DNA of 64,000 bases, from positions 124,001-188,000 of the forward strand of contig NZ_BOOQ01000013.1 in NCBI RefSeq assembly GCF_016863315.1, written 5' to 3'. Below, piece after piece: positions 1 through 64,000 of the stretch. Within the stretch, counting starts at the first letter, position 1; each line of letters starts with the position of its first letter. Source of the DNA: Planotetraspora silvatica (GTDB lineage Bacteria > Actinomycetota > Actinomycetes > Streptosporangiales > Streptosporangiaceae). The notes beneath the pieces are model-generated. The model saw only the letters and a list, made by a program, of their open reading frames with translations, did no database searches and was not told where the DNA came from. The translations under genes were made by a program, and so were the position numbers.

Positions 1-633
1 GAGCAACGTCACTCTCATGAAGGCCGGCTGGTTCACGACGTCGCGATACTCCGCCCGGACGGCCCGCGTGTGGCCGGGCCGTCCGCCGATCGTGATGTCG
101 CGGTCGTCCACCACTTCGACCTTGTCGCCGTGGAGCAGCAGCTTGGCGTAGAGGCTGCTCAGATCGAGGACGGCGGGGCCGAGGCCGTCCGGCTCCACGT
201 GCGCCTCCGGCCTGGCCATGACCGTGGCCAGGTCGCCTCGGGCGGCGACGGAGGTGAAGCCGGTCACCGGCGCGACCACCCCCTCGGTCCACTCCGGCGG
301 CAGCGAGTAGGACACCCCGGCGAGCGGGTCGGCGACCATGGCCGGAGGCGCGGTCTCGCTGCGATTGAGGATCACGAACACCACCCCGCCGATCACGACG
401 GCGGCGACGGCCACGGCGGCTCCGGCGACGAGGAGGCGTTGCAGCCACCGCGGCATTCGGCGGGGCGGTTCGACGGGCGTGCCGTACCAGACGGCCGAGG
501 GCGGGAGGTCGTTGTCAGGCGCGGGCGCGTCGTCGGCGGGCGCGGGCATGAGCGTGGGTGTGAGCGGGGGCATGGGCTTGGGCGTGTCGTCGTCGGCGGG
601 CGGCCATACGCGGCGCGACCACTGATCGTTCAC
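1..633 (-). CDS. Membrane-anchored hypothetical protein, C-terminus cut by window edge
   Basis: The frame is open from a GTG at 633 to the first base of the window, giving 211 codons, so the C-terminus is missing. The GTG is preceded by a clear GGGAGG ribosome site. The first ~65 residues are Asp/Pro-rich and hydrophilic. One hydrophobic segment follows (about residues 68-92, Ala/Val-rich, ending VVFVIL), and the rest would lie outside the membrane. This is the type II single-pass layout common among small actinobacterial surface proteins. The visible outer part contains a YSLPPEW stretch and resembles the small lipoprotein-like beta folds of such proteins, but I cannot assign a family. Function unknown. 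The next gene on this strand, the M43 protease, lies upstream. Confidence 0.7.
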   Translation of the reverse strand, partial: MNDQWSRRVWPPADDDTPKPMPPLTPTLMPAPADDAPAPDNDLPPSAVWYGTPVEPPRRMPRWLQRLLVAGAAVAVAAVVIGGVVFVILNRSETAPPAMVADPLAGVSYSLPPEWTEGVVAPVTGFTSVAARGDLATVMARPEAHVEPDGLGPAVLDLSSLYAKLLLHGDKVEVVDDRDITIGGRPGHTRAVRAEYRDVVNQPAFMRVTLL

Positions 634-767
634 GAAGCCTCCCGGAGCCGGAGGAGCCGGGCGCACGTGGAACCGAGCCGGTGAGCGCCGGATCGATCAC
701 GAGCGACCCACGACACCATGAGCGCTGCTGTGGCAGTTACTCACAGAGACGGTGCCTCGTCAACGAA

Positions 768-773
768 AATCCG
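768..773 (-). promoter_or_regulatory. Possible -35 element for the 633 gene
   Basis: Read on the minus strand, TTGACG occurs about 135 bases upstream of the GTG at 633, with a poor -10 match (GTAACT) 17 bases downstream. This is a weak match and only a candidate. Confidence 0.25.
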
Positions 774-789
774 GGCATTGCTATCGGAT

Positions 790-1758
790 CTAGACAGGTG
801 GGGCGGTTGGCCTGCGATAGAGGTCCCACATCTGCCGCATCCGGACCGCCTGGCCCGCGGTGAAGTTGGTCATGCACCGGTCCTGGGCGTAGTCCATGAA
901 GTTGTGGACGGGGTCCTGCCCCGGCTCCGTGCAGGTGTCCTTGCTAGGCGGGCAGCCCGTGGTCGGGTACGCCTCGGGCGGGGTGTCGTCGACCGCGTCC
1001 CCCGGCGCGGAGCAGCCGTTCTCGAAGGTGTGCAGCAGGCCGAGCCAGTGGCCGATCTCGTGGACGGCGGTGAAGCCCTTATCGAAGTTGCGCAACGGGC
1101 CTCCCGGCACGCTGCGCCAGTCGATGACCACACCGTCCAGTTGCGGCTCGCCCTGGTACCAGTACGGGTAGGTCGCGTAGCCGAGGACCAGCTCGCCGAG
1201 CTGTGCGATGTAGAGGTTGAGCGTCTCCGGACCGCCCACGCGCAGCTTCGTCTTGATGGCCGCCTCGTTGCCCAGCGGGTCGCGGAACCAGTCCTTGTTC
1301 AGTGTGTGGGTGATGCCGGTGAGCACGAAGCGCACCCCGGTGTCGACGCCGCCGAGCCTGCCGCCGTAGGCCGCGTTCAGCGTGTCGACCTGCCGCTTGA
1401 CGCCCGCGTCCGACAGCCCGAGCACACCGTCCTTGATCACATGCACCCAGAGGGGCACCATGATCTCGCCCGTGGCCGGCGCCCGGCGCATGCCGCCGGA
1501 CTCCTCGAGCCGGCGACGCAGGTCTGCGGACATCCGGGCGATCTCATCCGGCCCCGGTTCGCGCGGCTCGACCGCGTGGGTGAGGCCCTCGGCTCCGGGA
1601 CGAAGGGCCGCGCCTTCGGACGGCTCGCCGACCGGGCACTCCGCCCCGGCCCTCACCTCAGCCGGGTCCGGCCGGCTGTCGGCGCGGGCCGCGGCAGGGG
1701 GACCGCCGCCCAGCGTGAACAGGCATGCCATGAGGACGGCTGTCGCACACCGGGCCAT
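790..1758 (-). CDS. Secreted M43-family zinc metalloprotease
   Basis: This 322-residue protein begins with a basic/hydrophobic signal peptide of about 26 residues ending near AAARA, so it is exported. The catalytic signature HEIGHWLGLLH at residues 233-243 is the extended HExxHxxGxxH zinc site of metzincins. A Met-turn (NFMDY, ~286-290) follows. Together these are diagnostic of the M43 (cytophagalysin/pappalysin) family, in which the three His bind zinc and the Glu is the general base. Cysteines around 249, 269, 276 and 295 probably form disulphides. The size fits the compact bacterial secreted members. Substrate unknown. It is monocistronic in appearance, with a gap on each side. Confidence 0.9.
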   Translation of the reverse strand: MARCATAVLMACLFTLGGGPPAAARADSRPDPAEVRAGAECPVGEPSEGAALRPGAEGLTHAVEPREPGPDEIARMSADLRRRLEESGGMRRAPATGEIMVPLWVHVIKDGVLGLSDAGVKRQVDTLNAAYGGRLGGVDTGVRFVLTGITHTLNKDWFRDPLGNEAAIKTKLRVGGPETLNLYIAQLGELVLGYATYPYWYQGEPQLDGVVIDWRSVPGGPLRNFDKGFTAVHEIGHWLGLLHTFENGCSAPGDAVDDTPPEAYPTTGCPPSKDTCTEPGQDPVHNFMDYAQDRCMTNFTAGQAVRMRQMWDLYRRPTAPPV

Positions 1759-1829
1759 TCGCTCCCCCGATCTTGCTGGTCAGGAGCCTGACGTTAGCCG
1801 TCTCGGGGGCGATCATTTCGTTTCGACAC

Positions 1830-2081
1830 TCAGTCGTCGGAAGGTTTGCCCTTGGGCAGTCCTTCGTAGATCTCCTTGCATTCCGGGCAGACCGGATACT
1901 TCTTGGGATCCCGGCTGGGCACCCACACCTTGCCGCAGAGAGCCCGGACAGGAGCACCCGTCACGTAGCTCTCAGTGATCTTGTTCTTGTCGGCGTAGTG
2001 CGAGAAGCGCTCGTGGTCGCCGTCGCCGTGTGACACGCGCGGCGCGACATCGCTCTCGGGAAGAATTTTCGTGCTGGTCAC
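1830..2081 (-). CDS. DUF3039 family protein
   Basis: A small (83 aa) soluble protein with the conserved core VSHGDGDHERFSHY, then ALCGKVWVPSRDPKKYPVCP and a second Cys two residues later. This is the DUF3039 pattern found across actinobacteria. The three cysteines (LCGK and CPEC) and His residues suggest metal binding, but no function is established. I place the start at GTG 2081 (VTSTKILPES); another in-frame GTG at 2087 is equally possible. The frame stays open far upstream into the MFS gene on the other reading frame, which is a high-GC artefact. Confidence 0.85.
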   Translation of the reverse strand: MTSTKILPESDVAPRVSHGDGDHERFSHYADKNKITESYVTGAPVRALCGKVWVPSRDPKKYPVCPECKEIYEGLPKGKPSDD

Positions 2082-2145
2082 GAACACCGAGTCTACTGAG
2101 CCGGTGACGCCCTGACGCCGGGCCCGCACAACGATCCAGGGACGG

Positions 2146-2181
2146 GTACGGCTCCCGCCCGGGAATGGGCGGGAGCCGTAC
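2146..2181. terminator. 15-bp perfect stem-loop after the MFS gene
   Basis: Bases 2146-2160 and 2167-2181 are perfect inverted repeats (GTACGGCTCCCGCCC and its complement) around a 6-base loop. The hairpin lies just past the MFS stop at 2219 and before DUF3039. There is no U-tract, as is usual for actinobacterial intrinsic terminators. Confidence 0.7.
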
Positions 2182-2209
2182 TGCCGGAAGTGGAGCCGTA
2201 CTGCCGGAA
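2172..2209. repeat. Two-copy 20-bp tandem repeat
   Basis: GGAGCCGTACTGCCGGAA occurs at 2172-2189 and again at 2192-2209 (period 20). The first copy forms part of the right arm of the adjacent hairpin, so the repeat looks like a local duplication of a terminator arm. Confidence 0.75.
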
Positions 2210-2218
2210 CAGGCGCCG

Positions 2219-3784
2219 TCAGCCCACGTGGACGGGGGCGCCCTCGGTCTTGCGGCCGGCCTTGACGAACAGCGCCAGGATCGCCGCGATCACGGCGACG
2301 GCCGTGCTCACGACGAAGCCGAGGTGCAGTCCGTCCATGAACGACAGGTGCGAGGCGTTGGTGATGACACTCGCGGCCGGGCCGGGGAGGGCGGGAAACG
2401 CCATGCCGACCGACGCCGCCGACTTGAGCCCCTCCAACTGCTCGGGCGGGAGGGCCTCGGCCACCGGGCCGAGGTAGCCGGGCAGCACGCTCGACACCTT
2501 GGCCGCCACGATCGCACCGAGGACGGCGGTGCCGAGGGCGCCGCCGACCTGCATCGCGGAGTTCTGCACGCCGCCCGCGACACCGCTGAGCTCCTCGGGC
2601 GCGTTGCCGACGATGATCTCGGTGGCTCCCACGAAGACCGGGGACAGGCCGAAGGCCAGCAGGACGAAGGGGATCGCGCTGTCCATGAACTGCGCCTCGA
2701 CGCTGAGCCGCGACATCAGGAACATCGCGACGGCCGTGATCAGCATGCCGCCCGCGATGGTGACGCGGGGGCCCAGCTTGCCGATGAGGATTCCGGCGAT
2801 GGGAGAGGCCACGATCATGCCGGCGCTCATGGGCAACATCCGCAGGCCCGACTGCAGCGGGGAGAGCCCGTGCACGCCCTGGAAGAAGAACGTGAGGAAG
2901 AACATCGCCCCGAACATCGAGAACGCCATGAGGATCATCAGCCCGGTACCGATGGAGACCGAGATGTTGCGGAACAGGCTCAGCGGCAGCAACGGCTCCG
3001 CGGCCCGGGCCTGCCAGAACAGGAACACCGCGCCGACGACGACGGCCGCGGCGAGGAAGCCGATGGTCTTCGGGTCGCCCCAGCCCCACTCGGGCGCCTT
3101 GATGATGGACCAGACCAGCGAGAACATCGTGGCGGACAGCAGCAGCACCCCGAGCCAGTCGACCCTGGACAACAGCTTCGTCCTGCCGCCCCTGAGGACC
3201 CACAGGCCGAACGCCAGCGCCGCCACGCCGACGGGCACGTTGATGAAGAAGACGGACTGCCAGCTCACGTTCTCGACGAGCAGCCCGCCGATGATCGGGC
3301 CTCCCGCGCTGGACAGCCCGATGATGGCGCCCCAGGCGCCCATCGCCATGTTCAGCCGCTCACCGGGGAAGGCGAGCCTCAGGAGGGCGAGCGCGGCCGG
3401 CTGGAGCAGCGCGCCGAACAGGCCCTGCAGGACACGGAAGGCGATCAGCATCCCGATCGAGGAGGTCAGTCCGATCGCCAGCGAGGTCAGGGCGAAGCCC
3501 GCGACACCGATGAGGAAGACCTTCTTGTGGCCGAACAGGTCGCCGAGTTTACCGGCGGTGATGAGGAAGACCGCCAGCGCGAGCAGGTAACCACTGGTGA
3601 TCCATTGCAGGTCGGACAGTGACGCTCCGAGATCCTCGGCGATGCGCGGGTTGGCGATCGCCACGACAGTGCCGTCGAGCATCACCATGATGACGCCGAG
3701 CGAAACGGCCAGCAGCGTCAGCCACGGATGCGCCTCCCCGCCGCCGTCACGGGTATCAGGTGGTACGGCTACCGCTTGAGCCAT
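2219..3784 (-). CDS. MFS drug:H+ antiporter, DHA2 (14-TM, EmrB/QacA) family
   Basis: 521 residues, the usual length for 14-helix DHA2 exporters. Family motifs are visible: LDGTVVAIANPRI in helix 1 (36-48), WITSGYLLALA in helix 2 (61-71) and the loop motif GKLGDLFGHKK (78-88). A central hydrophobic pair of helices distinguishes 14-TM from 12-TM members. It would export hydrophobic or cationic compounds using the proton gradient. ATG 3784 follows an AAGGGGGA site. It is divergent from a TetR gene starting at 3925, and the shared 140-bp gap carries a dyad, so the exporter is probably repressed by that regulator until its ligand appears. Substrate unknown. Confidence 0.92.
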   Translation of the reverse strand: MAQAVAVPPDTRDGGGEAHPWLTLLAVSLGVIMVMLDGTVVAIANPRIAEDLGASLSDLQWITSGYLLALAVFLITAGKLGDLFGHKKVFLIGVAGFALTSLAIGLTSSIGMLIAFRVLQGLFGALLQPAALALLRLAFPGERLNMAMGAWGAIIGLSSAGGPIIGGLLVENVSWQSVFFINVPVGVAALAFGLWVLRGGRTKLLSRVDWLGVLLLSATMFSLVWSIIKAPEWGWGDPKTIGFLAAAVVVGAVFLFWQARAAEPLLPLSLFRNISVSIGTGLMILMAFSMFGAMFFLTFFFQGVHGLSPLQSGLRMLPMSAGMIVASPIAGILIGKLGPRVTIAGGMLITAVAMFLMSRLSVEAQFMDSAIPFVLLAFGLSPVFVGATEIIVGNAPEELSGVAGGVQNSAMQVGGALGTAVLGAIVAAKVSSVLPGYLGPVAEALPPEQLEGLKSAASVGMAFPALPGPAASVITNASHLSFMDGLHLGFVVSTAVAVIAAILALFVKAGRKTEGAPVHVG

Positions 3785-3842
3785 GAATGAGTCCCCCTTG
3801 GAAAGGCCAACGGTCCGGTCTCAGGCAACGATGCGTAATTTA

Positions 3843-3857
3843 TGTCACAGCATGACA
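3843..3857. promoter_or_regulatory. Candidate TetR operator between exporter and regulator
   Basis: TGTCA-CAGCA-TGACA is a perfect 5-bp-arm dyad in the divergent MFS/TetR gap. Related half-sites (GATGACA, TGACATCTGACA) follow up to 3899. This is where a local TetR would be expected to bind. Inference from position and symmetry. Confidence 0.5.
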
Positions 3858-3924
3858 GATGACAAATCCTTTTATCCGACATACGGTGACATCTGACAGC
3901 ATGTGAACTACCAGTTTCGAGCAG

Positions 3925-4566
3925 GTGACAACCGTGGGTCTGCGCGAGCGCAAGAAGGTGCAGACGCGAAACGCCTTGATCGACGCGGCTCTCGAGCTCT
4001 TCCTCACGCAGGGCTACGACGCCACGACGATCGACCAGATCGCGGCGCGGGTCGACGTGTCGCCGCGCACGTTCTTCCGGTACTTCTCGTCGAAGGAGGA
4101 GGTCGCGCTCTCCCCGCCCGCCGACAGCCAGGAGATCTTCCTGGCCGAGTTCGCGGGCCGCCCGGAGAGCGAGTCTCCGTACACGGCACTCAGCCAGGCG
4201 ATGCGCGCCATGATCGGCACACTGCGGGACAGGGATCCCGCGGAGGCCGAGCGGTTCATGAAGTCGCGGCAACTGGTGGAGGAGACGCCCCACCTGCTCG
4301 CCGGCCAGATGCGCCTGCTCATGGACAACCAGAAGAGGCTCGTCGCCGAGGTCGCCCGCAGACAGGGTACCGACGCCGGGGACCTGTTACCCCAGTTCGT
4401 CGTGTCGATCTTCACCGGCCTCGGGATGGTCTGCCACACCAGTGGCCCACAGGGGTTCGACATCATGGCCAAGCGCCTCGATGACGTGCTGAAACTGGCC
4501 GACCGTTCCCTTCGCCCGGGCTGGGATCTGGCCACGATGACCGTTCCGTCCCCTGCGGCCGGCTGA
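3925..4566 (+). CDS. TetR family repressor, probable regulator of the divergent MFS exporter
   Basis: 213 residues with the classical N-terminal TetR fold. Helix-turn-helix residues ~35-57 carry TTIDQIAARVDVSPRTFFRYF and end in the KEE typical of the family. The remaining ~150 residues form the all-helical ligand/dimer domain. The GTG at 3925 (MTTVGLRERK) is the most likely start; an AGCAGG-like site lies just upstream. Its divergent arrangement with the DHA2 exporter and the dyad in the shared promoter region indicate a repressor of both genes. Its inducing ligand cannot be told from sequence. Confidence 0.9.
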   Translation: MTTVGLRERKKVQTRNALIDAALELFLTQGYDATTIDQIAARVDVSPRTFFRYFSSKEEVALSPPADSQEIFLAEFAGRPESESPYTALSQAMRAMIGTLRDRDPAEAERFMKSRQLVEETPHLLAGQMRLLMDNQKRLVAEVARRQGTDAGDLLPQFVVSIFTGLGMVCHTSGPQGFDIMAKRLDDVLKLADRSLRPGWDLATMTVPSPAAG

Positions 4567-4633
4567 AGCGACCGCCGCGACGCGACTTCGCTCACGCGAT
4601 CAGAGCAGGATGCGCGCGGACGGCCGCCGGATC

Positions 4634-5209
4634 TCAGTTCTGCTGGGGGTCCTCGGGGAAGGTGGCGACGAGGGCGAGATCACCCTGCTGCCTCCGCAGG
4701 ACATTCCGCCAGAGCGCGCCCGGATCGGAGTTGAAGGTGTCGCCCGGCTCGGAGTCCACGACGTACCAGGCGCCCTCTTCGAGCTCCGCCTGCAGCTGAC
4801 CGCCGGTCCAGCCCGCGTATCCGGCGAAGATCCGCATCTGCGAGATCTCCCCCGCGAGGATCTCGGGGGGCGCGTCGAGGTCGACCGTGCCCAGGCGGGA
4901 CATCGTGGACCTGCCCTGCAGCCGCCGCCAGCCCAGCGGCTCCTCGCCGCTCAGCACCGCGGCCAGGGCGAGGGCGCTGTCGGTCTGGACCGGCCCGCCC
5001 TCGAAGAGCACAGGGGGGCCGGTGACGAGCGGGTCCCATGAGGGGAGGACCTGCGTCACCGCGACCTCGCTCGGCCTGTTGATGACCACTCCCAGCGTGC
5101 CGCCGTCCTCGTCGTGCTCCAGGACGAGGACGACGCTGCGCCGGAAGTTGGGGTCGTCGAGCAGAGGCGTCGCCACGAGGAGCCGGCCGACGTAGATCGC
5201 TTCCGCCAT
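4634..5209 (-). CDS. YqgE/AlgH family protein
   Basis: 191 residues if the ATG at 5209 is used (194 from the ATG at 5218); family members are ~185-190. Recognisable blocks are GRLLVATPLLDDPNFRRSVV at the N-terminus, GGTLGVVINRPSE, FEGGPVQ and FAGYAGWTGGQL. The fold is known from structural genomics and AlgH was first linked to alginate regulation in Pseudomonas, but the biochemical role in actinobacteria is not settled. It is soluble, with no signal peptide. A GGGAGG lies only one base before ATG 5209, so the start remains uncertain. Convergent with the TetR gene. Confidence 0.88.
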   Translation of the reverse strand: MAEAIYVGRLLVATPLLDDPNFRRSVVLVLEHDEDGGTLGVVINRPSEVAVTQVLPSWDPLVTGPPVLFEGGPVQTDSALALAAVLSGEEPLGWRRLQGRSTMSRLGTVDLDAPPEILAGEISQMRIFAGYAGWTGGQLQAELEEGAWYVVDSEPGDTFNSDPGALWRNVLRRQQGDLALVATFPEDPQQN

Positions 5210-5312
5210 ACCTCCCATGATGAAGGAGGAATGGCGATTCGCGCACGCCACCCCCGACTCAGCCTGGGGCGTCACCCACCGTACGGCCGGTGTCGCCGCA
5301 AGTGGTCGCCGA

Positions 5313-6722
<1,410 letters not shown>

Positions 6723-6870
6723 GGCAATCCGCTCCTTTGCGGGGGTCTTTCCGACCGTACGCGCTCGGTGCGGGCGTGTTGCCGGCTCGGGCGAATCGCT
6801 TGCCCGGCTGCCGCACCCGGCTCGACGGCATCGTGGATGTATTCCATCGTGCCATCCCCGGACAGGTGAT

Positions 6871-7500
6871 TCAGCCCACAGCCGAGGCGGCGGCCACGAT
6901 CAACTCCACGCACGTGGTCACCGGGATGACGGTGCTGTCCAGAACCATGTGGTACAGCCCGGGATCAGCGGGGTCGCTCCGATAGAACTGCCGGACGTAC
7001 GCCCTGCGCGCCCGGTCGTTGTCGTTCACGACCCTCTTGGCCTCCTGCTCCGGTATGCCGGAGTACGCCGCCGTCTGCAGGACGCGCCGCCGTAGCGGGC
7101 CGTCGAGCCGGACGTGCAGGGCACCCGGGTGATCGGCGAGCACGATCGCGCCGGCCCTGCCCAGGATCACGCCGCCGTGGACGCGGGCGATCTCGCGGAT
7201 GACCTGTTCCGTCCGGGCGGCGAACTCGTCGGGCGTCAGCGGCATCCCGGCGGGAACGTAGAGCTCCACGCCGCCGAGCGTCACCGTCGGCAGCCGCATC
7301 ATGCCGGTCAGGAGCCTGCCGAAGCCGCTCTCCGCCCGGTCGTCGTGCGCCAGCGCCTCCTCCAGCGTCACGCCGAGCTCACTGGCGACGGCGCTGGGAA
7401 TCGCCCGGTCGACGAACGGCACGCCGAGCCGATCGGCCACCGCCGGCCCGATGACGCTGCCGCCGGTGCCGTACGTCGCGGAGATGGTGACGACCCGCAC
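6871..7500 (-). CDS. Cytidylate-kinase-like family protein
   Basis: 209 residues from a GTG at 7500, preceded by AGGAGGG with good spacing. The N-terminus VVTISATYGTGG is a P-loop-like nucleotide-binding start (GxxGxGG) as in cytidylate-kinase-like proteins. ILGRAGAIVLADHPGALHV and an Arg/Asp-rich lid (NDNDRARRAYVRQFY) match the Cytidylate_kin2 family. It is not the canonical Cmk. Its substrate is unknown, and the family may phosphorylate a nucleotide or act as a regulator. The YbbN-like gene is upstream on the same strand, 47 bp away. Confidence 0.82.
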   Translation of the reverse strand: MRVVTISATYGTGGSVIGPAVADRLGVPFVDRAIPSAVASELGVTLEEALAHDDRAESGFGRLLTGMMRLPTVTLGGVELYVPAGMPLTPDEFAARTEQVIREIARVHGGVILGRAGAIVLADHPGALHVRLDGPLRRRVLQTAAYSGIPEQEAKRVVNDNDRARRAYVRQFYRSDPADPGLYHMVLDSTVIPVTTCVELIVAAASAVG

Positions 7501-7547
7501 GTCCCTCCTATGCCCGCGTGGTGGGCGGGCGACCTCTCAGGAAGGTC

Positions 7548-8465
7548 TCAGAAGAGCGCGTTGGCGAGGTTCCGCCGCGCCTTGGAGACCGAGGGGTCCT
7601 CTGCCGGCAGCGCGTCGAAGAGGCTGAGGAGGTGACGCCTGGCCTTGTCGCGGTCGGCGCCGTTCGTGCGCCGGACGAGCGCGACGAGCCGGTCGAAGGC
7701 GTCGTCCACCTTCCCGTCGAGCGTCTCGAGGTCGGCGGCCTGGATGTGCACGTCGACGTCGGCCGGGTCCGCGGTGGCACGGCGCATGACGTCGGCCGCG
7801 TCGAGGTCCTGGGTCCGGCGAAGGAGGCCGACCCCGGCGAGGCCGATCTTCGCGGCCTCGTCGTCCGGCGACTTCGCGCGCAGGCGCTCGTAGGCCGCGG
7901 CCGCCGCGTCGAGATCGCCCTTGTCCATGGCCTCGTCGGCCGCGAGGAGGTCCGGGTCGACCCGCTCGGCCTCGCCGCCCTCCTCCTGTTCGGGGGCGGC
8001 CTCGGCGAGCTCGACACCGAGCTGCTCGAAGACCTGCGCCAGCGCCTGCCTCAGCTGCGCCTCGGGCAGCGGCCCCTCGAACAGGGGCATGAGCTGGCCC
8101 TGGAACGCCAGGTAGACGGTGGGGATCGCCCGCATGCGCAACGCCTGGGCGAGGTCGGGGTTCGCCTCGACGTCGACGCGGGCGAGCAGCCACGCGCCGG
8201 CGGCCTCGGCGGCCAGCTTCTCCAGCGTGTAGCTGAACTGCTGAACCTGTTCCGCTCTCGGCACCGTCGCCTCGACGATCACCGGGACGCTCATCGAGCG
8301 CTCCACGACGTCGGAGTTGAAGGTGGCCGAGGTCGCCTCGATCACGTCCGGGGTCGCTCCTGGCCCTTCGGCCTCGCGCCGTGCCTGCGCTTCCAGAGCC
8401 TGCTTACGCGCGCCGAGGTCCACGGCGCCGTACAGGGATCCAGGTCGAGAGAAGTCCGCTGCCAT
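7548..8465 (-). CDS. Thioredoxin-fold/TPR co-chaperone (YbbN/CnoX-like)
   Basis: 305 residues. The N-terminal ~60-160 is a thioredoxin fold lacking the CxxC pair: the region before IPTVYLAFQG has the cis-Pro (IPT), but SVPVIVEAT replaces the active-site motif. After an acidic linker (QEEGGEAERV), the C-terminal half is TPR-like with alternating Ala/Leu helices (AADEAMDKGDLDAAAAAYE). This two-part layout is that of YbbN/CnoX co-chaperones, which hold misfolding or oxidised proteins for folding machines. No redox activity is expected here. Cytoplasmic. ATG 8465 gives MAADFSRPGSLYGAVDLG, a start typical of actinobacterial members. Confidence 0.88.
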   Translation of the reverse strand: MAADFSRPGSLYGAVDLGARKQALEAQARREAEGPGATPDVIEATSATFNSDVVERSMSVPVIVEATVPRAEQVQQFSYTLEKLAAEAAGAWLLARVDVEANPDLAQALRMRAIPTVYLAFQGQLMPLFEGPLPEAQLRQALAQVFEQLGVELAEAAPEQEEGGEAERVDPDLLAADEAMDKGDLDAAAAAYERLRAKSPDDEAAKIGLAGVGLLRRTQDLDAADVMRRATADPADVDVHIQAADLETLDGKVDDAFDRLVALVRRTNGADRDKARRHLLSLFDALPAEDPSVSKARRNLANALF

Positions 8466-8539
8466 ACCCCCAATCCTGCCGTACGCGCGCGCCTGATCCG
8501 TGCCAACCCCCGCCTCCTTGGACGACGGGCGCACGGCGG

Positions 8540-9007
8540 TCAGCCCACCGGGCGCTGGATCGGCTGCCGCTCGGTCCGGTAGATGAGGGTGGTCTCCAGG
8601 TGGAAGATCTCCGGACGGATCAGGATGCGTTCCAGGATCAGCCGGTGCAGATGATCGGCGTCGGGCACCGCGACGTGCACCAGGAGGTCCTCGGGCCCGG
8701 CCACGTGGAACAGGGCGATCGTCTCGGGAAGGCCGAGTATGAAGGCGCGCAGCGGGTCGACGAGCTGGCTGGTGTGCGGGCGCACCTGCAGCGCGAGCAT
8801 CGCCTGGAGTGATCGGCCGAGCGCCTTGGCGTCCACTTCCGCGCGAAAGCCCGTGATCACCCCACGCCTCCGCAGGCCGCGCACCCGCTCCAGCGCCGTG
8901 GAGGGGGCGACGCCCACCCGCTCCGCGAGGTCCTTGTTGGGCAGCCGTGCGTCGTTCTGCAGCTCTGCCAGAATCGCCCTGTCGATCGAATCCAGTTCGC
9001 TGCTCAT
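8540..9007 (-). CDS. Lrp/AsnC family transcriptional regulator
   Basis: 155 residues from ATG 9007; an in-frame GTG at 9019 would add four residues. The N-terminal winged HTH (LDSIDRAILAELQNDARLPN then VGVAPSTALERVRGL) and the C-terminal RAM/AsnC ligand domain (ALFHVAGPEDLLVHVAVPDA) are both plain. Members assemble into octamers and sense amino acids. It is divergent from a PLP-dependent amino-acid decarboxylase with only ~66 bp between starts, so it very likely controls that gene and itself. The decarboxylase substrate would be the likely effector. Confidence 0.93.
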   Translation of the reverse strand: MSSELDSIDRAILAELQNDARLPNKDLAERVGVAPSTALERVRGLRRRGVITGFRAEVDAKALGRSLQAMLALQVRPHTSQLVDPLRAFILGLPETIALFHVAGPEDLLVHVAVPDADHLHRLILERILIRPEIFHLETTLIYRTERQPIQRPVG

Positions 9008-9073
9008 GGGGTATCTCACTTCTGAATTCGGCGTCTATGGCGTTCCGCCGTCCGATGTAGTCATTATCCTGCC

Positions 9074-10465
9074 ATGGAGTCGAATATGACGTGGGACGTG
9101 AAAGAGTTCGCCGAGGCCGCTGAGGTGACGGTGGACGAGCTGGCCGCCTATGTGGACCAGAGCCAGCGGGGCATGGCGCCGGTTCTGCGCCGCCGGCCTC
9201 CGCGTGAGCTGGCGGACAAGCTGGAGCTGGCCCGGTGGATCCGAGAGGGGGGCATGACGCCCGAGGACTACCGGCGGTTCCTCGGCGACTATCTCCGCGA
9301 GGGCACGCGGCTGCACCACCCCGCCTACCTCGGCCACCAGAGCGCCGTTCCCGACTTCCCCGCGGCGCTCGCCGACTTCGTCCACGGCGCGACCAACAAC
9401 CCGATGGCGATCTACGAGATGGGCGCCTCGGCCGCGACGGTCGAGTTCGAGGTGCTGCGCTGGATGCTCGCCAAGGTCGGTTTCCGCGACGGCGGCGGCG
9501 TGCTGACGCACGGGGGTTCCCTGGCCAACCTGACCGGGATGCTCGCCGCGCGGGCCGCCGTAGCGCCGGACGCCTGGGCCGACGGCGTCCCGGCGGACCT
9601 CGTCCTGCTGGCACCGCCGTCCGCGCACTACTCGATCACCCGGGCCGCCGCGATCCTCGGCCTGGGCGAGCGGGCCGTCGTTCCGCTGGAGGTCGACGGC
9701 CTCGGCCGGATCGACGTCACCCGCCTGCCCGCCGTACTGGAACAGGTGCGCCGGTCGGGGCGGCGGCCGATGGCCCTGGTCGCCGGAGCGTGCGCCACCG
9801 GCACCGGCCTTTACGACGATCTCCGGGCGATCGGGGAGTTCTGCGCGGAGAACGGCATCTGGTACCACGTTGACGGCGCGCACGGGGCCTCAGCCCTGCT
9901 CAGCGACGGCCACCGGCATCTGCTCGACGGCATCGAACTGGCCGACTCGGTCATCTGGGACGCCCACAAGATGTTGCGGACCTCGAGCCTCGCCGCCGCG
10001 GTGCTCGTGCGCCGGGAGCCCGACCTGGACGCGGCCTTCCAGCAGCAGGCGAGTTACCTCTTCTACGGCGACCAGGGATTCGACCTGGTCGGCAGGGCCG
10101 TCGAGTGCACCAAGGCCGAACTCGGGCTGAAGATCTTCCTCAACCTCGCATGGCGGGGCGAGCGGGGCATGGGCGAATACGTGGCGCGGCAGTACGAGAC
10201 GGCCCACAGGTTCTGGGAGCTGGCCAGGAACCGGCCCGGTTTCGTGTTCCCCTACGAGCCGGAGAGCAACATCGTCTGCTTCCGGTACGGCACGGCCGAC
10301 CAGGCGGCCATCCGCGAACGGCTGATGGCCGACGGCACGTTCCACCTGACCTCAGCCGAGATCGGCGGGGTCCGCCACCTCCGGGTGACCGTGATGGCCC
10401 CGGCGACCGACGACCAAACCCTGGAGTCCCTCCTCGACCACATCACCCCCCTCTTTTCCGCGTGA
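9074..10465 (+). CDS. PLP-dependent group II amino-acid decarboxylase
   Basis: 463 residues. The Schiff-base Lys is K299 in WDAHKML, and the PLP-pairing Asp is D267 in YHVDGAHGA; both are hallmarks of group II decarboxylases (glutamate, aromatic, 2,4-diaminobutyrate). HPAYLGHQ near residue 82 and NNPMAIYEMGASA near 108 shape the active site. The substrate cannot be assigned by eye. There is no ribosome site, and a -10-like CATTAT ends 6 bases before ATG 9074, so the transcript may be leaderless. Divergent from an Lrp regulator. Its stop codon TGA (10463-10465) lies inside the first core of the 53-bp repeat array. Confidence 0.88.
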   Translation: MESNMTWDVKEFAEAAEVTVDELAAYVDQSQRGMAPVLRRRPPRELADKLELARWIREGGMTPEDYRRFLGDYLREGTRLHHPAYLGHQSAVPDFPAALADFVHGATNNPMAIYEMGASAATVEFEVLRWMLAKVGFRDGGGVLTHGGSLANLTGMLAARAAVAPDAWADGVPADLVLLAPPSAHYSITRAAAILGLGERAVVPLEVDGLGRIDVTRLPAVLEQVRRSGRRPMALVAGACATGTGLYDDLRAIGEFCAENGIWYHVDGAHGASALLSDGHRHLLDGIELADSVIWDAHKMLRTSSLAAAVLVRREPDLDAAFQQQASYLFYGDQGFDLVGRAVECTKAELGLKIFLNLAWRGERGMGEYVARQYETAHRFWELARNRPGFVFPYEPESNIVCFRYGTADQAAIRERLMADGTFHLTSAEIGGVRHLRVTVMAPATDDQTLESLLDHITPLFSA

Positions 10466-10921
10466 TCATGCACAGGTTCGGCGGCATGCCGTACGAGCTG
10501 GCCAAACCCCGTCCGTGATCATGCACAGGTTCGCGTTCATGGCTCGAGAGCTGGGCGAATCCAGTTCGTGATCATGCACAGGTTCGGTCGCACGCCGCAC
10601 GACCTCGGGAAACTTTCACCGTGATCATGCGCAGGTTCGCGGACATGTCGCCCAACCTCGGGAAACCCCTCCCGTGATCATGCACTGGGCTCCGCCGTGC
10701 ATGATCACGGGAACGAAAGCAGCAGGCCACACGGCCGACTACAGAATCTGCGCATGATCACGAACTGGAAAGCGGCAGGTTGGCCATGCGATCAACGAAT
10801 CCGTGCATGATCACGGGCAACATTCGCGCTGGTCATTGGCCATTCCCAAGAACCCGTGCATGATCACGGACAAGGTGGCCGCTGGTCGGCGGCCACCTTT
10901 CCGAACCTGTGCATGATCACG
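10461..10921. repeat. Mirror-image array of ten 53-bp-spaced repeat cores
   Basis: The core CGTGATCATGCACAGGTTCG or a close variant starts at 10461, 10514, 10567, 10620 and 10673: exactly 53 bp apart, all on the plus strand. The same core then occurs five times on the minus strand, ending at 10709, 10762, 10815, 10868 and 10921, again exactly 53 bp apart. The 33-bp sequences between cores are related but much more diverged than the cores (in the direct half most carry GAGCTGG/GACCTCGG-like stretches). The array fills the gap between two convergent genes, and the first core contains the decarboxylase stop codon. No open frame of interest lies in the gap 10466-10948. I do not recognise this element. 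Confidence 0.95.
10671..10711. repeat. 15-bp perfect inverted repeat at the array axis
   Basis: CCCGTGATCATGCAC (10671-10685) and its exact complement (10697-10711) flank an 11-base loop. They are the innermost direct and inverted cores of the array. As RNA this would be a strong hairpin, and since both flanking genes converge here it could terminate either transcript. Confidence 0.9.
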
Positions 10922-10948
10922 GCGATGGGGGGCGGGCGGGGTGGGGGG

Positions 10949-12631
10949 TTAGAAACGGGCGGGTTCTGAGTAGGTGCCCCATTCGGCGCGGAGGGCGTCG
11001 CAGATCTCCCCCAGGGTCGCCTCGGCCCGGGCGGCGTCGAGCATGGGCGGGATCATGTTGTCGCTCGTCCTCGAAGCGGCCGTGAGCGCCGCCAGAGCCG
11101 CGTCGACGGCCGCCTGGTCCCGGGCGCCGCGGCGTTCCGCGAGAACGCGCCGCTGTTCGACCTCGACCTCATGGCTGATCCGGAGGATCTCCAGGGGCTC
11201 CTCGACCGACGCGGTGTGGCAGTTGACCCCGACGATCCGCTTGTCCCCCTTCTCCAGCTTCCGCTGGTAGTCGAAGGCCGCCTCGGCGATCTCCGACATG
11301 AACCAGCCGTCCTCGATGCCTCGGAGGATCCCGGACGTCATCGTCCCGTCAGACCCCATATCCCGAATTTTCGTGAAAATGGCTTCGGCCTCGGCCTCCA
11401 GCCTGTCGGTCAGCTCCTCGACGTACCAGGAGCCGCCCAGAGGATCGACGACGTTGACGACCTCGGTCTCCTCCATGATGACCTGCTGCGTCCGCAGGGC
11501 GATCTCCGCGGCCTTCTGGGACGGCAGCGCGAGCACCTCGTCCAGCGCGTTGGTGTGCAGGGAGTTGGTCCCGCCGAGCACCGCCGCCAGCGCCTCCACC
11601 GCCGTGCGGACGATGTTGTTGTCGGGCTGTTGCGCGGTCAGCGAGACGCCTGCGGTCTGGGTGTGGAAGCGCAGCCACTGGGCCTTCTCGGTCCGCGCGC
11701 CGTACACGTCTCGCATCCACCGGGCCCAGATCCGCCGGGCGGCCCTGAACTTGGCGATCTCCTCGAAGAAGTCGATGTGCGCGTCGAAGAAGAACGACAA
11801 TCCCGGAGCGAAGGCGTCGACGTCGAGCCCGCGCGACAGGCCGAGCTCGACGTAGCCGAACCCGTCCGCGAGGGTGAAAGCCAGCTCCTGCGCCGCCGTG
11901 GACCCGGCCTCCCGGATGTGGTAGCCGGAGACCGACAGCGGCTTGTACGCGGGGATCTCGGCGGCGCAGAACTCCATGAGGTCGCCGATCAGCCGCAGAT
12001 GGGGCTCGGGGGAGAACAGCCACTCCTTCTGCGCGATGTACTCCTTGAAGATGTCCGTCTGGAGGGTTCCGTTCAGCTTGCCCGTCGGCACGCCCTGCCT
12101 CTCGGCCGCGACGACGTACATGCAGAAGATCGGTACGGCCGGCCCGCTGATGGTCATCGAGGTGGTGACGTCACCGAGCGGGATGCCGTCGAACAGCTGG
12201 TCCATGTCCAGTGCCGAGTCGATGGCGACACCGCAGTGCCCCACCTCCCCGAGGGAGTGCGAGTCGTCGGAGTCGCGGCCCATCAGCGTCGGCATGTCGA
12301 ACGCGACGGACAGACCTCCTCCTCCGGCGCCGAGGATCATCTTGTAGCGCTCGTTGGTCTGCTGGGCGTTGCCGAACCCGGCGAACTGCCGGATCGTCCA
12401 TGGCCGCCCCCGGTAGCCGGTCGGATGGAGGCCCCGGGTGAACGGGAACTCGCCGGGCCAGCCGATGCGCGCGAATCGCGGATCGCTGGAGGTGGGCCCG
12501 TAAACGGGGTCGACCTCCAGGCCGGAAAGGGTCCGGAACTCCCCTGCCCGCTTGAAGGCGGCGTCGTACCGTGCCTGCCAGCGGGCCCGGCCGGCCTCGG
12601 TGTCGGCGTCGCGCGCGTGCTTCGGGTCCAT
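10949..12631 (-). CDS. icmA: Isobutyryl-CoA mutase large subunit (adenosylcobalamin-dependent)
   Basis: 560 residues from ATG 12631 (GGAGG four bases upstream). The sequence is the substrate-binding TIM-barrel of acyl-CoA mutases without the C-terminal B12-binding domain, as in IcmA, whose partner IcmB supplies that domain. Two residues separate isobutyryl- from methylmalonyl-CoA mutases: Phe83 in RQFAGFGNA (Tyr in methylmalonyl mutase) and Gln201 in YIAQKEW (Arg in methylmalonyl mutase). Both are the isobutyryl type. It interconverts isobutyryl-CoA and n-butyryl-CoA, linking valine catabolism to butyrate units. No icmB lies in this window. MeaB, epimerase and adenosyltransferase genes are nearby. 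A palindromic operator overlaps its promoter. Confidence 0.88.
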   Translation of the reverse strand: MDPKHARDADTEAGRARWQARYDAAFKRAGEFRTLSGLEVDPVYGPTSSDPRFARIGWPGEFPFTRGLHPTGYRGRPWTIRQFAGFGNAQQTNERYKMILGAGGGGLSVAFDMPTLMGRDSDDSHSLGEVGHCGVAIDSALDMDQLFDGIPLGDVTTSMTISGPAVPIFCMYVVAAERQGVPTGKLNGTLQTDIFKEYIAQKEWLFSPEPHLRLIGDLMEFCAAEIPAYKPLSVSGYHIREAGSTAAQELAFTLADGFGYVELGLSRGLDVDAFAPGLSFFFDAHIDFFEEIAKFRAARRIWARWMRDVYGARTEKAQWLRFHTQTAGVSLTAQQPDNNIVRTAVEALAAVLGGTNSLHTNALDEVLALPSQKAAEIALRTQQVIMEETEVVNVVDPLGGSWYVEELTDRLEAEAEAIFTKIRDMGSDGTMTSGILRGIEDGWFMSEIAEAAFDYQRKLEKGDKRIVGVNCHTASVEEPLEILRISHEVEVEQRRVLAERRGARDQAAVDAALAALTAASRTSDNMIPPMLDAARAEATLGEICDALRAEWGTYSEPARF

Positions 12632-12662
12632 ACGGCCTCCAAAGTGTCGGATCCCAAAGAAA

Positions 12663-12691
12663 ATACTAGGACGTCCTAGTACCCTTTCCAA
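12663..12691 (-). promoter_or_regulatory. icmA promoter with 18-bp palindromic operator
   Basis: On the minus strand TTGGAA (12691-12686) and TAGTAT (12668-12663) are separated by exactly 17 bases, a good sigma-70-type promoter. The perfect palindrome TACTAGGACGTCCTAGTA (12664-12681) covers the spacer and most of the -10, a classic repressor position 32 bases before the start codon. The regulator is not identifiable from the sequence. Confidence 0.75.
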
Positions 12692-12779
12692 CGCCGCGTC
12701 GCCCCTTACGGAAGGTGACCTGACGGTTCCCCTTCGCATGCCGTCATGTCACACGTTGGTCGCAAATTGCCACGGATCT

Positions 12780-12785
12780 TTGACA
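12780..12785 (+). promoter_or_regulatory. Possible -35 (TTGACA) of the subtilase gene
   Basis: A consensus TTGACA lies 58 bases before the GTG start in an AT-richer stretch. The matching -10 is weak (AACCAT at 16-base spacing). Candidate only. Confidence 0.35.
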
Positions 12786-12843
12786 AACAGATGAAATCTT
12801 CAACCATGGCTAGGGCCCTCTCAAAGTCCACACGGAGGTGGAT

Positions 12844-14568
12844 GTGAAGCGCGTCACAGTAGTCGTCGCAGCGACCGCGGTCGTAGCGGCGACCTTGACG
12901 GCCCCGGCTCAAGCGGTCCAGACCACGCGATCCGCAGCCGCGGCCCAAAAGGCCACGACCGAATACGTCGTCCTGTACAAGGAAGGCGCCAACGCCGCAC
13001 AAGCCCAGAAGGCGATCGAGGCGGCGGGCGGCACGCTCGTCAAGGTCAATTCCGAAGTCGGCGTCGCCACAGTCAGCACCACCAACGCCGGCTTCGTCGG
13101 CGCGATCAAGAACAACGCGGTCATCGGAGGTGTCGCCCGCAACCGCACGATCGGCAGCGTGCCCGCCGACTCCGCGGTCACGCGGAAGGCCGCCCAGAAC
13201 AAGGCGGTCGAACGGGAAGGCCGCGGTCACGGCTCCCCGTCCAAGGGGCACACGAGCACCAAGGACGAGCCGCTGTCCGACCTTCAGTGGGACATGAAGC
13301 AGATCCAGGCGGACAAGGCCCACAAGTACGAGCAGGGCGACAAGGGCGTCCTCGTCGGCGTCCTCGACACCGGCATCGACGGGTCCCACCCCGACATCGC
13401 GCCCAACTTCAGCAAGAAGCTGAGCCGCAACTTCACCGTCGACCTTCCCGCCGACGCCAACGGCACCGTGATCGACGGGCCGTGCGCGAGTGACCCGGAC
13501 GGCTCCTGCAACGACCCCAACGACGTGGACGAGGACGGGCACGGCACGCACGTCGCCTCCTCGATCGCCTCCCCCATCAACGGCCTCGGCATCTCCGGCG
13601 TCGCACCCAAGGTCACCCTGGTGAACCTGCGGGCGGGCCAGGACTCGGGCTACTTCTTCGTCCAGCCCACCATCGACGCCCTCACCTACGCCGGTGACAT
13701 CGGCGTCGACGTGGTCAACATGAGCTACTACATCGACCCGTGGCTGTTCAACTGCGCCAACAACCCGGCCGACTCGCCCGACGAGCAGCTGGAGCAGCGG
13801 ACGATCGTCACGGCGGTCCAGCGGGCACTGAACTACGCGAACAAGCGCGGCGTGACCCTGGTGTCCGCGGCCGGCAACGGAGCGACCGACTACACGAAGA
13901 CGATCTCCGACGCCTCCAGCCCGGACTTCGCCCAGGTCGCCGGTCAGCAGCCGCGCAGCCGCACGATCCCGCCGAGCTGCATCTCGATGCCGAGCGAGGG
14001 CGAGCACGTGATCTCCGTGTCGTCGACCGGCATCAGCACCCGCAAGGCGTACTACTCCGACTACGGCAACGGCTACATCGACGTGGCCTCGCCGGGCGGC
14101 GACGCCTACGACACCCCCGGCAACACCAGGGACATCACCAAGACGACGCTCTCGGCCTACCCGAAGGCCCTCGCCGTCGCCAACGAGGAGATCGACGCGA
14201 ACGGCGACCCGACGGTCGACTACGTGGTCAAGGACTGCAAGGGCTCCGTCTGCGCCTACTACCAGTACCTCCAGGGCACCTCGATGGCCTCCCCCAGGGC
14301 GGTCGGCGTCGTGGCGCTGATCGTCAGCAAGTACGGCCACCGCGACTACCGGCACGGCGGCCTGACGCTCGACCCGAGCGTCGTCGAGGGCATCCTCAAG
14401 GGCACGGCCACCAAGAAGGCCTGCCCGACGCCGGCCGCCTTCACCTACACCCGGATCCTGCCGACCGGTGGCACCGCCACCGCGACGCACACGTGTGAGG
14501 GCTCGGTGTCCGGCAACGGCTTCTACGGCAAGGGCATCGTCAACGCCCTCCACGCCGTTGGGCACTGA
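12844..14568 (+). CDS. Secreted S8 family serine protease (subtilase)
   Basis: 574 residues from GTG 12844; an in-frame GTG at 12838 overlaps the GGAGG at 12834-12838 and is therefore not preferred. A signal peptide (VKRVTVVVAATAVVAA... to ~AQA) is followed by an I9-type inhibitor propeptide (EYVVLYKEG to ~100). The triad is Asp175 (VGVLDTGIDG), His233 (DGHGTHVAS) and Ser480 (GTSMASP), with oxyanion Asn345 (SAAGNG). The His-rich basic linker (~125-140) probably holds the cleavage site. It acts outside the cell, degrading proteins. Four or more Cys suggest disulphides. It is alone on its strand between icmA and marR. Confidence 0.95.
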   Translation: MKRVTVVVAATAVVAATLTAPAQAVQTTRSAAAAQKATTEYVVLYKEGANAAQAQKAIEAAGGTLVKVNSEVGVATVSTTNAGFVGAIKNNAVIGGVARNRTIGSVPADSAVTRKAAQNKAVEREGRGHGSPSKGHTSTKDEPLSDLQWDMKQIQADKAHKYEQGDKGVLVGVLDTGIDGSHPDIAPNFSKKLSRNFTVDLPADANGTVIDGPCASDPDGSCNDPNDVDEDGHGTHVASSIASPINGLGISGVAPKVTLVNLRAGQDSGYFFVQPTIDALTYAGDIGVDVVNMSYYIDPWLFNCANNPADSPDEQLEQRTIVTAVQRALNYANKRGVTLVSAAGNGATDYTKTISDASSPDFAQVAGQQPRSRTIPPSCISMPSEGEHVISVSSTGISTRKAYYSDYGNGYIDVASPGGDAYDTPGNTRDITKTTLSAYPKALAVANEEIDANGDPTVDYVVKDCKGSVCAYYQYLQGTSMASPRAVGVVALIVSKYGHRDYRHGGLTLDPSVVEGILKGTATKKACPTPAAFTYTRILPTGGTATATHTCEGSVSGNGFYGKGIVNALHAVGH

Positions 14569-14678
14569 CCGCGCACCCTCCGCATGACACCGACGGCCAT
14601 CGCCTCCGGGCGGTGGCCGTCACCGTCTCGGTCCCCCGAGCCGACCGCCGCGAGGAACACGATGGCCAGGAACCGACG

Positions 14679-14725
14679 GCCTCCAAGGCGCCCCGAGCCC
14701 GGCTAGCCGGAGGCGAGGCGACCAA
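14679..14725. repeat. Dispersed 47-bp GCCTC/GAGGC element, copy 1
   Basis: Matches 31380-31426 at 40 of 47 positions without gaps. Its ends are inverted (GCCTC at 14679, GAGGC at 14715). Both copies lie between convergent gene ends, here between the subtilase and marR, so a bidirectional transcription-stop role is plausible. The GAGCCGGAGGCGAGG-like tail is a type of intergenic repeat seen in actinomycetes. Confidence 0.75.
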
Positions 14726-14734
14726 ACACAGGAG

Positions 14735-15325
14735 TTAGACGCTGAAGTCCCCTGCGGCGACTCGGAGCGTCTTGAGGAGGTCGAACATCTCCCCCAGGTC
14801 GGCGTCGCCGTACATGCCCATGCCGAAGCCCGCCTCCATGAGGTCGGCGGTGGCCCGGCTCACCACGTCACGGCCCTCGTCGGTGATGTGGGCCAGGACG
14901 CCGCGCCCGTCCTTGGGATTGCGCATCCGCTTGACCAGTCCGGCCCGCTCGAGCCGGTCGACGGTGTTCGTCACGCTGGTCGGATGGACCATGAGACGCT
15001 CGCCGATCTTGGACAGGGGCAGGGCGCCGGCACGGCTGAACGTGAGCAGCACCAGCGCCTCGTAACGGGCGAAGGTCAGGTCGTACGGCTTCAGCAGCGT
15101 GTCCAGTTGCGCCAGCAGGATCTGGTGGGCTCGCATGATCGACGTCACGGCGGCCATGGCGGACGACGGGCCGAACTTCTCGCGCCAGGTCTCCGCGGCA
15201 CGTTCGATCGGGTCGAACGGCAGGTTGAGCGGCCGTGAACCGCTGAGCGGGAGCTGGCTTGAACTGGGCGGAAGGGGCACAGCGATATACGGTATCGCGA
15301 CGGCTTTCGTGATCGACCCGCGCAC
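14735..15325 (-). CDS. MarR family transcriptional regulator
   Basis: Up to 196 residues from GTG 15325. An in-frame GTG at 15280 is also possible, and neither has a good ribosome site. The winged HTH is clear: PLSKIGERLMVHPTSVTNTV, then the wing DRLERAGLVKRMRNPKDGRG. The N-terminal helix RAHQILLAQLD and the C-terminal dimer helix are typical. It is a conserved actinobacterial type found with the meaB/thiolase/epimerase block. Ligand and targets are unknown; it could regulate the divergent membrane protein at 15617. The first ~35 residues (Pro/Ser-rich) may be non-coding if the later start is used. Confidence 0.88.
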   Translation of the reverse strand: MRGSITKAVAIPYIAVPLPPSSSQLPLSGSRPLNLPFDPIERAAETWREKFGPSSAMAAVTSIMRAHQILLAQLDTLLKPYDLTFARYEALVLLTFSRAGALPLSKIGERLMVHPTSVTNTVDRLERAGLVKRMRNPKDGRGVLAHITDEGRDVVSRATADLMEAGFGMGMYGDADLGEMFDLLKTLRVAAGDFSV

Positions 15326-15540
15326 GTAGCGTAACTGAATTCATTCCTTGACCCCAGAACTCCCTCCCTCAGGGTCACGCTCCGTTATGGTTGCGACGTC
15401 AAAAGGTGAGGCGGCGGCAAACCCGGTGGCCCGGGGAGCCCGGTCTGCTAACGCGGACCGTGGCGAGGCCGATGGAAGACCAGTGCCGGGGGGAACGGCG
15501 CGGTCCCACGCCCCGCTCACACAGGCACGGGGGGTGCTTG

Positions 15541-15624
15541 ATGGGCAGCATGCCTGTCCCGGCGCGTAGCACGCGCCGTATATCGACGATGGTGCGGCCA
15601 GGGGCCGCGCCGGGCCGTGGGTAA
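15541..15624 (+). CDS. Putative 27-residue leader peptide
   Basis: ATG 15541 follows GGGGGTG at good distance and encodes a 27-residue basic peptide (MGSMPVPARSTRRISTMV...). Its TAA at 15622-15624 overlaps the GTG start (15617) of the next gene in another frame. This is the arrangement of a translationally coupled leader ORF. It also contains a 7-bp perfect stem (15561-15567/15571-15577). No homologue is recognised, so coding status is inferred from ribosome site and overlap only. Confidence 0.45.
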   Translation: MGSMPVPARSTRRISTMVRPGAAPGRG

Positions 15625-17449
15625 CCACAGAGGCGTTTCACGCGAGGAGCTCAAGCACGGCACGGTCGTCACGGTGACCGTGTTGCTGGCGCTCGGGCTC
15701 GTCGTCGCGTGGAGCGCCTTGATACCCGGCTTCATGAGCTGGGACGACATCGTGATGGCGGTCATCGGCTCGCTCCGGTTGACCGGCCCGGTCGCCGCCG
15801 CGTTCGCGGCGTGGGTGGCGGTGCGCAAGCATCGCGCCAGCAACGGCCGTGCCATCACTCCGTGGCGGGCGGTGAAGGCGCCGCTCGCGATCCTCGTGGT
15901 CGTGACCGGCTCGTTCGGCACCACGGTCCTGGTGCTCGGGCTGCGTGCCGGCCTGGGCGAGCAACCGGGACGCCTGGTGCCCAGCGGCCTGGCCATGTGC
16001 GTCGCCTCGCTGGCCCTCTACGTGGTGGTGGGCTGGATCATCGGCTGGCTGCTCCCTCTCGTCGCCACACCGGCGATCGCCGGGCTCGGCACCTATGTGC
16101 TGTTCACCTGGCTGGCCGGCAACTTCACCTGGGCCGACAGGCTCGCTCCCGCGACGCGGGAGCCGTACGACCTGTTCGAGGGGATGAGCGCGACCGCCTT
16201 CACCGACCAGACGTTGTGGCTGCTCGGCCTGAGCACCGCGTTCCTGCTCGGGTGGGTGGCGCTCGTCACCAGGCGCATGCTCGCGCTCGCCGCGGCCGTG
16301 ATGGCCGTCATGGCCGCCGGTACGGGGGCCGCCCGGCTGGTCACCGAACCCCAGACCGTGGCCGCGAGCGAGCGCCTGGTCTACAGCTGCCAGGAGTGGC
16401 CGATCACGGTGTGCGTGCATCCCTCGATGCGCGCCGGCCTCACCGAGTTGGTGAGCACGTTCACGACGATCGCCGCCAGGCTGGCGGGCACCCCGGCCGC
16501 CTTCAACCGGGTCGAGCAGCACTCCCCCGACGACGGCGACCAGGCGGACCCGGGGGTGGCCTTCATCCATGTCGACGACCTGAACGACGGGTACGCGGAC
16601 CGTGCGGCGGGCGAGTTCCTCGACCGGCTGGCCAAGCCGTGCCCCGGGACGGTCACCGCCGGCTACCGGGCGATCGTCATCTCCTGGTTGCGCAACGAGC
16701 CGCTGTCGGCGGGGCCGCTGCCCGAGCACCGGTACGCCGCGGTGTGGTTCTCCGAACTCACCGAGACCCAGCGGCGCGACTGGCTGCGCATGTTCTATTC
16801 GGACTTCGTGTCGTGCGGGCTGCAGAGCCGGCACTTCGGCGGCGGGGCGAGGCAGGCGGACCCGAACATGACCGGATACCCGGTCAACGCCGGCGCGGAT
16901 TTCGCGCCCGTGTATCCGGTGGCCCCGAGCCCCGGCTACCCGTCCGCTGCGCCCGTCGTGCCGTCGCCTTCCGGACCGGCCGGGCAGATTCCCGGCGTGG
17001 TCCTCACCCCCGGCACGGTCCCCGGAGCGGGCCCGGGAACGGTGCCCGGATCGATCCCGGGAGCCGGGAGCGGGACGGGTCAGGGCACCGGGCCGGACAC
17101 CGGCGCGGGGACCGGCCCGGACGGCGGCGCCTCTCCCGAGCCCGGGCCCGGCGCGTCTCCGGGTCCCGGGACCCTGCCCGACGCCCCCGACGGCTCGGGC
17201 CCCGACGGCTCCGGCTCCGGCTCCGGGCAGGACTCTCCCCGGCGTGACGGCACCGATACGCCCGGCTCCCGGCCAGGTCAGGACCCGGGTTCGGCCGGGA
17301 CGGACCGGGCCGGGGGCCAGGACTCCCGGCGCGGCACCGACTTCCGCCCCGGCCAGGAGCGGCTTCCCGGCGACGGCACCGCGTTGTCACCCGTGGGTGC
17401 CTCCGACGGCTTCCGCGGGCACCGCCGTCACCACGATTTCCAGCAGTGA
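15617..17449 (+). CDS. Polytopic membrane protein with long Pro/Gly/Ser/Thr-rich tail, unknown function
   Basis: 610 residues. About seven transmembrane helices occupy residues ~15-255. A globular extracytoplasmic part (~255-420) begins YSCQEWPITVCVHP and contains a further Cys pair (CPGT, CGLQ). The last ~190 residues are a low-complexity tail dominated by Pro-Gly, Gly-Thr and Gly-Ser (for example PGTVPGAGPGTVPG), probably extended and surface exposed. The YSC...CVHP domain resembles parts of ABC-transporter-associated permease-like proteins, but I cannot name a family with confidence. GTG 15617 has only a weak ribosome site, and its translation may depend on the upstream leader ORF. Confidence 0.75.
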   Translation: MGNHRGVSREELKHGTVVTVTVLLALGLVVAWSALIPGFMSWDDIVMAVIGSLRLTGPVAAAFAAWVAVRKHRASNGRAITPWRAVKAPLAILVVVTGSFGTTVLVLGLRAGLGEQPGRLVPSGLAMCVASLALYVVVGWIIGWLLPLVATPAIAGLGTYVLFTWLAGNFTWADRLAPATREPYDLFEGMSATAFTDQTLWLLGLSTAFLLGWVALVTRRMLALAAAVMAVMAAGTGAARLVTEPQTVAASERLVYSCQEWPITVCVHPSMRAGLTELVSTFTTIAARLAGTPAAFNRVEQHSPDDGDQADPGVAFIHVDDLNDGYADRAAGEFLDRLAKPCPGTVTAGYRAIVISWLRNEPLSAGPLPEHRYAAVWFSELTETQRRDWLRMFYSDFVSCGLQSRHFGGGARQADPNMTGYPVNAGADFAPVYPVAPSPGYPSAAPVVPSPSGPAGQIPGVVLTPGTVPGAGPGTVPGSIPGAGSGTGQGTGPDTGAGTGPDGGASPEPGPGASPGPGTLPDAPDGSGPDGSGSGSGQDSPRRDGTDTPGSRPGQDPGSAGTDRAGGQDSRRGTDFRPGQERLPGDGTALSPVGASDGFRGHRRHHDFQQ

Positions 17450-17535
17450 GCCGGCCAGGTCAACCGGTTCCCCGACGGCCTCGGCGGCGATGGCGTGGAT
17501 GTGAGATCGGGCGAATAAGGGGAAGATGTCCTCCC

Positions 17536-18225
17536 GTGGACCGTCAGACCCGACCCCTCCCCACGCCGGACACCGACGAACCCGTCCCCCGGCGCCCACG
17601 CAGAGGCTGGCGCTTGCTCGCCGGCTTCCTCTTCGTCATCCTCCTGGTCGTCGTGGGTGCACGACTGACCTGGTCGTGGCTGAACCCGCTCGGGGAGGAG
17701 ACCATCGACCGCAGCAGCCCGGTGCTGCTGAAGTCGATCCAGAACCTCAGCCGATACGAGGCGGCGACGGGCAACTTCCAGGTCATCGTGGACCTGGAGA
17801 AGGACGCCAACTTCCTGCCCGACGCCATCAAGGGAACCCGGACTCTGTTCGTGGGCGTGGGCAGCGTGGACGCCTACGTCGACTTCTCCGGACTCTCCAA
17901 GGACGCCATCACCGTCTCCCCCGACGGGAAGACCGTGACCGTACGGCTCCCGCACGCCCAGTTGGAGAAACCGAATCTGGACAACCAGCAGTCCCACGTG
18001 TTCGCCCAGCAACGAGGCCTGTTCGACCGCGTGTCGGATTTCCTGTCCTCCTCGCCGGCGAACCAGCAGGAGCTCTACGTGCTGGCCGAGCAGAAGATCG
18101 CCGACACCGCGACCTCGAGCGACCTGCGCAACCGGGCCGACCAGAACACCAAGGCGACGCTGGAGGGCATGCTGAAGGCCCTCGGCTTCACCACCGTGGT
18201 CATCCAGTACGGCGACGAGACGTGA
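17536..18225 (+). CDS. DUF4230 domain membrane-anchored protein
   Basis: 229 residues from GTG 17536. A proline-rich cytoplasmic N-terminus, one transmembrane helix (~LLAGFLFVILLVVVGARL, residues 25-44) and a large outer domain matching DUF4230. That domain includes VLLKSIQNLSRYEAATGNFQ, a VDFSGL...VSPDGKTVTVRLP beta section and a helical C-terminus (AEQKIADTATSSDLRNRADQ). Function unknown; such proteins are widespread in Gram-positives. It follows the 15617 membrane protein by 86 bp and may be co-transcribed. Confidence 0.85.
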   Translation: MDRQTRPLPTPDTDEPVPRRPRRGWRLLAGFLFVILLVVVGARLTWSWLNPLGEETIDRSSPVLLKSIQNLSRYEAATGNFQVIVDLEKDANFLPDAIKGTRTLFVGVGSVDAYVDFSGLSKDAITVSPDGKTVTVRLPHAQLEKPNLDNQQSHVFAQQRGLFDRVSDFLSSSPANQQELYVLAEQKIADTATSSDLRNRADQNTKATLEGMLKALGFTTVVIQYGDET

Positions 18226-18230
18226 CCCGT

Positions 18231-18258
18231 GGAGCCCGCGATCATGCTCGCGGGCTCC
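18231..18258. terminator. 11-bp stem-loop after DUF4230
   Basis: GGAGCCCGCGA and its exact complement pair around a 6-base loop just after the DUF4230 stop. It is the first of two strong hairpins at this convergent junction with meaB. Confidence 0.8.
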
Positions 18259-18287
18259 CCTGTCCGCCGGGACCATTCCCCGGGCGG

Positions 18288-18322
18288 CCCTGTACGGCGA
18301 GGCTCGCGAGAGCCGTACAGGG
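18288..18322. terminator. 11-bp stem-loop after meaB
   Basis: CCCTGTACGGC (18288-18298) pairs perfectly with 18312-18322, and part of the loop (CTCGCGAG) is itself palindromic. It sits 17 bases past the meaB stop and would serve the minus strand. Confidence 0.8.
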
Positions 18323-18338
18323 AGCCTGAAGGGGGCGG

Positions 18339-19298
18339 TCAGCCGAGGGCGGCGATGAGGTCGTCCGCGGCCGAGTAGGGATCGACGGCGCCCGCGAGCA
18401 GGCGCTCGGCGAGCCCGTCGAGCCGGTCCACGTGCGGATCGGCGAGCCTGGACCTGATCTGAGCGAGCGCGATCGCCTCGATCTCGTCCCTGGCGCGGGC
18501 CAGCCGCCGGCGGCGGAACTCGCCCGACTCCTCCAAGTGGGCGGCGTGCTTGTCGAGGGCGTCGAGCAACTCCTCGGCGCCCTCGCCCTTCGCCGCCACC
18601 GTGGGGACGATCGGGGGCCGCCACGGCGCGGTCGCGAGCGCCACCATGTTCCGCAGGTCGCGCACGGTCGCCTGGAGTCCGTCGCGGTCGGCCTTGTTGA
18701 CGACGAACACGTCGGCGATCTCGAGGATCCCCGCCTTCGCCGCCTGGATGCCGTCGCCCATCCCCGGAGCCAGCAGCACGAGCGTCGTGTCGGCCAGCCG
18801 GGCGACGTCGACCTCGGCCTGGCCGACTCCCACCGTCTCGATGAGGATGACGTCGCATCCGGCGGCGTCGAGGACGCGCAGCGCCTGCGGCGTGGCCCAC
18901 GCGAGCCCGCCCAGGTGGCCCCGGCTGGCCATGCTGCGGATGAAGACGTCGGGGTCGGTCGCGTGGTCCTGCATCCGCACGCGGTCGCCGAGCAGCGCGC
19001 CGCCGGTGAACGGGCTCGAGGGGTCCACGGCGAGGACGCCCACCCGGCTGCCGCGGGCGCGGAAGGCCCGGATGAGCATGCCCGTCGTCGTGGACTTCCC
19101 GACGCCGGGCGCGCCCGTCAGGCCGATCACCCTCGCGGTGTACGGCTTGCGCGCCCCCGTCGCGAGCTCGGCCATGACCTCGCGGAGCGTCGCGGCGCGC
19201 TCGGGGGCGGCCACGGCGTTCTCGACCAGGGAGAGCAGGCGGGCGACCGCGCGCGGCCGGCCGCGTCGCGCGTCGGCGGCGAGCTCGCGGACGTCCAT
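18339..19298 (-). CDS. meaB: MeaB/ArgK family G3E GTPase, B12-mutase chaperone
   Basis: 319 residues from ATG 19298, with GGAAG upstream. P-loop GAPGVGKST at 62-70; VDPSSPFTGGALLGDRVRM, the MeaB switch region; ETVGVGQAE (switch II); and NKAD (guanine specificity). MeaB gates loading of adenosylcobalamin onto acyl-CoA mutases and protects or reactivates them. Here its likely clients are IcmA (10949-12631) and a methylmalonyl-CoA mutase elsewhere. The ATG is 2 bases past the thiolase stop, so translation is coupled. Confidence 0.93.
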   Translation of the reverse strand: MDVRELAADARRGRPRAVARLLSLVENAVAAPERAATLREVMAELATGARKPYTARVIGLTGAPGVGKSTTTGMLIRAFRARGSRVGVLAVDPSSPFTGGALLGDRVRMQDHATDPDVFIRSMASRGHLGGLAWATPQALRVLDAAGCDVILIETVGVGQAEVDVARLADTTLVLLAPGMGDGIQAAKAGILEIADVFVVNKADRDGLQATVRDLRNMVALATAPWRPPIVPTVAAKGEGAEELLDALDKHAAHLEESGEFRRRRLARARDEIEAIALAQIRSRLADPHVDRLDGLAERLLAGAVDPYSAADDLIAALG

Positions 19299-19300
19299 GT

Positions 19301-20500
19301 TCAGCTTCCGTCGCGACCGGAGGGAACGCGGATGATCAGGGCGTCGCCCTGGCCGCCGCCGCCGCACAGACCCGCGGCGCCCAGCCCGCCGCCGCGCCGC
19401 CTGAGCTCGTGCGCGAGGGCCAGCACGATGCGCGCGCCGGACGCGCCGATCGGATGGCCGAGGGCGATGCCGCCGCCGTTGACGTTGACCTTGTCGAGCG
19501 GGATGTCCAGCTCCTTCGCCGACTGGAGCACGACCTGGGCGAACGCCTCGTTGATCTCGACCAGGTCGAGATCGCCCGTGGTCAGCCCCTGCTTGCCGAG
19601 GGCCTGCTTGATGGCGTTGGCGGGCTGGGACTGCAGCGAGTTGTCCGGTCCGGCCACGTTCCCGTGCGCACCGATCTCGGCCAGCCAGTCGAGGCCCAGT
19701 TCCTCGGCCTTGGCCCGGGACATGACCACCACGGCCACGGCGCCGTCGGAGATCTGGGAGGCGGAACCCGCGGTGATCGTGCCGTCCTTCGTGAACGCGG
19801 GGCGCAGACGGGCGAGACCCTCCACGGTGGTGTCGGGACGGATGCCCTCGTCCGCCGAGAACAGGATCGGCTCTCCCTTGCGCTGCGGCAGGGAGACGGG
19901 GACGATCTCGTCGTCGAACAGGCCGTTCTTGGTCGCCTGGGCGGCGAGCTGATGCGACCGGGCGGAGAACTCGTCCTGCTCCTGCCGGGTCAGGCCGAGC
20001 CGCGCGTTGTGGTGCTCGGTCGACTCACCCATCGCCACCTGGTCGAACGCGTCGGTCAGCCCATCGAGCGCCATCGAGTCGAGCACGCCGGCGTTGCCGT
20101 ACTTGACGCCCTTGCGCAGGCCGGGCAGCAAGTGGGGCGCGTTGGTCATCGACTCCATGCCGCCCGCGACGACGATGTCGAACTCCCCCGCCCGGATGAG
20201 CTGGTCGGCCAGGGCGATGGCGTCAAGGCCCGACAGGCACACCTTGTTGATGGTGAGCGAGGGCACCGTCATGGGTATGCCCGCCTTCACGGCGGCCTGC
20301 CGTGAAGGAATCTGACCGGCCCCGGCCTGGAGAACCTGCCCCATGATCACGTATTGCACCTGGCCGGGAGCCACGCCCGCACGTGCCAGGGCCGCCTCGA
20401 TGGCGAGGCCGCCGAGGTCGACGGCGGAAAGGTCGGCGAGCGAGCCCAGGAGCCTTCCGATGGGCGTGCGCGCTCCGGCGACGATGACGGAACCAGACAT
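19301..20500 (-). CDS. Acetyl-CoA acetyltransferase (thiolase)
   Basis: 399 residues from ATG 20500, with GGAGG eight bases upstream; the earlier ATG at 20515 overlaps that site and is unlikely. Nucleophile Cys88 in NKVCLSG, then [19 protein letters not shown] (general-base His) and a final CGGGGQGDA Cys. It condenses two acetyl-CoA to acetoacetyl-CoA or runs in reverse during fatty-acid and branched-chain amino-acid breakdown. Tightly coupled to meaB and divergent from epimerase. From memory the same trio is conserved in Streptomyces. Confidence 0.94.
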
Positions 20501-20610
20501 TTGAGGGGCCTCCATCACGAGATCAGGGCGACGGTGCCACCATACCCAGCAGGCGCCGGACGACCGCGAGAGCGGCCGCCGTTGAACGACACACGAAACG
20601 GAGTCCCCAA

Positions 20611-21033
20611 ATGTTGCTCAGGATCGATCATGTGGGAATCGCCTGCCACAATCTGAGCGAGAAGATCGAATTCTACGAGTCGGTGTTCGGCCTGACCGTC
20701 GTGAGCCGGGAGATCAACGAGGAGCAGGGCGTTCGCGAGGCCATGCTGCACGTGGCGGACGGCGATCAGGGCGCTTCCTATGTGCAGTTGCTGGAGCCGC
20801 TCCACCCCGACACAGCGGTGGGCAAGTTCCTGGCCAAGCGTGGCGAGGGCGTGCACCATGTCGGATACGGAGTGACGGACATCACCAAAGCGCTCGCGGA
20901 AATCTCCGCGAAAGGCGTTCGTTTGCTCGACGAAAGAGCGCGGCACGGATCGATGGGCGCCTCCATCGCTTTTCTCCATCCGAAAGACATCGGAGGGGTG
21001 CTCACCGAACTGGTGGAGACATCCAGACACTGA
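20611..21033 (+). CDS. mce: Methylmalonyl-CoA epimerase
   Basis: 140 residues, the family's normal size. It is a VOC-fold protein with metal ligands in the expected places: His7 in RIDHVGIAC, His82/83 in GVHHVGYGV and Glu133 near the C-terminus (VLTELVE). GGAG precedes the ATG. It interconverts the (R) and (S) epimers of methylmalonyl-CoA, feeding propionyl-CoA-derived carbon to the B12 mutase or supplying methylmalonyl extender units. Divergent from the thiolase/meaB pair with a 110-bp shared promoter gap. Confidence 0.94.
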
Positions 21034-21216
21034 TCCAAACGTAAGAAACGTTCATACGTAACAAGTAGCGCAGAAAGTCGGAGAGGGCCGCCAAGGCAGC
21101 GGTAGCGGAGTACGCTGGCGTACCACCGGAGGTGGATGCCCGTGGGCTCCCCGCCTCGGATGTCCGAACCCCCCGTCCGGCCCGTGTAGCCGTCTCGACA
21201 ACCAGGATCGAGCCTC

Positions 21217-22512
21217 ATGCAGTCCGACATCGACGCCCAGCTCAATAATTTCTTCGAAGACGCCCCTTCTCGGGAATTCGACGTGGTGCTGAGGGGCTAT
21301 GACCGGCACCAGGTCCACGACCACTTGAAGACGCTCGACACCGAGCTGCGTCAGGCCAAGGAGCAGGTGACAGGTCTGCAGCGCGACCTGTCCGACTCGC
21401 AGCGACAGTTGCAGGAGCAGGAGCGCCCGACCTATTCCGGTCTGGGCGCCCGCATCGAGCAGTTGCTGCGCCTGGCGGAAGAGCAGGCCACCGAGCTCGT
21501 ACAGGCGGCCAGGTCCGAGGCGAACGAGATCAAGGCCGCGGCACGGGTGGACGCAGCCGACCTGCGCGCTGCCGCGGAGAACGAGGCCGCCGAGAAGCGC
21601 GCTCTCGCCAACCGCGAGGCCGAGGACATGCGGAGCACCGCCGAGCGTGACGCCGAGGAGATCCGCTCCACCGCGAAGCGTGAGTCCGACGAGCTGACCT
21701 CGACCACCGAGCGCGAGGTCGCCAAGCTGCGCGCCACCGCCGACCACGAGGTCGCGGAGAAGCGCGCCGACGCCGAGCGTGAGATCGCCAAGCTGCGCAC
21801 CACGACCGAGCGCGAGGTCGCCCAGCTCCGTGCGTCCACCAAGCGTGAGCGCGACGAGGTGCTGACCACGGCCAAGCGCCAGGCGGACGAGATGCGCGCG
21901 CAGGCTCAGCGCGTCCTCGAGGAGTCCGAGGCCAAGCGGGCCCAGGACGAGGCCGAGTTCGAGATCCAGCTCGCCGCCCGCCGCGAAGACGCGGAGCGGC
22001 AGGAGGCCGAGCGGCACGCCACCGCGCAGGCCAACACGCAGAAGCTGGTCGCCGAGGCCGAGCAGCGGGCCGCGACCGCCGAGCAGCGGGCCACCAAGGC
22101 CACGCAGCAGGCCGACCAGACCCGTCGCGAGGCGGACACGCACGCCAAGCAGTTGCTCGCCAACGCCCGCAAGAACGCCGACCAGGTCGTGGCCGAGGCG
22201 AAGTCGAGCTCCGAGTCGATCGTGAGCGACGCCAAGAGTGAGGCGGAGCGGACCCGCACCTCGATGCAGCGGCAGGTCGACGAGCTCACGCGCCAGCGCG
22301 ACAGCATCACCAGCCACCTCGCCCAGCTGCGTCAGCTGCTCGGCGGCGCGGCGCTGCCGGGCATGGAGCCCGAGCCCGCCCCGGTCACCGCGGCTCCGCC
22401 GAAGCCGGCCCTGTCGGCCGCGCCCCCGGTGAGCGAGAAGCCGATCGTGGCGGCCAAGCCGGTCGAGCCCGCGCCCAAGGCGGACGACGACGCCGAATGG
22501 TGGCAGGAGTAA
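21217..22512 (+). CDS. DivIVA-domain coiled-coil protein (Scy/FilP-like cytoskeletal)
   Basis: 431 residues. The N-terminus carries a DivIVA-like motif, FDVVLRGYDRHQVHDHL. From ~residue 45 to 385 it is one long charged coiled coil of Ala/Glu/Arg/Lys repeats (AEREVAKLRATADHEVAEKR-type), with no membrane segment. The C-terminus is Pro/Ala-rich and ends in acidic DDDAEWWQE. It sits directly after epimerase, where (from memory) Streptomyces carries scy and filP, the tip-growth intermediate-filament proteins. At 431 aa it is between FilP (~310) and Scy (~1300), and only one such gene is present. A role in polar growth or cell shape is inferred. Confidence 0.82.
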   Translation: MQSDIDAQLNNFFEDAPSREFDVVLRGYDRHQVHDHLKTLDTELRQAKEQVTGLQRDLSDSQRQLQEQERPTYSGLGARIEQLLRLAEEQATELVQAARSEANEIKAAARVDAADLRAAAENEAAEKRALANREAEDMRSTAERDAEEIRSTAKRESDELTSTTEREVAKLRATADHEVAEKRADAEREIAKLRTTTEREVAQLRASTKRERDEVLTTAKRQADEMRAQAQRVLEESEAKRAQDEAEFEIQLAARREDAERQEAERHATAQANTQKLVAEAEQRAATAEQRATKATQQADQTRREADTHAKQLLANARKNADQVVAEAKSSSESIVSDAKSEAERTRTSMQRQVDELTRQRDSITSHLAQLRQLLGGAALPGMEPEPAPVTAAPPKPALSAAPPVSEKPIVAAKPVEPAPKADDDAEWWQE

Positions 22513-22550
22513 CGGTCGGCGCATTCGGGGAGTTGCGACGGCTATCTGAG

Positions 22551-22584
22551 CAGGGCCCGGTGGGAACGATCCCGCCGGGCCCTG
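22551..22584. terminator. Bidirectional terminator between convergent genes
   Basis: CAGGGCCCGG-T-GGG and CCC-G-CCGGGCCCTG form a 14-pair stem (one T-G pair) with loop AACGAT. It lies between the coiled-coil gene stop (22512) and the hydrolase stop (22601). Confidence 0.8.
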
Positions 22585-22600
22585 TCCGTTCGCGCGCGTC

Positions 22601-23371
22601 TCAGCGGAGGGACCGGACGAACTCCGCGACGACGGCGTTGAAGGCCTCAGGCTGTTCGATCGCGGACAGGTGCCCGGCCTTCTCGATGACCGCCAGCTTC
22701 GCCTCAGGCACTGCCTGAGCCATCGCCTCGGCGTCGGAGGGCGGGGACAGCTCGTCCTCGTCGCCCACGACGACCAGGACCGGCACGTCCAGGGCCCGCA
22801 ACGTCTCGAAGGAGTCGGGCCGCCCGGCCATCGCCCGCTGGGCCCAGGCCACGGCTCCAGGCGGGGCCGCCTGCACCAGGCCGCGGACCCGCCCGACGAC
22901 CATCCCCCTGCGCTGTTTGGTGGTCGTGCCGATCAGCGTGGGCAGGACGTCGTCCAGCAGCACGCCCGCGCCGCCGTTGAGCACAGCCGCGGCGATCCTC
23001 TCCCGGTTGGCCCGCGCCGCCTCCGTGTCCGCGCTCGCCTTCGTGTCGGCGAATATCGCGCCCATCAGCCGGTCCGGATGCCGGCGGCACAGCGCCATCG
23101 TCACATAGCCGCCCATCGACAGTCCTCCGACCACCGCCCGCTCGACGCCTTCGTCGTCGAGCAGCCGTGCCACGTCGTCGGCCATCGCGTCGACGGAAGG
23201 GTCCTCGTCGCCCAGCCGCGAGCCGCCGAAGCCGCGCAGATCTGGAGTGATCACCCTGCATTCGCCTGCCAGAGCCTCACGCTGCGCAAGCCACATCGCC
23301 GATGAGAGCGGGAAGGCATGGAGCAGCACGAGGGGCATGCCACTTCCTGCCGATCGCGAGTAAAGCTGCAT
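22601..23371 (-). CDS. Alpha/beta hydrolase, enol-lactonase/esterase type
   Basis: 256 residues from ATG 23371 (GTG 23374 also possible; no clear ribosome site). Oxyanion region LLHAFPLSS, nucleophile Ser in GGLSMGGYV, acid Asp in VVGDEDELS and His in KAGHLSAIEQP. The cap and length fit 3-oxoadipate-enol-lactonase-like or general ester hydrolases. The substrate cannot be named. It is cytoplasmic, with no signal peptide, and is convergent with the DivIVA-type gene. Confidence 0.85.
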   Translation of the reverse strand: MQLYSRSAGSGMPLVLLHAFPLSSAMWLAQREALAGECRVITPDLRGFGGSRLGDEDPSVDAMADDVARLLDDEGVERAVVGGLSMGGYVTMALCRRHPDRLMGAIFADTKASADTEAARANRERIAAAVLNGGAGVLLDDVLPTLIGTTTKQRRGMVVGRVRGLVQAAPPGAVAWAQRAMAGRPDSFETLRALDVPVLVVVGDEDELSPPSDAEAMAQAVPEAKLAVIEKAGHLSAIEQPEAFNAVVAEFVRSLR

Positions 23372-23491
23372 CACGTCAACGTAACGCGCGATCGGCCGCT
23401 TGCCACCCTCCCCGCACCGAATCGCCCCCGACGCGGTCAGACGACGACGGTCAGAGGGCCAGGTCCAGGCGAGGCGGTGCGGCGGGGCGGA

Positions 23492-24196
23492 TCAGACGGC
23501 GGTGGGCAGCGGAGCGGCCGACGGGTTGACCCGCTTGACGATCTCGTTCAGCACGATCCGCACGTACGGCTCGCCCACCCACAGGTGCTTGGCCCCCTCG
23601 ACCCCGACGACCTCGGCCTGGGGGACCCGGCTGAAACGGCGCGTGGCCTCCTCCGGCTGGAGGTAGTCGTCGAACTCCGGCACGAGGGCGATCAGAGGAC
23701 GGTCGAACTCGGCCCAGGCGTCGAGATCGGCGTCGGTGGCCCGGTGCAGCGGGGGCGACAACAGGATGGCGCCTTGGACGAGGGGATCCCTCCCCCACTT
23801 CAGGGCCAACTCGGTGCCGAACGACCAGCCGACCAGCCAGGGACGCGGCAGGTCGTGGAAGTCCGCGTACTCCAGCGCCGCGGCCACGTCGTACCGCTCG
23901 CCCTCTCCCCCGTCGAACGCCCCCTGCGACGTGCCGCGGTCGGAGGTCGTCCCACGGGTGTTGAAGCGCAACACGGCGAGGTCGGCGAGAGCCGGCAGCC
24001 GATAGGACGCCTTGCGCAGGACATGGCTGTCCATCATGCCGCCGTGCGTGGGAAGCGGGTGCAGGCATATCAGGGTGGCGGCGGGCGGACCGCCCTCCGG
24101 AAGCGCGAGCTCTCCCACCAGGGTCAGACCGTCGGCCGTGTTCAGCTCGATGTCCTCCCGCTTGGCGGGCAGGACCGTCGACGCCCTGATGTCCAT
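23492..24196 (-). CDS. Alpha/beta hydrolase, dienelactone-hydrolase-like
   Basis: 234 residues from ATG 24196. Core features are LICLHPLPTHGG (oxyanion region), VLRFNTRGT, nucleophile Ser in VGWSFGTEL, and the acid and His late in the chain (PEFDDYL, AKHLWVGE). These resemble the serine hydrolase group annotated as dienelactone hydrolase or 2-hydroxymuconic-semialdehyde hydrolase-like. Substrate unknown. Its start codon is only 20 bases from the first core of the second 53-bp array, so the array fills its 5' region. Confidence 0.82.
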   Translation of the reverse strand: MDIRASTVLPAKREDIELNTADGLTLVGELALPEGGPPAATLICLHPLPTHGGMMDSHVLRKASYRLPALADLAVLRFNTRGTTSDRGTSQGAFDGGEGERYDVAAALEYADFHDLPRPWLVGWSFGTELALKWGRDPLVQGAILLSPPLHRATDADLDAWAEFDRPLIALVPEFDDYLQPEEATRRFSRVPQAEVVGVEGAKHLWVGEPYVRIVLNEIVKRVNPSAAPLPTAV

Positions 24197-24216
24197 CCCG
24201 ACCCCAACCCCTCCAT

Positions 24217-24448
24217 CGTGATCATGCACAAGTTCTCCCACAGTATCCCTGACCACCCAATTCTCCCGCCGTGATCATGCACAGGCTCGCCGCCATCCCC
24301 CGTGACCAGCCCACACCCCCCGCGTGATCATGCACTGGTTCGCCGCCACCCCGCGCGACCAGGCCGTACACCATCCGTGATCATGCACACGTTCGGGCAC
24401 AACCCCGCCGGCCAGCGCATACTCCGTACGTGATCATGCAAATGCGGC
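24217..24448. repeat. Five-core 53-bp-spaced array, locus 2
   Basis: Cores start at 24217, 24270, 24323, 24376 and 24429: every interval is exactly 53 bp and all are on the plus strand. All five share CGTGATCATGCA, while the second part of the core varies (the fifth is most decayed). Spacers share a GACCA/CCAGC-like stretch. The array begins 20 bases upstream of the hydrolase start (24196) and ends 4 bases after the stop codon of the gene at 24453, occupying the whole gap. Confidence 0.95.
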
Positions 24449-24452
24449 ACCC

Positions 24453-24770
24453 TCAGTAACGACTGCGGCCGGGGCCCCGGTTGGCCCGGTTACGCCAGCA
24501 CGCCGTATGCCAGTGCCGCCGCTCGTCCTCGCCTCCGGGCCAGGCGGGCCAGCTCACGATGTGCGGCACACCGGACCGGATCTCCTGCTCGCAGCCGGGG
24601 CATCGATAGGCCTTGCCGAGGGCCGGGCCGGACACGTTCCGCACCACCCAGTCGCCGTCCGGCGAGGTCTCCACCCGGTCCACACCGGGAACCGCCTCGA
24701 CCGGCCGACCGGCCCCGCGGCCGTCAGGGCGATCGAACGGGCCGCGGCGGCGGGCACGACGCGGGCTCAC
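24453..24770 (-). CDS. Small Cys/His protein, probable zinc ribbon
   Basis: 105 residues from GTG 24770. After a basic, Arg-rich N-terminus it contains YRCPGCEQEI (CxxC), then PHIVSWP and RHWHTACW (HxxC), which would supply a four-ligand zinc site. Such small actinobacterial proteins are often mislabelled ATP/GTP-binding. Conserved in the nucS/3-hydroxyacyl-CoA dehydrogenase neighbourhood as I recall it. Function unknown. Confidence 0.75.
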   Translation of the reverse strand: MSPRRARRRGPFDRPDGRGAGRPVEAVPGVDRVETSPDGDWVVRNVSGPALGKAYRCPGCEQEIRSGVPHIVSWPAWPGGEDERRHWHTACWRNRANRGPGRSRY

Positions 24771-24795
24771 GGCGTCAGTCCTCCTCGAGGGGATG

Positions 24796-24826
24796 TGTCC
24801 TGCAAGCGATCACCTGACACAGGACA
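24796..24826. terminator. Stem-loop after the dehydrogenase gene
   Basis: TGTCCTG (24796-24802) pairs with CAGGACA (24820-24826), flanking a 17-base loop. It lies between the dehydrogenase stop (24863) and the 24770 start on the same strand. Moderate stem; could also be an operator. Confidence 0.4.
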
Positions 24827-24862
24827 GAACGGCATATCATCCCGCATTCTTCCAGGCCCGCT

Positions 24863-26371
24863 TCAGCGCGCGTACGCGCGGAATCCCGGCACACCGGCCG
24901 TCACGAGCTGGTCGAGGAGCGGCGCGGGAGCGAACGACGGCTCGCGATACTCGGCGTAGAGCGCGCGCAGGCCGTCCCTGACCCGCTCCAGCCCGATGGC
25001 GTCGAGCATCTCGAACGGCCCGGCGGGATAGCCGCAGCCCAGCCTCATCGCGTCGTCGATGTCCGCGGCCGTCGCGTAGCCCGAGTCCAGCATGCGGACG
25101 GCGTCGTTGAGATAGGGATAGAGCAGCGCGTTGACGACCAGTTCGGCCCGATCGCCGCACCGCACCGGCGTGCGCCTGAGCACGGTCACCAGATCCTGTA
25201 CGGCTCCCGCCACATCCTCGGACGTGAGGACGGTCGAGGCCACCTCGGCCACGCGGTCGCCCACCAGGTGCAGGCCGACGAGCCGTTCGGGATGCGGGAG
25301 CCGTACGGCGAGTTCGATGACGGGCCGGTCCGAGAGCGCGACGACCACGTCGGCGTCGGCCACCGGGGTGAGATCGGACCTTTCTGCCACGGTCGCCTTG
25401 AATCCGGCGGCGTCGAGGTCGGCGACCAGGCCGGCGACCTCGGGCCCGCTGCCGACGATGCCCACCATCGACACGACGGCCCTGGGCCCGGGCTCGTGGG
25501 CGGCGGGGGTGGGAGCGGCGTAGGAGTAGAAACCCCGGCCCGTCTTCCGGCCGAGCAGCCCCGCGGTGACGAACTCGCGCAGGACGGGGGCCGGTGCGTG
25601 GCGGCGGTCCCGGCTCTCGCGGAACAACACCTCGCACACCTCGTACGACGTGTCGAGACCGATGAGGTCGAGCAGCGTGAAGGGGCCCATCGGAAGGCCG
25701 AGACCGAGCTTCACGGCCGCGTCGATGTCGTCCCGGCCGGCGAGGCCTGATTCGAGCAGGCCGCAGGCGTGGTTGAGGTAGCCGAGCAGCAGCCGGTTGA
25801 CCACGAAGCCCGCCCGGTCGCCGACCGTCACCGGCGTCTTGCCGAGCCGCCGGGCGAGGTCGGCGATCTCGGCGGCCAGGCCGTCCTCGGTCACGACGGT
25901 GCTGATCACCTCGACCAGCTTCATGACCGGTGCGGGGTTGAAGAAGTGCATGCCGACCACCTGCGCGGGGCGCGAGGTCGTGGCGGCGATGGCGGTCACC
26001 GAGAGCGAGGAGGTGTTGGTGGCGAGCACCGCGGACGGCTTGCAGATCCGGTCGAGATCCGAGAACAGGCCCCGCTTGTACTCCATGATCTCGGGGATCG
26101 CCTCGATGACGAGATCGGCGTCCGCCAGATCCTCACGGGAGGTGGTGAAGGTGATCCGGCCGAGGAGGGCGGCCTGCTGCTCGGCGGTCATCCTGCCCTT
26201 CGCGACGGCCCTGGACGTGGAGGTCGAAAGATGCCCGCGGCCTCTCCCGAGTGCCTCCTCGTCGGCCTCGACGCCGATCACTCGCATCCCCGCGCGGGCG
26301 AACACCTCCGCGATGCCCGCGCCCATCGTCCCGAGCCCGACGACTCCGACCGTCTCGAACGTCCGTGTCAT
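24863..26371 (-). CDS. 3-hydroxyacyl/3-hydroxybutyryl-CoA dehydrogenase with second C-terminal dehydrogenase half
   Basis: 502 residues. The N-terminal half is a full enzyme: Rossmann [16 protein letters not shown], catalytic region [15 protein letters not shown], and C-terminal dimer domain through [13 protein letters not shown] (~290). The remainder repeats a weaker dehydrogenase: GIVGSGPE...LVADL, then [10 protein letters not shown] where the catalytic HFFNP block should be, and a second C-terminal domain with [12 protein letters not shown]. So the second half probably keeps only its dimer/helical domain. It oxidises 3-hydroxyacyl-CoA with NAD+. From memory a similar long form exists in Streptomyces near nucS. 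Confidence 0.9.
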
Positions 26372-26428
26372 GGAGTCAGTTTTCCAGAGGGCCTCGTCAC
26401 AGCCGCAAGCCCGGTAGGGTTGGCGCCC

Positions 26429-27103
26429 ATGCGGCTCGTCATCGCGCGGTGCAGCGTGGACTACGTGGGAAGACTGACGGCCCATCTCCCGATGGCGCCC
26501 CGGCTCATCCTGATCAAGGCGGACGGCTCGGTCTCCATTCATGCGGACGACCGGGCCTTCAAACCGCTCAACTGGATGAATCCGCCGTGCAAGATCCGCG
26601 AGGAGAACATCGACGGATCGGTCACCTGGTCGGTGATCCACGGAAAGACCGGCGAGAAGCTCGTGCTGACGATCGAGGAGATCCTCCACGACTCGAGCCA
26701 CGAGCTCGGCATCGATCCCGGCCTGCAGAAGGACGGCGTCGAGGCCCATCTCCAGGAGTTGCTCGCCGAGCACATCACCACCCTCGGCGAGGGCTGGTCG
26801 CTGGTCCGCCGCGAGTACATGACGGCGATCGGCCCTGTGGACATCCTGTGCCGCGACCACCTGGGCGGCAGCGTCGCCATCGAGATCAAGCGGCGAGGCG
26901 ACATCGACGGCGTGGAGCAGCTGACGCGCTACCTGGAGCTGCTCAACCGGGATCCGCGGCTGGCGCCGGTCAAGGGCGTCTTCGCCGCCCAGGAGATCAA
27001 GCCCCAGGCCCGGGTGCTCGCCGCGGACCGCGGCATCGACTGCGTCATCCTCGACTACGACGGCCTGCGCGGCATCGAGCCGGAGAACCCCACCCTGTTC
27101 TGA
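26429..27103 (+). CDS. nucS: Mismatch-specific endonuclease NucS/EndoMS
   Basis: 224 residues from ATG 26429, the family's normal length. The N-terminal DNA-binding/dimer half contains [16 protein letters not shown] and PLNWMNPPC. The nuclease half contains GPVDILCRD (Asp138) and VAIEIKRRG (Glu152-x-Lys154), the RecB-type catalytic set. It cuts both strands at mismatches and is the actinobacterial substitute for MutS/MutL, working with the sliding clamp. The frame is open upstream, but only from 26429 does it match the family. Confidence 0.95.
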
Positions 27104-27130
27104 CGCGCCGTCTGGGTTATTCTGGGGTCC

Positions 27131-27178
27131 GGCGTTGATCCGACGCCCAACCTCCTTCGGCCCTCCCCGGCAGGGCCG
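27131..27178. other. Two hairpins in the nucS downstream gap
   Basis: GGCGT/ACGCC (27131-27135/27143-27147) and CGGCCCT/AGGGCCG (27158-27164/27172-27178) form adjacent stem-loops in the 176-bp gap before the 27280 gene. They may terminate nucS or structure the leader of the next gene. Confidence 0.45.
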
Positions 27179-27279
27179 CCCGGTGGAGGCAAAGGGGACT
27201 CGCTGCCTCGGATCGCTGGTCATCCGCCCGCCACTGGGTTCCTCGCCGGGGGTCGAGCCTTCGTGGTGTCGAGGGTCTG

Positions 27280-27840
27280 ATGACAGCGAACAAGCACTTC
27301 AAGCGTCGTGTCCGTGAACGCGCCCGCCGTACCGGAGAGTCCTACACCGCTGCCCTCAGGCACCTGCGACGCGTCGACGCCGAGGAGCGGCACATGGAAT
27401 GGCAGCGCATAGAAAAGCCCGAGTTCGGCTACGCCGTACATGTCCCCGAGGACTGGGATGAACGGCCACCGAACCTGAAGAACAGCCCAATGGAGACCGC
27501 CAGGTTCGGCCAGCCGACCGATCGCAGGCGCAGCGTCATCGTCTTCCGGGGGTTCCCACGGCCGGGCTCGACCGCGGTCGACGCGGCCGAACTGGTCCAG
27601 CCGATCCTGGAATCAGCGGGATTCCGCGACTTCCAGATCACCGACGTGGAGATCGCAGGACGCGCGGCCGCCCGGCTCGACTGCGCCAGGCACGACGCCG
27701 GCCGGGTCTGGGCCGTCCGTGAATACTTCGTCGTCCACGACGACGTGCGGTTCTGCCTCGGCTGCGGGTCGTCCGTACCGGAAGAGGACGATCTCCTCTT
27801 CACGGCCATCGCCGAGCGGTTCGAGATCCTCGAGGCCTGA
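27280..27840 (+). CDS. Hypothetical protein with N-terminal basic helix and PsbP/LpqN-like domain
   Basis: 186 residues; GAGGG four bases before the ATG. Residues 1-30 (TANKHFKRRVRERARRTGES, then YTAALRHL) form a basic amphipathic helix pair, a tag I associate with actinobacterial DNA- or toxin-related proteins, possibly nucleic-acid binding. Residues ~40-185 look like a small alpha+beta domain: YAVHVPEDWDER, VIVFRGF, VREYFVVHDDVRFCLG. This is of the kind seen in PsbP or DUF1795-like proteins. No signal peptide. Function unknown. Confidence 0.7.
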   Translation: MTANKHFKRRVRERARRTGESYTAALRHLRRVDAEERHMEWQRIEKPEFGYAVHVPEDWDERPPNLKNSPMETARFGQPTDRRRSVIVFRGFPRPGSTAVDAAELVQPILESAGFRDFQITDVEIAGRAAARLDCARHDAGRVWAVREYFVVHDDVRFCLGCGSSVPEEDDLLFTAIAERFEILEA

Positions 27841-27971
27841 CGGTCGAAGCCTCCCGGCCGGCGTCTCACCCGCCGCCGGCCGGGCCGCGCGGCCGTTCCC
27901 TCCCCGCGAACGACCGGCGAATCATCCGATCGGAGGTGACGCGACAGCCGTAGATCAACGAACCTATAGGC

Positions 27972-28799
27972 ATGAAACACGCCATACAGGTGCGAGGGTT
28001 GACGAAGCTCTACAGCGGCGTCGAAGCGGTCGCCGGGATCGATCTGGAGATCGAACACGGCGAGGTGTTCGCCATCCTCGGCCCCAACGGAGCGGGCAAG
28101 TCGACGACGGTCGAGATCCTCGAGGGTTACCGGAAGCGGGACTCCGGCGAGGTGAGCGTGCTCGGCGCCGATCCCGGACGGCCCACCCGGCAGTGGCGCT
28201 CCCGGATCGGCATCGTCCTGCAGACGAACGCGGACGCTCCCGAGCTGACCGTCCGCGAGATCATGCGGCTCTACGCGACGTACTACCCGGACTCCCGTGA
28301 CCCGGATGAGGTCATCGAGATGGTGGGGCTCACCGAGAGCGCGGGCAAACGCATCCGCCAGCTATCCGGCGGGCAGCGGCGGCGGGTCGACGTGGCCCTC
28401 GGCGTCGTCGGCCGACCCCAACTGCTGTTCCTGGACGAGCCGACGACGGGCTTCGACCCCGAGTCACGCCGTCGTTTCTGGGATCTGATCTCGGGCCTGG
28501 CCCATGGCGGCACCACGATCGTGCTGACCACCCACTATCTCGAAGAGGCCGAGACACTGGCCGACCGCGTCGCGGTGATCTCCCGAGGGAAGATCGTCGC
28601 GGAGGGAGATCCGTCGACCCTGGGCGGCCGTGCGACGGCCAAGGCCCGCGTGACCTGGGCGGACGGTTCCATTGAGACCGACACCCCGACGGAGACCGTG
28701 CTGGAGCTCAGTCAGCGCTTCGACGGCGAGATCCCCGAGCTGGCCGTCACCCGTCCCTCGCTCGAGGACATCTACCTCCGCCTGATCGAGCCCTCCTGA
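27972..28799 (+). CDS. ABC transporter ATP-binding protein (DrrA/CcmA type)
   Basis: 275 residues. Walker A GPNGAGKS at 37-44, signature LSGGQRRR, Walker B LLFLDEPTTGFD, H-loop TTHYLEEAE, then the C-terminal extension typical of DrrA-like exporters. It powers the ABC-2 permease encoded next. There is no clear ribosome site before ATG 27972. Product exported unknown; the adjacent TetR gene suggests inducible drug or metabolite efflux. Confidence 0.93.
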   Translation: MKHAIQVRGLTKLYSGVEAVAGIDLEIEHGEVFAILGPNGAGKSTTVEILEGYRKRDSGEVSVLGADPGRPTRQWRSRIGIVLQTNADAPELTVREIMRLYATYYPDSRDPDEVIEMVGLTESAGKRIRQLSGGQRRRVDVALGVVGRPQLLFLDEPTTGFDPESRRRFWDLISGLAHGGTTIVLTTHYLEEAETLADRVAVISRGKIVAEGDPSTLGGRATAKARVTWADGSIETDTPTETVLELSQRFDGEIPELAVTRPSLEDIYLRLIEPS

Positions 28800-28873
28800 C
28801 CCGGACTCCGCCCATCGGCTGCCGGCTCGGCCGGCGCACAGACTCATCCCTCACCACCCCACCGAGGTCCCCC

Positions 28874-29728
28874 ATGGCTGAAGCAGTCGAAACCACCCAC
28901 GCACCGCCCGCCGCCGTCACCTCCGCGCCGATGCCGTCCATCGTCACGGTGAGCCTGGCCCGTGCGGCGGCGGAGACGAAGATGTTCTTCCGGGAGAAGG
29001 ACGCGGTCGTCTTCACGTTCGCCTTCCCGATCATCCTGCTCGTCCTGTTCGGCTCCATCTTCGCCGGCGAACTGGAAGGCACAGGAGTCACCGTCTCCCA
29101 GCTGTACACCGCAGGCCTGATCGGCGCGGGCGTCATGGGGGCGGGCTTCCAGAACCTCGGCATCGGCATAGCGACCGAGCGCCAGGACGGCACGCTCAAG
29201 CGGCTGGCGGGCACGCCGATGCCGCCCAGTGCCTACTTCGTCGGCAAGGTACTCGTCGTACTGCTCATCGCAGTCCTCGAAGTGGCCATCCTGCTGGCCA
29301 TCGGCGTCACGCTGTACGACCTAGACCTGCCCTCCGAGGCATCGAGGTGGCTGACGTTCGCCTGGGTGTTCGTGCTCGGCGTCTCGGGCTCGGCGCTGCT
29401 GGGCATCGCGGCGAGCAGCCTGCCGAGATCGGCCAAGAGCGCCGCGGCCGTGATCAGCATGCCCTTCGTGGTCCTGCAGTTCGTCTCCGGCGTCTTCATC
29501 CCCTTCACCGCGATGCCTCAGTGGTTGATGAACATCGCATCGGTCTTCCCGCTGAAGTGGATGTGCCAGGGCTTCCGTTCGGTCTTCCTGGGGGACGGCG
29601 GAGCCGCCTTGGAAGCCGCTAAGTCGTACGAACTCGATCGCGTCGCCCTGGTCCTCGCCGCGTGGCTGATCGGTGGCGTCGTGTTGTGCCTGACGACGTT
29701 CCGCTGGAAGAGCCGCCGCGACGGATGA
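28874..29728 (+). CDS. ABC-2 type transporter permease
   Basis: 284 residues, about six transmembrane helices (VFTFAFPIILLVLFG, LIGAGVMGAGFQNLG and others to the last LVLAAWLIGGVVLCL). The family-type GTPMPPSAYFVGK and FSGVFIPFTAMPQWL segments (ABC-2 membrane type) are visible. It forms the membrane half of the exporter with the preceding ATPase, 74 bp upstream. A TetR gene follows at 29904. Confidence 0.92.
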   Translation: MAEAVETTHAPPAAVTSAPMPSIVTVSLARAAAETKMFFREKDAVVFTFAFPIILLVLFGSIFAGELEGTGVTVSQLYTAGLIGAGVMGAGFQNLGIGIATERQDGTLKRLAGTPMPPSAYFVGKVLVVLLIAVLEVAILLAIGVTLYDLDLPSEASRWLTFAWVFVLGVSGSALLGIAASSLPRSAKSAAAVISMPFVVLQFVSGVFIPFTAMPQWLMNIASVFPLKWMCQGFRSVFLGDGGAALEAAKSYELDRVALVLAAWLIGGVVLCLTTFRWKSRRDG

Positions 29729-29833
29729 TCACAGACGGCCGGGCCACGATGGGTGGTCGCAGCGACGCGATCCAGCCATGACAGAGTGTCCGGTCGATCC
29801 GGCTGTCAAGCCTTCTGGCCACCTCGGCATATG

Positions 29834-29862
29834 CGGAAGGTGCCCGTTTCATGGCACTTCCG
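29834..29862. promoter_or_regulatory. Candidate TetR operator before the second TetR gene
   Basis: CGGAAGGTGCC and GGCACTTCCG form an inverted repeat (one-base bulge) 42-70 bases before the ATG at 29904, next to a TATAAA-like stretch. Placement suits autoregulation. Inference. Confidence 0.45.
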
Positions 29863-29903
29863 TATAAAGGATCTTGCCTTCATAATGGAAGATTCCGGGG
29901 GGC

Positions 29904-30530
29904 ATGACGGCGCGAGGTGGAACATTGACGGGACGTGACTACCGGGGCATGTCTGCCGCGGAGCGGCTCGCCGACCGAAGGGAACGGCTCATAACGGCGG
30001 CCTACACGCTCTTCGCACATCCCGGGTTCCACGCCACGACCATTGAGAAGTTGTGCACCACCGCGCGCATCTCGAACCGGGCCTTCTACGAGTGCTTCTC
30101 GAGCCGCGAGGATCTGATGCGCGCGGTCTACGACCGGTGTGTGGAGGAGACCCTCACATCCGTCAACCAGGCGATCGACAAGGCGCCGCCGACGTTGGAC
30201 GAGCGGATCGTCGCCGGCATCGCGGAGTACGTTCGGTTCGTCACCAAGGACGTCCGGCGTGCTCGGGTGATGCATTTAGAGGTCCGCCGGGCCGGGAGCG
30301 TGCTCACCGCCGCCCGGCAGCACACGGTCAAGGCCTTCTCGGAGATCATCGAAGGCGTCGTTCAGGACGTGCCGCATCGCCTCCCCCTCGAAACGCACCT
30401 GCTCTCCCTCGGCCTGATCGGAGCCATCACGGAGTTGCTGATCGAGTGGGTGCTCGCCAACCCCGCCCCACCGACCGACAAGGTGATCGACGCCGCCGTG
30501 CACATCTTCCGCTGCGCCTTCGGCGTCTGA
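29904..30530 (+). CDS. TetR family transcriptional regulator
   Basis: 208 residues. HTH TTIEKLCTTARISNRAFYECF follows a typical first helix (RERLITAAYTLFA). The C-terminal ligand domain is unassigned. It immediately follows the ABC exporter genes and is likely to regulate them. An inverted repeat at 29834-29862 is the candidate operator. ATG 29904 has a GGGGGG-like site close by. Confidence 0.9.
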   Translation: MTARGGTLTGRDYRGMSAAERLADRRERLITAAYTLFAHPGFHATTIEKLCTTARISNRAFYECFSSREDLMRAVYDRCVEETLTSVNQAIDKAPPTLDERIVAGIAEYVRFVTKDVRRARVMHLEVRRAGSVLTAARQHTVKAFSEIIEGVVQDVPHRLPLETHLLSLGLIGAITELLIEWVLANPAPPTDKVIDAAVHIFRCAFGV

Positions 30531-30602
30531 ACCGTACGGCCACGGCCCGCCCGAGGACCCGGACGGCGAGCGGCCGCCGCCTGGCTGGTTACGCTGAACG
30601 AC

Positions 30603-31214
30603 ATGACGCGAGCCGATGACGACAAGCCGGTCGTGCTGTCGAAGATCTACACCAGGACGGGCGACGACGGGACGACGACTCTCGGCGACATGAGCCGGAC
30701 CCACAAGACCGACCCCCGCCTCGCGGCCTACGCCGACGTGGAGGAGGCCAACGCCGCTCTCGGCGTCGCCATCGCCGTCGGCGGCTTCTCCACGGAGGTC
30801 CGCGGCCTCCCTGACGACGTCGTCGCGGTGCTGACCCGGGTGCAGAACGAGCTCTTCGACGTGGGGGCGGACCTCTGCACGCCGGTGACGGAGAACCCGG
30901 AGTTCCCTCCGTTGCGTGTGGAGGAGTCCTACATCGTGTGGCTCGAGGAGCAGTGCGACCGGTTCAACGCGTCGCTGAAACCACTGCGCAGTTTCATCCT
31001 GCCCGGAGGCGCCCCCGCCACCGCGTTCCTCCACGTCGCCCGCACGGTCGTACGGCGGGCGGAGCGGACGGCCTGGTCGGCGCTCGAGGCTCACGACGAC
31101 GTCAACCCGCTGACGGCGAAGTACCTGAACCGGCTCTCCGACCTGCTGTTCATCCTCTGCCGGATCGTGGCGGAGGGCGACGAGATCCTCTGGAAACCCG
31201 GCGGCACGCGCTGA
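30603..31214 (+). CDS. PduO-type ATP:cob(I)alamin adenosyltransferase
   Basis: 203 residues. It matches the PduO-type fold: N-terminal KIYTRTGDDGTTTLG (ATP loop), RVQNELFDVGADLCTP, and the helical C-terminus with VRRAERTAW and LNRLSDLLFILCR (cobalamin side). It transfers the adenosyl group from ATP to cob(I)alamin, making the coenzyme used by the B12 mutases. Location near icmA, meaB and mce makes functional sense. A TACGCT -10 ends 7 bases before the ATG and no ribosome site is visible, so the mRNA may be leaderless. Confidence 0.94.
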   Translation: MTRADDDKPVVLSKIYTRTGDDGTTTLGDMSRTHKTDPRLAAYADVEEANAALGVAIAVGGFSTEVRGLPDDVVAVLTRVQNELFDVGADLCTPVTENPEFPPLRVEESYIVWLEEQCDRFNASLKPLRSFILPGGAPATAFLHVARTVVRRAERTAWSALEAHDDVNPLTAKYLNRLSDLLFILCRIVAEGDEILWKPGGTR

Positions 31215-31379
31215 GGTGTGTCTGATTGCGCTGTGTCCCCTTGCAGGACCCTGAAGCTCGAAGAACACGAAGACTGACCTGCGGTGGGCAACCGTCATGT
31301 GAGGGGCGCGGCGGCGTCTGGACTGAGGAGAGAGCGGGGAGCGAGGTACGAGCGACCCCGAACGACGAGGGAAGACATC

Positions 31380-31426
31380 GCCTCTAAGGCGCCGCGAACC
31401 CGCCGAGCCGGAGGCGAGGCAATCAA
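31380..31426. repeat. Dispersed 47-bp GCCTC/GAGGC element, copy 2
   Basis: Second copy of the element at 14679-14725 (40/47 identical, same length). It lies between the adenosyltransferase stop (31214) and the DUF2550 stop (31439), again a convergent junction. Ends inverted: GCCTC at 31380 and GAGGC at 31416. Confidence 0.75.
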
Positions 31427-31438
31427 GCGCAGCGCAAT

Positions 31439-31837
31439 TTACACAGCGTCGAGGTGGGCGCTGGGCGGGGCCGACTCCAGCCAGGCGAGGAAGCCGGTCA
31501 GCGCGTCCTCGCTCATCGCGAGCGAGAGCGGCCCCCGCTCAGCCGAGCACACGACCGTCCAGTACCCCGCGGGGCCTTCGCCCGTCGTCAGCCGCCGCCG
31601 GCTGGAAACAGTAAGGCCGCGCCTCGCAATCGCGTGGCGCGGCCTCAGTCGCAGTCCGATGAAGGGGATCCAGTGGAGCTCTCCTCCGACGTAGCGGGCT
31701 ACCCCGCTTTGCCAGCCCGTGTCCCCCCGGCGTACCCGACAGACGACAGTGCCCCGGCTTCGAGCCAGGGCAATACCGCGAAACAGGAGGAGTGCGGCCA
31801 CGGAGCAGACGCCCAGAAGAATCGTCAGCGCCGCCAT
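31439..31837 (-). CDS. DUF2550 family membrane protein
   Basis: 132 residues from ATG 31837, after GGGGGG. One N-terminal transmembrane helix (AALTILLGVCSVAALLLF) and a soluble domain containing GELHWIPFIGLRLRPRHAIARR, the DUF2550 type. It follows atpC on the same strand by 19 bp and is likely its operon partner. Function unknown; conserved next to the ATP synthase operon in actinobacteria. Confidence 0.88.
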   Translation of the reverse strand: MAALTILLGVCSVAALLLFRGIALARSRGTVVCRVRRGDTGWQSGVARYVGGELHWIPFIGLRLRPRHAIARRGLTVSSRRRLTTGEGPAGYWTVVCSAERGPLSLAMSEDALTGFLAWLESAPPSAHLDAV

Positions 31838-31856
31838 CGCCGCCCCCCTTACAAGA

Positions 31857-32258
31857 TCAGACCTCTTCGCCGGCCGCACGCAGCCGGGCCGCGGCACGCT
31901 TGGCTTCAAGCCGTGCGTCCGCGTCTTCTTGATCGGCCTCGATCGAGGCCTGGGCACGCTGCAGGGCGTCCTTCGCGGCCGCGACGTCGACCTCGGAGCC
32001 GAGCTCCGCCGCCTCCGCCAGGACCGACACGTCGTTGTCCGCGACAGACAGGAAGCCGCCGTGCACCGCCGCGACGAGGTCGCCCTCGCCGTCGCGCTTG
32101 ACGCGCAAGACCCCGCCCTCGACGAGGACGCCGAGAACAGGAGCGTGTCCCGGCATAATACCGATCTCGCCGTCGACGGTCTTGGCAATCACCATGTCGG
32201 CTTCGCCCGACCAGATCTCACGTTCCGGCGATACGACGCCTACGCGAAGCTTTGCCAC
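31857..32258 (-). CDS. atpC: ATP synthase F1 subunit epsilon
   Basis: 133 residues, GTG start at 32258. N-terminal beta sandwich (RVGVVSPEREIWSGEADMVI, GIMPGHAPVLGVL) and C-terminal helical hairpin (AAAKDALQRAQASIEADQED) are clear. It links rotation to catalysis and can inhibit ATP hydrolysis. Last ATP synthase gene of the operon; separated from atpD by a strong hairpin. Confidence 0.96.
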   Translation of the reverse strand: MAKLRVGVVSPEREIWSGEADMVIAKTVDGEIGIMPGHAPVLGVLVEGGVLRVKRDGEGDLVAAVHGGFLSVADNDVSVLAEAAELGSEVDVAAAKDALQRAQASIEADQEDADARLEAKRAAARLRAAGEEV

Positions 32259-32286
32259 TTCTCAGCTCCTCCTTCCAAGGAGACAG

Positions 32287-32320
32287 GAGACGCCGGCACG
32301 GCCTGCCGTACCGGCGTCTC
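32287..32320. other. Strong intercistronic hairpin atpD-atpC
   Basis: GAGACGCCGG (32287-32296) pairs with CCGGCGTCTC (32311-32320), and the inside continues with ACGGC/GCCGT. This makes an almost continuous 15-bp stem with a two-base loop. It lies in the 68-bp atpD-atpC gap and could be a partial terminator or RNA-stability site tuning epsilon level. Confidence 0.8.
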
Positions 32321-32326
32321 AGGCGA

Positions 32327-34655
<2,329 letters not shown>

Positions 34656-34658
34656 ACG

Positions 34659-36308
<1,650 letters not shown>

Positions 36309-36332
36309 CTCTCTTTCGTCTCCCTATTCGCC

Positions 36333-37142
36333 TTAGCCGGCCAACCGGCGGCGGACTTCTTCGATACGTCCAGCGATGGTGGTGTCGATGAGGTCGTCTC
36401 CGATCCTGATGGAGAACCCTCCGAGCACCTCCGGGTCCACTTCGACGTTCAAGTGGACGTCGCGCCCGTACGTGGCTCGCAACGAGGCGGCGAGCCGCTG
36501 CTTCTGCGCCTCCGAAAGCGGAACGGCACTGCGGACGACACCGACCAGGCGCTCGCGCGTCCTGGCGACGATCCAGCCGAACTCCTCCAGAGCCGTCTCC
36601 AGGCTACGTCCCCGCTGGTGGACGACCAGTTGCGTCACCAGACGGAGAGTGGAGGGCGCGACCTTGTCGCCGATCAGGCCGGCGAGGAGCTCCTGCTTGC
36701 GCTCCCCCGGAATCGCGGCGTCGACCAGCGCGCGCCGCAACGTGGGGTTGGCCGACAGGATCCGTCCGAAGCGGAACAGCTCGTCCTCGACCTCGTCGAG
36801 TTTGCCCGCCGACTCGGCCTCGGCCGCGGCGGCCGTGACCCCGATGCGCTCGACGGCGTCGGGGAGGTCGCCGGACCTCGACCACTTGGCACGGACCGCG
36901 GCGACCGCGACCTCAAGCGCGGCCTCACTGACCTTGCCCTGGAGCAGGCCACGGACGGCCTGCTCCTTCTGCTCCGCGGGGCGCGAGGCGTCCGACAGGT
37001 TCCGGCGAAGCCCGTGCTCGCGGTCGAGCAGATCGGTGACGGCGAACAGCTCGTCGGCGAGCGTGCCGAGGTCGGCGGACGCCGCGACGGCGTTGAACCG
37101 CTCCTCGACCTCCGCCAGCGCGGCCCTGCTCAGACCCCTCAT
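36333..37142 (-). CDS. atpH: ATP synthase F1 subunit delta
   Basis: 269 residues, longer than the ~178-aa E. coli protein because actinobacterial delta has an extra N-terminal part. The C-terminal conserved block LVGVVRSAVPLSEAQKQRL and GGFSIRIGDDLIDTTI (OSCP domain end) is clear. It joins the F1 head to the b-subunit stator. Unlike mycobacteria, it is not fused to a b-type protein here. Confidence 0.95.
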   Translation of the reverse strand: MRGLSRAALAEVEERFNAVAASADLGTLADELFAVTDLLDREHGLRRNLSDASRPAEQKEQAVRGLLQGKVSEAALEVAVAAVRAKWSRSGDLPDAVERIGVTAAAAEAESAGKLDEVEDELFRFGRILSANPTLRRALVDAAIPGERKQELLAGLIGDKVAPSTLRLVTQLVVHQRGRSLETALEEFGWIVARTRERLVGVVRSAVPLSEAQKQRLAASLRATYGRDVHLNVEVDPEVLGGFSIRIGDDLIDTTIAGRIEEVRRRLAG

Positions 37143-37224
37143 CTGTCACTCACCGCTTCTCGTCCGGCCACGCCGGCAACATGCTCCGGCGAGGCGAAGC
37201 GCACCGAACCGGCTCGGGCCGACA

Positions 37225-37773
37225 TCAGCGGACCGCTTCCGGACGGGCCTCGATCTCCTCGAGGAACCGGTCGATGGTGCGGCGCTGGCGGGCTTCGTCC
37301 TCCAGCGACTCACCGACGATGCGGCCCGCGAGCTCGACCGACAACCGGCCGATCTCGGCGCGCAGCTGGGCGACCGCCTGCTGCCTGTCGGCCTCGATCT
37401 GCGCGTGAGCGGCCTCGACGAGGCGACGCGCCTCGGCCTGGGCCTCCTCGCGGAGCTCGGCCTTGATCTGGGCGCCCTGCTCGCGCGCCTCTTCCCGCAA
37501 CCGGGACGCCTCCTGGCGGGCCTCCGCCAACTGGGTCCGGTACTGCTCCAGGGTCTGCTGAGCTTCGGCCTGAAGGTCCTCGGCCTTCTTGATCCCGCCC
37601 TCGATCACCTCGGTCCGCTCAGCCAGCGTCTTCTGGATGCGCGGGGTGAGGATCTTACCGACGACGATGAAGACGACGAGGAAGGCGAAGCTGCCGACGA
37701 CCAGCTCCGCGGCATGCGGAAGCAGCGGGTTCTGCGCTTCCTCAGCCGCCAGGAGCGTAGCTGCCATAGTCAT
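37225..37773 (-). CDS. atpF: ATP synthase Fo subunit b
   Basis: 182 residues. One N-terminal membrane helix (ELVVGSFAFLVVFIVV), then a long helical, charged stalk (RIQKTLAERTEVIEGGIKKA... RQQAVAQLRAEIGRLSVELAG). It is the peripheral stator. GGAAGG eight bases before ATG. Confidence 0.96.
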   Translation of the reverse strand: MTMAATLLAAEEAQNPLLPHAAELVVGSFAFLVVFIVVGKILTPRIQKTLAERTEVIEGGIKKAEDLQAEAQQTLEQYRTQLAEARQEASRLREEAREQGAQIKAELREEAQAEARRLVEAAHAQIEADRQQAVAQLRAEIGRLSVELAGRIVGESLEDEARQRRTIDRFLEEIEARPEAVR

Positions 37774-37801
37774 GGGTGCAGCCTTCCGTCAGAGTGTTAC
37801 G

Positions 37802-38044
<243 letters not shown>

Positions 38045-38099
38045 TTACTGGTCGGCCGGTGAGTTCTTTCACCGGTCTGGACTACGTCAGAGTTGGTTC

Positions 38100-38888
38100 T
38101 CAGTGATCCGAGTGCAGCGAGCCGCCGATGTACATCGCGGCGAGCAACGTGAAGAGGAACGCCTGCAGAAACTGGATGAAGATCTCGAAGCCGGTCATGG
38201 CGATGGTCATGACCACGCCCAGGACGCCGAGACCGGCGCCGAGCGGGGTGAGCTTCTCGAAGAGGAACCAGAATCCGACGGCGCTGAAGAAGGCCAGGAT
38301 GAGGTGTCCCGCGAACATGTTCGCGAAGAGTCGTACGGCGTGCGTGAACGGCGCGATGATCAGGTTCGACATGAACTCGATCGGCGCCAGCAGCACGTAG
38401 ATCGGCTTCGGCAGTCCCGGCGGGAACATCATGTTCTTGAAATAGCCGCCCAGGCCCTGATGCTTGATGCCGAGGTATACCTTGATCACATAGATCACGA
38501 TCGCGAACACCGCGGGGAAGGCGATGTGCGACGCGATCGGGATCTGGATCAGCGGGACGACACCGAAGAAGTTCCACAGCAGGATCAGGAAGAACAAGCT
38601 GAGGAGCAACGGCATCCAGCGCTCGGCGTCCTTGCCGAGGAACGGCCGGGCGACCTGGTCACGGACGAACTCGTAACCCTTCTCGCCGATGTTCTGCATC
38701 CCCCGCGGCACGAGCTGCGGCTTGGCGAACGCGCTCCAGGCGAAGGCGACCACCAGGAGGGCGCCGACGACGGCGAAGACCGTCGGCTTGGTCAGCCAGG
38801 CCGGTGCTCCGTCGTAGAGCGGGGGGAAGTCGAAGATCGACGGCCCCGGCGCCTGGAAGTCTTCGGCAAGGACGATTGAGGGGGTCAC
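38100..38888 (-). CDS. atpB: ATP synthase Fo subunit a
   Basis: 262 residues, five or more membrane helices. The essential Arg is in FTHAVRLFANMFAGHL. GTG start at 38888. It forms the proton half-channels against the c-ring. Confidence 0.97.
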   Translation of the reverse strand: MTPSIVLAEDFQAPGPSIFDFPPLYDGAPAWLTKPTVFAVVGALLVVAFAWSAFAKPQLVPRGMQNIGEKGYEFVRDQVARPFLGKDAERWMPLLLSLFFLILLWNFFGVVPLIQIPIASHIAFPAVFAIVIYVIKVYLGIKHQGLGGYFKNMMFPPGLPKPIYVLLAPIEFMSNLIIAPFTHAVRLFANMFAGHLILAFFSAVGFWFLFEKLTPLGAGLGVLGVVMTIAMTGFEIFIQFLQAFLFTLLAAMYIGGSLHSDH

Positions 38889-39023
38889 GTGACCACCTCG
38901 GTTACCTGCTCGGACTGTGATATCCGAGACATGCTGTGGTTGTTCGTCCGCTCGCTACGCTCGCGCACGGGCGTTCCCTTCAACGTGATTGATCAACAGA
39001 AGAGCGTGGGAAGCCGGCAGCCT

Positions 39024-39239
39024 TCAGCGGCCGTACTTCAGGTACACGAGGTAGACCGCGAGTACCGCGCCGAGAATGACACCTATGGGGATGAACGCGT
39101 GCACACCGGACCACTTGGCCAGCAACCAGCCGAGACCGCCCCAAACCAGGATCCCCGACAGCAGATAGCTCGGGACCGACCAGGCGGCGTCGGCGAAGTC
39201 GCGGCCGTCGCTCTCGGGCCTGCGCTCCTGTTCGCTCAT
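39024..39239 (-). CDS. AtpZ/AtpI-family small protein
   Basis: 71 residues from ATG 39239 (74 from the upstream GTG 39248). A charged N-terminus (SEQERRPESDGRD) and two short membrane helices with the conserved glycine pattern GILVWGGLGWLLA and IPIGVILGAVLAVYLVYL. These small proteins accompany atpI and help assemble the c-ring or supply Mg/Ca in some bacteria. Between atpI and atpB; operon member. Confidence 0.8.
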   Translation of the reverse strand: MSEQERRPESDGRDFADAAWSVPSYLLSGILVWGGLGWLLAKWSGVHAFIPIGVILGAVLAVYLVYLKYGR

Positions 39240-39302
39240 CGCGCGCACGACGATAGCAGGAGCCGGGGGGACTAGTCATATCGGGCTGACCCGCAAGCTT
39301 GA

Positions 39303-39725
39303 TCATCTCGAGCCCCGGCCGGGAACCTGGGCGTCGGGCTCGACGTACAACATCTTCAGCTTCAGGAATCCGCGCATCTCACCGACGGTCCACGTCAGGG
39401 TGCACGCGATGACGCTCAGAGCGAACGCTCGGGAGTTGAAGGCGGTGGTCCCCTGGAAGGCGGTGAGCATCGCCATGATCGCGAGCACCTTCACGACGTA
39501 TCCCACGACGGCCGCGGCCATCATGGCCACGGGCGAGACCCGCCCGGCCCACGAGACGACGACCAGGCCGAGGGTGAAGAAGACCGCGACCAGGACAAGG
39601 CCGATGCCGGCTCCCAGCGCTCCCTTGACTCCGGTCAGAACCGCCGCCAGAACGACGGCGAGAAGACCCACTGCGAGGGTCGGCACGGCGGCGCCCTTGA
39701 GCACGCGCACGTCGTTGGCCTGCAT
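39303..39725 (-). CDS. atpI: ATP synthase protein I
   Basis: 140 residues from ATG 39725, with GGAG five bases upstream. Four hydrophobic helices (PTLAVGLLAVVLAAVL, GAGIGLVLVAVFFTLGL, AMMAAAVVGYVVKVLAIM, LSVIACTLTWTVGEM), matching the AtpI/UncI type. It is thought to assist c-ring assembly. It and the following AtpZ-like protein are both present here. Confidence 0.88.
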   Translation of the reverse strand: MQANDVRVLKGAAVPTLAVGLLAVVLAAVLTGVKGALGAGIGLVLVAVFFTLGLVVVSWAGRVSPVAMMAAAVVGYVVKVLAIMAMLTAFQGTTAFNSRAFALSVIACTLTWTVGEMRGFLKLKMLYVEPDAQVPGRGSR

Positions 39726-39841
39726 CGGAACTCCATCATCGGTTGTCAAACGAGCGATTGCTACCTCTAGGGACGCAGTGCGGCGCGTCCCTGTTAGTGA
39801 AAGCTATCACAAGCTCCGCGGGGCCGCCTTTACCTGCCCTT

Positions 39842-41224
39842 TCAGGAGACTGTGCCAGTGGTCACGTTTGCCGGGCGGGCAGGCGGCTGGGGAGGCGACT
39901 GGTGTTGAGCCGGCGACCGGCCGGGCATCTGGGGCTGGTTCGGCACCTGGGGCCGGCCCGCGACCAGGACGTCCGCGGGAGGCGAGATTCGGGACTGATT
40001 GGGGATCTGGGCCGTGCCGTCGGACTGCGGATAGGGGTGGGACCGGACCGGCGCCCTGTGCTCGGCCACGTCCGGAAGTTCGGGGATCACGATCTGCGTC
40101 GCCGCCTTGCGCTGGCGGAGTTCCTCGCGCTGGCGCCGCCACCTGGGCAGTCCCATCAGTACGAGCACGCCGACCGCGAGCAGGATCGTGAGCGGGAACA
40201 CGATGAGCGGCACTCCGCCGATCGACAGGCCGACGATGGTGAAGGCGAACAGGAACGTCCACGCGTACATGATCAGAACACTGCGGCGATGCGAGTGCCC
40301 GATGTCGAGCAGCCGGTGGTGCAGGTGGCCGCGATCGGGCGCGAAGGGCGACCGGCCGGCGGACGTGCGGCGGACGACCGCCAGGATGAGGTCCGCCAGG
40401 GGCAGCACCATGACGGCGATCGGCAGGATCAGGGGCAGCAGGACGGGGAACCTGTTGATCCCGACCGCGCTCGGCTCGACCGAAGACGTGATGGTGATCA
40501 GCGACGTCGCCAGGAGCAGGCCGATCAGCATGGAGCCCGTGTCGCCCATGAAGATCTTGGCCGGATTGAAGTTGTGCGGCAGGAAGCCCAGGCACATCCC
40601 GATCAGGATGGCGGCGATCGCGGCCGTCATGTTGATCCGGGAGCCGCCGCTCGTCTGGGAGAGCGCGACGGAATAGGCGAACGTCGCCATGGCGGCGATG
40701 CCCACGATGCCGGCGGCCAGGCCGTCCAGGCCGTCGACGAAGTTCACCGCATTGATCACGACGACCACGACCATGATCGTGATGACCGTGCGGAGCGTGG
40801 TGTCGAGGCCGGTGGATCCGCCGAGGAACTGAGGGAGCGGGAGCCACGGGAGGTACATCCCGAAGTAGACCAGCAGGCCGCCCGCCCCGATCTGACCGCC
40901 GAGCTTGACGAGGGAGTCCATCCCCAGCCAGTCGTCCAGAAAGCCGGTCACGACGATCAGGCCGCCGGCTAGGAACAGGGCCGTGGTCGTCTGGCCGTTG
41001 CCGAACGCGTCGCCCACATAGGGCAGATGGTTGGCCACCAGCAGGCCCGCGCCCAGCCCGCCGAACATCGCCAGACCCCCCAGCCGGGGGGTGGGCACCT
41101 TGTGCACGTCTCGTTCCCGCACTTCGGGAGCCGCGCCGATGCGCACGGCGAAGGCTCTGACCGGGGGCACGAGCAGGAAGGTGACCGATGCCGCCACGAG
41201 CGCCAAGAGGAGATATTCGCGCAC
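39842..41224 (-). CDS. Undecaprenyl-phosphate N-acetylhexosamine-1-phosphate transferase (WecA/TagO family)
   Basis: 460 residues, ten or more membrane helices. Motifs of the MraY/WecA family: NFVDGLDGLAAG, KIFMGDTGSM and the cytoplasmic DRGHLHHRLLDIG (HxHH-type). The Pro/Gln-rich C-terminus (~375-460, RPQVPNQPQMPGRSP) is a lineage-specific tail. It starts lipid-linked glycan synthesis on undecaprenyl phosphate (teichoic acid-like polymers, arabinogalactan-like or surface polysaccharide). Co-directional with glyA and the ATP synthase genes. Confidence 0.9.
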   Translation of the reverse strand: MREYLLLALVAASVTFLLVPPVRAFAVRIGAAPEVRERDVHKVPTPRLGGLAMFGGLGAGLLVANHLPYVGDAFGNGQTTTALFLAGGLIVVTGFLDDWLGMDSLVKLGGQIGAGGLLVYFGMYLPWLPLPQFLGGSTGLDTTLRTVITIMVVVVVINAVNFVDGLDGLAAGIVGIAAMATFAYSVALSQTSGGSRINMTAAIAAILIGMCLGFLPHNFNPAKIFMGDTGSMLIGLLLATSLITITSSVEPSAVGINRFPVLLPLILPIAVMVLPLADLILAVVRRTSAGRSPFAPDRGHLHHRLLDIGHSHRRSVLIMYAWTFLFAFTIVGLSIGGVPLIVFPLTILLAVGVLVLMGLPRWRRQREELRQRKAATQIVIPELPDVAEHRAPVRSHPYPQSDGTAQIPNQSRISPPADVLVAGRPQVPNQPQMPGRSPAQHQSPPQPPARPANVTTGTVS

Positions 41225-41281
41225 GGACCTAGTTTCCTGTATGGGAGAACCGCATGTGACGAGAAATCAGCACAGACCGCC

Positions 41282-42550
41282 TCATTCTTCACGGGGATAT
41301 GCCGGATGCGTGGCGGTCAGCACCTTTACCCGTTGGAGCACCGACGTTACCGCACCGGGATCGCGGACGGCGTGGGCGACGAGGGACGCGATCTCCTTCA
41401 TTTCCCCCACGCCCATCCCCTGCGTGGTCACGCAGGGGGTGCCGGCCCGGACGCCGGAGGTCACGGTGGGCGGCTCGGGATCGTAGGGGATCACGTTGCG
41501 GTTGAGCGTGATCCCGGCGGCGGCGCAGCGACGCTCGGCCTCGGCGCCGCTCACCCCCAGGTCACGCAGATCGATGAGGGTGAGGTGGGTGTCCGTGCCA
41601 CCGGACACCGGCCGCATCCCCTCGGCCGCCAGCCCTTCGGCCAGCGCGGCCGCGTTCTCGACGGTCATGGCCGCGTAGCGCTTGAAGTCCGGCCTGAGCG
41701 CCTCGCCGAACGCCACCGCCTTGGCCGCGATCACATGCATGAGCGGCCCGCCCTGCGTGAAGGGGAACACCGCGCGGTCGATCCGCTGCGTCAGCTCCTC
41801 CGTGCACAGCAGCCCGCCCCCGCGCGGCCCGCGCAGCGTCTTATGCGTGGTGAAGGACACGACGTCCGCGTACGGCACGGCCGACGGGATCGCCTCCCCC
41901 GCCATCAGACCGATCGTGTGGGCCGCGTCGACGAACAGCCAGGCGCCGATCTCGTCGGCGATCCCGCGGAAGATCGAGTAGTCGATCAACCGCGGATACG
42001 ACGTGGCGCCACAGATGATCATCTTGGGGCTGTGCCGGATCGCGAGTTCGCGCACCTCGTCGTAGTCGATGAGTTCCGTGTCGCGGCGGACGCCGTAGGA
42101 GACGACGTCGAACCACCGGCCGGAGAAGTTGACGTGGGAGCCGTGCGTGAGATGGCCGCCGTGCTGGAGGGCCATCGCCAGAACCGTGTCCCCCGGCTGG
42201 AGCAGCGCCGCGTACGCCGCGAGGTTCGCCGAGGCGCCGCTGTGCGGCTGGACGTTGGCGTGGTCGGCCTTGAACAGGGCCTTCGCCCGGTCGATGGCCA
42301 GGCTTTCCGCCCGGTCGACCACCTCGCACCCGCCGTAGTACCTGCGGCCTGGATAGCCCTCGGCGTACTTGTCGGTGAGGCTCGACCCGAGCGCCGCCAT
42401 CACCGCGCCGGAGGCGAGATTCTCACTGGCGATCAACTGGAGGCCGCCGCGCAGCCTGGCCACCTCGTCCAGCAGGACCTGGGCGACCTCTGGATCCTCC
42501 CGCGCCAGCTGGGAGAAATCCGGCCCGTAGAACGGCTCCGACTTGTCCAT
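41282..42550 (-). CDS. glyA: Serine hydroxymethyltransferase
   Basis: 422 residues from ATG 42550. PLP lysine in VVSFTTHKTLRGPRGG; other landmarks LQLIASENLASGAV, SGASANLAAYAALL, VDAAHTIGLMAG. It interconverts serine and glycine with tetrahydrofolate, supplying C1 units. Operon-like with wecA and atp genes; a second SHMT elsewhere is possible in actinobacteria. Confidence 0.95.
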   Translation of the reverse strand: MDKSEPFYGPDFSQLAREDPEVAQVLLDEVARLRGGLQLIASENLASGAVMAALGSSLTDKYAEGYPGRRYYGGCEVVDRAESLAIDRAKALFKADHANVQPHSGASANLAAYAALLQPGDTVLAMALQHGGHLTHGSHVNFSGRWFDVVSYGVRRDTELIDYDEVRELAIRHSPKMIICGATSYPRLIDYSIFRGIADEIGAWLFVDAAHTIGLMAGEAIPSAVPYADVVSFTTHKTLRGPRGGGLLCTEELTQRIDRAVFPFTQGGPLMHVIAAKAVAFGEALRPDFKRYAAMTVENAAALAEGLAAEGMRPVSGGTDTHLTLIDLRDLGVSGAEAERRCAAAGITLNRNVIPYDPEPPTVTSGVRAGTPCVTTQGMGVGEMKEIASLVAHAVRDPGAVTSVLQRVKVLTATHPAYPREE

Positions 42551-42656
42551 TGAAATCCGCCCGTATACCGGGGACGACACTCCTCTCAATGTAAACCCCG
42601 TGTCGCGAACGGGTTCTCGACGAGCGGTCCTTTGCCCAAGCTGTAGGTAACGGAGA

Positions 42657-43043
42657 TCAGGAGAATGCGTGCGGAGCCCCCACGCCGCCGGGGACCCAGC
42701 GGGGGGTGTCGGCGGCCTCGTCGCTGATCGAGGTGAGCACCGCCTGGCGGTACATCCCCAGCCGGCCGCGCCATTCGGCCAGGTCGTGGACGTAACGCTC
42801 CGCGACGGGCGCGTCCCAGACGTCCCTGCTCCTGGCCCGCTCGTACGGCTTGTCCAGCGCGCCGGTCAGCCGGTCCATCAGCGGGACCACCTGCAGCCAC
42901 AGGTCCACGAGCCGCTGGTACTCCGGGTTGAACACCCACGCGGTCGGCTGGCCGCCGGGGCTGAGCAGGTCGGTCCCCGAGGGGGTCGGCGGCATCTCGC
43001 CGGGCTGCATCGGAACCGGTGCGGGCGGGTCGACGTACGTCAC
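42657..43043 (-). CDS. Hypothetical protein, unknown function
   Basis: 128 residues from GTG 43043; GGGAGG seven bases upstream supports this start over the ATG at 43058 that overlaps it. A Pro-rich N-terminus (PPAPVPMQPGEMPPTPSG) is followed by an alpha-helical part with WXG-like Trp/Leu-rich content (VDLWLQVVPLMDRLTGAL, YVHDLAEWRGRLGMY). No signal peptide or membrane segment. It lies right after the next unknown gene on the same strand, and the pair occupies the sua5-glyA gap. I do not recognise a family. Confidence 0.65.
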   Translation of the reverse strand: MTYVDPPAPVPMQPGEMPPTPSGTDLLSPGGQPTAWVFNPEYQRLVDLWLQVVPLMDRLTGALDKPYERARSRDVWDAPVAERYVHDLAEWRGRLGMYRQAVLTSISDEAADTPRWVPGGVGAPHAFS

Positions 43044-43080
43044 GATCGTGCCTCCCATGCGCTCTCGCCCTCGCGTGCCT

Positions 43081-44412
43081 TCATGACAGATCACCCCAGG
43101 GCCGCTCCCGCACGTCCGCCGGCCCCGGGGAGCGGTGACGACCGGTTGCGGACGGGCCGGCCTGCCCGTCCTCGGCGTACGGCTCCGCCCGCGTGTGCCT
43201 CCCGTGCGGCTCCGCCTGCACCGGCATCCACCGGCCGTTCGGATCGGCGTCCGTGGGCGCCCACCCCTCCCCCGCCTGCGTGGCCAGGCCGGGAACCGAG
43301 ATGGGCCCGGTCTCGGGGCGGCGATCGACGAGCACCCACAACATGTCGTCGCCTGCCCTGCCGGTGGGATAGGAGACCACGTCGACCGGCTGGACCGCGG
43401 ACGGCAACGGGAGGCCCTGCCAGGTCCCGGCAGCGGACGCCGTACGGGGATCGACTCCCGCCTCCACGGGAGGCCGCTGATCGAGGCCTCCCGGACCGGT
43501 GAGCGGGCCATCGGGCACCGGCGCTCCCAGCACCAGGTACGGCTCACGCACGGTGACGGGATTCCGGGTGGCGTCCGCCGGGTCGAACGCGGCGGCCGGA
43601 TCCCGCCCCAGTCCGGCCGTCATGCCCGCGGGTGTTGTCGCGGTCCGGGGGCCGGAGCCGGCGGGGCCGGTCGCGTCGGGGCTTCCCGGCGTTCCCGCCA
43701 GATCCGGCGAACCCGGCCTCTGGGGGCGGAGGTCGTGGGACCTGTCATCGTGAGGGGACCTGGCCGGGCCTGTATAGGGCCTACGGCGGTGTTTCCCGGA
43801 ATCTGAGACACGACCATTCGGCGTGCCCGTCCATCCGCTCTGAGGGCCGTCGTGCCCGCCGGACCCGGATTGGCCGGGCGGGCAGACCCCTGGCTTCGAG
43901 TCCCCAGGCTTCGAGTCACCCGGCTTGGAATCTCCGGGCGGGGATCCGCCGTGCACGCCGTCACCCGGGATGGGGCCCAGCTTCGTGGGATCGTGCTTGG
44001 ACCTCGGCCTGACGGGCTCGCGCTTCTCGGGCTTCTCGGGCTTCTCGGGGGGACGCGTGACCGGCTCACGCTTGGGCCCTGCGCCCTTCCCCGTCTCACG
44101 AGGGCCGTCATCGGTGACGGCCCTCTTCGGAGCGGTCGACGAGATGATCGCCACCAGGGCCTCATGCCCGACCTGCCGCCGCTGCTTCTCCTGCTTTTCG
44201 AGGAGGGCCAGGCGGTCGGTGACGTCTTTCACCATCCCCCGGCACGCGTCGGCGACCTCCGCCGGGTGGTGCGTCGCCTGGACCGCGACGCCGGCTCCCC
44301 GGGTCAGCTGCGCGATCCGCGCGTCGAGGGTGTCCAGTCGCTTCGCGGCCCGCTGGAGATCTGCCAGCATCTCGCGGACGAGCTTCGGATCCATCCCATC
44401 GAGCTTGGCCAT
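43081..44412 (-). CDS. Unknown protein with N-terminal coiled coil and long Pro-rich region
   Basis: 443 residues from ATG 44412 (GGAGG seven bases before; ATG 44418 is too close to it). Residues ~1-85 are helical (REMLADLQRAAKRLDTLDAR, LLEKQEKQRRQVG). A long low-complexity part follows, with KPEKPEKREP and three PGDSK repeats encoded by diverged 15-bp units. The C-terminus (~330-440) is more structured (VVSYPTGRAGDDMLWVLVD). No membrane segment. It is upstream of the 42657 gene by 37 bp. Possible secretion-system or WXG100-like partner, a weak guess from the helical N-terminus; family unknown. Confidence 0.65.
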   Translation of the reverse strand: MAKLDGMDPKLVREMLADLQRAAKRLDTLDARIAQLTRGAGVAVQATHHPAEVADACRGMVKDVTDRLALLEKQEKQRRQVGHEALVAIISSTAPKRAVTDDGPRETGKGAGPKREPVTRPPEKPEKPEKREPVRPRSKHDPTKLGPIPGDGVHGGSPPGDSKPGDSKPGDSKPGVCPPGQSGSGGHDGPQSGWTGTPNGRVSDSGKHRRRPYTGPARSPHDDRSHDLRPQRPGSPDLAGTPGSPDATGPAGSGPRTATTPAGMTAGLGRDPAAAFDPADATRNPVTVREPYLVLGAPVPDGPLTGPGGLDQRPPVEAGVDPRTASAAGTWQGLPLPSAVQPVDVVSYPTGRAGDDMLWVLVDRRPETGPISVPGLATQAGEGWAPTDADPNGRWMPVQAEPHGRHTRAEPYAEDGQAGPSATGRHRSPGPADVRERPWGDLS

Positions 44413-44557
44413 GGGCATGCCTCCGCAGAGTTACCGGCAGAGATATCGGCGCACCTCACGGTAGCCCGGAAGGCCGCGTCACAACCCCGCCGATAGCCAG
44501 ACGGCATGATTCGCCCCGCACGTCGCAGGGACCACATGGCCGTACGAACTGGAGGGC

Positions 44558-45205
44558 TCAGTCCTCCGTGGCGAGGTACCCGACGACTCCGCGGAGCTTG
44601 TCGACGGGGATCGCGCCCTTGCGGAGGATCCGCGGCACGGCGGTGGTGAGGTCGAGGATCGTGGACGGCACGTTGTCGGAGCACGGGCCGCCGTCGAGGT
44701 ACACGGAGACCGAGTCTCCCAGTTGCTCCTCGGCGTCGGCGGCGGTGGTCGCCGGTGCGGCGCCCGACCGGTTCGCGCTGGAGACCGCCATCGGACCCGT
44801 CTCCTTGAGGAGATCGAGGGCCACGGGGTGCAGCGGCATGCGGACGGCGACCGTCCCCCTCGTGTCGCCGAGATCCCACGACAACGACCGGTTGGCGCGC
44901 AGGATGAGTGTCAGGGGGCCGGGCCAGAAGGCGTCGGCGAGGTCCTGCCCGTACGTGCCGAGGCTCTCGACCAGGGCGTTGGCGGCCCGGACCGTGCCGA
45001 CGAGCACGGGAACGGGCATGTCCCTGCCGCGCCCCTTGGCCTCGAGGAGTGCGGTTACGGCGGAGTGGGTGAAGGCGTCCGCGCCGATGCCGTAGACGGT
45101 GTCGGTGGGGATGACCACCAGTTCGCCCCGCCGTACGACCGAGGCGGCGTCGATAAGCCCCGAGGCCCGTTCACCCTGATTGGCACAGTCATACCGTCGA
45201 CTCAC
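44558..45205 (-). CDS. L-threonylcarbamoyladenylate synthase (Sua5/YciO/YrdC family)
   Basis: 215 residues from GTG 45205. Family landmarks are VVIPTDTVYGIGADAF, a KGRGRDMPVPVLV segment (KxR type), WPGPLTLIL, VAVRMPLHPVA and SSANRSGAAP. It makes threonylcarbamoyl-AMP for t6A37 of ANN-decoding tRNAs. It lacks the C-terminal Sua5 domain (short YrdC form). Part of the conserved prfA-prmC-sua5 run. Confidence 0.92.
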   Translation of the reverse strand: MSRRYDCANQGERASGLIDAASVVRRGELVVIPTDTVYGIGADAFTHSAVTALLEAKGRGRDMPVPVLVGTVRAANALVESLGTYGQDLADAFWPGPLTLILRANRSLSWDLGDTRGTVAVRMPLHPVALDLLKETGPMAVSSANRSGAAPATTAADAEEQLGDSVSVYLDGGPCSDNVPSTILDLTTAVPRILRKGAIPVDKLRGVVGYLATED

Positions 45206-45294
45206 ATGCTTATCCTGCCACGTGCCCCACCCCACTCCTCCCCGCGATCACGCGTGAGGCAGCCGGGAGGCCCGTTCCCGGCGGTCCGGAGAGG

Positions 45295-46149
45295 TCAGTC
45301 CTGGTTCAGGCGGGCGGTGACGAAGCGGTCGCGGCCGGTCAGGTCCTGGCGGAGCCGCACGTCACGCCAGCCCTTCTCCTCGGGGAACAGCCAGTACACC
45401 GAGTTCCCCTGCTCGTCCGCGTGCTCGACCGCGACGAATCCGCCGGGCCGCAGGAGCCGCCGGGCCGTCCGCTCCACCGCCCTGACCTCGTCGAGGCCGT
45501 CGTCCCCGGAGCCGTAGAGGGCGCGGGACGGGTCGTAGTCGCGCACTTCAGGATCACGCGGGATCGCGCCCGGCGGGATGTACGGCGGATTGGAGATCAC
45601 CAGGTCGACGCGCCCGTTGAGTTCCGGCAGGCAGTCGGCGAGGTCCTCCGGGTGGAGCGAGGTCCGGCCCTGGCCGTGCTCGAGGATGTTCCGCTTGGCC
45701 CAGCCGTACGCCACCGGGTCGATCTCGACGGCGTGCACCTGTGCGAGCGCGACCTCCTGGGCTATCGACAGCGCGATCGCCCCCGAACCGGTGCCGAGAT
45801 CCACGACGACCGGCGAGGTGACGTCCATCTCCCGCAGGCGGTCGATGGCCCAGCCCGCCACGACCTCGGTCTCCGGCCGGGGCACGAAGACCCCTGGACC
45901 GACCTCGAGCGACAGGTAGCGGAAGTAGGCGCGGCCGGTGATGTGCTGGAGCGGCTCGCGGGCCTCCCTTCGGGCGATGCCCTCCCAGAAGAGTGCGTCG
46001 AAGTCGGCGTCCTTGACCGTGTGCAGCGTTCCACGCGACACACCATGGACAAAAGCCGCAATTTCCTCGGCGTCCGTGCGCGGTGACGGAACGCCCGCCT
46101 CAGCGAGCCGGGCGGTGGCGTGGGCGATCTCGTCGAACAGGAAGGTCAT
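45295..46149 (-). CDS. prmC: Peptide chain release factor N5-glutamine methyltransferase
   Basis: 284 residues. N-terminal helical domain (RTDAEEIAAFV, PLQHITGRAYFRYLSL, VFVPRPETEVV), SAM loop VVDLGTGSGAIALSIA and catalytic NPPY in DLVISNPPYIPPG. It methylates the Gln of the GGQ motif of RF1/RF2. The gene follows prfA by 47 bp, its substrate's gene. Confidence 0.95.
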   Translation of the reverse strand: MTFLFDEIAHATARLAEAGVPSPRTDAEEIAAFVHGVSRGTLHTVKDADFDALFWEGIARREAREPLQHITGRAYFRYLSLEVGPGVFVPRPETEVVAGWAIDRLREMDVTSPVVVDLGTGSGAIALSIAQEVALAQVHAVEIDPVAYGWAKRNILEHGQGRTSLHPEDLADCLPELNGRVDLVISNPPYIPPGAIPRDPEVRDYDPSRALYGSGDDGLDEVRAVERTARRLLRPGGFVAVEHADEQGNSVYWLFPEEKGWRDVRLRQDLTGRDRFVTARLNQD

Positions 46150-46196
46150 GGTCTCTTACGGCATGGGCTCACGGGCGGTCTGGGAACGAGACGCCT

Positions 46197-47246
46197 CTAC
46201 GACGAATGAGCAGCGAGCTTCTCCGACAGTTCAGCGTCCAGCAATGCCTGTATCACCGCATCGAGATCGCCGTCCAGGACTTGGTCGAGGTTGTAGGCCT
46301 TGAAGCCCACGCGATGATCGGAGATGCGGTTCTCCGGATAGTTGTAGGTCCTGATCCGCTCGGAACGGTCGACCGTGCGGATCTGCGACTTGCGCTCCGC
46401 CATGGCGGCGGCCTCGGCCTCCTCCTGGGCGATCGCGAGCAGCCGCGCACGCAGGATGCGCAGCGCCGACTCCTTGTTCTGGAGCTGGCTCTTCTCGTTC
46501 TGGCAGGAGACGACCACGCCGGTCGGGAGATGGGTGATCCGGACCGCCGAGTCGGTCGTGTTGACGCTCTGACCGCCGGGACCGCTGGACCTGAAGACGT
46601 CGATGCGCAGGTCGTTCGCATCGATCTGGACGTCGACGTCCTCGGCCTCGGGATAGACGAGCACCCCGGCCGCCGACGTGTGGATGCGGCCCTGCGACTC
46701 GGTCACCGGCACCCGCTGGACACGATGGACGCCGCCCTCGAACTTGAGCCGGGACCAGACGCCCTCCTTGCCCTTGATCGCGACCGTGACGTCCTTGTAG
46801 CCGCCCAGGTCCGAGTGCTGCGCGTCGATGACCTCGGTCTTGTAGCCGACCCGTTCCGCGAACCTCAGGTACATCCGCAGGAGGTCCCCGGCGAACAGCG
46901 CGGACTCCTGCCCGCCCTCACCCGCCTTGATCTCCATGATGATGTCCTTGTCATCGTTGGGGTCACGCGGGACGAGCAGGTGCGTCAGCCTCTCCTCCAG
47001 AGCCGGGATGCGGCTCTCGAGCTCGGCCGCCTCCTCCGCGAAGGCCTGATCCTCCGCCGCCAGTTCCCGGGCCGCGGACAGGTCCTCCCGGACGCTCTCC
47101 AGCTCGCGGTAGGTCCCGACGATGGGCGTCAGGACCGCGTAGCGCTTCCCGTACGTCCTGGCCTTCGCCTGGTCGGCGTGCACGGCGGGATCGGCGAGCC
47201 GCTGCTCAAGGTCCGCGTACTCACTGATGATCTCATCGAGGTTCAC
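46197..47246 (-). CDS. prfA: Peptide chain release factor 1
   Basis: 349 residues from GTG 47246 (AAGGAG six bases upstream). Contains GGQ in [14 protein letters not shown], and PVT in [16 protein letters not shown], the stop-codon (UAA/UAG) recognition tripeptide of RF1 (Pro-x-Thr). Cytoplasmic. Next to prmC. Confidence 0.97.
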
Positions 47247-47286
47247 CGCACACTCCTTCAACTCAGGAATTCGCCCGTAATCGCCA

Positions 47287-47342
47287 AGGACGCCGGCTCC
47301 GGCGCGCTCTTGATCGACCGAGCGCGCCCGAACCGGCGTCCT
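47287..47342. terminator. Two-part hairpin terminator after rpmE
   Basis: AGGACGCCGG (47287-47296) pairs with CCGGCGTCCT (47333-47342), and inside it GGCGCGCTC (47301-47309) pairs with GAGCGCGCC (47320-47328). It lies right after the rpmE stop (47350) and before prfA on the same strand, so it would separate these two transcription units or attenuate read-through. Confidence 0.8.
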
Positions 47343-47349
47343 GAAAGAG

Positions 47350-47568
47350 CTACTTGCTCTGGGCCTTCTTCCCGAAGCGCGCCTCGAAGCGCGCCACCCG
47401 GCCACCGGTGTCGAGGATCTTCTGCTTGCCCGTGTAGAACGGGTGGCAGGCCGAGCAGACGTCAGCGTGGATCACGCCGCTCGTCGCGGTGCTGCGCGTG
47501 GTGAAGGAGCTCCCGCAGGCGCAGGTCACGGTGGTGACCACGTACTCCGGGTGGATGTCGGGCTTCAT
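47350..47568 (-). CDS. rpmE: 50S ribosomal protein L31
   Basis: 72 residues. Zinc-type (C+) L31: CACGSSF and [13 protein letters not shown] supply the Cys ligands. Highly basic tail (RFGKKAQSK). Part of the rho-rpmE-prfA cluster. Confidence 0.96.
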
Positions 47569-47743
47569 GTCTGTTTCCTAACGCTCAGTGCGGTCGCCGG
47601 GTCGCTTTGCCTGGACGGCTTGCGCGCATCGGCACACTCATATGCGCGCGGCGGGAACCGGTACCGCTGCGGTTCGGGTTCCAGTGTGCCAGATCCTGCA
47701 ACCTTCCCAGGCCATCGGCTATTCCTCGCACGCCGTACGTGAC

Positions 47744-47775
47744 GACGCCCCGGGCGGCGGACCGCCCAGGGCGTC
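47744..47775. terminator. rho terminator hairpin
   Basis: GACGCCC-C-GGGCGG (47744-47757) pairs with CCGCCC-A-GGGCGTC (47762-47775): thirteen pairs with one C/A mismatch, loop CGGA, 13 bases past the rho stop. Confidence 0.8.
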
Positions 47776-47788
47776 GATCATGTGAGAA

Positions 47789-49822
47789 CTAGTCGCGGTC
47801 GTTGCTGACCGTGGTCTTCTGGACCTGGAGCAGGAACTCGGCGTTCGACTTGGTCTCCTTCATCTTCTCGAGAAGGAGTTCCAGAGCCTGCTGCATGTCC
47901 AGGGCGTGCAGCACGCGCCGCAGCTTCCAGACGATCGCCAGCTCGTCCCTGCCCATGAGGATCTCTTCCTTACGGGTGCTGGACGCGTCGACGTCCACCG
48001 CGGGGAAGATCCGCTTGTCGGCGAGGGACCGGTTGAGCTTGAGCTCCATGTTGCCGGTGCCCTTGAACTCCTCGAAGATGACCTCGTCCATCTTGGACCC
48101 GGTCTCGACGAGGGCCGTGGCGAGGATCGTCAGCGAGCCGCCGTTCTCGATGTTGCGGGCGGCGCCGAAGAAGCGCTTCGGCGGGTAGAGCGCCGTGGAG
48201 TCGACACCACCGGACAGGATTCGGCCGCTCGCGGGCGCCGCGAGGTTGTAGGCGCGGCCCAGGCGGGTGATCGAGTCGAGCAGGACGACCACGTCGTGAC
48301 CGAGCTCCACCAGACGCTTGGCGCGCTCGATGGCGAGCTCGGCGACGGTGGTGTGGTCCTCGGCCGGACGGTCGAAGGTCGAGTGGATGACCTCGCCCTT
48401 GACCGACCGCTGCATGTCGGTGACCTCTTCCGGACGCTCGTCGACCAGGACGACCATCAGGTGGCACTCGGGGTTGTTGTGCATGATCGCGTTGGCGATC
48501 GTCTGCAGCACCATCGTCTTGCCCGCCTTCGGCGGGGAGACGATCAGACCACGCTGGCCCTTGCCGATCGGCGACACCAGGTCGATGATCCGCGTGGTCA
48601 GGATGTTCGGCTCGGTCTCCAGACGCAGGCGGTCCTGCGGGTAGAGCGGCGTCAGCTTGTTGAAGTCGGGCCGCTGACGCGCCTGCTCCGGCTCCATGCC
48701 GTTGACCGTGTCGAGCCGGACCAGCGCGTTGAACTTCTCGCGGCGCTCGCCGTCGCGCGGCTGGCGGACCGCGCCGGTGACGACGTCGCCCTTGCGCAGG
48801 CCGTTGCGGCGGATCTGGGCGAGCGAGACGTAGACGTCGTTGGAGCCCGGCAGGTAGCCGCTCGTCCGGACGAACGCGTAGTTGTCCAGGATGTCGAGGA
48901 TTCCGGCGATCGGGATGAGGACGTCGTCCTCGCTGAGCACGGGTTCGTTGCTGTCGAAACGGTCGCGCCCGCGACGGTTGCGCTCGCGGAACCGGCCGCG
49001 GCGGCCACGGGGGTCGTCACCCTGCTGGTCGCCCCTGTCTCCACCGCGATCCTGCTGGTCGCCACGGTTCCCGCGATCACCGCGGTCACCGCGGCTCTGC
49101 TGGTCGCCGCGCTCTCCGCGACCCTGCTGGTCACGGCCGGGCAGGTCGTTGCGGCCCTGCTGGTCACGGCCACGGCTCTGGCCCTCGCCCGCGTCAGCGG
49201 CGACGCGCTGGTCGGCACGGCCGTCACGGTCGCCCCTGCGGTCGCCCCGCTCCCCGCGGTCGCGGTTGCGCCGCTCACGGCGGTCGCCCCGCTCACCACG
49301 AGCCTCGCGGCCCTCGCCCTGGGCGGCGTCGGCCTGCGGGTCGGCAGCGGAACCGGATGCGTTGTTCAGGGTCTCGGCCGGAGCGACGACGGCCGTGGAC
49401 GTCGGAGCGCTGTCCACGCGCTCCACCGAAACACGGTCCTCACGGGTCACGACGGCGGGCGCGGCGGCCACGAGGTCGCCGGCCGGGGCCGCGACGGGCT
49501 CAGCGGCGGGCGCGGCGGAGCGGGAACGTTCCCGACGACCGCGAGTGGGGCGCTCGGCGACGACGGCGGTCTCCACCGGCGCCTTCGGCTCAGCGGAGGT
49601 GTCCCCCGATCCGCCCTGCTTCTCCTGGATGGCCGCGATGAGCTGGCTCTTGCGCATCCGGCCGGTCCCGCTGATCCCGAGGCCGCTGGCCATGGCCTGC
49701 AGTTCGGGAAGCACCATGCCGGCCAGGCCGGTGCCGGAGCGACGGCGCTGTCGGGCCGGAGCGGAATTGGGGGTGTCGCCGGCGGTCTTGCCGTCGGAGA
49801 GGAGTTCGGTGGTGTCGCTCAA
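47789..49822 (-). CDS. rho: Transcription termination factor Rho with long RNA-binding-type insert
   Basis: 677 residues against ~420 in E. coli. Rho-N helical module at ~35-70 (LPELQAMASGLGISGTGRMR), then a ~215-residue insert (~75-290) very rich in Arg, Gly, Asp and Gln (RGDQQ- and RGDRGDR-type repeats). The canonical part follows: RNA-binding GYLPGSNDVYV, P-loop SPPKAGKTMVLQ, and a helicase core with LLDSITRLGRAYN. The insert is typical of actinobacterial Rho and probably adds RNA affinity or bulk disorder. Its leader is over 400 bp. Confidence 0.96.
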   Translation of the reverse strand: MSDTTELLSDGKTAGDTPNSAPARQRRRSGTGLAGMVLPELQAMASGLGISGTGRMRKSQLIAAIQEKQGGSGDTSAEPKAPVETAVVAERPTRGRRERSRSAAPAAEPVAAPAGDLVAAAPAVVTREDRVSVERVDSAPTSTAVVAPAETLNNASGSAADPQADAAQGEGREARGERGDRRERRNRDRGERGDRRGDRDGRADQRVAADAGEGQSRGRDQQGRNDLPGRDQQGRGERGDQQSRGDRGDRGNRGDQQDRGGDRGDQQGDDPRGRRGRFRERNRRGRDRFDSNEPVLSEDDVLIPIAGILDILDNYAFVRTSGYLPGSNDVYVSLAQIRRNGLRKGDVVTGAVRQPRDGERREKFNALVRLDTVNGMEPEQARQRPDFNKLTPLYPQDRLRLETEPNILTTRIIDLVSPIGKGQRGLIVSPPKAGKTMVLQTIANAIMHNNPECHLMVVLVDERPEEVTDMQRSVKGEVIHSTFDRPAEDHTTVAELAIERAKRLVELGHDVVVLLDSITRLGRAYNLAAPASGRILSGGVDSTALYPPKRFFGAARNIENGGSLTILATALVETGSKMDEVIFEEFKGTGNMELKLNRSLADKRIFPAVDVDASSTRKEEILMGRDELAIVWKLRRVLHALDMQQALELLLEKMKETKSNAEFLLQVQKTTVSNDRD

Positions 49823-49881
49823 CTAAAGGTCCTTCCCAGGGGTCGGGCGCCAGACTTTTGCGTCCATGCGTCCCGGTGGTG

Positions 49882-49906
49882 CGACCCGGCGGGACAGACC
49901 GGGTCG
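49882..49906 (-). promoter_or_regulatory. Hairpin in the rho leader, part of the 49823-50235 gap
   Basis: CGACCCGG (49882-49889) and CCGGGTCG (49899-49906) form an 8-bp perfect stem in the 413-bp gap between rho and thrB. Another palindrome, ATTCGCGAAT, is at 49909-49918. No gene is seen in the gap. Known rho genes are often autoregulated through a long leader, so this region is a candidate attenuator. Confidence 0.5.
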
Positions 49907-50235
49907 GAATTCGCGAATCTCATGTGTCCATGACCCTCGGGACTCGCGAGCGGTAGGTGCCCGGGGATCAGCCCCCGGATTGTCGCCACCGACCAGGTGT
50001 CTTGGTGGTACGAACTCGCATGTCTCCGAGAACCCCGCCTCTGGTCATGCCACCCGGAGGTGTGCCGACTGGAGGTAACGGTTTCAGGGAAATCGCCCTG
50101 CCCACGTCGAAGGACGCGAGGCGAAGTGCAGCGATGTGCGAATGACAAGCACGCACCCAACACGGGGGCACCTGGTGCGGCTATCAGCCTAACATCACCA
50201 GCGCGCACAGCTATTCCCTGAAGGTCGAAGAGGCA

Positions 50236-51195
50236 TCAGCGTGTCTCGGGAAACAGAACGCCCGCACCAACCGTGTCGATGTTCATTGGCTGGATTAGCC
50301 ACTCCGTACCCACTTCTGGTGCGATCAAATCCTGCGTATCCCGTGTCGAAAACACGAGGATGGTGGGGCCCGCCCCCGAGACCACGGCGGGCACGCCCGC
50401 CGCTCGAAGCCGCCGCACCAGAGCCGCGGTCCGCGGCATCGCGGGAGCACGGTAGTCCTGGTGGAGCCGGTCCTCGGTGGCCGCCATGAGCAGGCCGGAT
50501 TCCGGTCTCTGGGTGAGCGCCGCCACGAGCAGCGCCGCCCGTCCCGCGTTCGCCGCCGCATCGGAGTGCGGGACGTCCTTCGGAAGCAGGCCCCGCGCCT
50601 CCTCCGTCGACAGACGGAACGCGGGGACGAGCACGACCGGCCGCACATCCTCGTGCGGTTCCAGTTTGACCATACGCGCAGGTCCGGACAGCTCCGACCA
50701 CGCGATCGTCAGCCCACCCGCCAGACACGGGGCGACGTTGTCCGGATGCCCCTCGAGCTCCGTGGCCAGCGCGAAGACGTCGGCGTCCGTCAGATCGCCG
50801 GCGCCCGCCGCCCACTCGTCTCGCGGGCCTGCCGTACCGGCCAGGGCCCGGGCCGCGAGGATGCCCGCGCAGATCGCGGCCGAGGAGGACCCGAGGCCGC
50901 GGGCGTGCGGGATGCGGTTGAGGCAACGGAGTCCGATGCCCGCCGGCTGCGCGGCGCCCATGCGGTCGAACGCGGCACGCATGGTCCTGACGATCAGGTG
51001 ACCTTCGCCCTGGTCGAGTTCGCCGGCGCCCTCACCCTCGACGTGGACGCGTACGCCCTCGTCGGCGAGCAACGTGGCCTCCACCTCGTCGTGCAGGTCG
51101 AGCGCGAGACCGAGGCTGTCGAAGCCGGGACCGAGGTTGGCGCTGGTCGCCGGGACCCGCACGACGACGCGGGGACGATCGTTGGCTGTTGTCAT
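50236..51195 (-). CDS. thrB: Homoserine kinase
   Basis: 319 residues from ATG 51195. GHMP kinase: RVPATSANLGPGFDSLGLA (N-terminal), PHARGLGSSSAAI (ATP loop), SGAGPTILVFS near the end. It phosphorylates homoserine for threonine synthase. In most actinobacteria it follows thrC directly; here a 154-bp gap with three 53-bp-array cores lies between. Confidence 0.95.
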   Translation of the reverse strand: MTTANDRPRVVVRVPATSANLGPGFDSLGLALDLHDEVEATLLADEGVRVHVEGEGAGELDQGEGHLIVRTMRAAFDRMGAAQPAGIGLRCLNRIPHARGLGSSSAAICAGILAARALAGTAGPRDEWAAGAGDLTDADVFALATELEGHPDNVAPCLAGGLTIAWSELSGPARMVKLEPHEDVRPVVLVPAFRLSTEEARGLLPKDVPHSDAAANAGRAALLVAALTQRPESGLLMAATEDRLHQDYRAPAMPRTAALVRRLRAAGVPAVVSGAGPTILVFSTRDTQDLIAPEVGTEWLIQPMNIDTVGAGVLFPETR

Positions 51196-51205
51196 TCATC
51201 ACCTG

Positions 51206-51333
51206 AGCCGATGTGCATGATCACGAGCAGTATCTTGGCTGGCCGGACTGACATTTCACGAACCCGCGCATGATCACGACGAGGATTCCCCGCGGCGCCG
51301 GCGGGCCGATGCGAGGACCTGTGCGTGACCACG
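51206..51333. repeat. Three-core 53-bp-type array between thrC and thrB
   Basis: Cores on the minus strand end at 51225, 51278 (53 bp apart) and 51333 (55 bp; this last copy is the most decayed, with a T-to-C change in TGATCA). The array lies wholly inside the thrC-thrB gap, starting 10 bases before the thrB ATG. If thrC and thrB share one mRNA, the repeats are transcribed. Confidence 0.85.
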
Positions 51334-51349
51334 CGGGATGACGGGCGCG

Positions 51350-52408
51350 TCAGGCCAGTTCGAGGGCGGAGGCGGCCGCGAAGGCGTCGACGGGGATCGT
51401 CACCGGCGTCGGAGCACCGGAGATCGCCCAGTCGGGGTCCTTCAGGCCGTTGCCGGTCACCGTGCACACCACGCGCTGCCCGGGCACGAGCATCCCCTGC
51501 TCATGCGCCTGCAGCAGGCCTGCCACGCTCGCGGCCGAGGCGAGCTCCACGAACACGCCCTCCTCCTGGGCCAGCAGCTTGTACGCCGCGGCGATCTGGC
51601 GGTCGGTGACGGCCTGGATGGCCCCGCCCGACTCGTCGCGGGCGGCCTCGGCCAGGCGCCACGACGCCGGGTTGCCGATCCTGATGGCGGTGGCGATCGT
51701 ATGCGGATGGGTGACGGGGGCGCCGCTGACCAGGGGCGCCGCCCCGCTGGCCTGGAATCCCAGCATTCTGGGCCGCCTCGTGGCGATGCCCTCCTCGGCG
51801 TACTCCTTGTAGCCCATCCAGTAGGCCGAGATGTTGCCCGCGTTGCCGACGGGGATGCAGTGGACGTCGGGCGCGTCGCCGAGTTGGTCCACGATCTCGA
51901 AGGCGGCGGTCTTCTGACCCTGGAGCCGGTGCGGGTTGACCGAGTTCACCAGGGCGATCGGGTAGTTCTCCGCCAGCTTCCTGGTCATCTCCAGGCAGTC
52001 GTCGAACGAGCCCTCCACCTGGAGCAGCCGGGCGCCGTGGACCAGCGCCTGGGCCAGCTTGCCCATCGCGATCTTTCCGCGCGGCACGAGGACCGCGCAG
52101 GTCAGCCCGGCCCGTACGGCATACGCGGCCGCGGAGGCGCTGGTGTTGCCCGTGGAGGCGCAGATGACCGCCTTGGCGCCTTCCTCGAGTGCCTTGCTGA
52201 TCGCCACGGTCATGCCGCGGTCCTTGAAGCTCCCTGTCGGGTTGAGGCCCTCGACCTTGAGATGGACGTCGCATCCGGTCATCTGGGAGACGCGCCGGGC
52301 CGGCACGAGAGGCGTTCCGCCCTCGAAGAGGGTGACCACCGGCGTCGTCGCGGACACGGGAAGCCGGTCACGGTACTCCTCGATGAGGCCACGCCAAGCC
52401 CTGGACAT
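51350..52408 (-). CDS. thrC: Threonine synthase
   Basis: 352 residues from ATG 52408 with GGAGGGAG five bases upstream. PLP lysine K62 in [12 protein letters not shown], then [14 protein letters not shown] and [15 protein letters not shown]. It makes threonine from O-phosphohomoserine. The N-terminus matches the short, actinobacterial/Archaea-like class. It lies ~10.8 kb from hom, with a glycan cluster between. Confidence 0.95.
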
Positions 52409-52496
52409 GATTACTCCCTCCACGCGCTGCGTACGCGTGCAACCTGGGGTATTGGCCACCGAGTCTACGGCCTCCCGCTCGCCATGTGGGAAACAT

Positions 52497-52513
52497 TGTC
52501 CAATTACTGGACA
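52497..52513. promoter_or_regulatory. Possible operator upstream of thrC
   Basis: TGTCCA-ATTAC-TGGACA is a perfect 6-bp-arm dyad about 90 bases before the thrC start in an AT-richer stretch. Candidate regulatory site. Confidence 0.4.
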
Positions 52514-52910
52514 GATCGAGCGTCCCCGGCCGGACGCGCGCGATCGATGGTCACCGACGACCTCCTGGTGTACTGCCGCCTTGCCCGGATGAGCCCGAGA
52601 TTCACGGCTCATGGGCGGTCGCTCGCTCAAAGTTGGCACCCAACCTGGTCAAAGGCGGATTGCGATGCGCACGCCCACTCCATCCGATCCTTGGCCGATC
52701 ATGGGAGACGCCTGTCCTCGACATCGGCCGTGGTCTTGAGGGCTCGGGAGGGCATCGCCGCCGGCCGGGGCACCGAGGCCTGCCTGCGGACACGCCGTAT
52801 CGACCACGTCGGAAACGAGTCGAGCCAGAACTCGTGGGTGCGTGCAGAATGCGAACCTCGGCGTCAGGAAAGGCCGGGATCACACGGGACGATCCTGATC
52901 GGGGACCTGT

Positions 52911-52941
52911 GCGTCCCCACCTTCACCGGGAGGATGGGGAC
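52911..52941. terminator. Hairpin after asparagine-synthase-like gene
   Basis: CGTCCCCA (52911-52918) pairs with TGGGGACG (52934-52941) just past the stop at 52949. Confidence 0.65.
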
Positions 52942-52948
52942 GCTGCGA

Positions 52949-54379
52949 TCACGCCCGGTTCTGCTCGCGGCCTCGCTCCGCGATGAACCTCGTCAGTGCC
53001 TGCTTGTCGCCGCGGTGCTCGAGGTCGGGCCCGAGGAGCGCCTCGATGACGCCGCGCGAGTTGAAGGGCATGAGGGTGCGGTGGGACAGGTCGCACTCCT
53101 GCATACGCAGGGACCCCCACTTGATCATTCGGCACTCGATGTAGTACAGATCGTGCCAGTCCAGCTCACCGGCGGCGTCCACGCTGAGGCCCGAGTAGGC
53201 GCTGAACCGCTCGAACGCGCTGTGAACCAGGGGAAGCTCCCCGAAGGGTGTGGGCGAGTAAAGATACGTCAGCCGGCCTACATCGGGCACACCGCTGCGC
53301 TTCTTGTAGAACCCGGTCCCCGCTTCGGCGACCATCGACTTCAGCTGGATGGTCGCAGGCGGGAGTTGCTCGGCATAGGCAACCGCCAGCCGCCGGAACT
53401 GGGGCGTGTAACGCATCGTGCGGAAGTAATCCTTCTCGAACGCCGGCATGGGCGCGAAATCCTCTGGCGCCTTGTCGTGCAGGTCGATGAGGTGGTGGCT
53501 CAAGCCATACTCGCGGGCGACGCGCGCGGCCGCCTCGGCGTCGTCCGCCATCACCTTCGTCGGGGCCGGGACGTTCAGGTACGTCCAGGTCCGCGCGAAA
53601 GCCGGCGAGAGGTGGGGCCAGGCAGCCGCAAGGGTGGTCCGGGAGTCTCTGCCACCGGTCAAGGACAACCCGATGTGCCGGGAGAGCGTGCACAACAACC
53701 GCACGTGCTCGCTGAAGACCTCGCTGAAAACCTTGAACGCACGATCGGGGTCACGCTCGAGAGTCGTGTCGGGGAAGGGGTAGAACCGCTCGTGCCGAGG
53801 CGTCTGCCCGGCCCGGACACGCAACACGTGGTTGGGCAGCACGGGCAGCACTCCGATGAAGGGCGTCTCGATGCCGGGCCAGTAGATCGTGCCCTTGGTC
53901 TTCATCTCATTGGCTTGCCTCATCAGCGCCCGGTAGGGCTCGTTGACGGGCGCGCCGACCACCTCTCCCGCCAGATGCGCATGGCTGGAGAACACGGTGC
54001 CGCTCGCGTCGTGGTGCCAGAAGACGGGCTGGGTCGCGGCGTAGTCGGGCACCACGACCAGCTCGCCGTCACGGTAGAGCAGGACCGTCGCCCGCCCACC
54101 CAGGTAGGCCACATAGCGGACCGCGCGGTCCACACCCGACGTCAGAGCCGACAGGACCGACTGGGCGATCTCGGCGGAGTCGGCGGTGCCGGCGTCGATG
54201 TCGACGGCGTCACCGAGGATCGCGACCTCGGCGCTCCCGTTGGCGGCGGTGACCCAGCGAGTGACGGGATGACGATGGACGGTGAAGCGCCCCACCCGCC
54301 CGGACCGCCACCCGGGCAGGTCCCGCAACTCGATCGCATGGTCGGCGGCGACATACCCGTGGCGAAAGGCGTGCGACAT
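52949..54379 (-). CDS. Asparagine-synthase-like (AsnB-family) protein without glutaminase Cys
   Basis: 476 residues. The C-terminal ATP-pyrophosphatase domain has LTGGRDSR (240-247), replacing the SGGxDS P-loop with TGGRDS, and ATP-site-like DLHDK. The N-terminal part (~1-190) resembles an Ntn-type amidotransferase domain but lacks the Cys2 nucleophile (it begins MSHAF), so it is unlikely to use glutamine. Family members in glycan or secondary-metabolite clusters adenylate and amidate carboxylates with free ammonia or serve other roles. It sits at the end of the glycan island, co-directional with the deacetylase. Exact product unknown. Confidence 0.8.
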   Translation of the reverse strand: MSHAFRHGYVAADHAIELRDLPGWRSGRVGRFTVHRHPVTRWVTAANGSAEVAILGDAVDIDAGTADSAEIAQSVLSALTSGVDRAVRYVAYLGGRATVLLYRDGELVVVPDYAATQPVFWHHDASGTVFSSHAHLAGEVVGAPVNEPYRALMRQANEMKTKGTIYWPGIETPFIGVLPVLPNHVLRVRAGQTPRHERFYPFPDTTLERDPDRAFKVFSEVFSEHVRLLCTLSRHIGLSLTGGRDSRTTLAAAWPHLSPAFARTWTYLNVPAPTKVMADDAEAAARVAREYGLSHHLIDLHDKAPEDFAPMPAFEKDYFRTMRYTPQFRRLAVAYAEQLPPATIQLKSMVAEAGTGFYKKRSGVPDVGRLTYLYSPTPFGELPLVHSAFERFSAYSGLSVDAAGELDWHDLYYIECRMIKWGSLRMQECDLSHRTLMPFNSRGVIEALLGPDLEHRGDKQALTRFIAERGREQNRA

Positions 54380-54509
54380 GGTTCATATTGTGGCGGAGTA
54401 GCGGAGTCCGTAAGACATCAGACGCCGATAATTCACGGCATATCGGGCGGCGTTCATGCGGGGCGATTTCACCGTCGGATCGCTGACGACCGGGTATGAC
54501 ACCGTGTGA

Positions 54510-55811
54510 TCAGTGGAGGGCGGGCGTGCTCGCGAGCCCGGTCCTGATCACCTCGGAGACCGGCAGCACCTCGATGCCTCGTTCCGCGATGCCATCCATG
54601 ATCACGTCGAAGTCACCCCGCGTCACCTGTGCCGTGGCCGTCGGCTCGTGGTCGACGATGCGGTGGAAGACGAGGATGAGCCAGGATCCAGGTCGCCGGC
54701 AGCGGTCGAGCGCCCCGCCCGCGGTCAGCATGGTGGACGGGTTCGCCTGGCCCGTCGCCAAGGAACTGATCGAGGACAACGCCCGCAACCGGAACGGCAG
54801 CGCCGGCGGCGACGTCTCCGCGAGGATGTTCATCTTCGTCCCGACGCCCGAAAGGATGGTGCGGCCGGTGGCGAAGTGACCGGGCACGAGCTGTTCCGCC
54901 GGCGTCCCGTCGACCGTGGCGTCGAAACTGCCGCCTGGATAGGCGAACGAGTCGCCCTGGAACTCGTTCGCGACCAGCCACTTCCTCATGTCTCGCAGAT
55001 CCGCCTCTACATCGGCCGCGGTCAGCTTCGGGTAGCGGGCGTCGTGCGCGACCTTCGCGTACGCGTGTCCGGCGACCTCCCACCCGTACACGTCCTGAAG
55101 GTCGTGAAGTTGTCCCAGGGTGACACGGCCGGGGGCCCCGACGGCATCGGCGATCACGTACTGGGTGCCGCGGAATCCGTGTTCGGCCATCTTGTGCCGG
55201 GTCATGCTGTACGTCGACTCGTTCCCGTCATCGAACGTGATCGAGACCACACCGCGGGGGAAGAGGGCGGTCACGTCATCGGTGATCTCGATCGACTGCA
55301 GGCGCGCCGTGACCTGGCCTGTTCCGTCATCACTCATCTGCATCCGAAGGTCGGTGAATCCGGACGTCACCGAGGGCACGCCGGTCGCTCCGATCTCGTA
55401 CGCCCCTGCCGCCGCGTTGACCTCAGCCCACGAGAGAGTGACGAACACCCACTCGCCGGCCTGGACGAGCCGCGACGATCGGGTGGTGGCGTTGAAGCGC
55501 CATCTGTAGTGGTTGGCCAGCCTGTCCGTACCGACGAGGAAGTCCAGCCGGGACAGATGCGCGACGTCGTCGACCTTCAACTGGAGCCGGATCAGTTTGC
55601 CCGTGAGGTCCAGTGGTGCTCCGCCGAAACGCTCGAGACGGGCCGCCCCCTTGCCGCTCCCGTTGCTCGTCCAGCTGACGGCCTGGACACCTCGCACGAA
55701 GTCGGTCGAGTCGTCGAGGTTCGAGGAACTGACGGACCCGCTCACCGACCATCCATGACCAGGCTGGAAGGACGTGATGATCGTGTTCACTGGGTTCAAT
55801 GGCCTACTCAT
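54510..55811 (-). CDS. Polysaccharide deacetylase (NodB domain) with N-terminal carbohydrate-binding-like domain
   Basis: 433 residues. Residues ~20-175 form a beta-rich module (WSVSGSVSSSNLDDSTDF... GEWVFVTLSW), like a laminin-G or CBM fold. The NodB part follows: SITFDDG (192-196 contains TFDDG, metal Asp), HAYAKVAH (249-256), SFAYPGGSFD and LVFHRIVD. The expected metal His are His249 and His256 (spacing looks wider than the canonical HxxxH). No signal peptide is seen, so it may act intracellularly or through another export route. It removes acetyl groups from a sugar polymer, probably the product of the nearby glycosyltransferases. Confidence 0.85.
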   Translation of the reverse strand: MSRPLNPVNTIITSFQPGHGWSVSGSVSSSNLDDSTDFVRGVQAVSWTSNGSGKGAARLERFGGAPLDLTGKLIRLQLKVDDVAHLSRLDFLVGTDRLANHYRWRFNATTRSSRLVQAGEWVFVTLSWAEVNAAAGAYEIGATGVPSVTSGFTDLRMQMSDDGTGQVTARLQSIEITDDVTALFPRGVVSITFDDGNESTYSMTRHKMAEHGFRGTQYVIADAVGAPGRVTLGQLHDLQDVYGWEVAGHAYAKVAHDARYPKLTAADVEADLRDMRKWLVANEFQGDSFAYPGGSFDATVDGTPAEQLVPGHFATGRTILSGVGTKMNILAETSPPALPFRLRALSSISSLATGQANPSTMLTAGGALDRCRRPGSWLILVFHRIVDHEPTATAQVTRGDFDVIMDGIAERGIEVLPVSEVIRTGLASTPALH

Positions 55812-56202
55812 CGAAAATCGTCATCCGGTTTCTGGCGCCTGCCATGTCGCGGTCTGAGGCGTGCTGACGATACATGACCATGCCGACGGCGGATCGAGGC
55901 GAGCACCGTCACGATCTAGCAGGCTCAGTGCCTGTGGCGCAGAGAAGCGGAGGGCGCACCGGCGGTGTCCACCGGCCGTCGCGTGCTTCTTATTTCGTGG
56001 GGATGTCCACATCCGAGTATCCGAATGACCGTTATATTCGATAACGTACGTGCGCTCGGTTGACACAACCCAGACGAAGCCTTCACCTGTCGTCAGTCAT
56101 CCGCGATGACCATCTCCCATGAGGATCGCTTCGTCATGTCCGGGCTGGATCGACCTGCTCCCGCCCCATTGAAACCGTCACGAACCCACGAGGCCCCGAA
56201 CC
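55812..56202. other. 391-bp divergent regulatory gap of the glycan island
   Basis: Separates the minus-strand deacetylase from the plus-strand glycosyltransferase. AT-richer than flanks. It contains TTGACA (56060-56065) and a perfect dyad, CGTTAT-ATTCG-ATAACG. No gene is supported. Confidence 0.6.
56030..56046. promoter_or_regulatory. Palindrome in the divergent glycan promoter
   Basis: CGTTAT-ATTCG-ATAACG, perfect 6-bp arms. It lies between the divergent units and could be an operator for both. Confidence 0.5.
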
Positions 56203-58716
56203 GTGTCCCCTGCCTCCCCATCGCGGTTGCTCGATGACTATCTCTCCATCGCTCGCCGCCGGGGCCGAGGCGCCCTGCCGGCGACCGCCCTGCGCACGAG
56301 ATCGCTAGCTTCAAGGGAGCTTCTGGCCCACGCCGCTCTCGGCCCCTCTGGCTCCCTCGCCGAACTGCTCGCTCTGGCACGGCACGAGGTTCACGATCCC
56401 GAAGGAGCACGGCCCGACGAGATCGTCCCCGATGCCAGTGCTCTGCCTGATCTGGCGCGAGTGATCGCACTGCAGAACATCCTGCCCTCCGATCTGGCGG
56501 ATGCTCTGGCCCTGTACGACCTCACCCTCGGGTTGCTCGGACCCGACGCGGTCCCGCCCGACCACCAGGCTCTGCACGCGCAGCTCGCGTACCAGCTCGG
56601 CCGCGTTTCCCGCGCATCGAAGCTCCTGGGAACGTACCAGGGTCTCTCGGAGCACGCTCGCGGTGATCTCGTCCTCGACATCGCGAACCCCTTCACCGAC
56701 AAGCCCGGCGCAGGCGGTGACGACTGGCTGCGATCCTTCCAGGACCTGTTTCCCGAACCACGCCCGAGCCTCGCCGATCGCCCGGGTGAGAGCCCCTTCG
56801 ACCGTCTGACCGCCACCGTCGAGGAGAAGGTGCACGCTCCGGAGCGGGTGACCATCGTCGTCACCGCGTTCAAACCGGACATCGGCCTGTTCACCGCGGT
56901 GCGTTCTCTGATCGAGCAGTCGTGGGCCAACCTGGAGATCCTCATCGTGGACGACGCGTCGCCCGCGGAGTTCGATCCGCTTCTCCACGAGTGCACGCGG
57001 CTCGACGAGCGCGTCAGGTTGATCAAGATGGAGAAGAACGGCGGGACCTACGCCGCGCGGAACGCGGCGCTGGACGGGGCGACCGGTGACTTCATCACCT
57101 TCCAGGACTCCGACGACTGGTCCCATCCCCGGCGCATCGAGAGGCAGGTCGGCCCGCTACTCGACGACGACTCGCTCGTCGCCACGATCTCCGACGGCAT
57201 CCGGGTGGGAGACGACCTCGTACTCACGAGTCCCGGGCGGCAGCCCCGGGTCATGAACACCTCTTCGATGATGTTCCGCAGGGAGATGGTCCGGGAGCGC
57301 ATCGGCTACTTCGACAGCGTGCGGAAGGCCGCTGACAGCGAATATCTGAAGCGAATGGAGACGATCTTCAGCCCCCAGGCGGTGCTGCGGCTGGGATCCG
57401 ACCTGTACGCCTTGATCCGGCTGTCGCCCAACTCGTTGTCCCGTGCCGAGATCCGCGCCGGCTGGATGTCGCCCGCCAGGGTCGCCTACCGGGGCGCCTA
57501 CGAGCTGTGGCACCACCAGATCAGGGACGGCAAGACCGACGGACACATGCCGAGAGCGCTCACGTCCCGTCCTTTCCCCGCACCCGTGACCTTGAGGCTC
57601 TCCCCCGCGGCCGGCCCCACCCCCGAGCGCTACGACGTGGTCTTCCTCAACGACTGGAAGCAGTTCGGCGTGATCCAGAAGGCCGTTCTCGCCGAGATCA
57701 ACACACTCACCCATCACGGCATGCGGGTCGGTGTGATGCAGATGGAGTCCCTGCGCTCGATGACCGCGGCCAGGAAATACGTATGCCCGGAGATCCAGCA
57801 GCTCATCAATGACGGGGTCGTCGACCAGATCCTGCTGGCCGACCCCGTAGAGACCAAACTGGTCGTGACCCGCCAGCCTTCCGTTCTGCAGTTCGCCGAC
57901 CGATCGGCCAGCGGCGTCAGGGCGGAAGGCGTACTGATCATCGCCGACGCCGTCCCCTACGGGCCGGGCGGCACCGCCTACCAGTACTCGCCGCAAAGTT
58001 GCACGGAGGCCGCCCGCGTCCTCTTCGGGGCCGAACCTCGATGGTGCCCGCAGAAGCGGTCCATCCGCGCCTTCCTCGAGGCCGAACCGAACGTCTCGGT
58101 GACGGCGTTCGATTACCCCGAAGGCATGGACGTCGATGAGTGGAGCCTCGCGCGAAACGGCTTCCGCTCCGACCTGCCGGTCGCCGGCCGGCGTTTGAAG
58201 GGCGATCCGACCGAGAAACTGAAGGATCATCCCGATCTGCTCCAGGCATATCCCGACTCGCCGAATATCGATCTCCGCATCATGGGTGGGCGGAAATACA
58301 CGCGGGCGCTCCTCGGGAAGTCCCGCGTCCCCTCGAACTGGCTCGTCTACGAAAACGATGAAGTCGACGCCAGAAGCTTCATGTACCAGATCGACTTCTA
58401 TATCCATTTTGCGACCGACATGGCGGATGATGCCGACCAGATGATCCTTACGGCTCTGGCGTCCGGTTGCGTGCTGATCCTCCCGAAACACCTTTCCGAT
58501 GTTTTCGGGAACGCGGCCGTCTACTGCGCGCCCGAGGACGTGGAGAAGACCCTGCGGCACTACTACAAGGCGCCCGCCAAGTTCCTCGAGCAGAGCAGGC
58601 GTGGCAGGCGATGGGTCCGGGAGAACCACGGCCAGGAGGCCTACACGCGACTGATCTCGTCGCTGGTCGACCAGCCGGCCACGATCGGGGCGCTGATTCC
58701 CTCCCCGGCTTCCTGA
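56203..58716 (+). CDS. Large two-domain glycosyltransferase (GT2 plus C-terminal GT-B-like)
   Basis: 837 residues from GTG 56203. Residues ~1-190 are helical, without known motif. A GT2 domain spans ~213-420: VTIVVTAFKPDIGLF, ILIVDDASP (~247-254), then QDSDDW (301-306, metal-binding DxD) and TPGR-like NTSSMMFRREM. Residues ~470-837 form a second Rossmann-like part (DVVFLNDWKQFGVIQKAVLA and NIDLRIMGG, then FATDMADDADQMILTALASGC) resembling GT4-type enzymes. No membrane segments. Probably makes or extends a surface glycan or glycoprotein. Acceptor and sugars are unknown. Confidence 0.85.
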   Translation: MSPASPSRLLDDYLSIARRRGRGALPATALRTRSLASRELLAHAALGPSGSLAELLALARHEVHDPEGARPDEIVPDASALPDLARVIALQNILPSDLADALALYDLTLGLLGPDAVPPDHQALHAQLAYQLGRVSRASKLLGTYQGLSEHARGDLVLDIANPFTDKPGAGGDDWLRSFQDLFPEPRPSLADRPGESPFDRLTATVEEKVHAPERVTIVVTAFKPDIGLFTAVRSLIEQSWANLEILIVDDASPAEFDPLLHECTRLDERVRLIKMEKNGGTYAARNAALDGATGDFITFQDSDDWSHPRRIERQVGPLLDDDSLVATISDGIRVGDDLVLTSPGRQPRVMNTSSMMFRREMVRERIGYFDSVRKAADSEYLKRMETIFSPQAVLRLGSDLYALIRLSPNSLSRAEIRAGWMSPARVAYRGAYELWHHQIRDGKTDGHMPRALTSRPFPAPVTLRLSPAAGPTPERYDVVFLNDWKQFGVIQKAVLAEINTLTHHGMRVGVMQMESLRSMTAARKYVCPEIQQLINDGVVDQILLADPVETKLVVTRQPSVLQFADRSASGVRAEGVLIIADAVPYGPGGTAYQYSPQSCTEAARVLFGAEPRWCPQKRSIRAFLEAEPNVSVTAFDYPEGMDVDEWSLARNGFRSDLPVAGRRLKGDPTEKLKDHPDLLQAYPDSPNIDLRIMGGRKYTRALLGKSRVPSNWLVYENDEVDARSFMYQIDFYIHFATDMADDADQMILTALASGCVLILPKHLSDVFGNAAVYCAPEDVEKTLRHYYKAPAKFLEQSRRGRRWVRENHGQEAYTRLISSLVDQPATIGALIPSPAS

Positions 58717-58766
58717 CGCCGCAAGCACACAATCCCGGTTCGTCCGCCTCGTTCGGCGTGTGCGCG

Positions 58767-58790
58767 ATCCGTCTCGACAGCGGGACGGAT
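58767..58790. terminator. Stem-loop after the large glycosyltransferase
   Basis: ATCCGTC (58767-58773) pairs with GACGGAT (58784-58790) about 50 bases past the stop at 58716. Confidence 0.5.
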
Positions 58791-58956
58791 GGATCCAGAC
58801 GCCGACCAGGTGGAAGGATGCAGGGCAATAGGTACATAAAGAGGCCGCGCACTATCCGTACGAGCGGAGTTCGCACGGGCCGCTGGACGGGCGACGCCTC
58901 AGAGACACGCGACCGAAGCATGCCACCACATAAGCGACCTTGGAAGGTTGAACCGG

Positions 58957-60159
58957 GTGTCGAATACCGCTGACCCTCATGAGCAACCGGCGAGCGCGGT
59001 CCGGCGCATGAAGGACACGCCGAAGCCGTACATCCTCAAACTGGCGGCCGCCGTGCTGCTGGGGACGGCCATCGCGATCACCGCCGTTCTCGGGTATCCG
59101 GAGTTGGCGACCGCGTTGATGGGAGTGGTACTCGGCGCCTTGTGCGTCTCCGTACTGCGAATGGGACCGCGGGTCGGGCAGCAGATCCGCACACAGACGC
59201 TCGAGAGCAGGAAGCTCACCCAGCGCATCGAGGCGACGCAGCGGCAGGTACTCGCCGCGGCGAAGGACGAGCGGGCGGCCGAGCGAACCCAGGCGCTCAT
59301 CACCAAACTGGACGACCGGCTGGACACGAACCTCGCCACCCAGCGCCGCGTGCTCGCCGCCCTGGAGAACGAGCGGCTCGCGGGAGCGGACCGGCAGCAG
59401 GAGTTGCTGACCGGACTCGAGAAGACGCAGAGCAAGATCGAGGAATCGATCACGTCGATGGGGAGAATCGGCGACAAGATCGCCTCCGGGCAGCGGCGTA
59501 TCGACCAGAACCTCATCAATCTCCGCTGGGAGTTGGTGCGCGAGAACGAGGCGCTCCTCCAACTGTTCGACAGGTTCGAGCCGCGCGCGCCCATGCCTCC
59601 GTCCGGCGGCTGGGCGCTGAACCCGACCGGGCTGCTGGAACTCCTGTTCCTCGTCGAGCGGAGACAACCCCGGCTCGTCGTCGAACTCGGTGGCGGAACG
59701 TCCTCGATCTGGATCGCCTACGCCCTCGAGAAGACCGGCGGTCGTGTCATCTCGATGGACCACGATCATGAGTACGCCGCGCGTACCAGGCTCATGCTGC
59801 AGTTGCACGGTCTCGATCACGTGGTGGAGGTCCGGGATGCTCCGCTGTCCCCGTTCGACATCGGCGGCGAGACCTTCAACTGGTACGGCCTGGACGCGTT
59901 CCAGGGCGTGGACGACATCGAGCTTCTCCTCGTCGACGGGCCGCCTCGCGCTGTCGGGCCCATCGCGCGGTACCCGGCCCTCCAGGCCCTCGCGCCGAAG
60001 CTGGCATCGAGGTCCACCGTCATCCTCGACGACGCGAACAGGCCGGAGGAACAGGAGGTCGCCAGGCGCTGGGCCGAGGAGGTCCCCGGCCTGACACGGG
60101 AGACCGCGATCTTCGACCGGCAGGCGATCTTCAGCTACGAGCGGCCGACCGCGGAGTGA
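58957..60159 (+). CDS. Membrane-anchored coiled-coil class I methyltransferase
   Basis: 400 residues from GTG 58957 (GGAAGG nine bases upstream; a TTG at 58948 is less likely). Two close membrane helices (~25-65, YILKLAAAVLLGTAIAITAVL and MGVVLGALCVSVL), then a ~120-residue coiled coil (ESRKLTQRIEATQRQVLAAA...). The C-terminal domain starts near 235 with SAM-binding VVELGGGTSSIWIA, then VISMDHDHEYAARTR and LLVDGPPRAV, class I methyltransferase motifs. It would place a methyltransferase at the membrane. Sugar, lipid or protein targets are possible. Part of the glycan island by position. Confidence 0.8.
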   Translation: MSNTADPHEQPASAVRRMKDTPKPYILKLAAAVLLGTAIAITAVLGYPELATALMGVVLGALCVSVLRMGPRVGQQIRTQTLESRKLTQRIEATQRQVLAAAKDERAAERTQALITKLDDRLDTNLATQRRVLAALENERLAGADRQQELLTGLEKTQSKIEESITSMGRIGDKIASGQRRIDQNLINLRWELVRENEALLQLFDRFEPRAPMPPSGGWALNPTGLLELLFLVERRQPRLVVELGGGTSSIWIAYALEKTGGRVISMDHDHEYAARTRLMLQLHGLDHVVEVRDAPLSPFDIGGETFNWYGLDAFQGVDDIELLLVDGPPRAVGPIARYPALQALAPKLASRSTVILDDANRPEEQEVARRWAEEVPGLTRETAIFDRQAIFSYERPTAE

Positions 60160-60203
60160 CCACGCCGTGACGCCGTCGAGCCGCCCCGAAAGCCGGGCGG
60201 CCC

Positions 60204-60239
60204 GGTGGAGCCGGCGGGCACCCGCTCGCCGGCTCCACC
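60204..60239. terminator. 13-bp stem terminator, convergent junction
   Basis: GGTGGAGCCGGCG (60204-60216) and its complement (60227-60239) around a 10-base loop, between the methyltransferase and the minus-strand glycosyltransferase. Bidirectional. Confidence 0.85.
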
Positions 60240-60277
60240 ATCGGGCCGTGCGGCGTAGGCCGCTCAGGCCCCAATGA

Positions 60278-61999
60278 TCATTTACGCTGGGTCTGGTCGC
60301 CGAGAAGGCCCTGGAGGCGACGCAGACTGCCCCGGGCGACCCGCTTGAGAGGACCGCGCTTGAGTGCGCTGACCTGCCTGCGCAGGGTCCCGACCTCGCG
60401 GCGCAACTGGACGGCGGTGGCGCGCCAGCGCTTGGACTCCTCACGCCACTCGGTGACCTTGCCCTGGAGCCGCTCGACCTCCTTGGTCAGCCTCTCCAGT
60501 TCGCCGCCCTCCTCGGTCTGACGCCGCACACGGTAGGCGGTCCGGCCGTCGACGAGAGGATTCGCGTCGGCCGCCGGGACGATTCCGTAGGTCTCGGCGT
60601 CCACCCACATCGACCCGTAGACCTGGTCCACCACCTCGTCACGGTCCTCATCCTCGCCCGCCACCATCTCGGCGCGGGCGAAGGCCGCCGTGCGTTCCAG
60701 GCGCGCGGCGAGGACGCCGTCAGACGTCTCCGCCAGCAGCACGGACACCAAGCCGATGCTGCGGGTCATGGCCGCCTCGACCAGCGCGGCCACCGAGTCC
60801 TCACCGGGCACCCAGCCCGGCGGCAGGCGCAACACGAACGGCGCCAGGCCCGCCCGGCCGCCGAGACGCACCCGGGGCTCGTGAGTGTAGAGGCCCTTGA
60901 TCAGAACCTTGTCGAGATGGGGATCCTTGAGCGGCGCACGGCGCTCGGGTTCGAGTGCGTCCCACGACCCCGGGAGCACGACCGACACGTCAGGCAGGGT
61001 TCCCCCCAGCACGGCGTCGACGGTCGCGCGGACGTCGTCGTACGTGGCGCCCTCGGTGTCGACCTCCACCTCGACGTACGGCACGAGCCACTGCCGGGCC
61101 GGGTGCGGCCGGAGCCACCGGTAGTGCGGGACCCGATCGGGCAGGAACGCGTGGCTGGCGCGGTTGACCGATTCCGATTCCCGCATCCGCATCGTGGGAC
61201 CGAGGTGGTAGCCGATGGACAGGGGCTCGGGAATGAACACCGCTCCCGCCTGCGACAACCGGTATCCCATCTCGGAGTCCTGTCCGAGGAACAGGTTCTC
61301 GTCCATCGGGCCCGCCGCCTCGATCAGCTTGGCGTTGACCGACGTGGACCCGCCGACGTGCAGGCCGAACGCACGCTGCGCCGCGGAACGGAGCCCGTCG
61401 GTGCTCTCGACCATCTTGACGATCCACGCGTGCGGCTCGGTCGGCTCGAACAGCTTCGCCCGTTCTCTCACCGTGACGACGTCCGCGGGCGTGGGCAGCG
61501 GCACGGTCGTGAACCGCAGGTAGCTGGTGACCGACAGGTAGGGCGCGAGGTGGTGCCAGCGCATGTGGGCCTCGATGGCCACCCGGTCCAGCACGACGTC
61601 GGAGTCGAGCCAGTGGATGACGTCTCCCCTGGCCGCTCGCAGGCCCGTGTTGCGGGCGGTGGCCCTTCCCGGGGTCTCGCAAAGGATCAGCCGGGTGTTC
61701 GGGTGGCGGATCTCAGGCAGACGGAGGGGCGGCACGCTCCCGTTGTCGACGACGATGACCTCGACCAAGTCGGCCGGATAGGTCTGCTCGGAGAGGCCGG
61801 CCAGCGTGAGGTCGAGCTTCTCCTGGCTGTTGTACGCGGGAATGATCACACTCATCCGCATGCTGGGCGTCCACGTCCCCAGCTCGGGCGGCGTCAGGAT
61901 CGAATAATCGTTCGCACGGACGCGGGGAACCGCGGGAGTTCCGACGGCCGACGCCGGGGTTTCCGCCTGCGTCGCAAGGGTTGTCGGGGGGCGATTCAC
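60278..61999 (-). CDS. GT2 glycosyltransferase with C-terminal coiled coil
   Basis: 573 residues from GTG 61999 (GGAGGG upstream); this start overlaps the previous gene's stop (GTGA), so translation is coupled. GT2 domain from ~residue 48: RMSVIIPAYNSQEKLDL, VIVVDNGS, DVIHWLDSDVV (DxD), FLGQDSEMGYRLSQAG. C-terminal ~505-560 is a charged coiled coil (ELERLTKEVERLQGKVTEWR). Cytoplasmic, likely attached to a complex. Sugar unknown. Confidence 0.85.
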   Translation of the reverse strand: MNRPPTTLATQAETPASAVGTPAVPRVRANDYSILTPPELGTWTPSMRMSVIIPAYNSQEKLDLTLAGLSEQTYPADLVEVIVVDNGSVPPLRLPEIRHPNTRLILCETPGRATARNTGLRAARGDVIHWLDSDVVLDRVAIEAHMRWHHLAPYLSVTSYLRFTTVPLPTPADVVTVRERAKLFEPTEPHAWIVKMVESTDGLRSAAQRAFGLHVGGSTSVNAKLIEAAGPMDENLFLGQDSEMGYRLSQAGAVFIPEPLSIGYHLGPTMRMRESESVNRASHAFLPDRVPHYRWLRPHPARQWLVPYVEVEVDTEGATYDDVRATVDAVLGGTLPDVSVVLPGSWDALEPERRAPLKDPHLDKVLIKGLYTHEPRVRLGGRAGLAPFVLRLPPGWVPGEDSVAALVEAAMTRSIGLVSVLLAETSDGVLAARLERTAAFARAEMVAGEDEDRDEVVDQVYGSMWVDAETYGIVPAADANPLVDGRTAYRVRRQTEEGGELERLTKEVERLQGKVTEWREESKRWRATAVQLRREVGTLRRQVSALKRGPLKRVARGSLRRLQGLLGDQTQRK

Positions 62000-63087
62000 G
62001 ATCCCTCCAGGATCTGAGTCGGGCGGAACCCGCGCCACTGGTTGGCCGAAGACCGTAAGAACTGGGAGAGCGGCTGCAGCCACGTGTGCTGTTCGGTCAA
62101 TCCCCGCAGGAGCATGTAGCCGAGCCCGTGGGTCCGGTAGACGGTGCCACCCGACTCGCCCACGGTCGCGAGCAACGCGCTGTCGACGGCTCGCGGCAGT
62201 GGCCGGAAGCCGCCGAGCTCCTTCAGCGCGGTACGCTCCATCATGATCGTCCCGCCGGCCACCAGGTTCGTGGTGATCTCAGAGATGAACTTGGCCCTGC
62301 GGATCGTGACGTTCAGCGGTTCGAGGTAGAAGAACTCGGCTGACATGCCGACCAGATCGGCCCCCGAGTACGCCTTGGCGAGCAGCAGGTCCGACAGATG
62401 GTCCTGGCCGTACCAGTCGTCGTCGTCCCACTTCGCGACGTAGTCGCCGCCTGCCCGCTCGATCGCCGTGTTGAGGACGTCGCCGAACACCGTCTCGCCG
62501 TCGATCTCCATGATCTCGATCGGGAACGGGAACTCCCGTGCGGCCTCCCGTACGGCGTCGGCGGGGAACCCGTGGGCGGCGTAGACGACCTCGAGGTCGA
62601 CGTCCCGCTGCTGGGCGATCTGCTTCAACGCGAAGGCCGCCATCCACGGCCGCCTGCTGGGCAGGATGACGCTGACCGAACCCGGGCGGCGCGAATGATC
62701 CGTGCGCCTGAGTCCGTGGCGGCGGAGCCGTACGCTGTGCTCCTCACGCCGCAGCTCGGCGATCGAGACGCCTGAGCTGTCCTTCTCCGGCTCCAGCCAC
62801 CGGCCGTCGAGGACCAACGCTCCCAGCGGGTCGTCGGCGAGCCACCTGGGGACCACGGACGAGTGCAGCGGAATGCCGGCGGCCGCGAGTTGCAGGATCA
62901 CGTCCAAGGGGACGGCGGAGGACGGCCAGAGGACGCGGACCCCGAGGAGGTTGCGCAGGCCGTCCACATCCGTCTCGGTCAACCCCTGCGGAACGGGTGT
63001 ACTCGCGACGATCCACTGGCTCCCGTCCCACCGGGCCTCCGCCATGCTCGTGCCCGAGGCACGGAGGAAGCCCTTGGGGCTGATCAT
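61996..63087 (-). CDS. GT2-type glycosyltransferase
   Basis: 363 residues from ATG 63087, with GGAGG four bases upstream. GT2 features: SVSVILPSRRPWMAAFAL, DLEVVYAAHG, KWDDDDWYGQDHL (metal-binding D-rich motif), ELGGFRPLPRAVDSALL. An N-terminal ~120-residue domain precedes it. It is followed by the 60278 gene with a 4-base overlap; the pair act together in glycan synthesis. Function by homology only. Confidence 0.82.
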   Translation of the reverse strand: MISPKGFLRASGTSMAEARWDGSQWIVASTPVPQGLTETDVDGLRNLLGVRVLWPSSAVPLDVILQLAAAGIPLHSSVVPRWLADDPLGALVLDGRWLEPEKDSSGVSIAELRREEHSVRLRRHGLRRTDHSRRPGSVSVILPSRRPWMAAFALKQIAQQRDVDLEVVYAAHGFPADAVREAAREFPFPIEIMEIDGETVFGDVLNTAIERAGGDYVAKWDDDDWYGQDHLSDLLLAKAYSGADLVGMSAEFFYLEPLNVTIRRAKFISEITTNLVAGGTIMMERTALKELGGFRPLPRAVDSALLATVGESGGTVYRTHGLGYMLLRGLTEQHTWLQPLSQFLRSSANQWRGFRPTQILEGS

Positions 63088-63221
63088 GAAACCTCCACTG
63101 TGCACCACTGTCGAATGCGCCCAACAAAAACCGCATTCTGGCACACCAGGCCCGCAATCCGCTCTTTCCGGATCGACTTACGTGAAGCCGGGCCATATGG
63201 CGTCGTTGACCCCCTCGTAGA

Positions 63222-64000
63222 TCAGGGAGTGTCGTCGCCTTCCACGCGCATCACGCTCGCCACCGCCCGCACGATGTCGAGGTCCTGCAGGTCTTCGATC
63301 GTCGCGGAAAGGGCGGCGTCGTTCGCCCGATGGGTCACCAGGACGAGCTGGGCGTCGTCCCCCCGGCCCTCCTGCCTGACCGTCTGGATCGAGACGTCGT
63401 GCGTGGAGAAGATGTCGGCGACCCGGGCGAGCACGCCGGGCTTGTCCGCCACGTCCAGCGAGACGTGGTACCGCGTGATCGTGTCGCCCATCGGGTGGAC
63501 CTTCAGGTCGGCGTACGTCGATTCCTCGGGCCCGCGGGTGTCGGCGATGCGGTTGCGGGCGACCGCCACGATGTCCCCGAGGACCGCCGAGGCCGTCGGG
63601 GCGCCGCCGGCGCCCGCGCCGTAGAACATCAGCCGTCCGGCCGACTGCGCCTCCACGAACACCGCGTTGTACGCCTCCCGGACGCCCGCGAGGGGATGGG
63701 TCCTCGGGATCATCGCGGGATGGACCCTGACGCCGATCGAGCCGCCGTCGTCGGAACGTGCGCAGATGGCCAGGAGCTTGATGACGTACCCCATGCCCTT
63801 GGCCGAGGCGACGTCAGCGGCGGTGATCTCCGTGATGCCCTCGCGGTGGACGTCCGCCGCCGTCACCCGGCTGTGGAAGGCGATGCCCGCGAGGATGGCG
63901 GCCTTGGCCGCGGCGTCGAAGCCCTCGACGTCGGCCGTGGGATCGGCCTCCGCGTACCCGAGCGCCTGGGCCTCCTCCAGGGCGTCGGTGAACGACGCGC
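63222..64000 (-). CDS. hom: Homoserine dehydrogenase, C-terminal part (N-terminus beyond window)
   Basis: Open frame from the window edge (first full codon at 63998) to the stop at 63222, 259 residues. It contains the catalytic-domain segment GYAEADPTADVEGFDAAAKA, IVAVARNRIADTRG and a C-terminal ACT domain (HVSLDVADKPGVLARVADIF), the site of threonine feedback. The N-terminal NAD domain is outside the window. It reduces aspartate semialdehyde to homoserine. Normally upstream of thrC, here 10.8 kb away. Confidence 0.93.
   Translation of the reverse strand, partial: ASFTDALEEAQALGYAEADPTADVEGFDAAAKAAILAGIAFHSRVTAADVHREGITEITAADVASAKGMGYVIKLLAICARSDDGGSIGVRVHPAMIPRTHPLAGVREAYNAVFVEAQSAGRLMFYGAGAGGAPTASAVLGDIVAVARNRIADTRGPEESTYADLKVHPMGDTITRYHVSLDVADKPGVLARVADIFSTHDVSIQTVRQEGRGDDAQLVLVTHRANDAALSATIEDLQDLDIVRAVASVMRVEGDDTP

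Follow-up and report, generated by a model that had tools for sequence, protein, structure and literature searches.

Mirrored intergenic repeat arrays with a 53-bp step in Planotetraspora: candidate binding-site arrays acting at the DNA level

The window analyzed here is a stretch of 64,000 nucleotides from the genome of Planotetraspora silvatica. Between two converging genes, encoding proteins of the Pyridoxal_deC and MM_CoA_mutase families, it contains an array (10461-10921) of ten copies of CGTGATCATGC, five on each strand, in which 11 bases are identical in all ten copies. The plus-strand copies lie at 10461, 10514, 10567, 10620 and 10673, and the minus-strand copies at 10699, 10752, 10805, 10858 and 10911. 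The step is 53 bp for each neighbouring pair in either half, and there is one mirror centre. The initial annotation had described five direct and five inverted cores in a convergent gap, a 53-bp interval throughout each half and ten copies with the same first 11 bases; all three features are confirmed, and the families of the two flanking genes were checked separately. When up to one mismatch was allowed, 23 matches were found in the window, compared with a mean of 1.59 and a maximum of 5 in 100 dinucleotide-preserving shuffles. The linkers carry a looser second block (consensus approximately YGACCTGCGC, unit positions 33-42) and hence are not random spacers. The features of the locus and two further arrays of the window are listed in Table 1.

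Table 1. Positions of the array parts, the flanking genes and the other arrays of the window.
Feature	Position	Strand	Remark
Left flanking gene, Pyridoxal_deC family	9074..10465	+	converges on the array
Left arm, core 1, CGTGATCATGCACAGGTTCG	10461..10480	+	contains the left gene's stop TGA at 10463-10465 (CG-TGA-TC)
Second-block variant (unit positions 33-42), unit 1	10494..10503	+	more variants at 10547, 10600 and 10653
Left arm, core 2	10514..10533	+	
Left arm, core 3	10567..10586	+	
Left arm, core 4, CGTGATCATGCGCAGGTTCG	10620..10639	+	
Central palindrome at the junction of the arms	10670..10712	.	16-bp arms with 11 bases between; formed by the innermost cores
Left arm, innermost core, without TTCG tail	10673..10685	+	
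Right arm, innermost core, without TTCG tail	10697..10709	-	
Right arm, core 4 (numbered from the outer end)	10743..10762	-	
Right arm, core 3	10796..10815	-	
Right arm, core 2	10849..10868	-	
Right arm, outermost core	10902..10921	-	
Right flanking gene, MM_CoA_mutase family	10949..12739	-	converges on the array
Second array of the window	24217..24439	+	five cores in 53-bp steps, one arm only; antisense to both neighbours
Third array of the window	51215..51278	-	two cores 53 bp apart, in the gap between a GHMP-kinase gene and a PALP-family gene

The core was counted across the genome (8.66 Mb, 117 contigs), where 762 exact copies of CGTGATCATGCRC are present, 389 on the plus and 373 on the minus strand; the array is not unique to this locus, and similar arrays, with dialects, make up a family that extends over several genera. 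The genome has 628 exactly phased pairs, and 395 other genomes of the phylum have none. Across the five Planotetraspora genomes (G000, the genome under study, to G004, with P. mira as G002) the copies range from 157 to 762 per genome, and the long core also occurs, among the matches listed, in records of P. mira, P. kaengkrachanensis and P. phitsanulokensis. An own-genome sample of 837 kb (773 kb of further stretches plus the window) has 28 arrays of at least two cores, about one per 30 kb. The G000 stretches are contiguous, and their array density may exceed that of the genome. The reversed-pattern control was not relied on, because it contains CTAG, which is a rare word in such genomes; other genomes in the same searches served as controls instead.

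The 53-bp unit has the consensus CGTGATCATGCACAggTTCG, followed by about 13 loose bases and then ctGACCtGCgc. The spacing of the cores is not random: of the same-strand intervals below 250 bp, 126 of 134 measure 52 or 53 bp in the 837 kb of G000, with corresponding values of 61/66 in P. mira, 58/66 in G001, 54/58 in G004 and 68/84 in G062, a genome of another genus. Where arms meet, they almost always face inward, with 13 '+-' junctions against one '-+' in G000 and 54 against five across the five sampled genomes. The step had been proposed to represent five turns of B-DNA, so that all cores lie on one face of the helix. The value of 53 bp fits this proposal, but intervals near 42 and 63 bp, the other helical multiples, are almost absent in the sampled genomes, and the constraint thus appears to be on 53 bp itself. 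Helical phasing of the mirror-centre distances was also considered and was rejected, as these distances, judged by eye, are inconsistent between genomes.

The position of the arrays relative to genes was determined with gene calls from a simple codon-usage script. Arrays occupy 12 of 99 convergent, 15 of 348 tandem and one of 107 divergent gaps, and none of 105 overlapping gene pairs (convergent vs divergent, p = 0.0009; convergent vs tandem, p = 0.007; tandem vs divergent, p = 0.13). The sole array of the 28 between diverging genes (G000:C2:401195-401666) lies between those for a PGPGW protein and a class-III aminotransferase. A mirrored array is found at G000:C2:87439-87802 between same-strand genes for a solute-binding protein and a permease, probably one operon. 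Five tandem gaps have mirrored arrays; the single-arm arrays in tandem gaps comprise five in sense and five in antisense orientation. The 28 arrays have 56 flanking proteins, of which 30, chiefly from tandem and divergent gaps, were submitted to Pfam to check the gene strands; 29 were assigned a family at E <= 0.001 (one of them under the curated cut-off), and the remaining one has no family. With the gene strands supported in this way, the equal numbers of sense and antisense arms indicate that the element seems to act as DNA and not as part of a sense transcript.

The arrays reach up to stop codons, and nine of these are located within outermost cores; the centre of the 10461-10921 array could form a strong hairpin. 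Both observations would suit transcription terminators or RNA elements that stop or trim transcripts at gene ends. We consider this explanation improbable, since half of the single-arm arrays in tandem gaps are antisense to both genes and the units gave little sign of RNA structure. Folding of 40 units gave mean z values of -0.44 and -0.49 on the two strands, little better than shuffles on either, with single units reaching -4.8 and -6.1, and neither RNA covariation nor pairing association was found within the 53-bp units. A hairpin between the 3' half of the core (CAGGT) and the second block (ACCTG) was rejected: the two show no association within units, and the core/second-block pair 12-39, present in 117 of 122 units in G000, is retained in only two of 46 in G004 without compensation. 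An Rfam search of 9800-11600 up to E = 1 returned a single match, which scored 19.1 bits where the gathering score is 100. A transcription-oriented element with a conserved RNA structure was thus not found.

Array loci were compared between species by way of their flanks. The array was present at 13 of 13 loci with both flanks located in the contiguous P. mira stretch and at 14 of 14 in G001, the latter being a biased sample because the G001 stretches, like those of G004 and of genera g50 and g65, were picked for holding cores; comparable flanks were lacking for 15 of the 28 arrays in the P. mira stretch and for 14 of the 28 in G001. At the 3' end of the MM_CoA_mutase gene an array occurs in five of five Planotetraspora genomes (reduced in G003) and also in G062, where the right-hand neighbour differs, and none was seen in G053, G092, G054 or G186. 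Between the zincin-like peptidase gene and tilS, an array was found in each of the five Planotetraspora genomes and in the two g65 genomes tested; G062 has only a degenerate core-like word there, and no array was seen in G037, G086, G054, G092, G358, G764 or G805. Arms gain and lose units between species. The orientation of the arms differs at one shared locus, -+++ at G000:C2:346755-346933 and ---- at its counterpart in G001. The arrays of G003 look reduced: the genome has 231 cores, and a short remnant is left at the MM_CoA_mutase locus. Immediately next to the 53-bp array at the 3' end of this gene, G062 (L171) and G004 (L170) have short repeats, about 20-23 bp long, with a degenerate core (GTGATCACGCAA; GCATCACGCCCAAGG). 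A comparison of the first G000 stretches with the G062 stretch as orthologues was unusable, with 12 reciprocal best hits, mostly below 50% identity.

Substitutions between species were counted separately for the parts of the unit and for the flanks, which are mostly coding. Compared with P. mira, substitutions affect 41 of 1023 sites (4.0%) in the core (positions 0-11), 257 of 1659 (15.5%) of the other linker sites and 273 of 6024 (4.5%) in the flanks, with 75/666 for the tag (positions 12-19) and 60/724 for the second block. Compared with G001, the values are 48/990 (4.8%) for the core, 524/1595 (32.9%) for other linker sites, 769/6633 (11.6%) for the flanks, 123/628 for the tag and 147/682 for the second block. 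The core rate is therefore about that of the flanks in the first comparison, which is the closer one, and under half of it in the second, wider one. Global alignment of arrays can misplace units and inflate linker divergence; within intervals of unchanged spacing the linker rate is 12.4% (P. mira) and 39% (G001). Spacing is altered in three of 47 orthologous intervals against P. mira (52/53, 35/53 and 18/53) and in one of 16 against G001 (53/31), counted as net length change per interval only, where about 29 changes were expected in each case from the indel/substitution ratio of array-free intergenic regions (0.150 from 125 regions for P. mira; 0.140 from 65 for G001). Arms with unequal core counts or fewer than two cores, 12 for P. 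mira and 23 for G001, were skipped in this comparison.

The initial annotation had taken the greater divergence of linkers than of cores as a sign of selection on core and spacing, and the interspecies comparison upholds it. Because changes in the core are far below those in the linkers and changes in spacing far below expectation, the core word and the 53-bp spacing both look selected at the level of sequence, as sites and spacing in an array of binding sites would be. Exact 53-bp steps can be produced by tandem duplication alone, and gain and loss of units between species is also in line with functionless tandem duplications whose even spacing is a relic of recent copying. This explanation appears highly improbable: the period is kept over diverged linkers, the same plan is found in several genera, and the core changes at less than half the flank rate against G001, though at about the same rate against P. 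mira.

The tag that follows the core varies between lineages. In G004 it has switched genome-wide from the CAGGTTCG-type to GAAGTTCG, and GTGATCATGCAGAAGTTC has 583 copies in this genome and one each in G000-G003; among five genomes of other genera it has three copies in G092 and none in G062, G053, G054 or G186. The second-block consensus is unchanged in G004. Comparison of G004 with its congeners at four loci found the array in each of the two dialects. Of 27 G004 linkers, three match the orthologous array more closely than any of 300 random draws, and most others are indistinguishable from the draws. Because of this mixture, both turnover of units and substitution in place may have contributed to the switch; a base-by-base change in place as the sole route appears doubtful.

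Other genera have their own versions of the pattern. The tags of G062 are of the CAGRTTCCC type, and many cores of genus g65 are CGTGATCTTGCA. In g65 a 14-bp core-to-core mirror centre, e.g. CGTGATCATGCAATTGCATGATCACG, was present in six of the 18 loci taken (L268-L271, L274 and L278); these centres are palindromic, or nearly so, about AATT or a comparable word. A looser phased pattern reaches at least four pairs in 13 of 297 family genomes (five of g1, which is Planotetraspora, one of g59, two of g34 and five of g65), and the others have 0-2. In genus g50 (20 loci, selected for cores) most tags are GTTGTTCG-like. Many of the cores form inverted pairs, often at 56-60 bp from each other, and 28-29 bp separate one pair from the next. 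Among 246 genomes of the class, the 12-mer CGTGATCATGCA is present 751 times in the genome under study, 288 times in G358, 287 in G764, 35 in G714, 29 in G805, 22 in G749 and 20 in G120, which is of the same family; the remaining genomes have 0-6 copies. In four genomes of other families this 12-mer is followed by ATCCCGCCACCC (G358), a variable ATCnTGGG (G764), CGTTCGCCCC (G805) and a GTTGATGT-like tag (G749), and the step there is less regular, mostly about 30-57 bp. G728, a congener of G764, has no core. Since the genomes of other families have their own tags and looser steps, the strict 53-bp plan is, as far as seen, limited to some genera of the organism's own family, and the 12-bp word is patchy over the class.

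An over-represented core word with species dialects, which differ between related species and in one congener were exchanged throughout the genome, and inverted intergenic pairs are features shared with the uptake sequences (DUS) of Neisseriaceae. For the latter, the available part of PMC3630211 describes dialects and inverted pairs associated with terminators. By analogy, the arrays might provide a self-recognition word for DNA exchange, with the local dialect preferred in incoming DNA. In agreement with this idea, two paired-core patterns were not found in a viral contig collection and a blastn search with the 10461-10921 array gave no match in plasmid and phage records; a phage, plasmid or viral origin of the element was rejected on the same results. 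We nevertheless regard such a role as very unlikely, as uptake words need no 53-bp phased and mirrored layout, whereas the Planotetraspora arrays are strictly phased, and the arrays are few (28 in 837 kb). Copies of the core in Planotetraspora are also far fewer than those of DUS in Neisseriaceae.

A likeness also exists to REP, BIME and REPIN elements, whose defining features were taken from the available text of PMC2817692. Like these, the core is present in hundreds of short intergenic copies with a bias to convergent and tandem gaps, and it has a conserved head with a variable remainder, here a lineage tag, and sometimes inverted pairs. According to the accessible part of PMC3733652, REPs lie predominantly between convergent and unidirectional ORFs. 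The arrays might then be REP- or REPIN-like repeats spread by a transposase-like enzyme, selfish or hitchhiking and settled where harm is least. The inverted pairs of g50 resemble REP, the same 12-bp core is patchy over several actinomycete families, and the arm that is flipped at one locus between G000 and G001 would also fit. Several observations make this explanation doubtful. The REP-associated RAYT family (Y1_Tnp, PF01797, E <= 0.001) is unmatched in nine of ten searched core-bearing genomes, namely the genome under study, G001-G003, G062, G053, G092, G054 and G186, and has four matches in G004. The loci are stable, as seen with P. mira, at the zincin-like peptidase/tilS gap across the genus and two g65 genomes, and at the MM_CoA_mutase gene across the genus and G062; the core is far better kept than its own linkers. 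In contrast to REP-type elements, the Planotetraspora units are co-oriented at 53 bp and mirrored once, are not clearly palindromic and occupy loci conserved between species. Palindromes were noted at the mirror centre and in genus g50, and the orientation does not alternate regularly as in BIMEs (13 '+-' and one '-+' junctions vs 134 same-strand intervals in G000). Thus, in spite of the REP-like location, membership in the REP/BIME class was rejected for want of a palindromic unit, of alternation and of a cognate RAYT gene in the genome.

Three other known arrangements were compared. The MIRU of mycobacteria are intergenic tandem units of similar size, with unit ends that overlap stop codons; in Planotetraspora-type arrays, by contrast, a 12-bp core is kept across genera, the arms are mirrored and the linkers diverge freely. 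CRISPR arrays likewise alternate a short conserved repeat with more variable segments of fixed length. Here the linkers share a consensus block (positions 33-42) and are therefore not unrelated acquired spacers, the loci are many and dispersed, and the arms are mirrored. In iterons and other phased operator arrays, too, a protein site is directly repeated at a helical interval, whereas the present arrays are dispersed over the chromosome at gene ends and are not located at one origin or promoter. No description of the element was found in the literature searched, and none of the titles listed for the core letters in four forms dealt with a bacterial repeat. Judged from sequence, it is probably a variant within the broad class of dispersed intergenic repeats, with a role that is probably organisational.

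The reading that best accounts for these results, with a probability of about one half, is that the arrays are cis-acting sites for a putative lineage-tuned binding protein with a role in organisation or insulation; the suggestion of a DNA-organising or binding array, with which the analysis began, thus remains the leading one. A reader protein is proposed because of the conserved word, the conserved step, the lack of transcriptional polarity and the dialects, and a genome-wide change of tag as in G004 is expected if site and reader co-evolve. In every 53-bp unit, such a protein would contact the core, CGTGATCATGCA with the tag nnnnTTCG, and probably also the second block, and it would assemble in a fixed geometry with about five helical turns between sites. 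The arms, mirrored onto the palindrome, could then give rise to a two-fold symmetric nucleoprotein complex. The sites lie at gene ends, per gap most often convergent ones, where promoters would stay undisturbed. The likely job of the complex would be chromosome organisation or the insulation of neighbouring units, for example as a roadblock, a loop anchor or in the handling of supercoils. We infer protein binding, oligomerisation and this job as parts of the model.

Some results count against a binding-site array. Of the evidence on spacing, only the retention of the 53-bp step across diverged linkers argues for selection, given what duplication alone can yield. The core is no better kept than the flanks against P. 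mira (4.0% vs 4.5%), and the arms turn over, as is evident from the few G004 linkers that match their orthologue. A simple insulator fits poorly, because one array lies in a divergent gap and one inside a probable operon. The system is not indispensable at full strength, since the congener G003 has as few as 231 cores.

A wider proposal is put forward tentatively. The near-invariant CGTGATC[A/T]TGCA with its lineage tag may belong to a chromosome-wide recognition system of actinomycetes with a dedicated reader, a protein or protein family that co-evolves with the tag. In Planotetraspora and related genera, inward-facing 53-bp arrays at gene ends would nucleate an ordered, symmetric nucleoprotein structure that punctuates the chromosome, and one species has rewritten the dialect at hundreds of sites. 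If the binding-site reading is correct, a large bacterial group would possess a sequence-specific organising or insulating element of a kind for which the literature searched has no description. The build-up of short repeats at converging genes would gain a clean model. The dialects of one word in sister species would then constitute a natural experiment, and it could be tested directly how a DNA-binding protein and its hundreds of sites evolve together.
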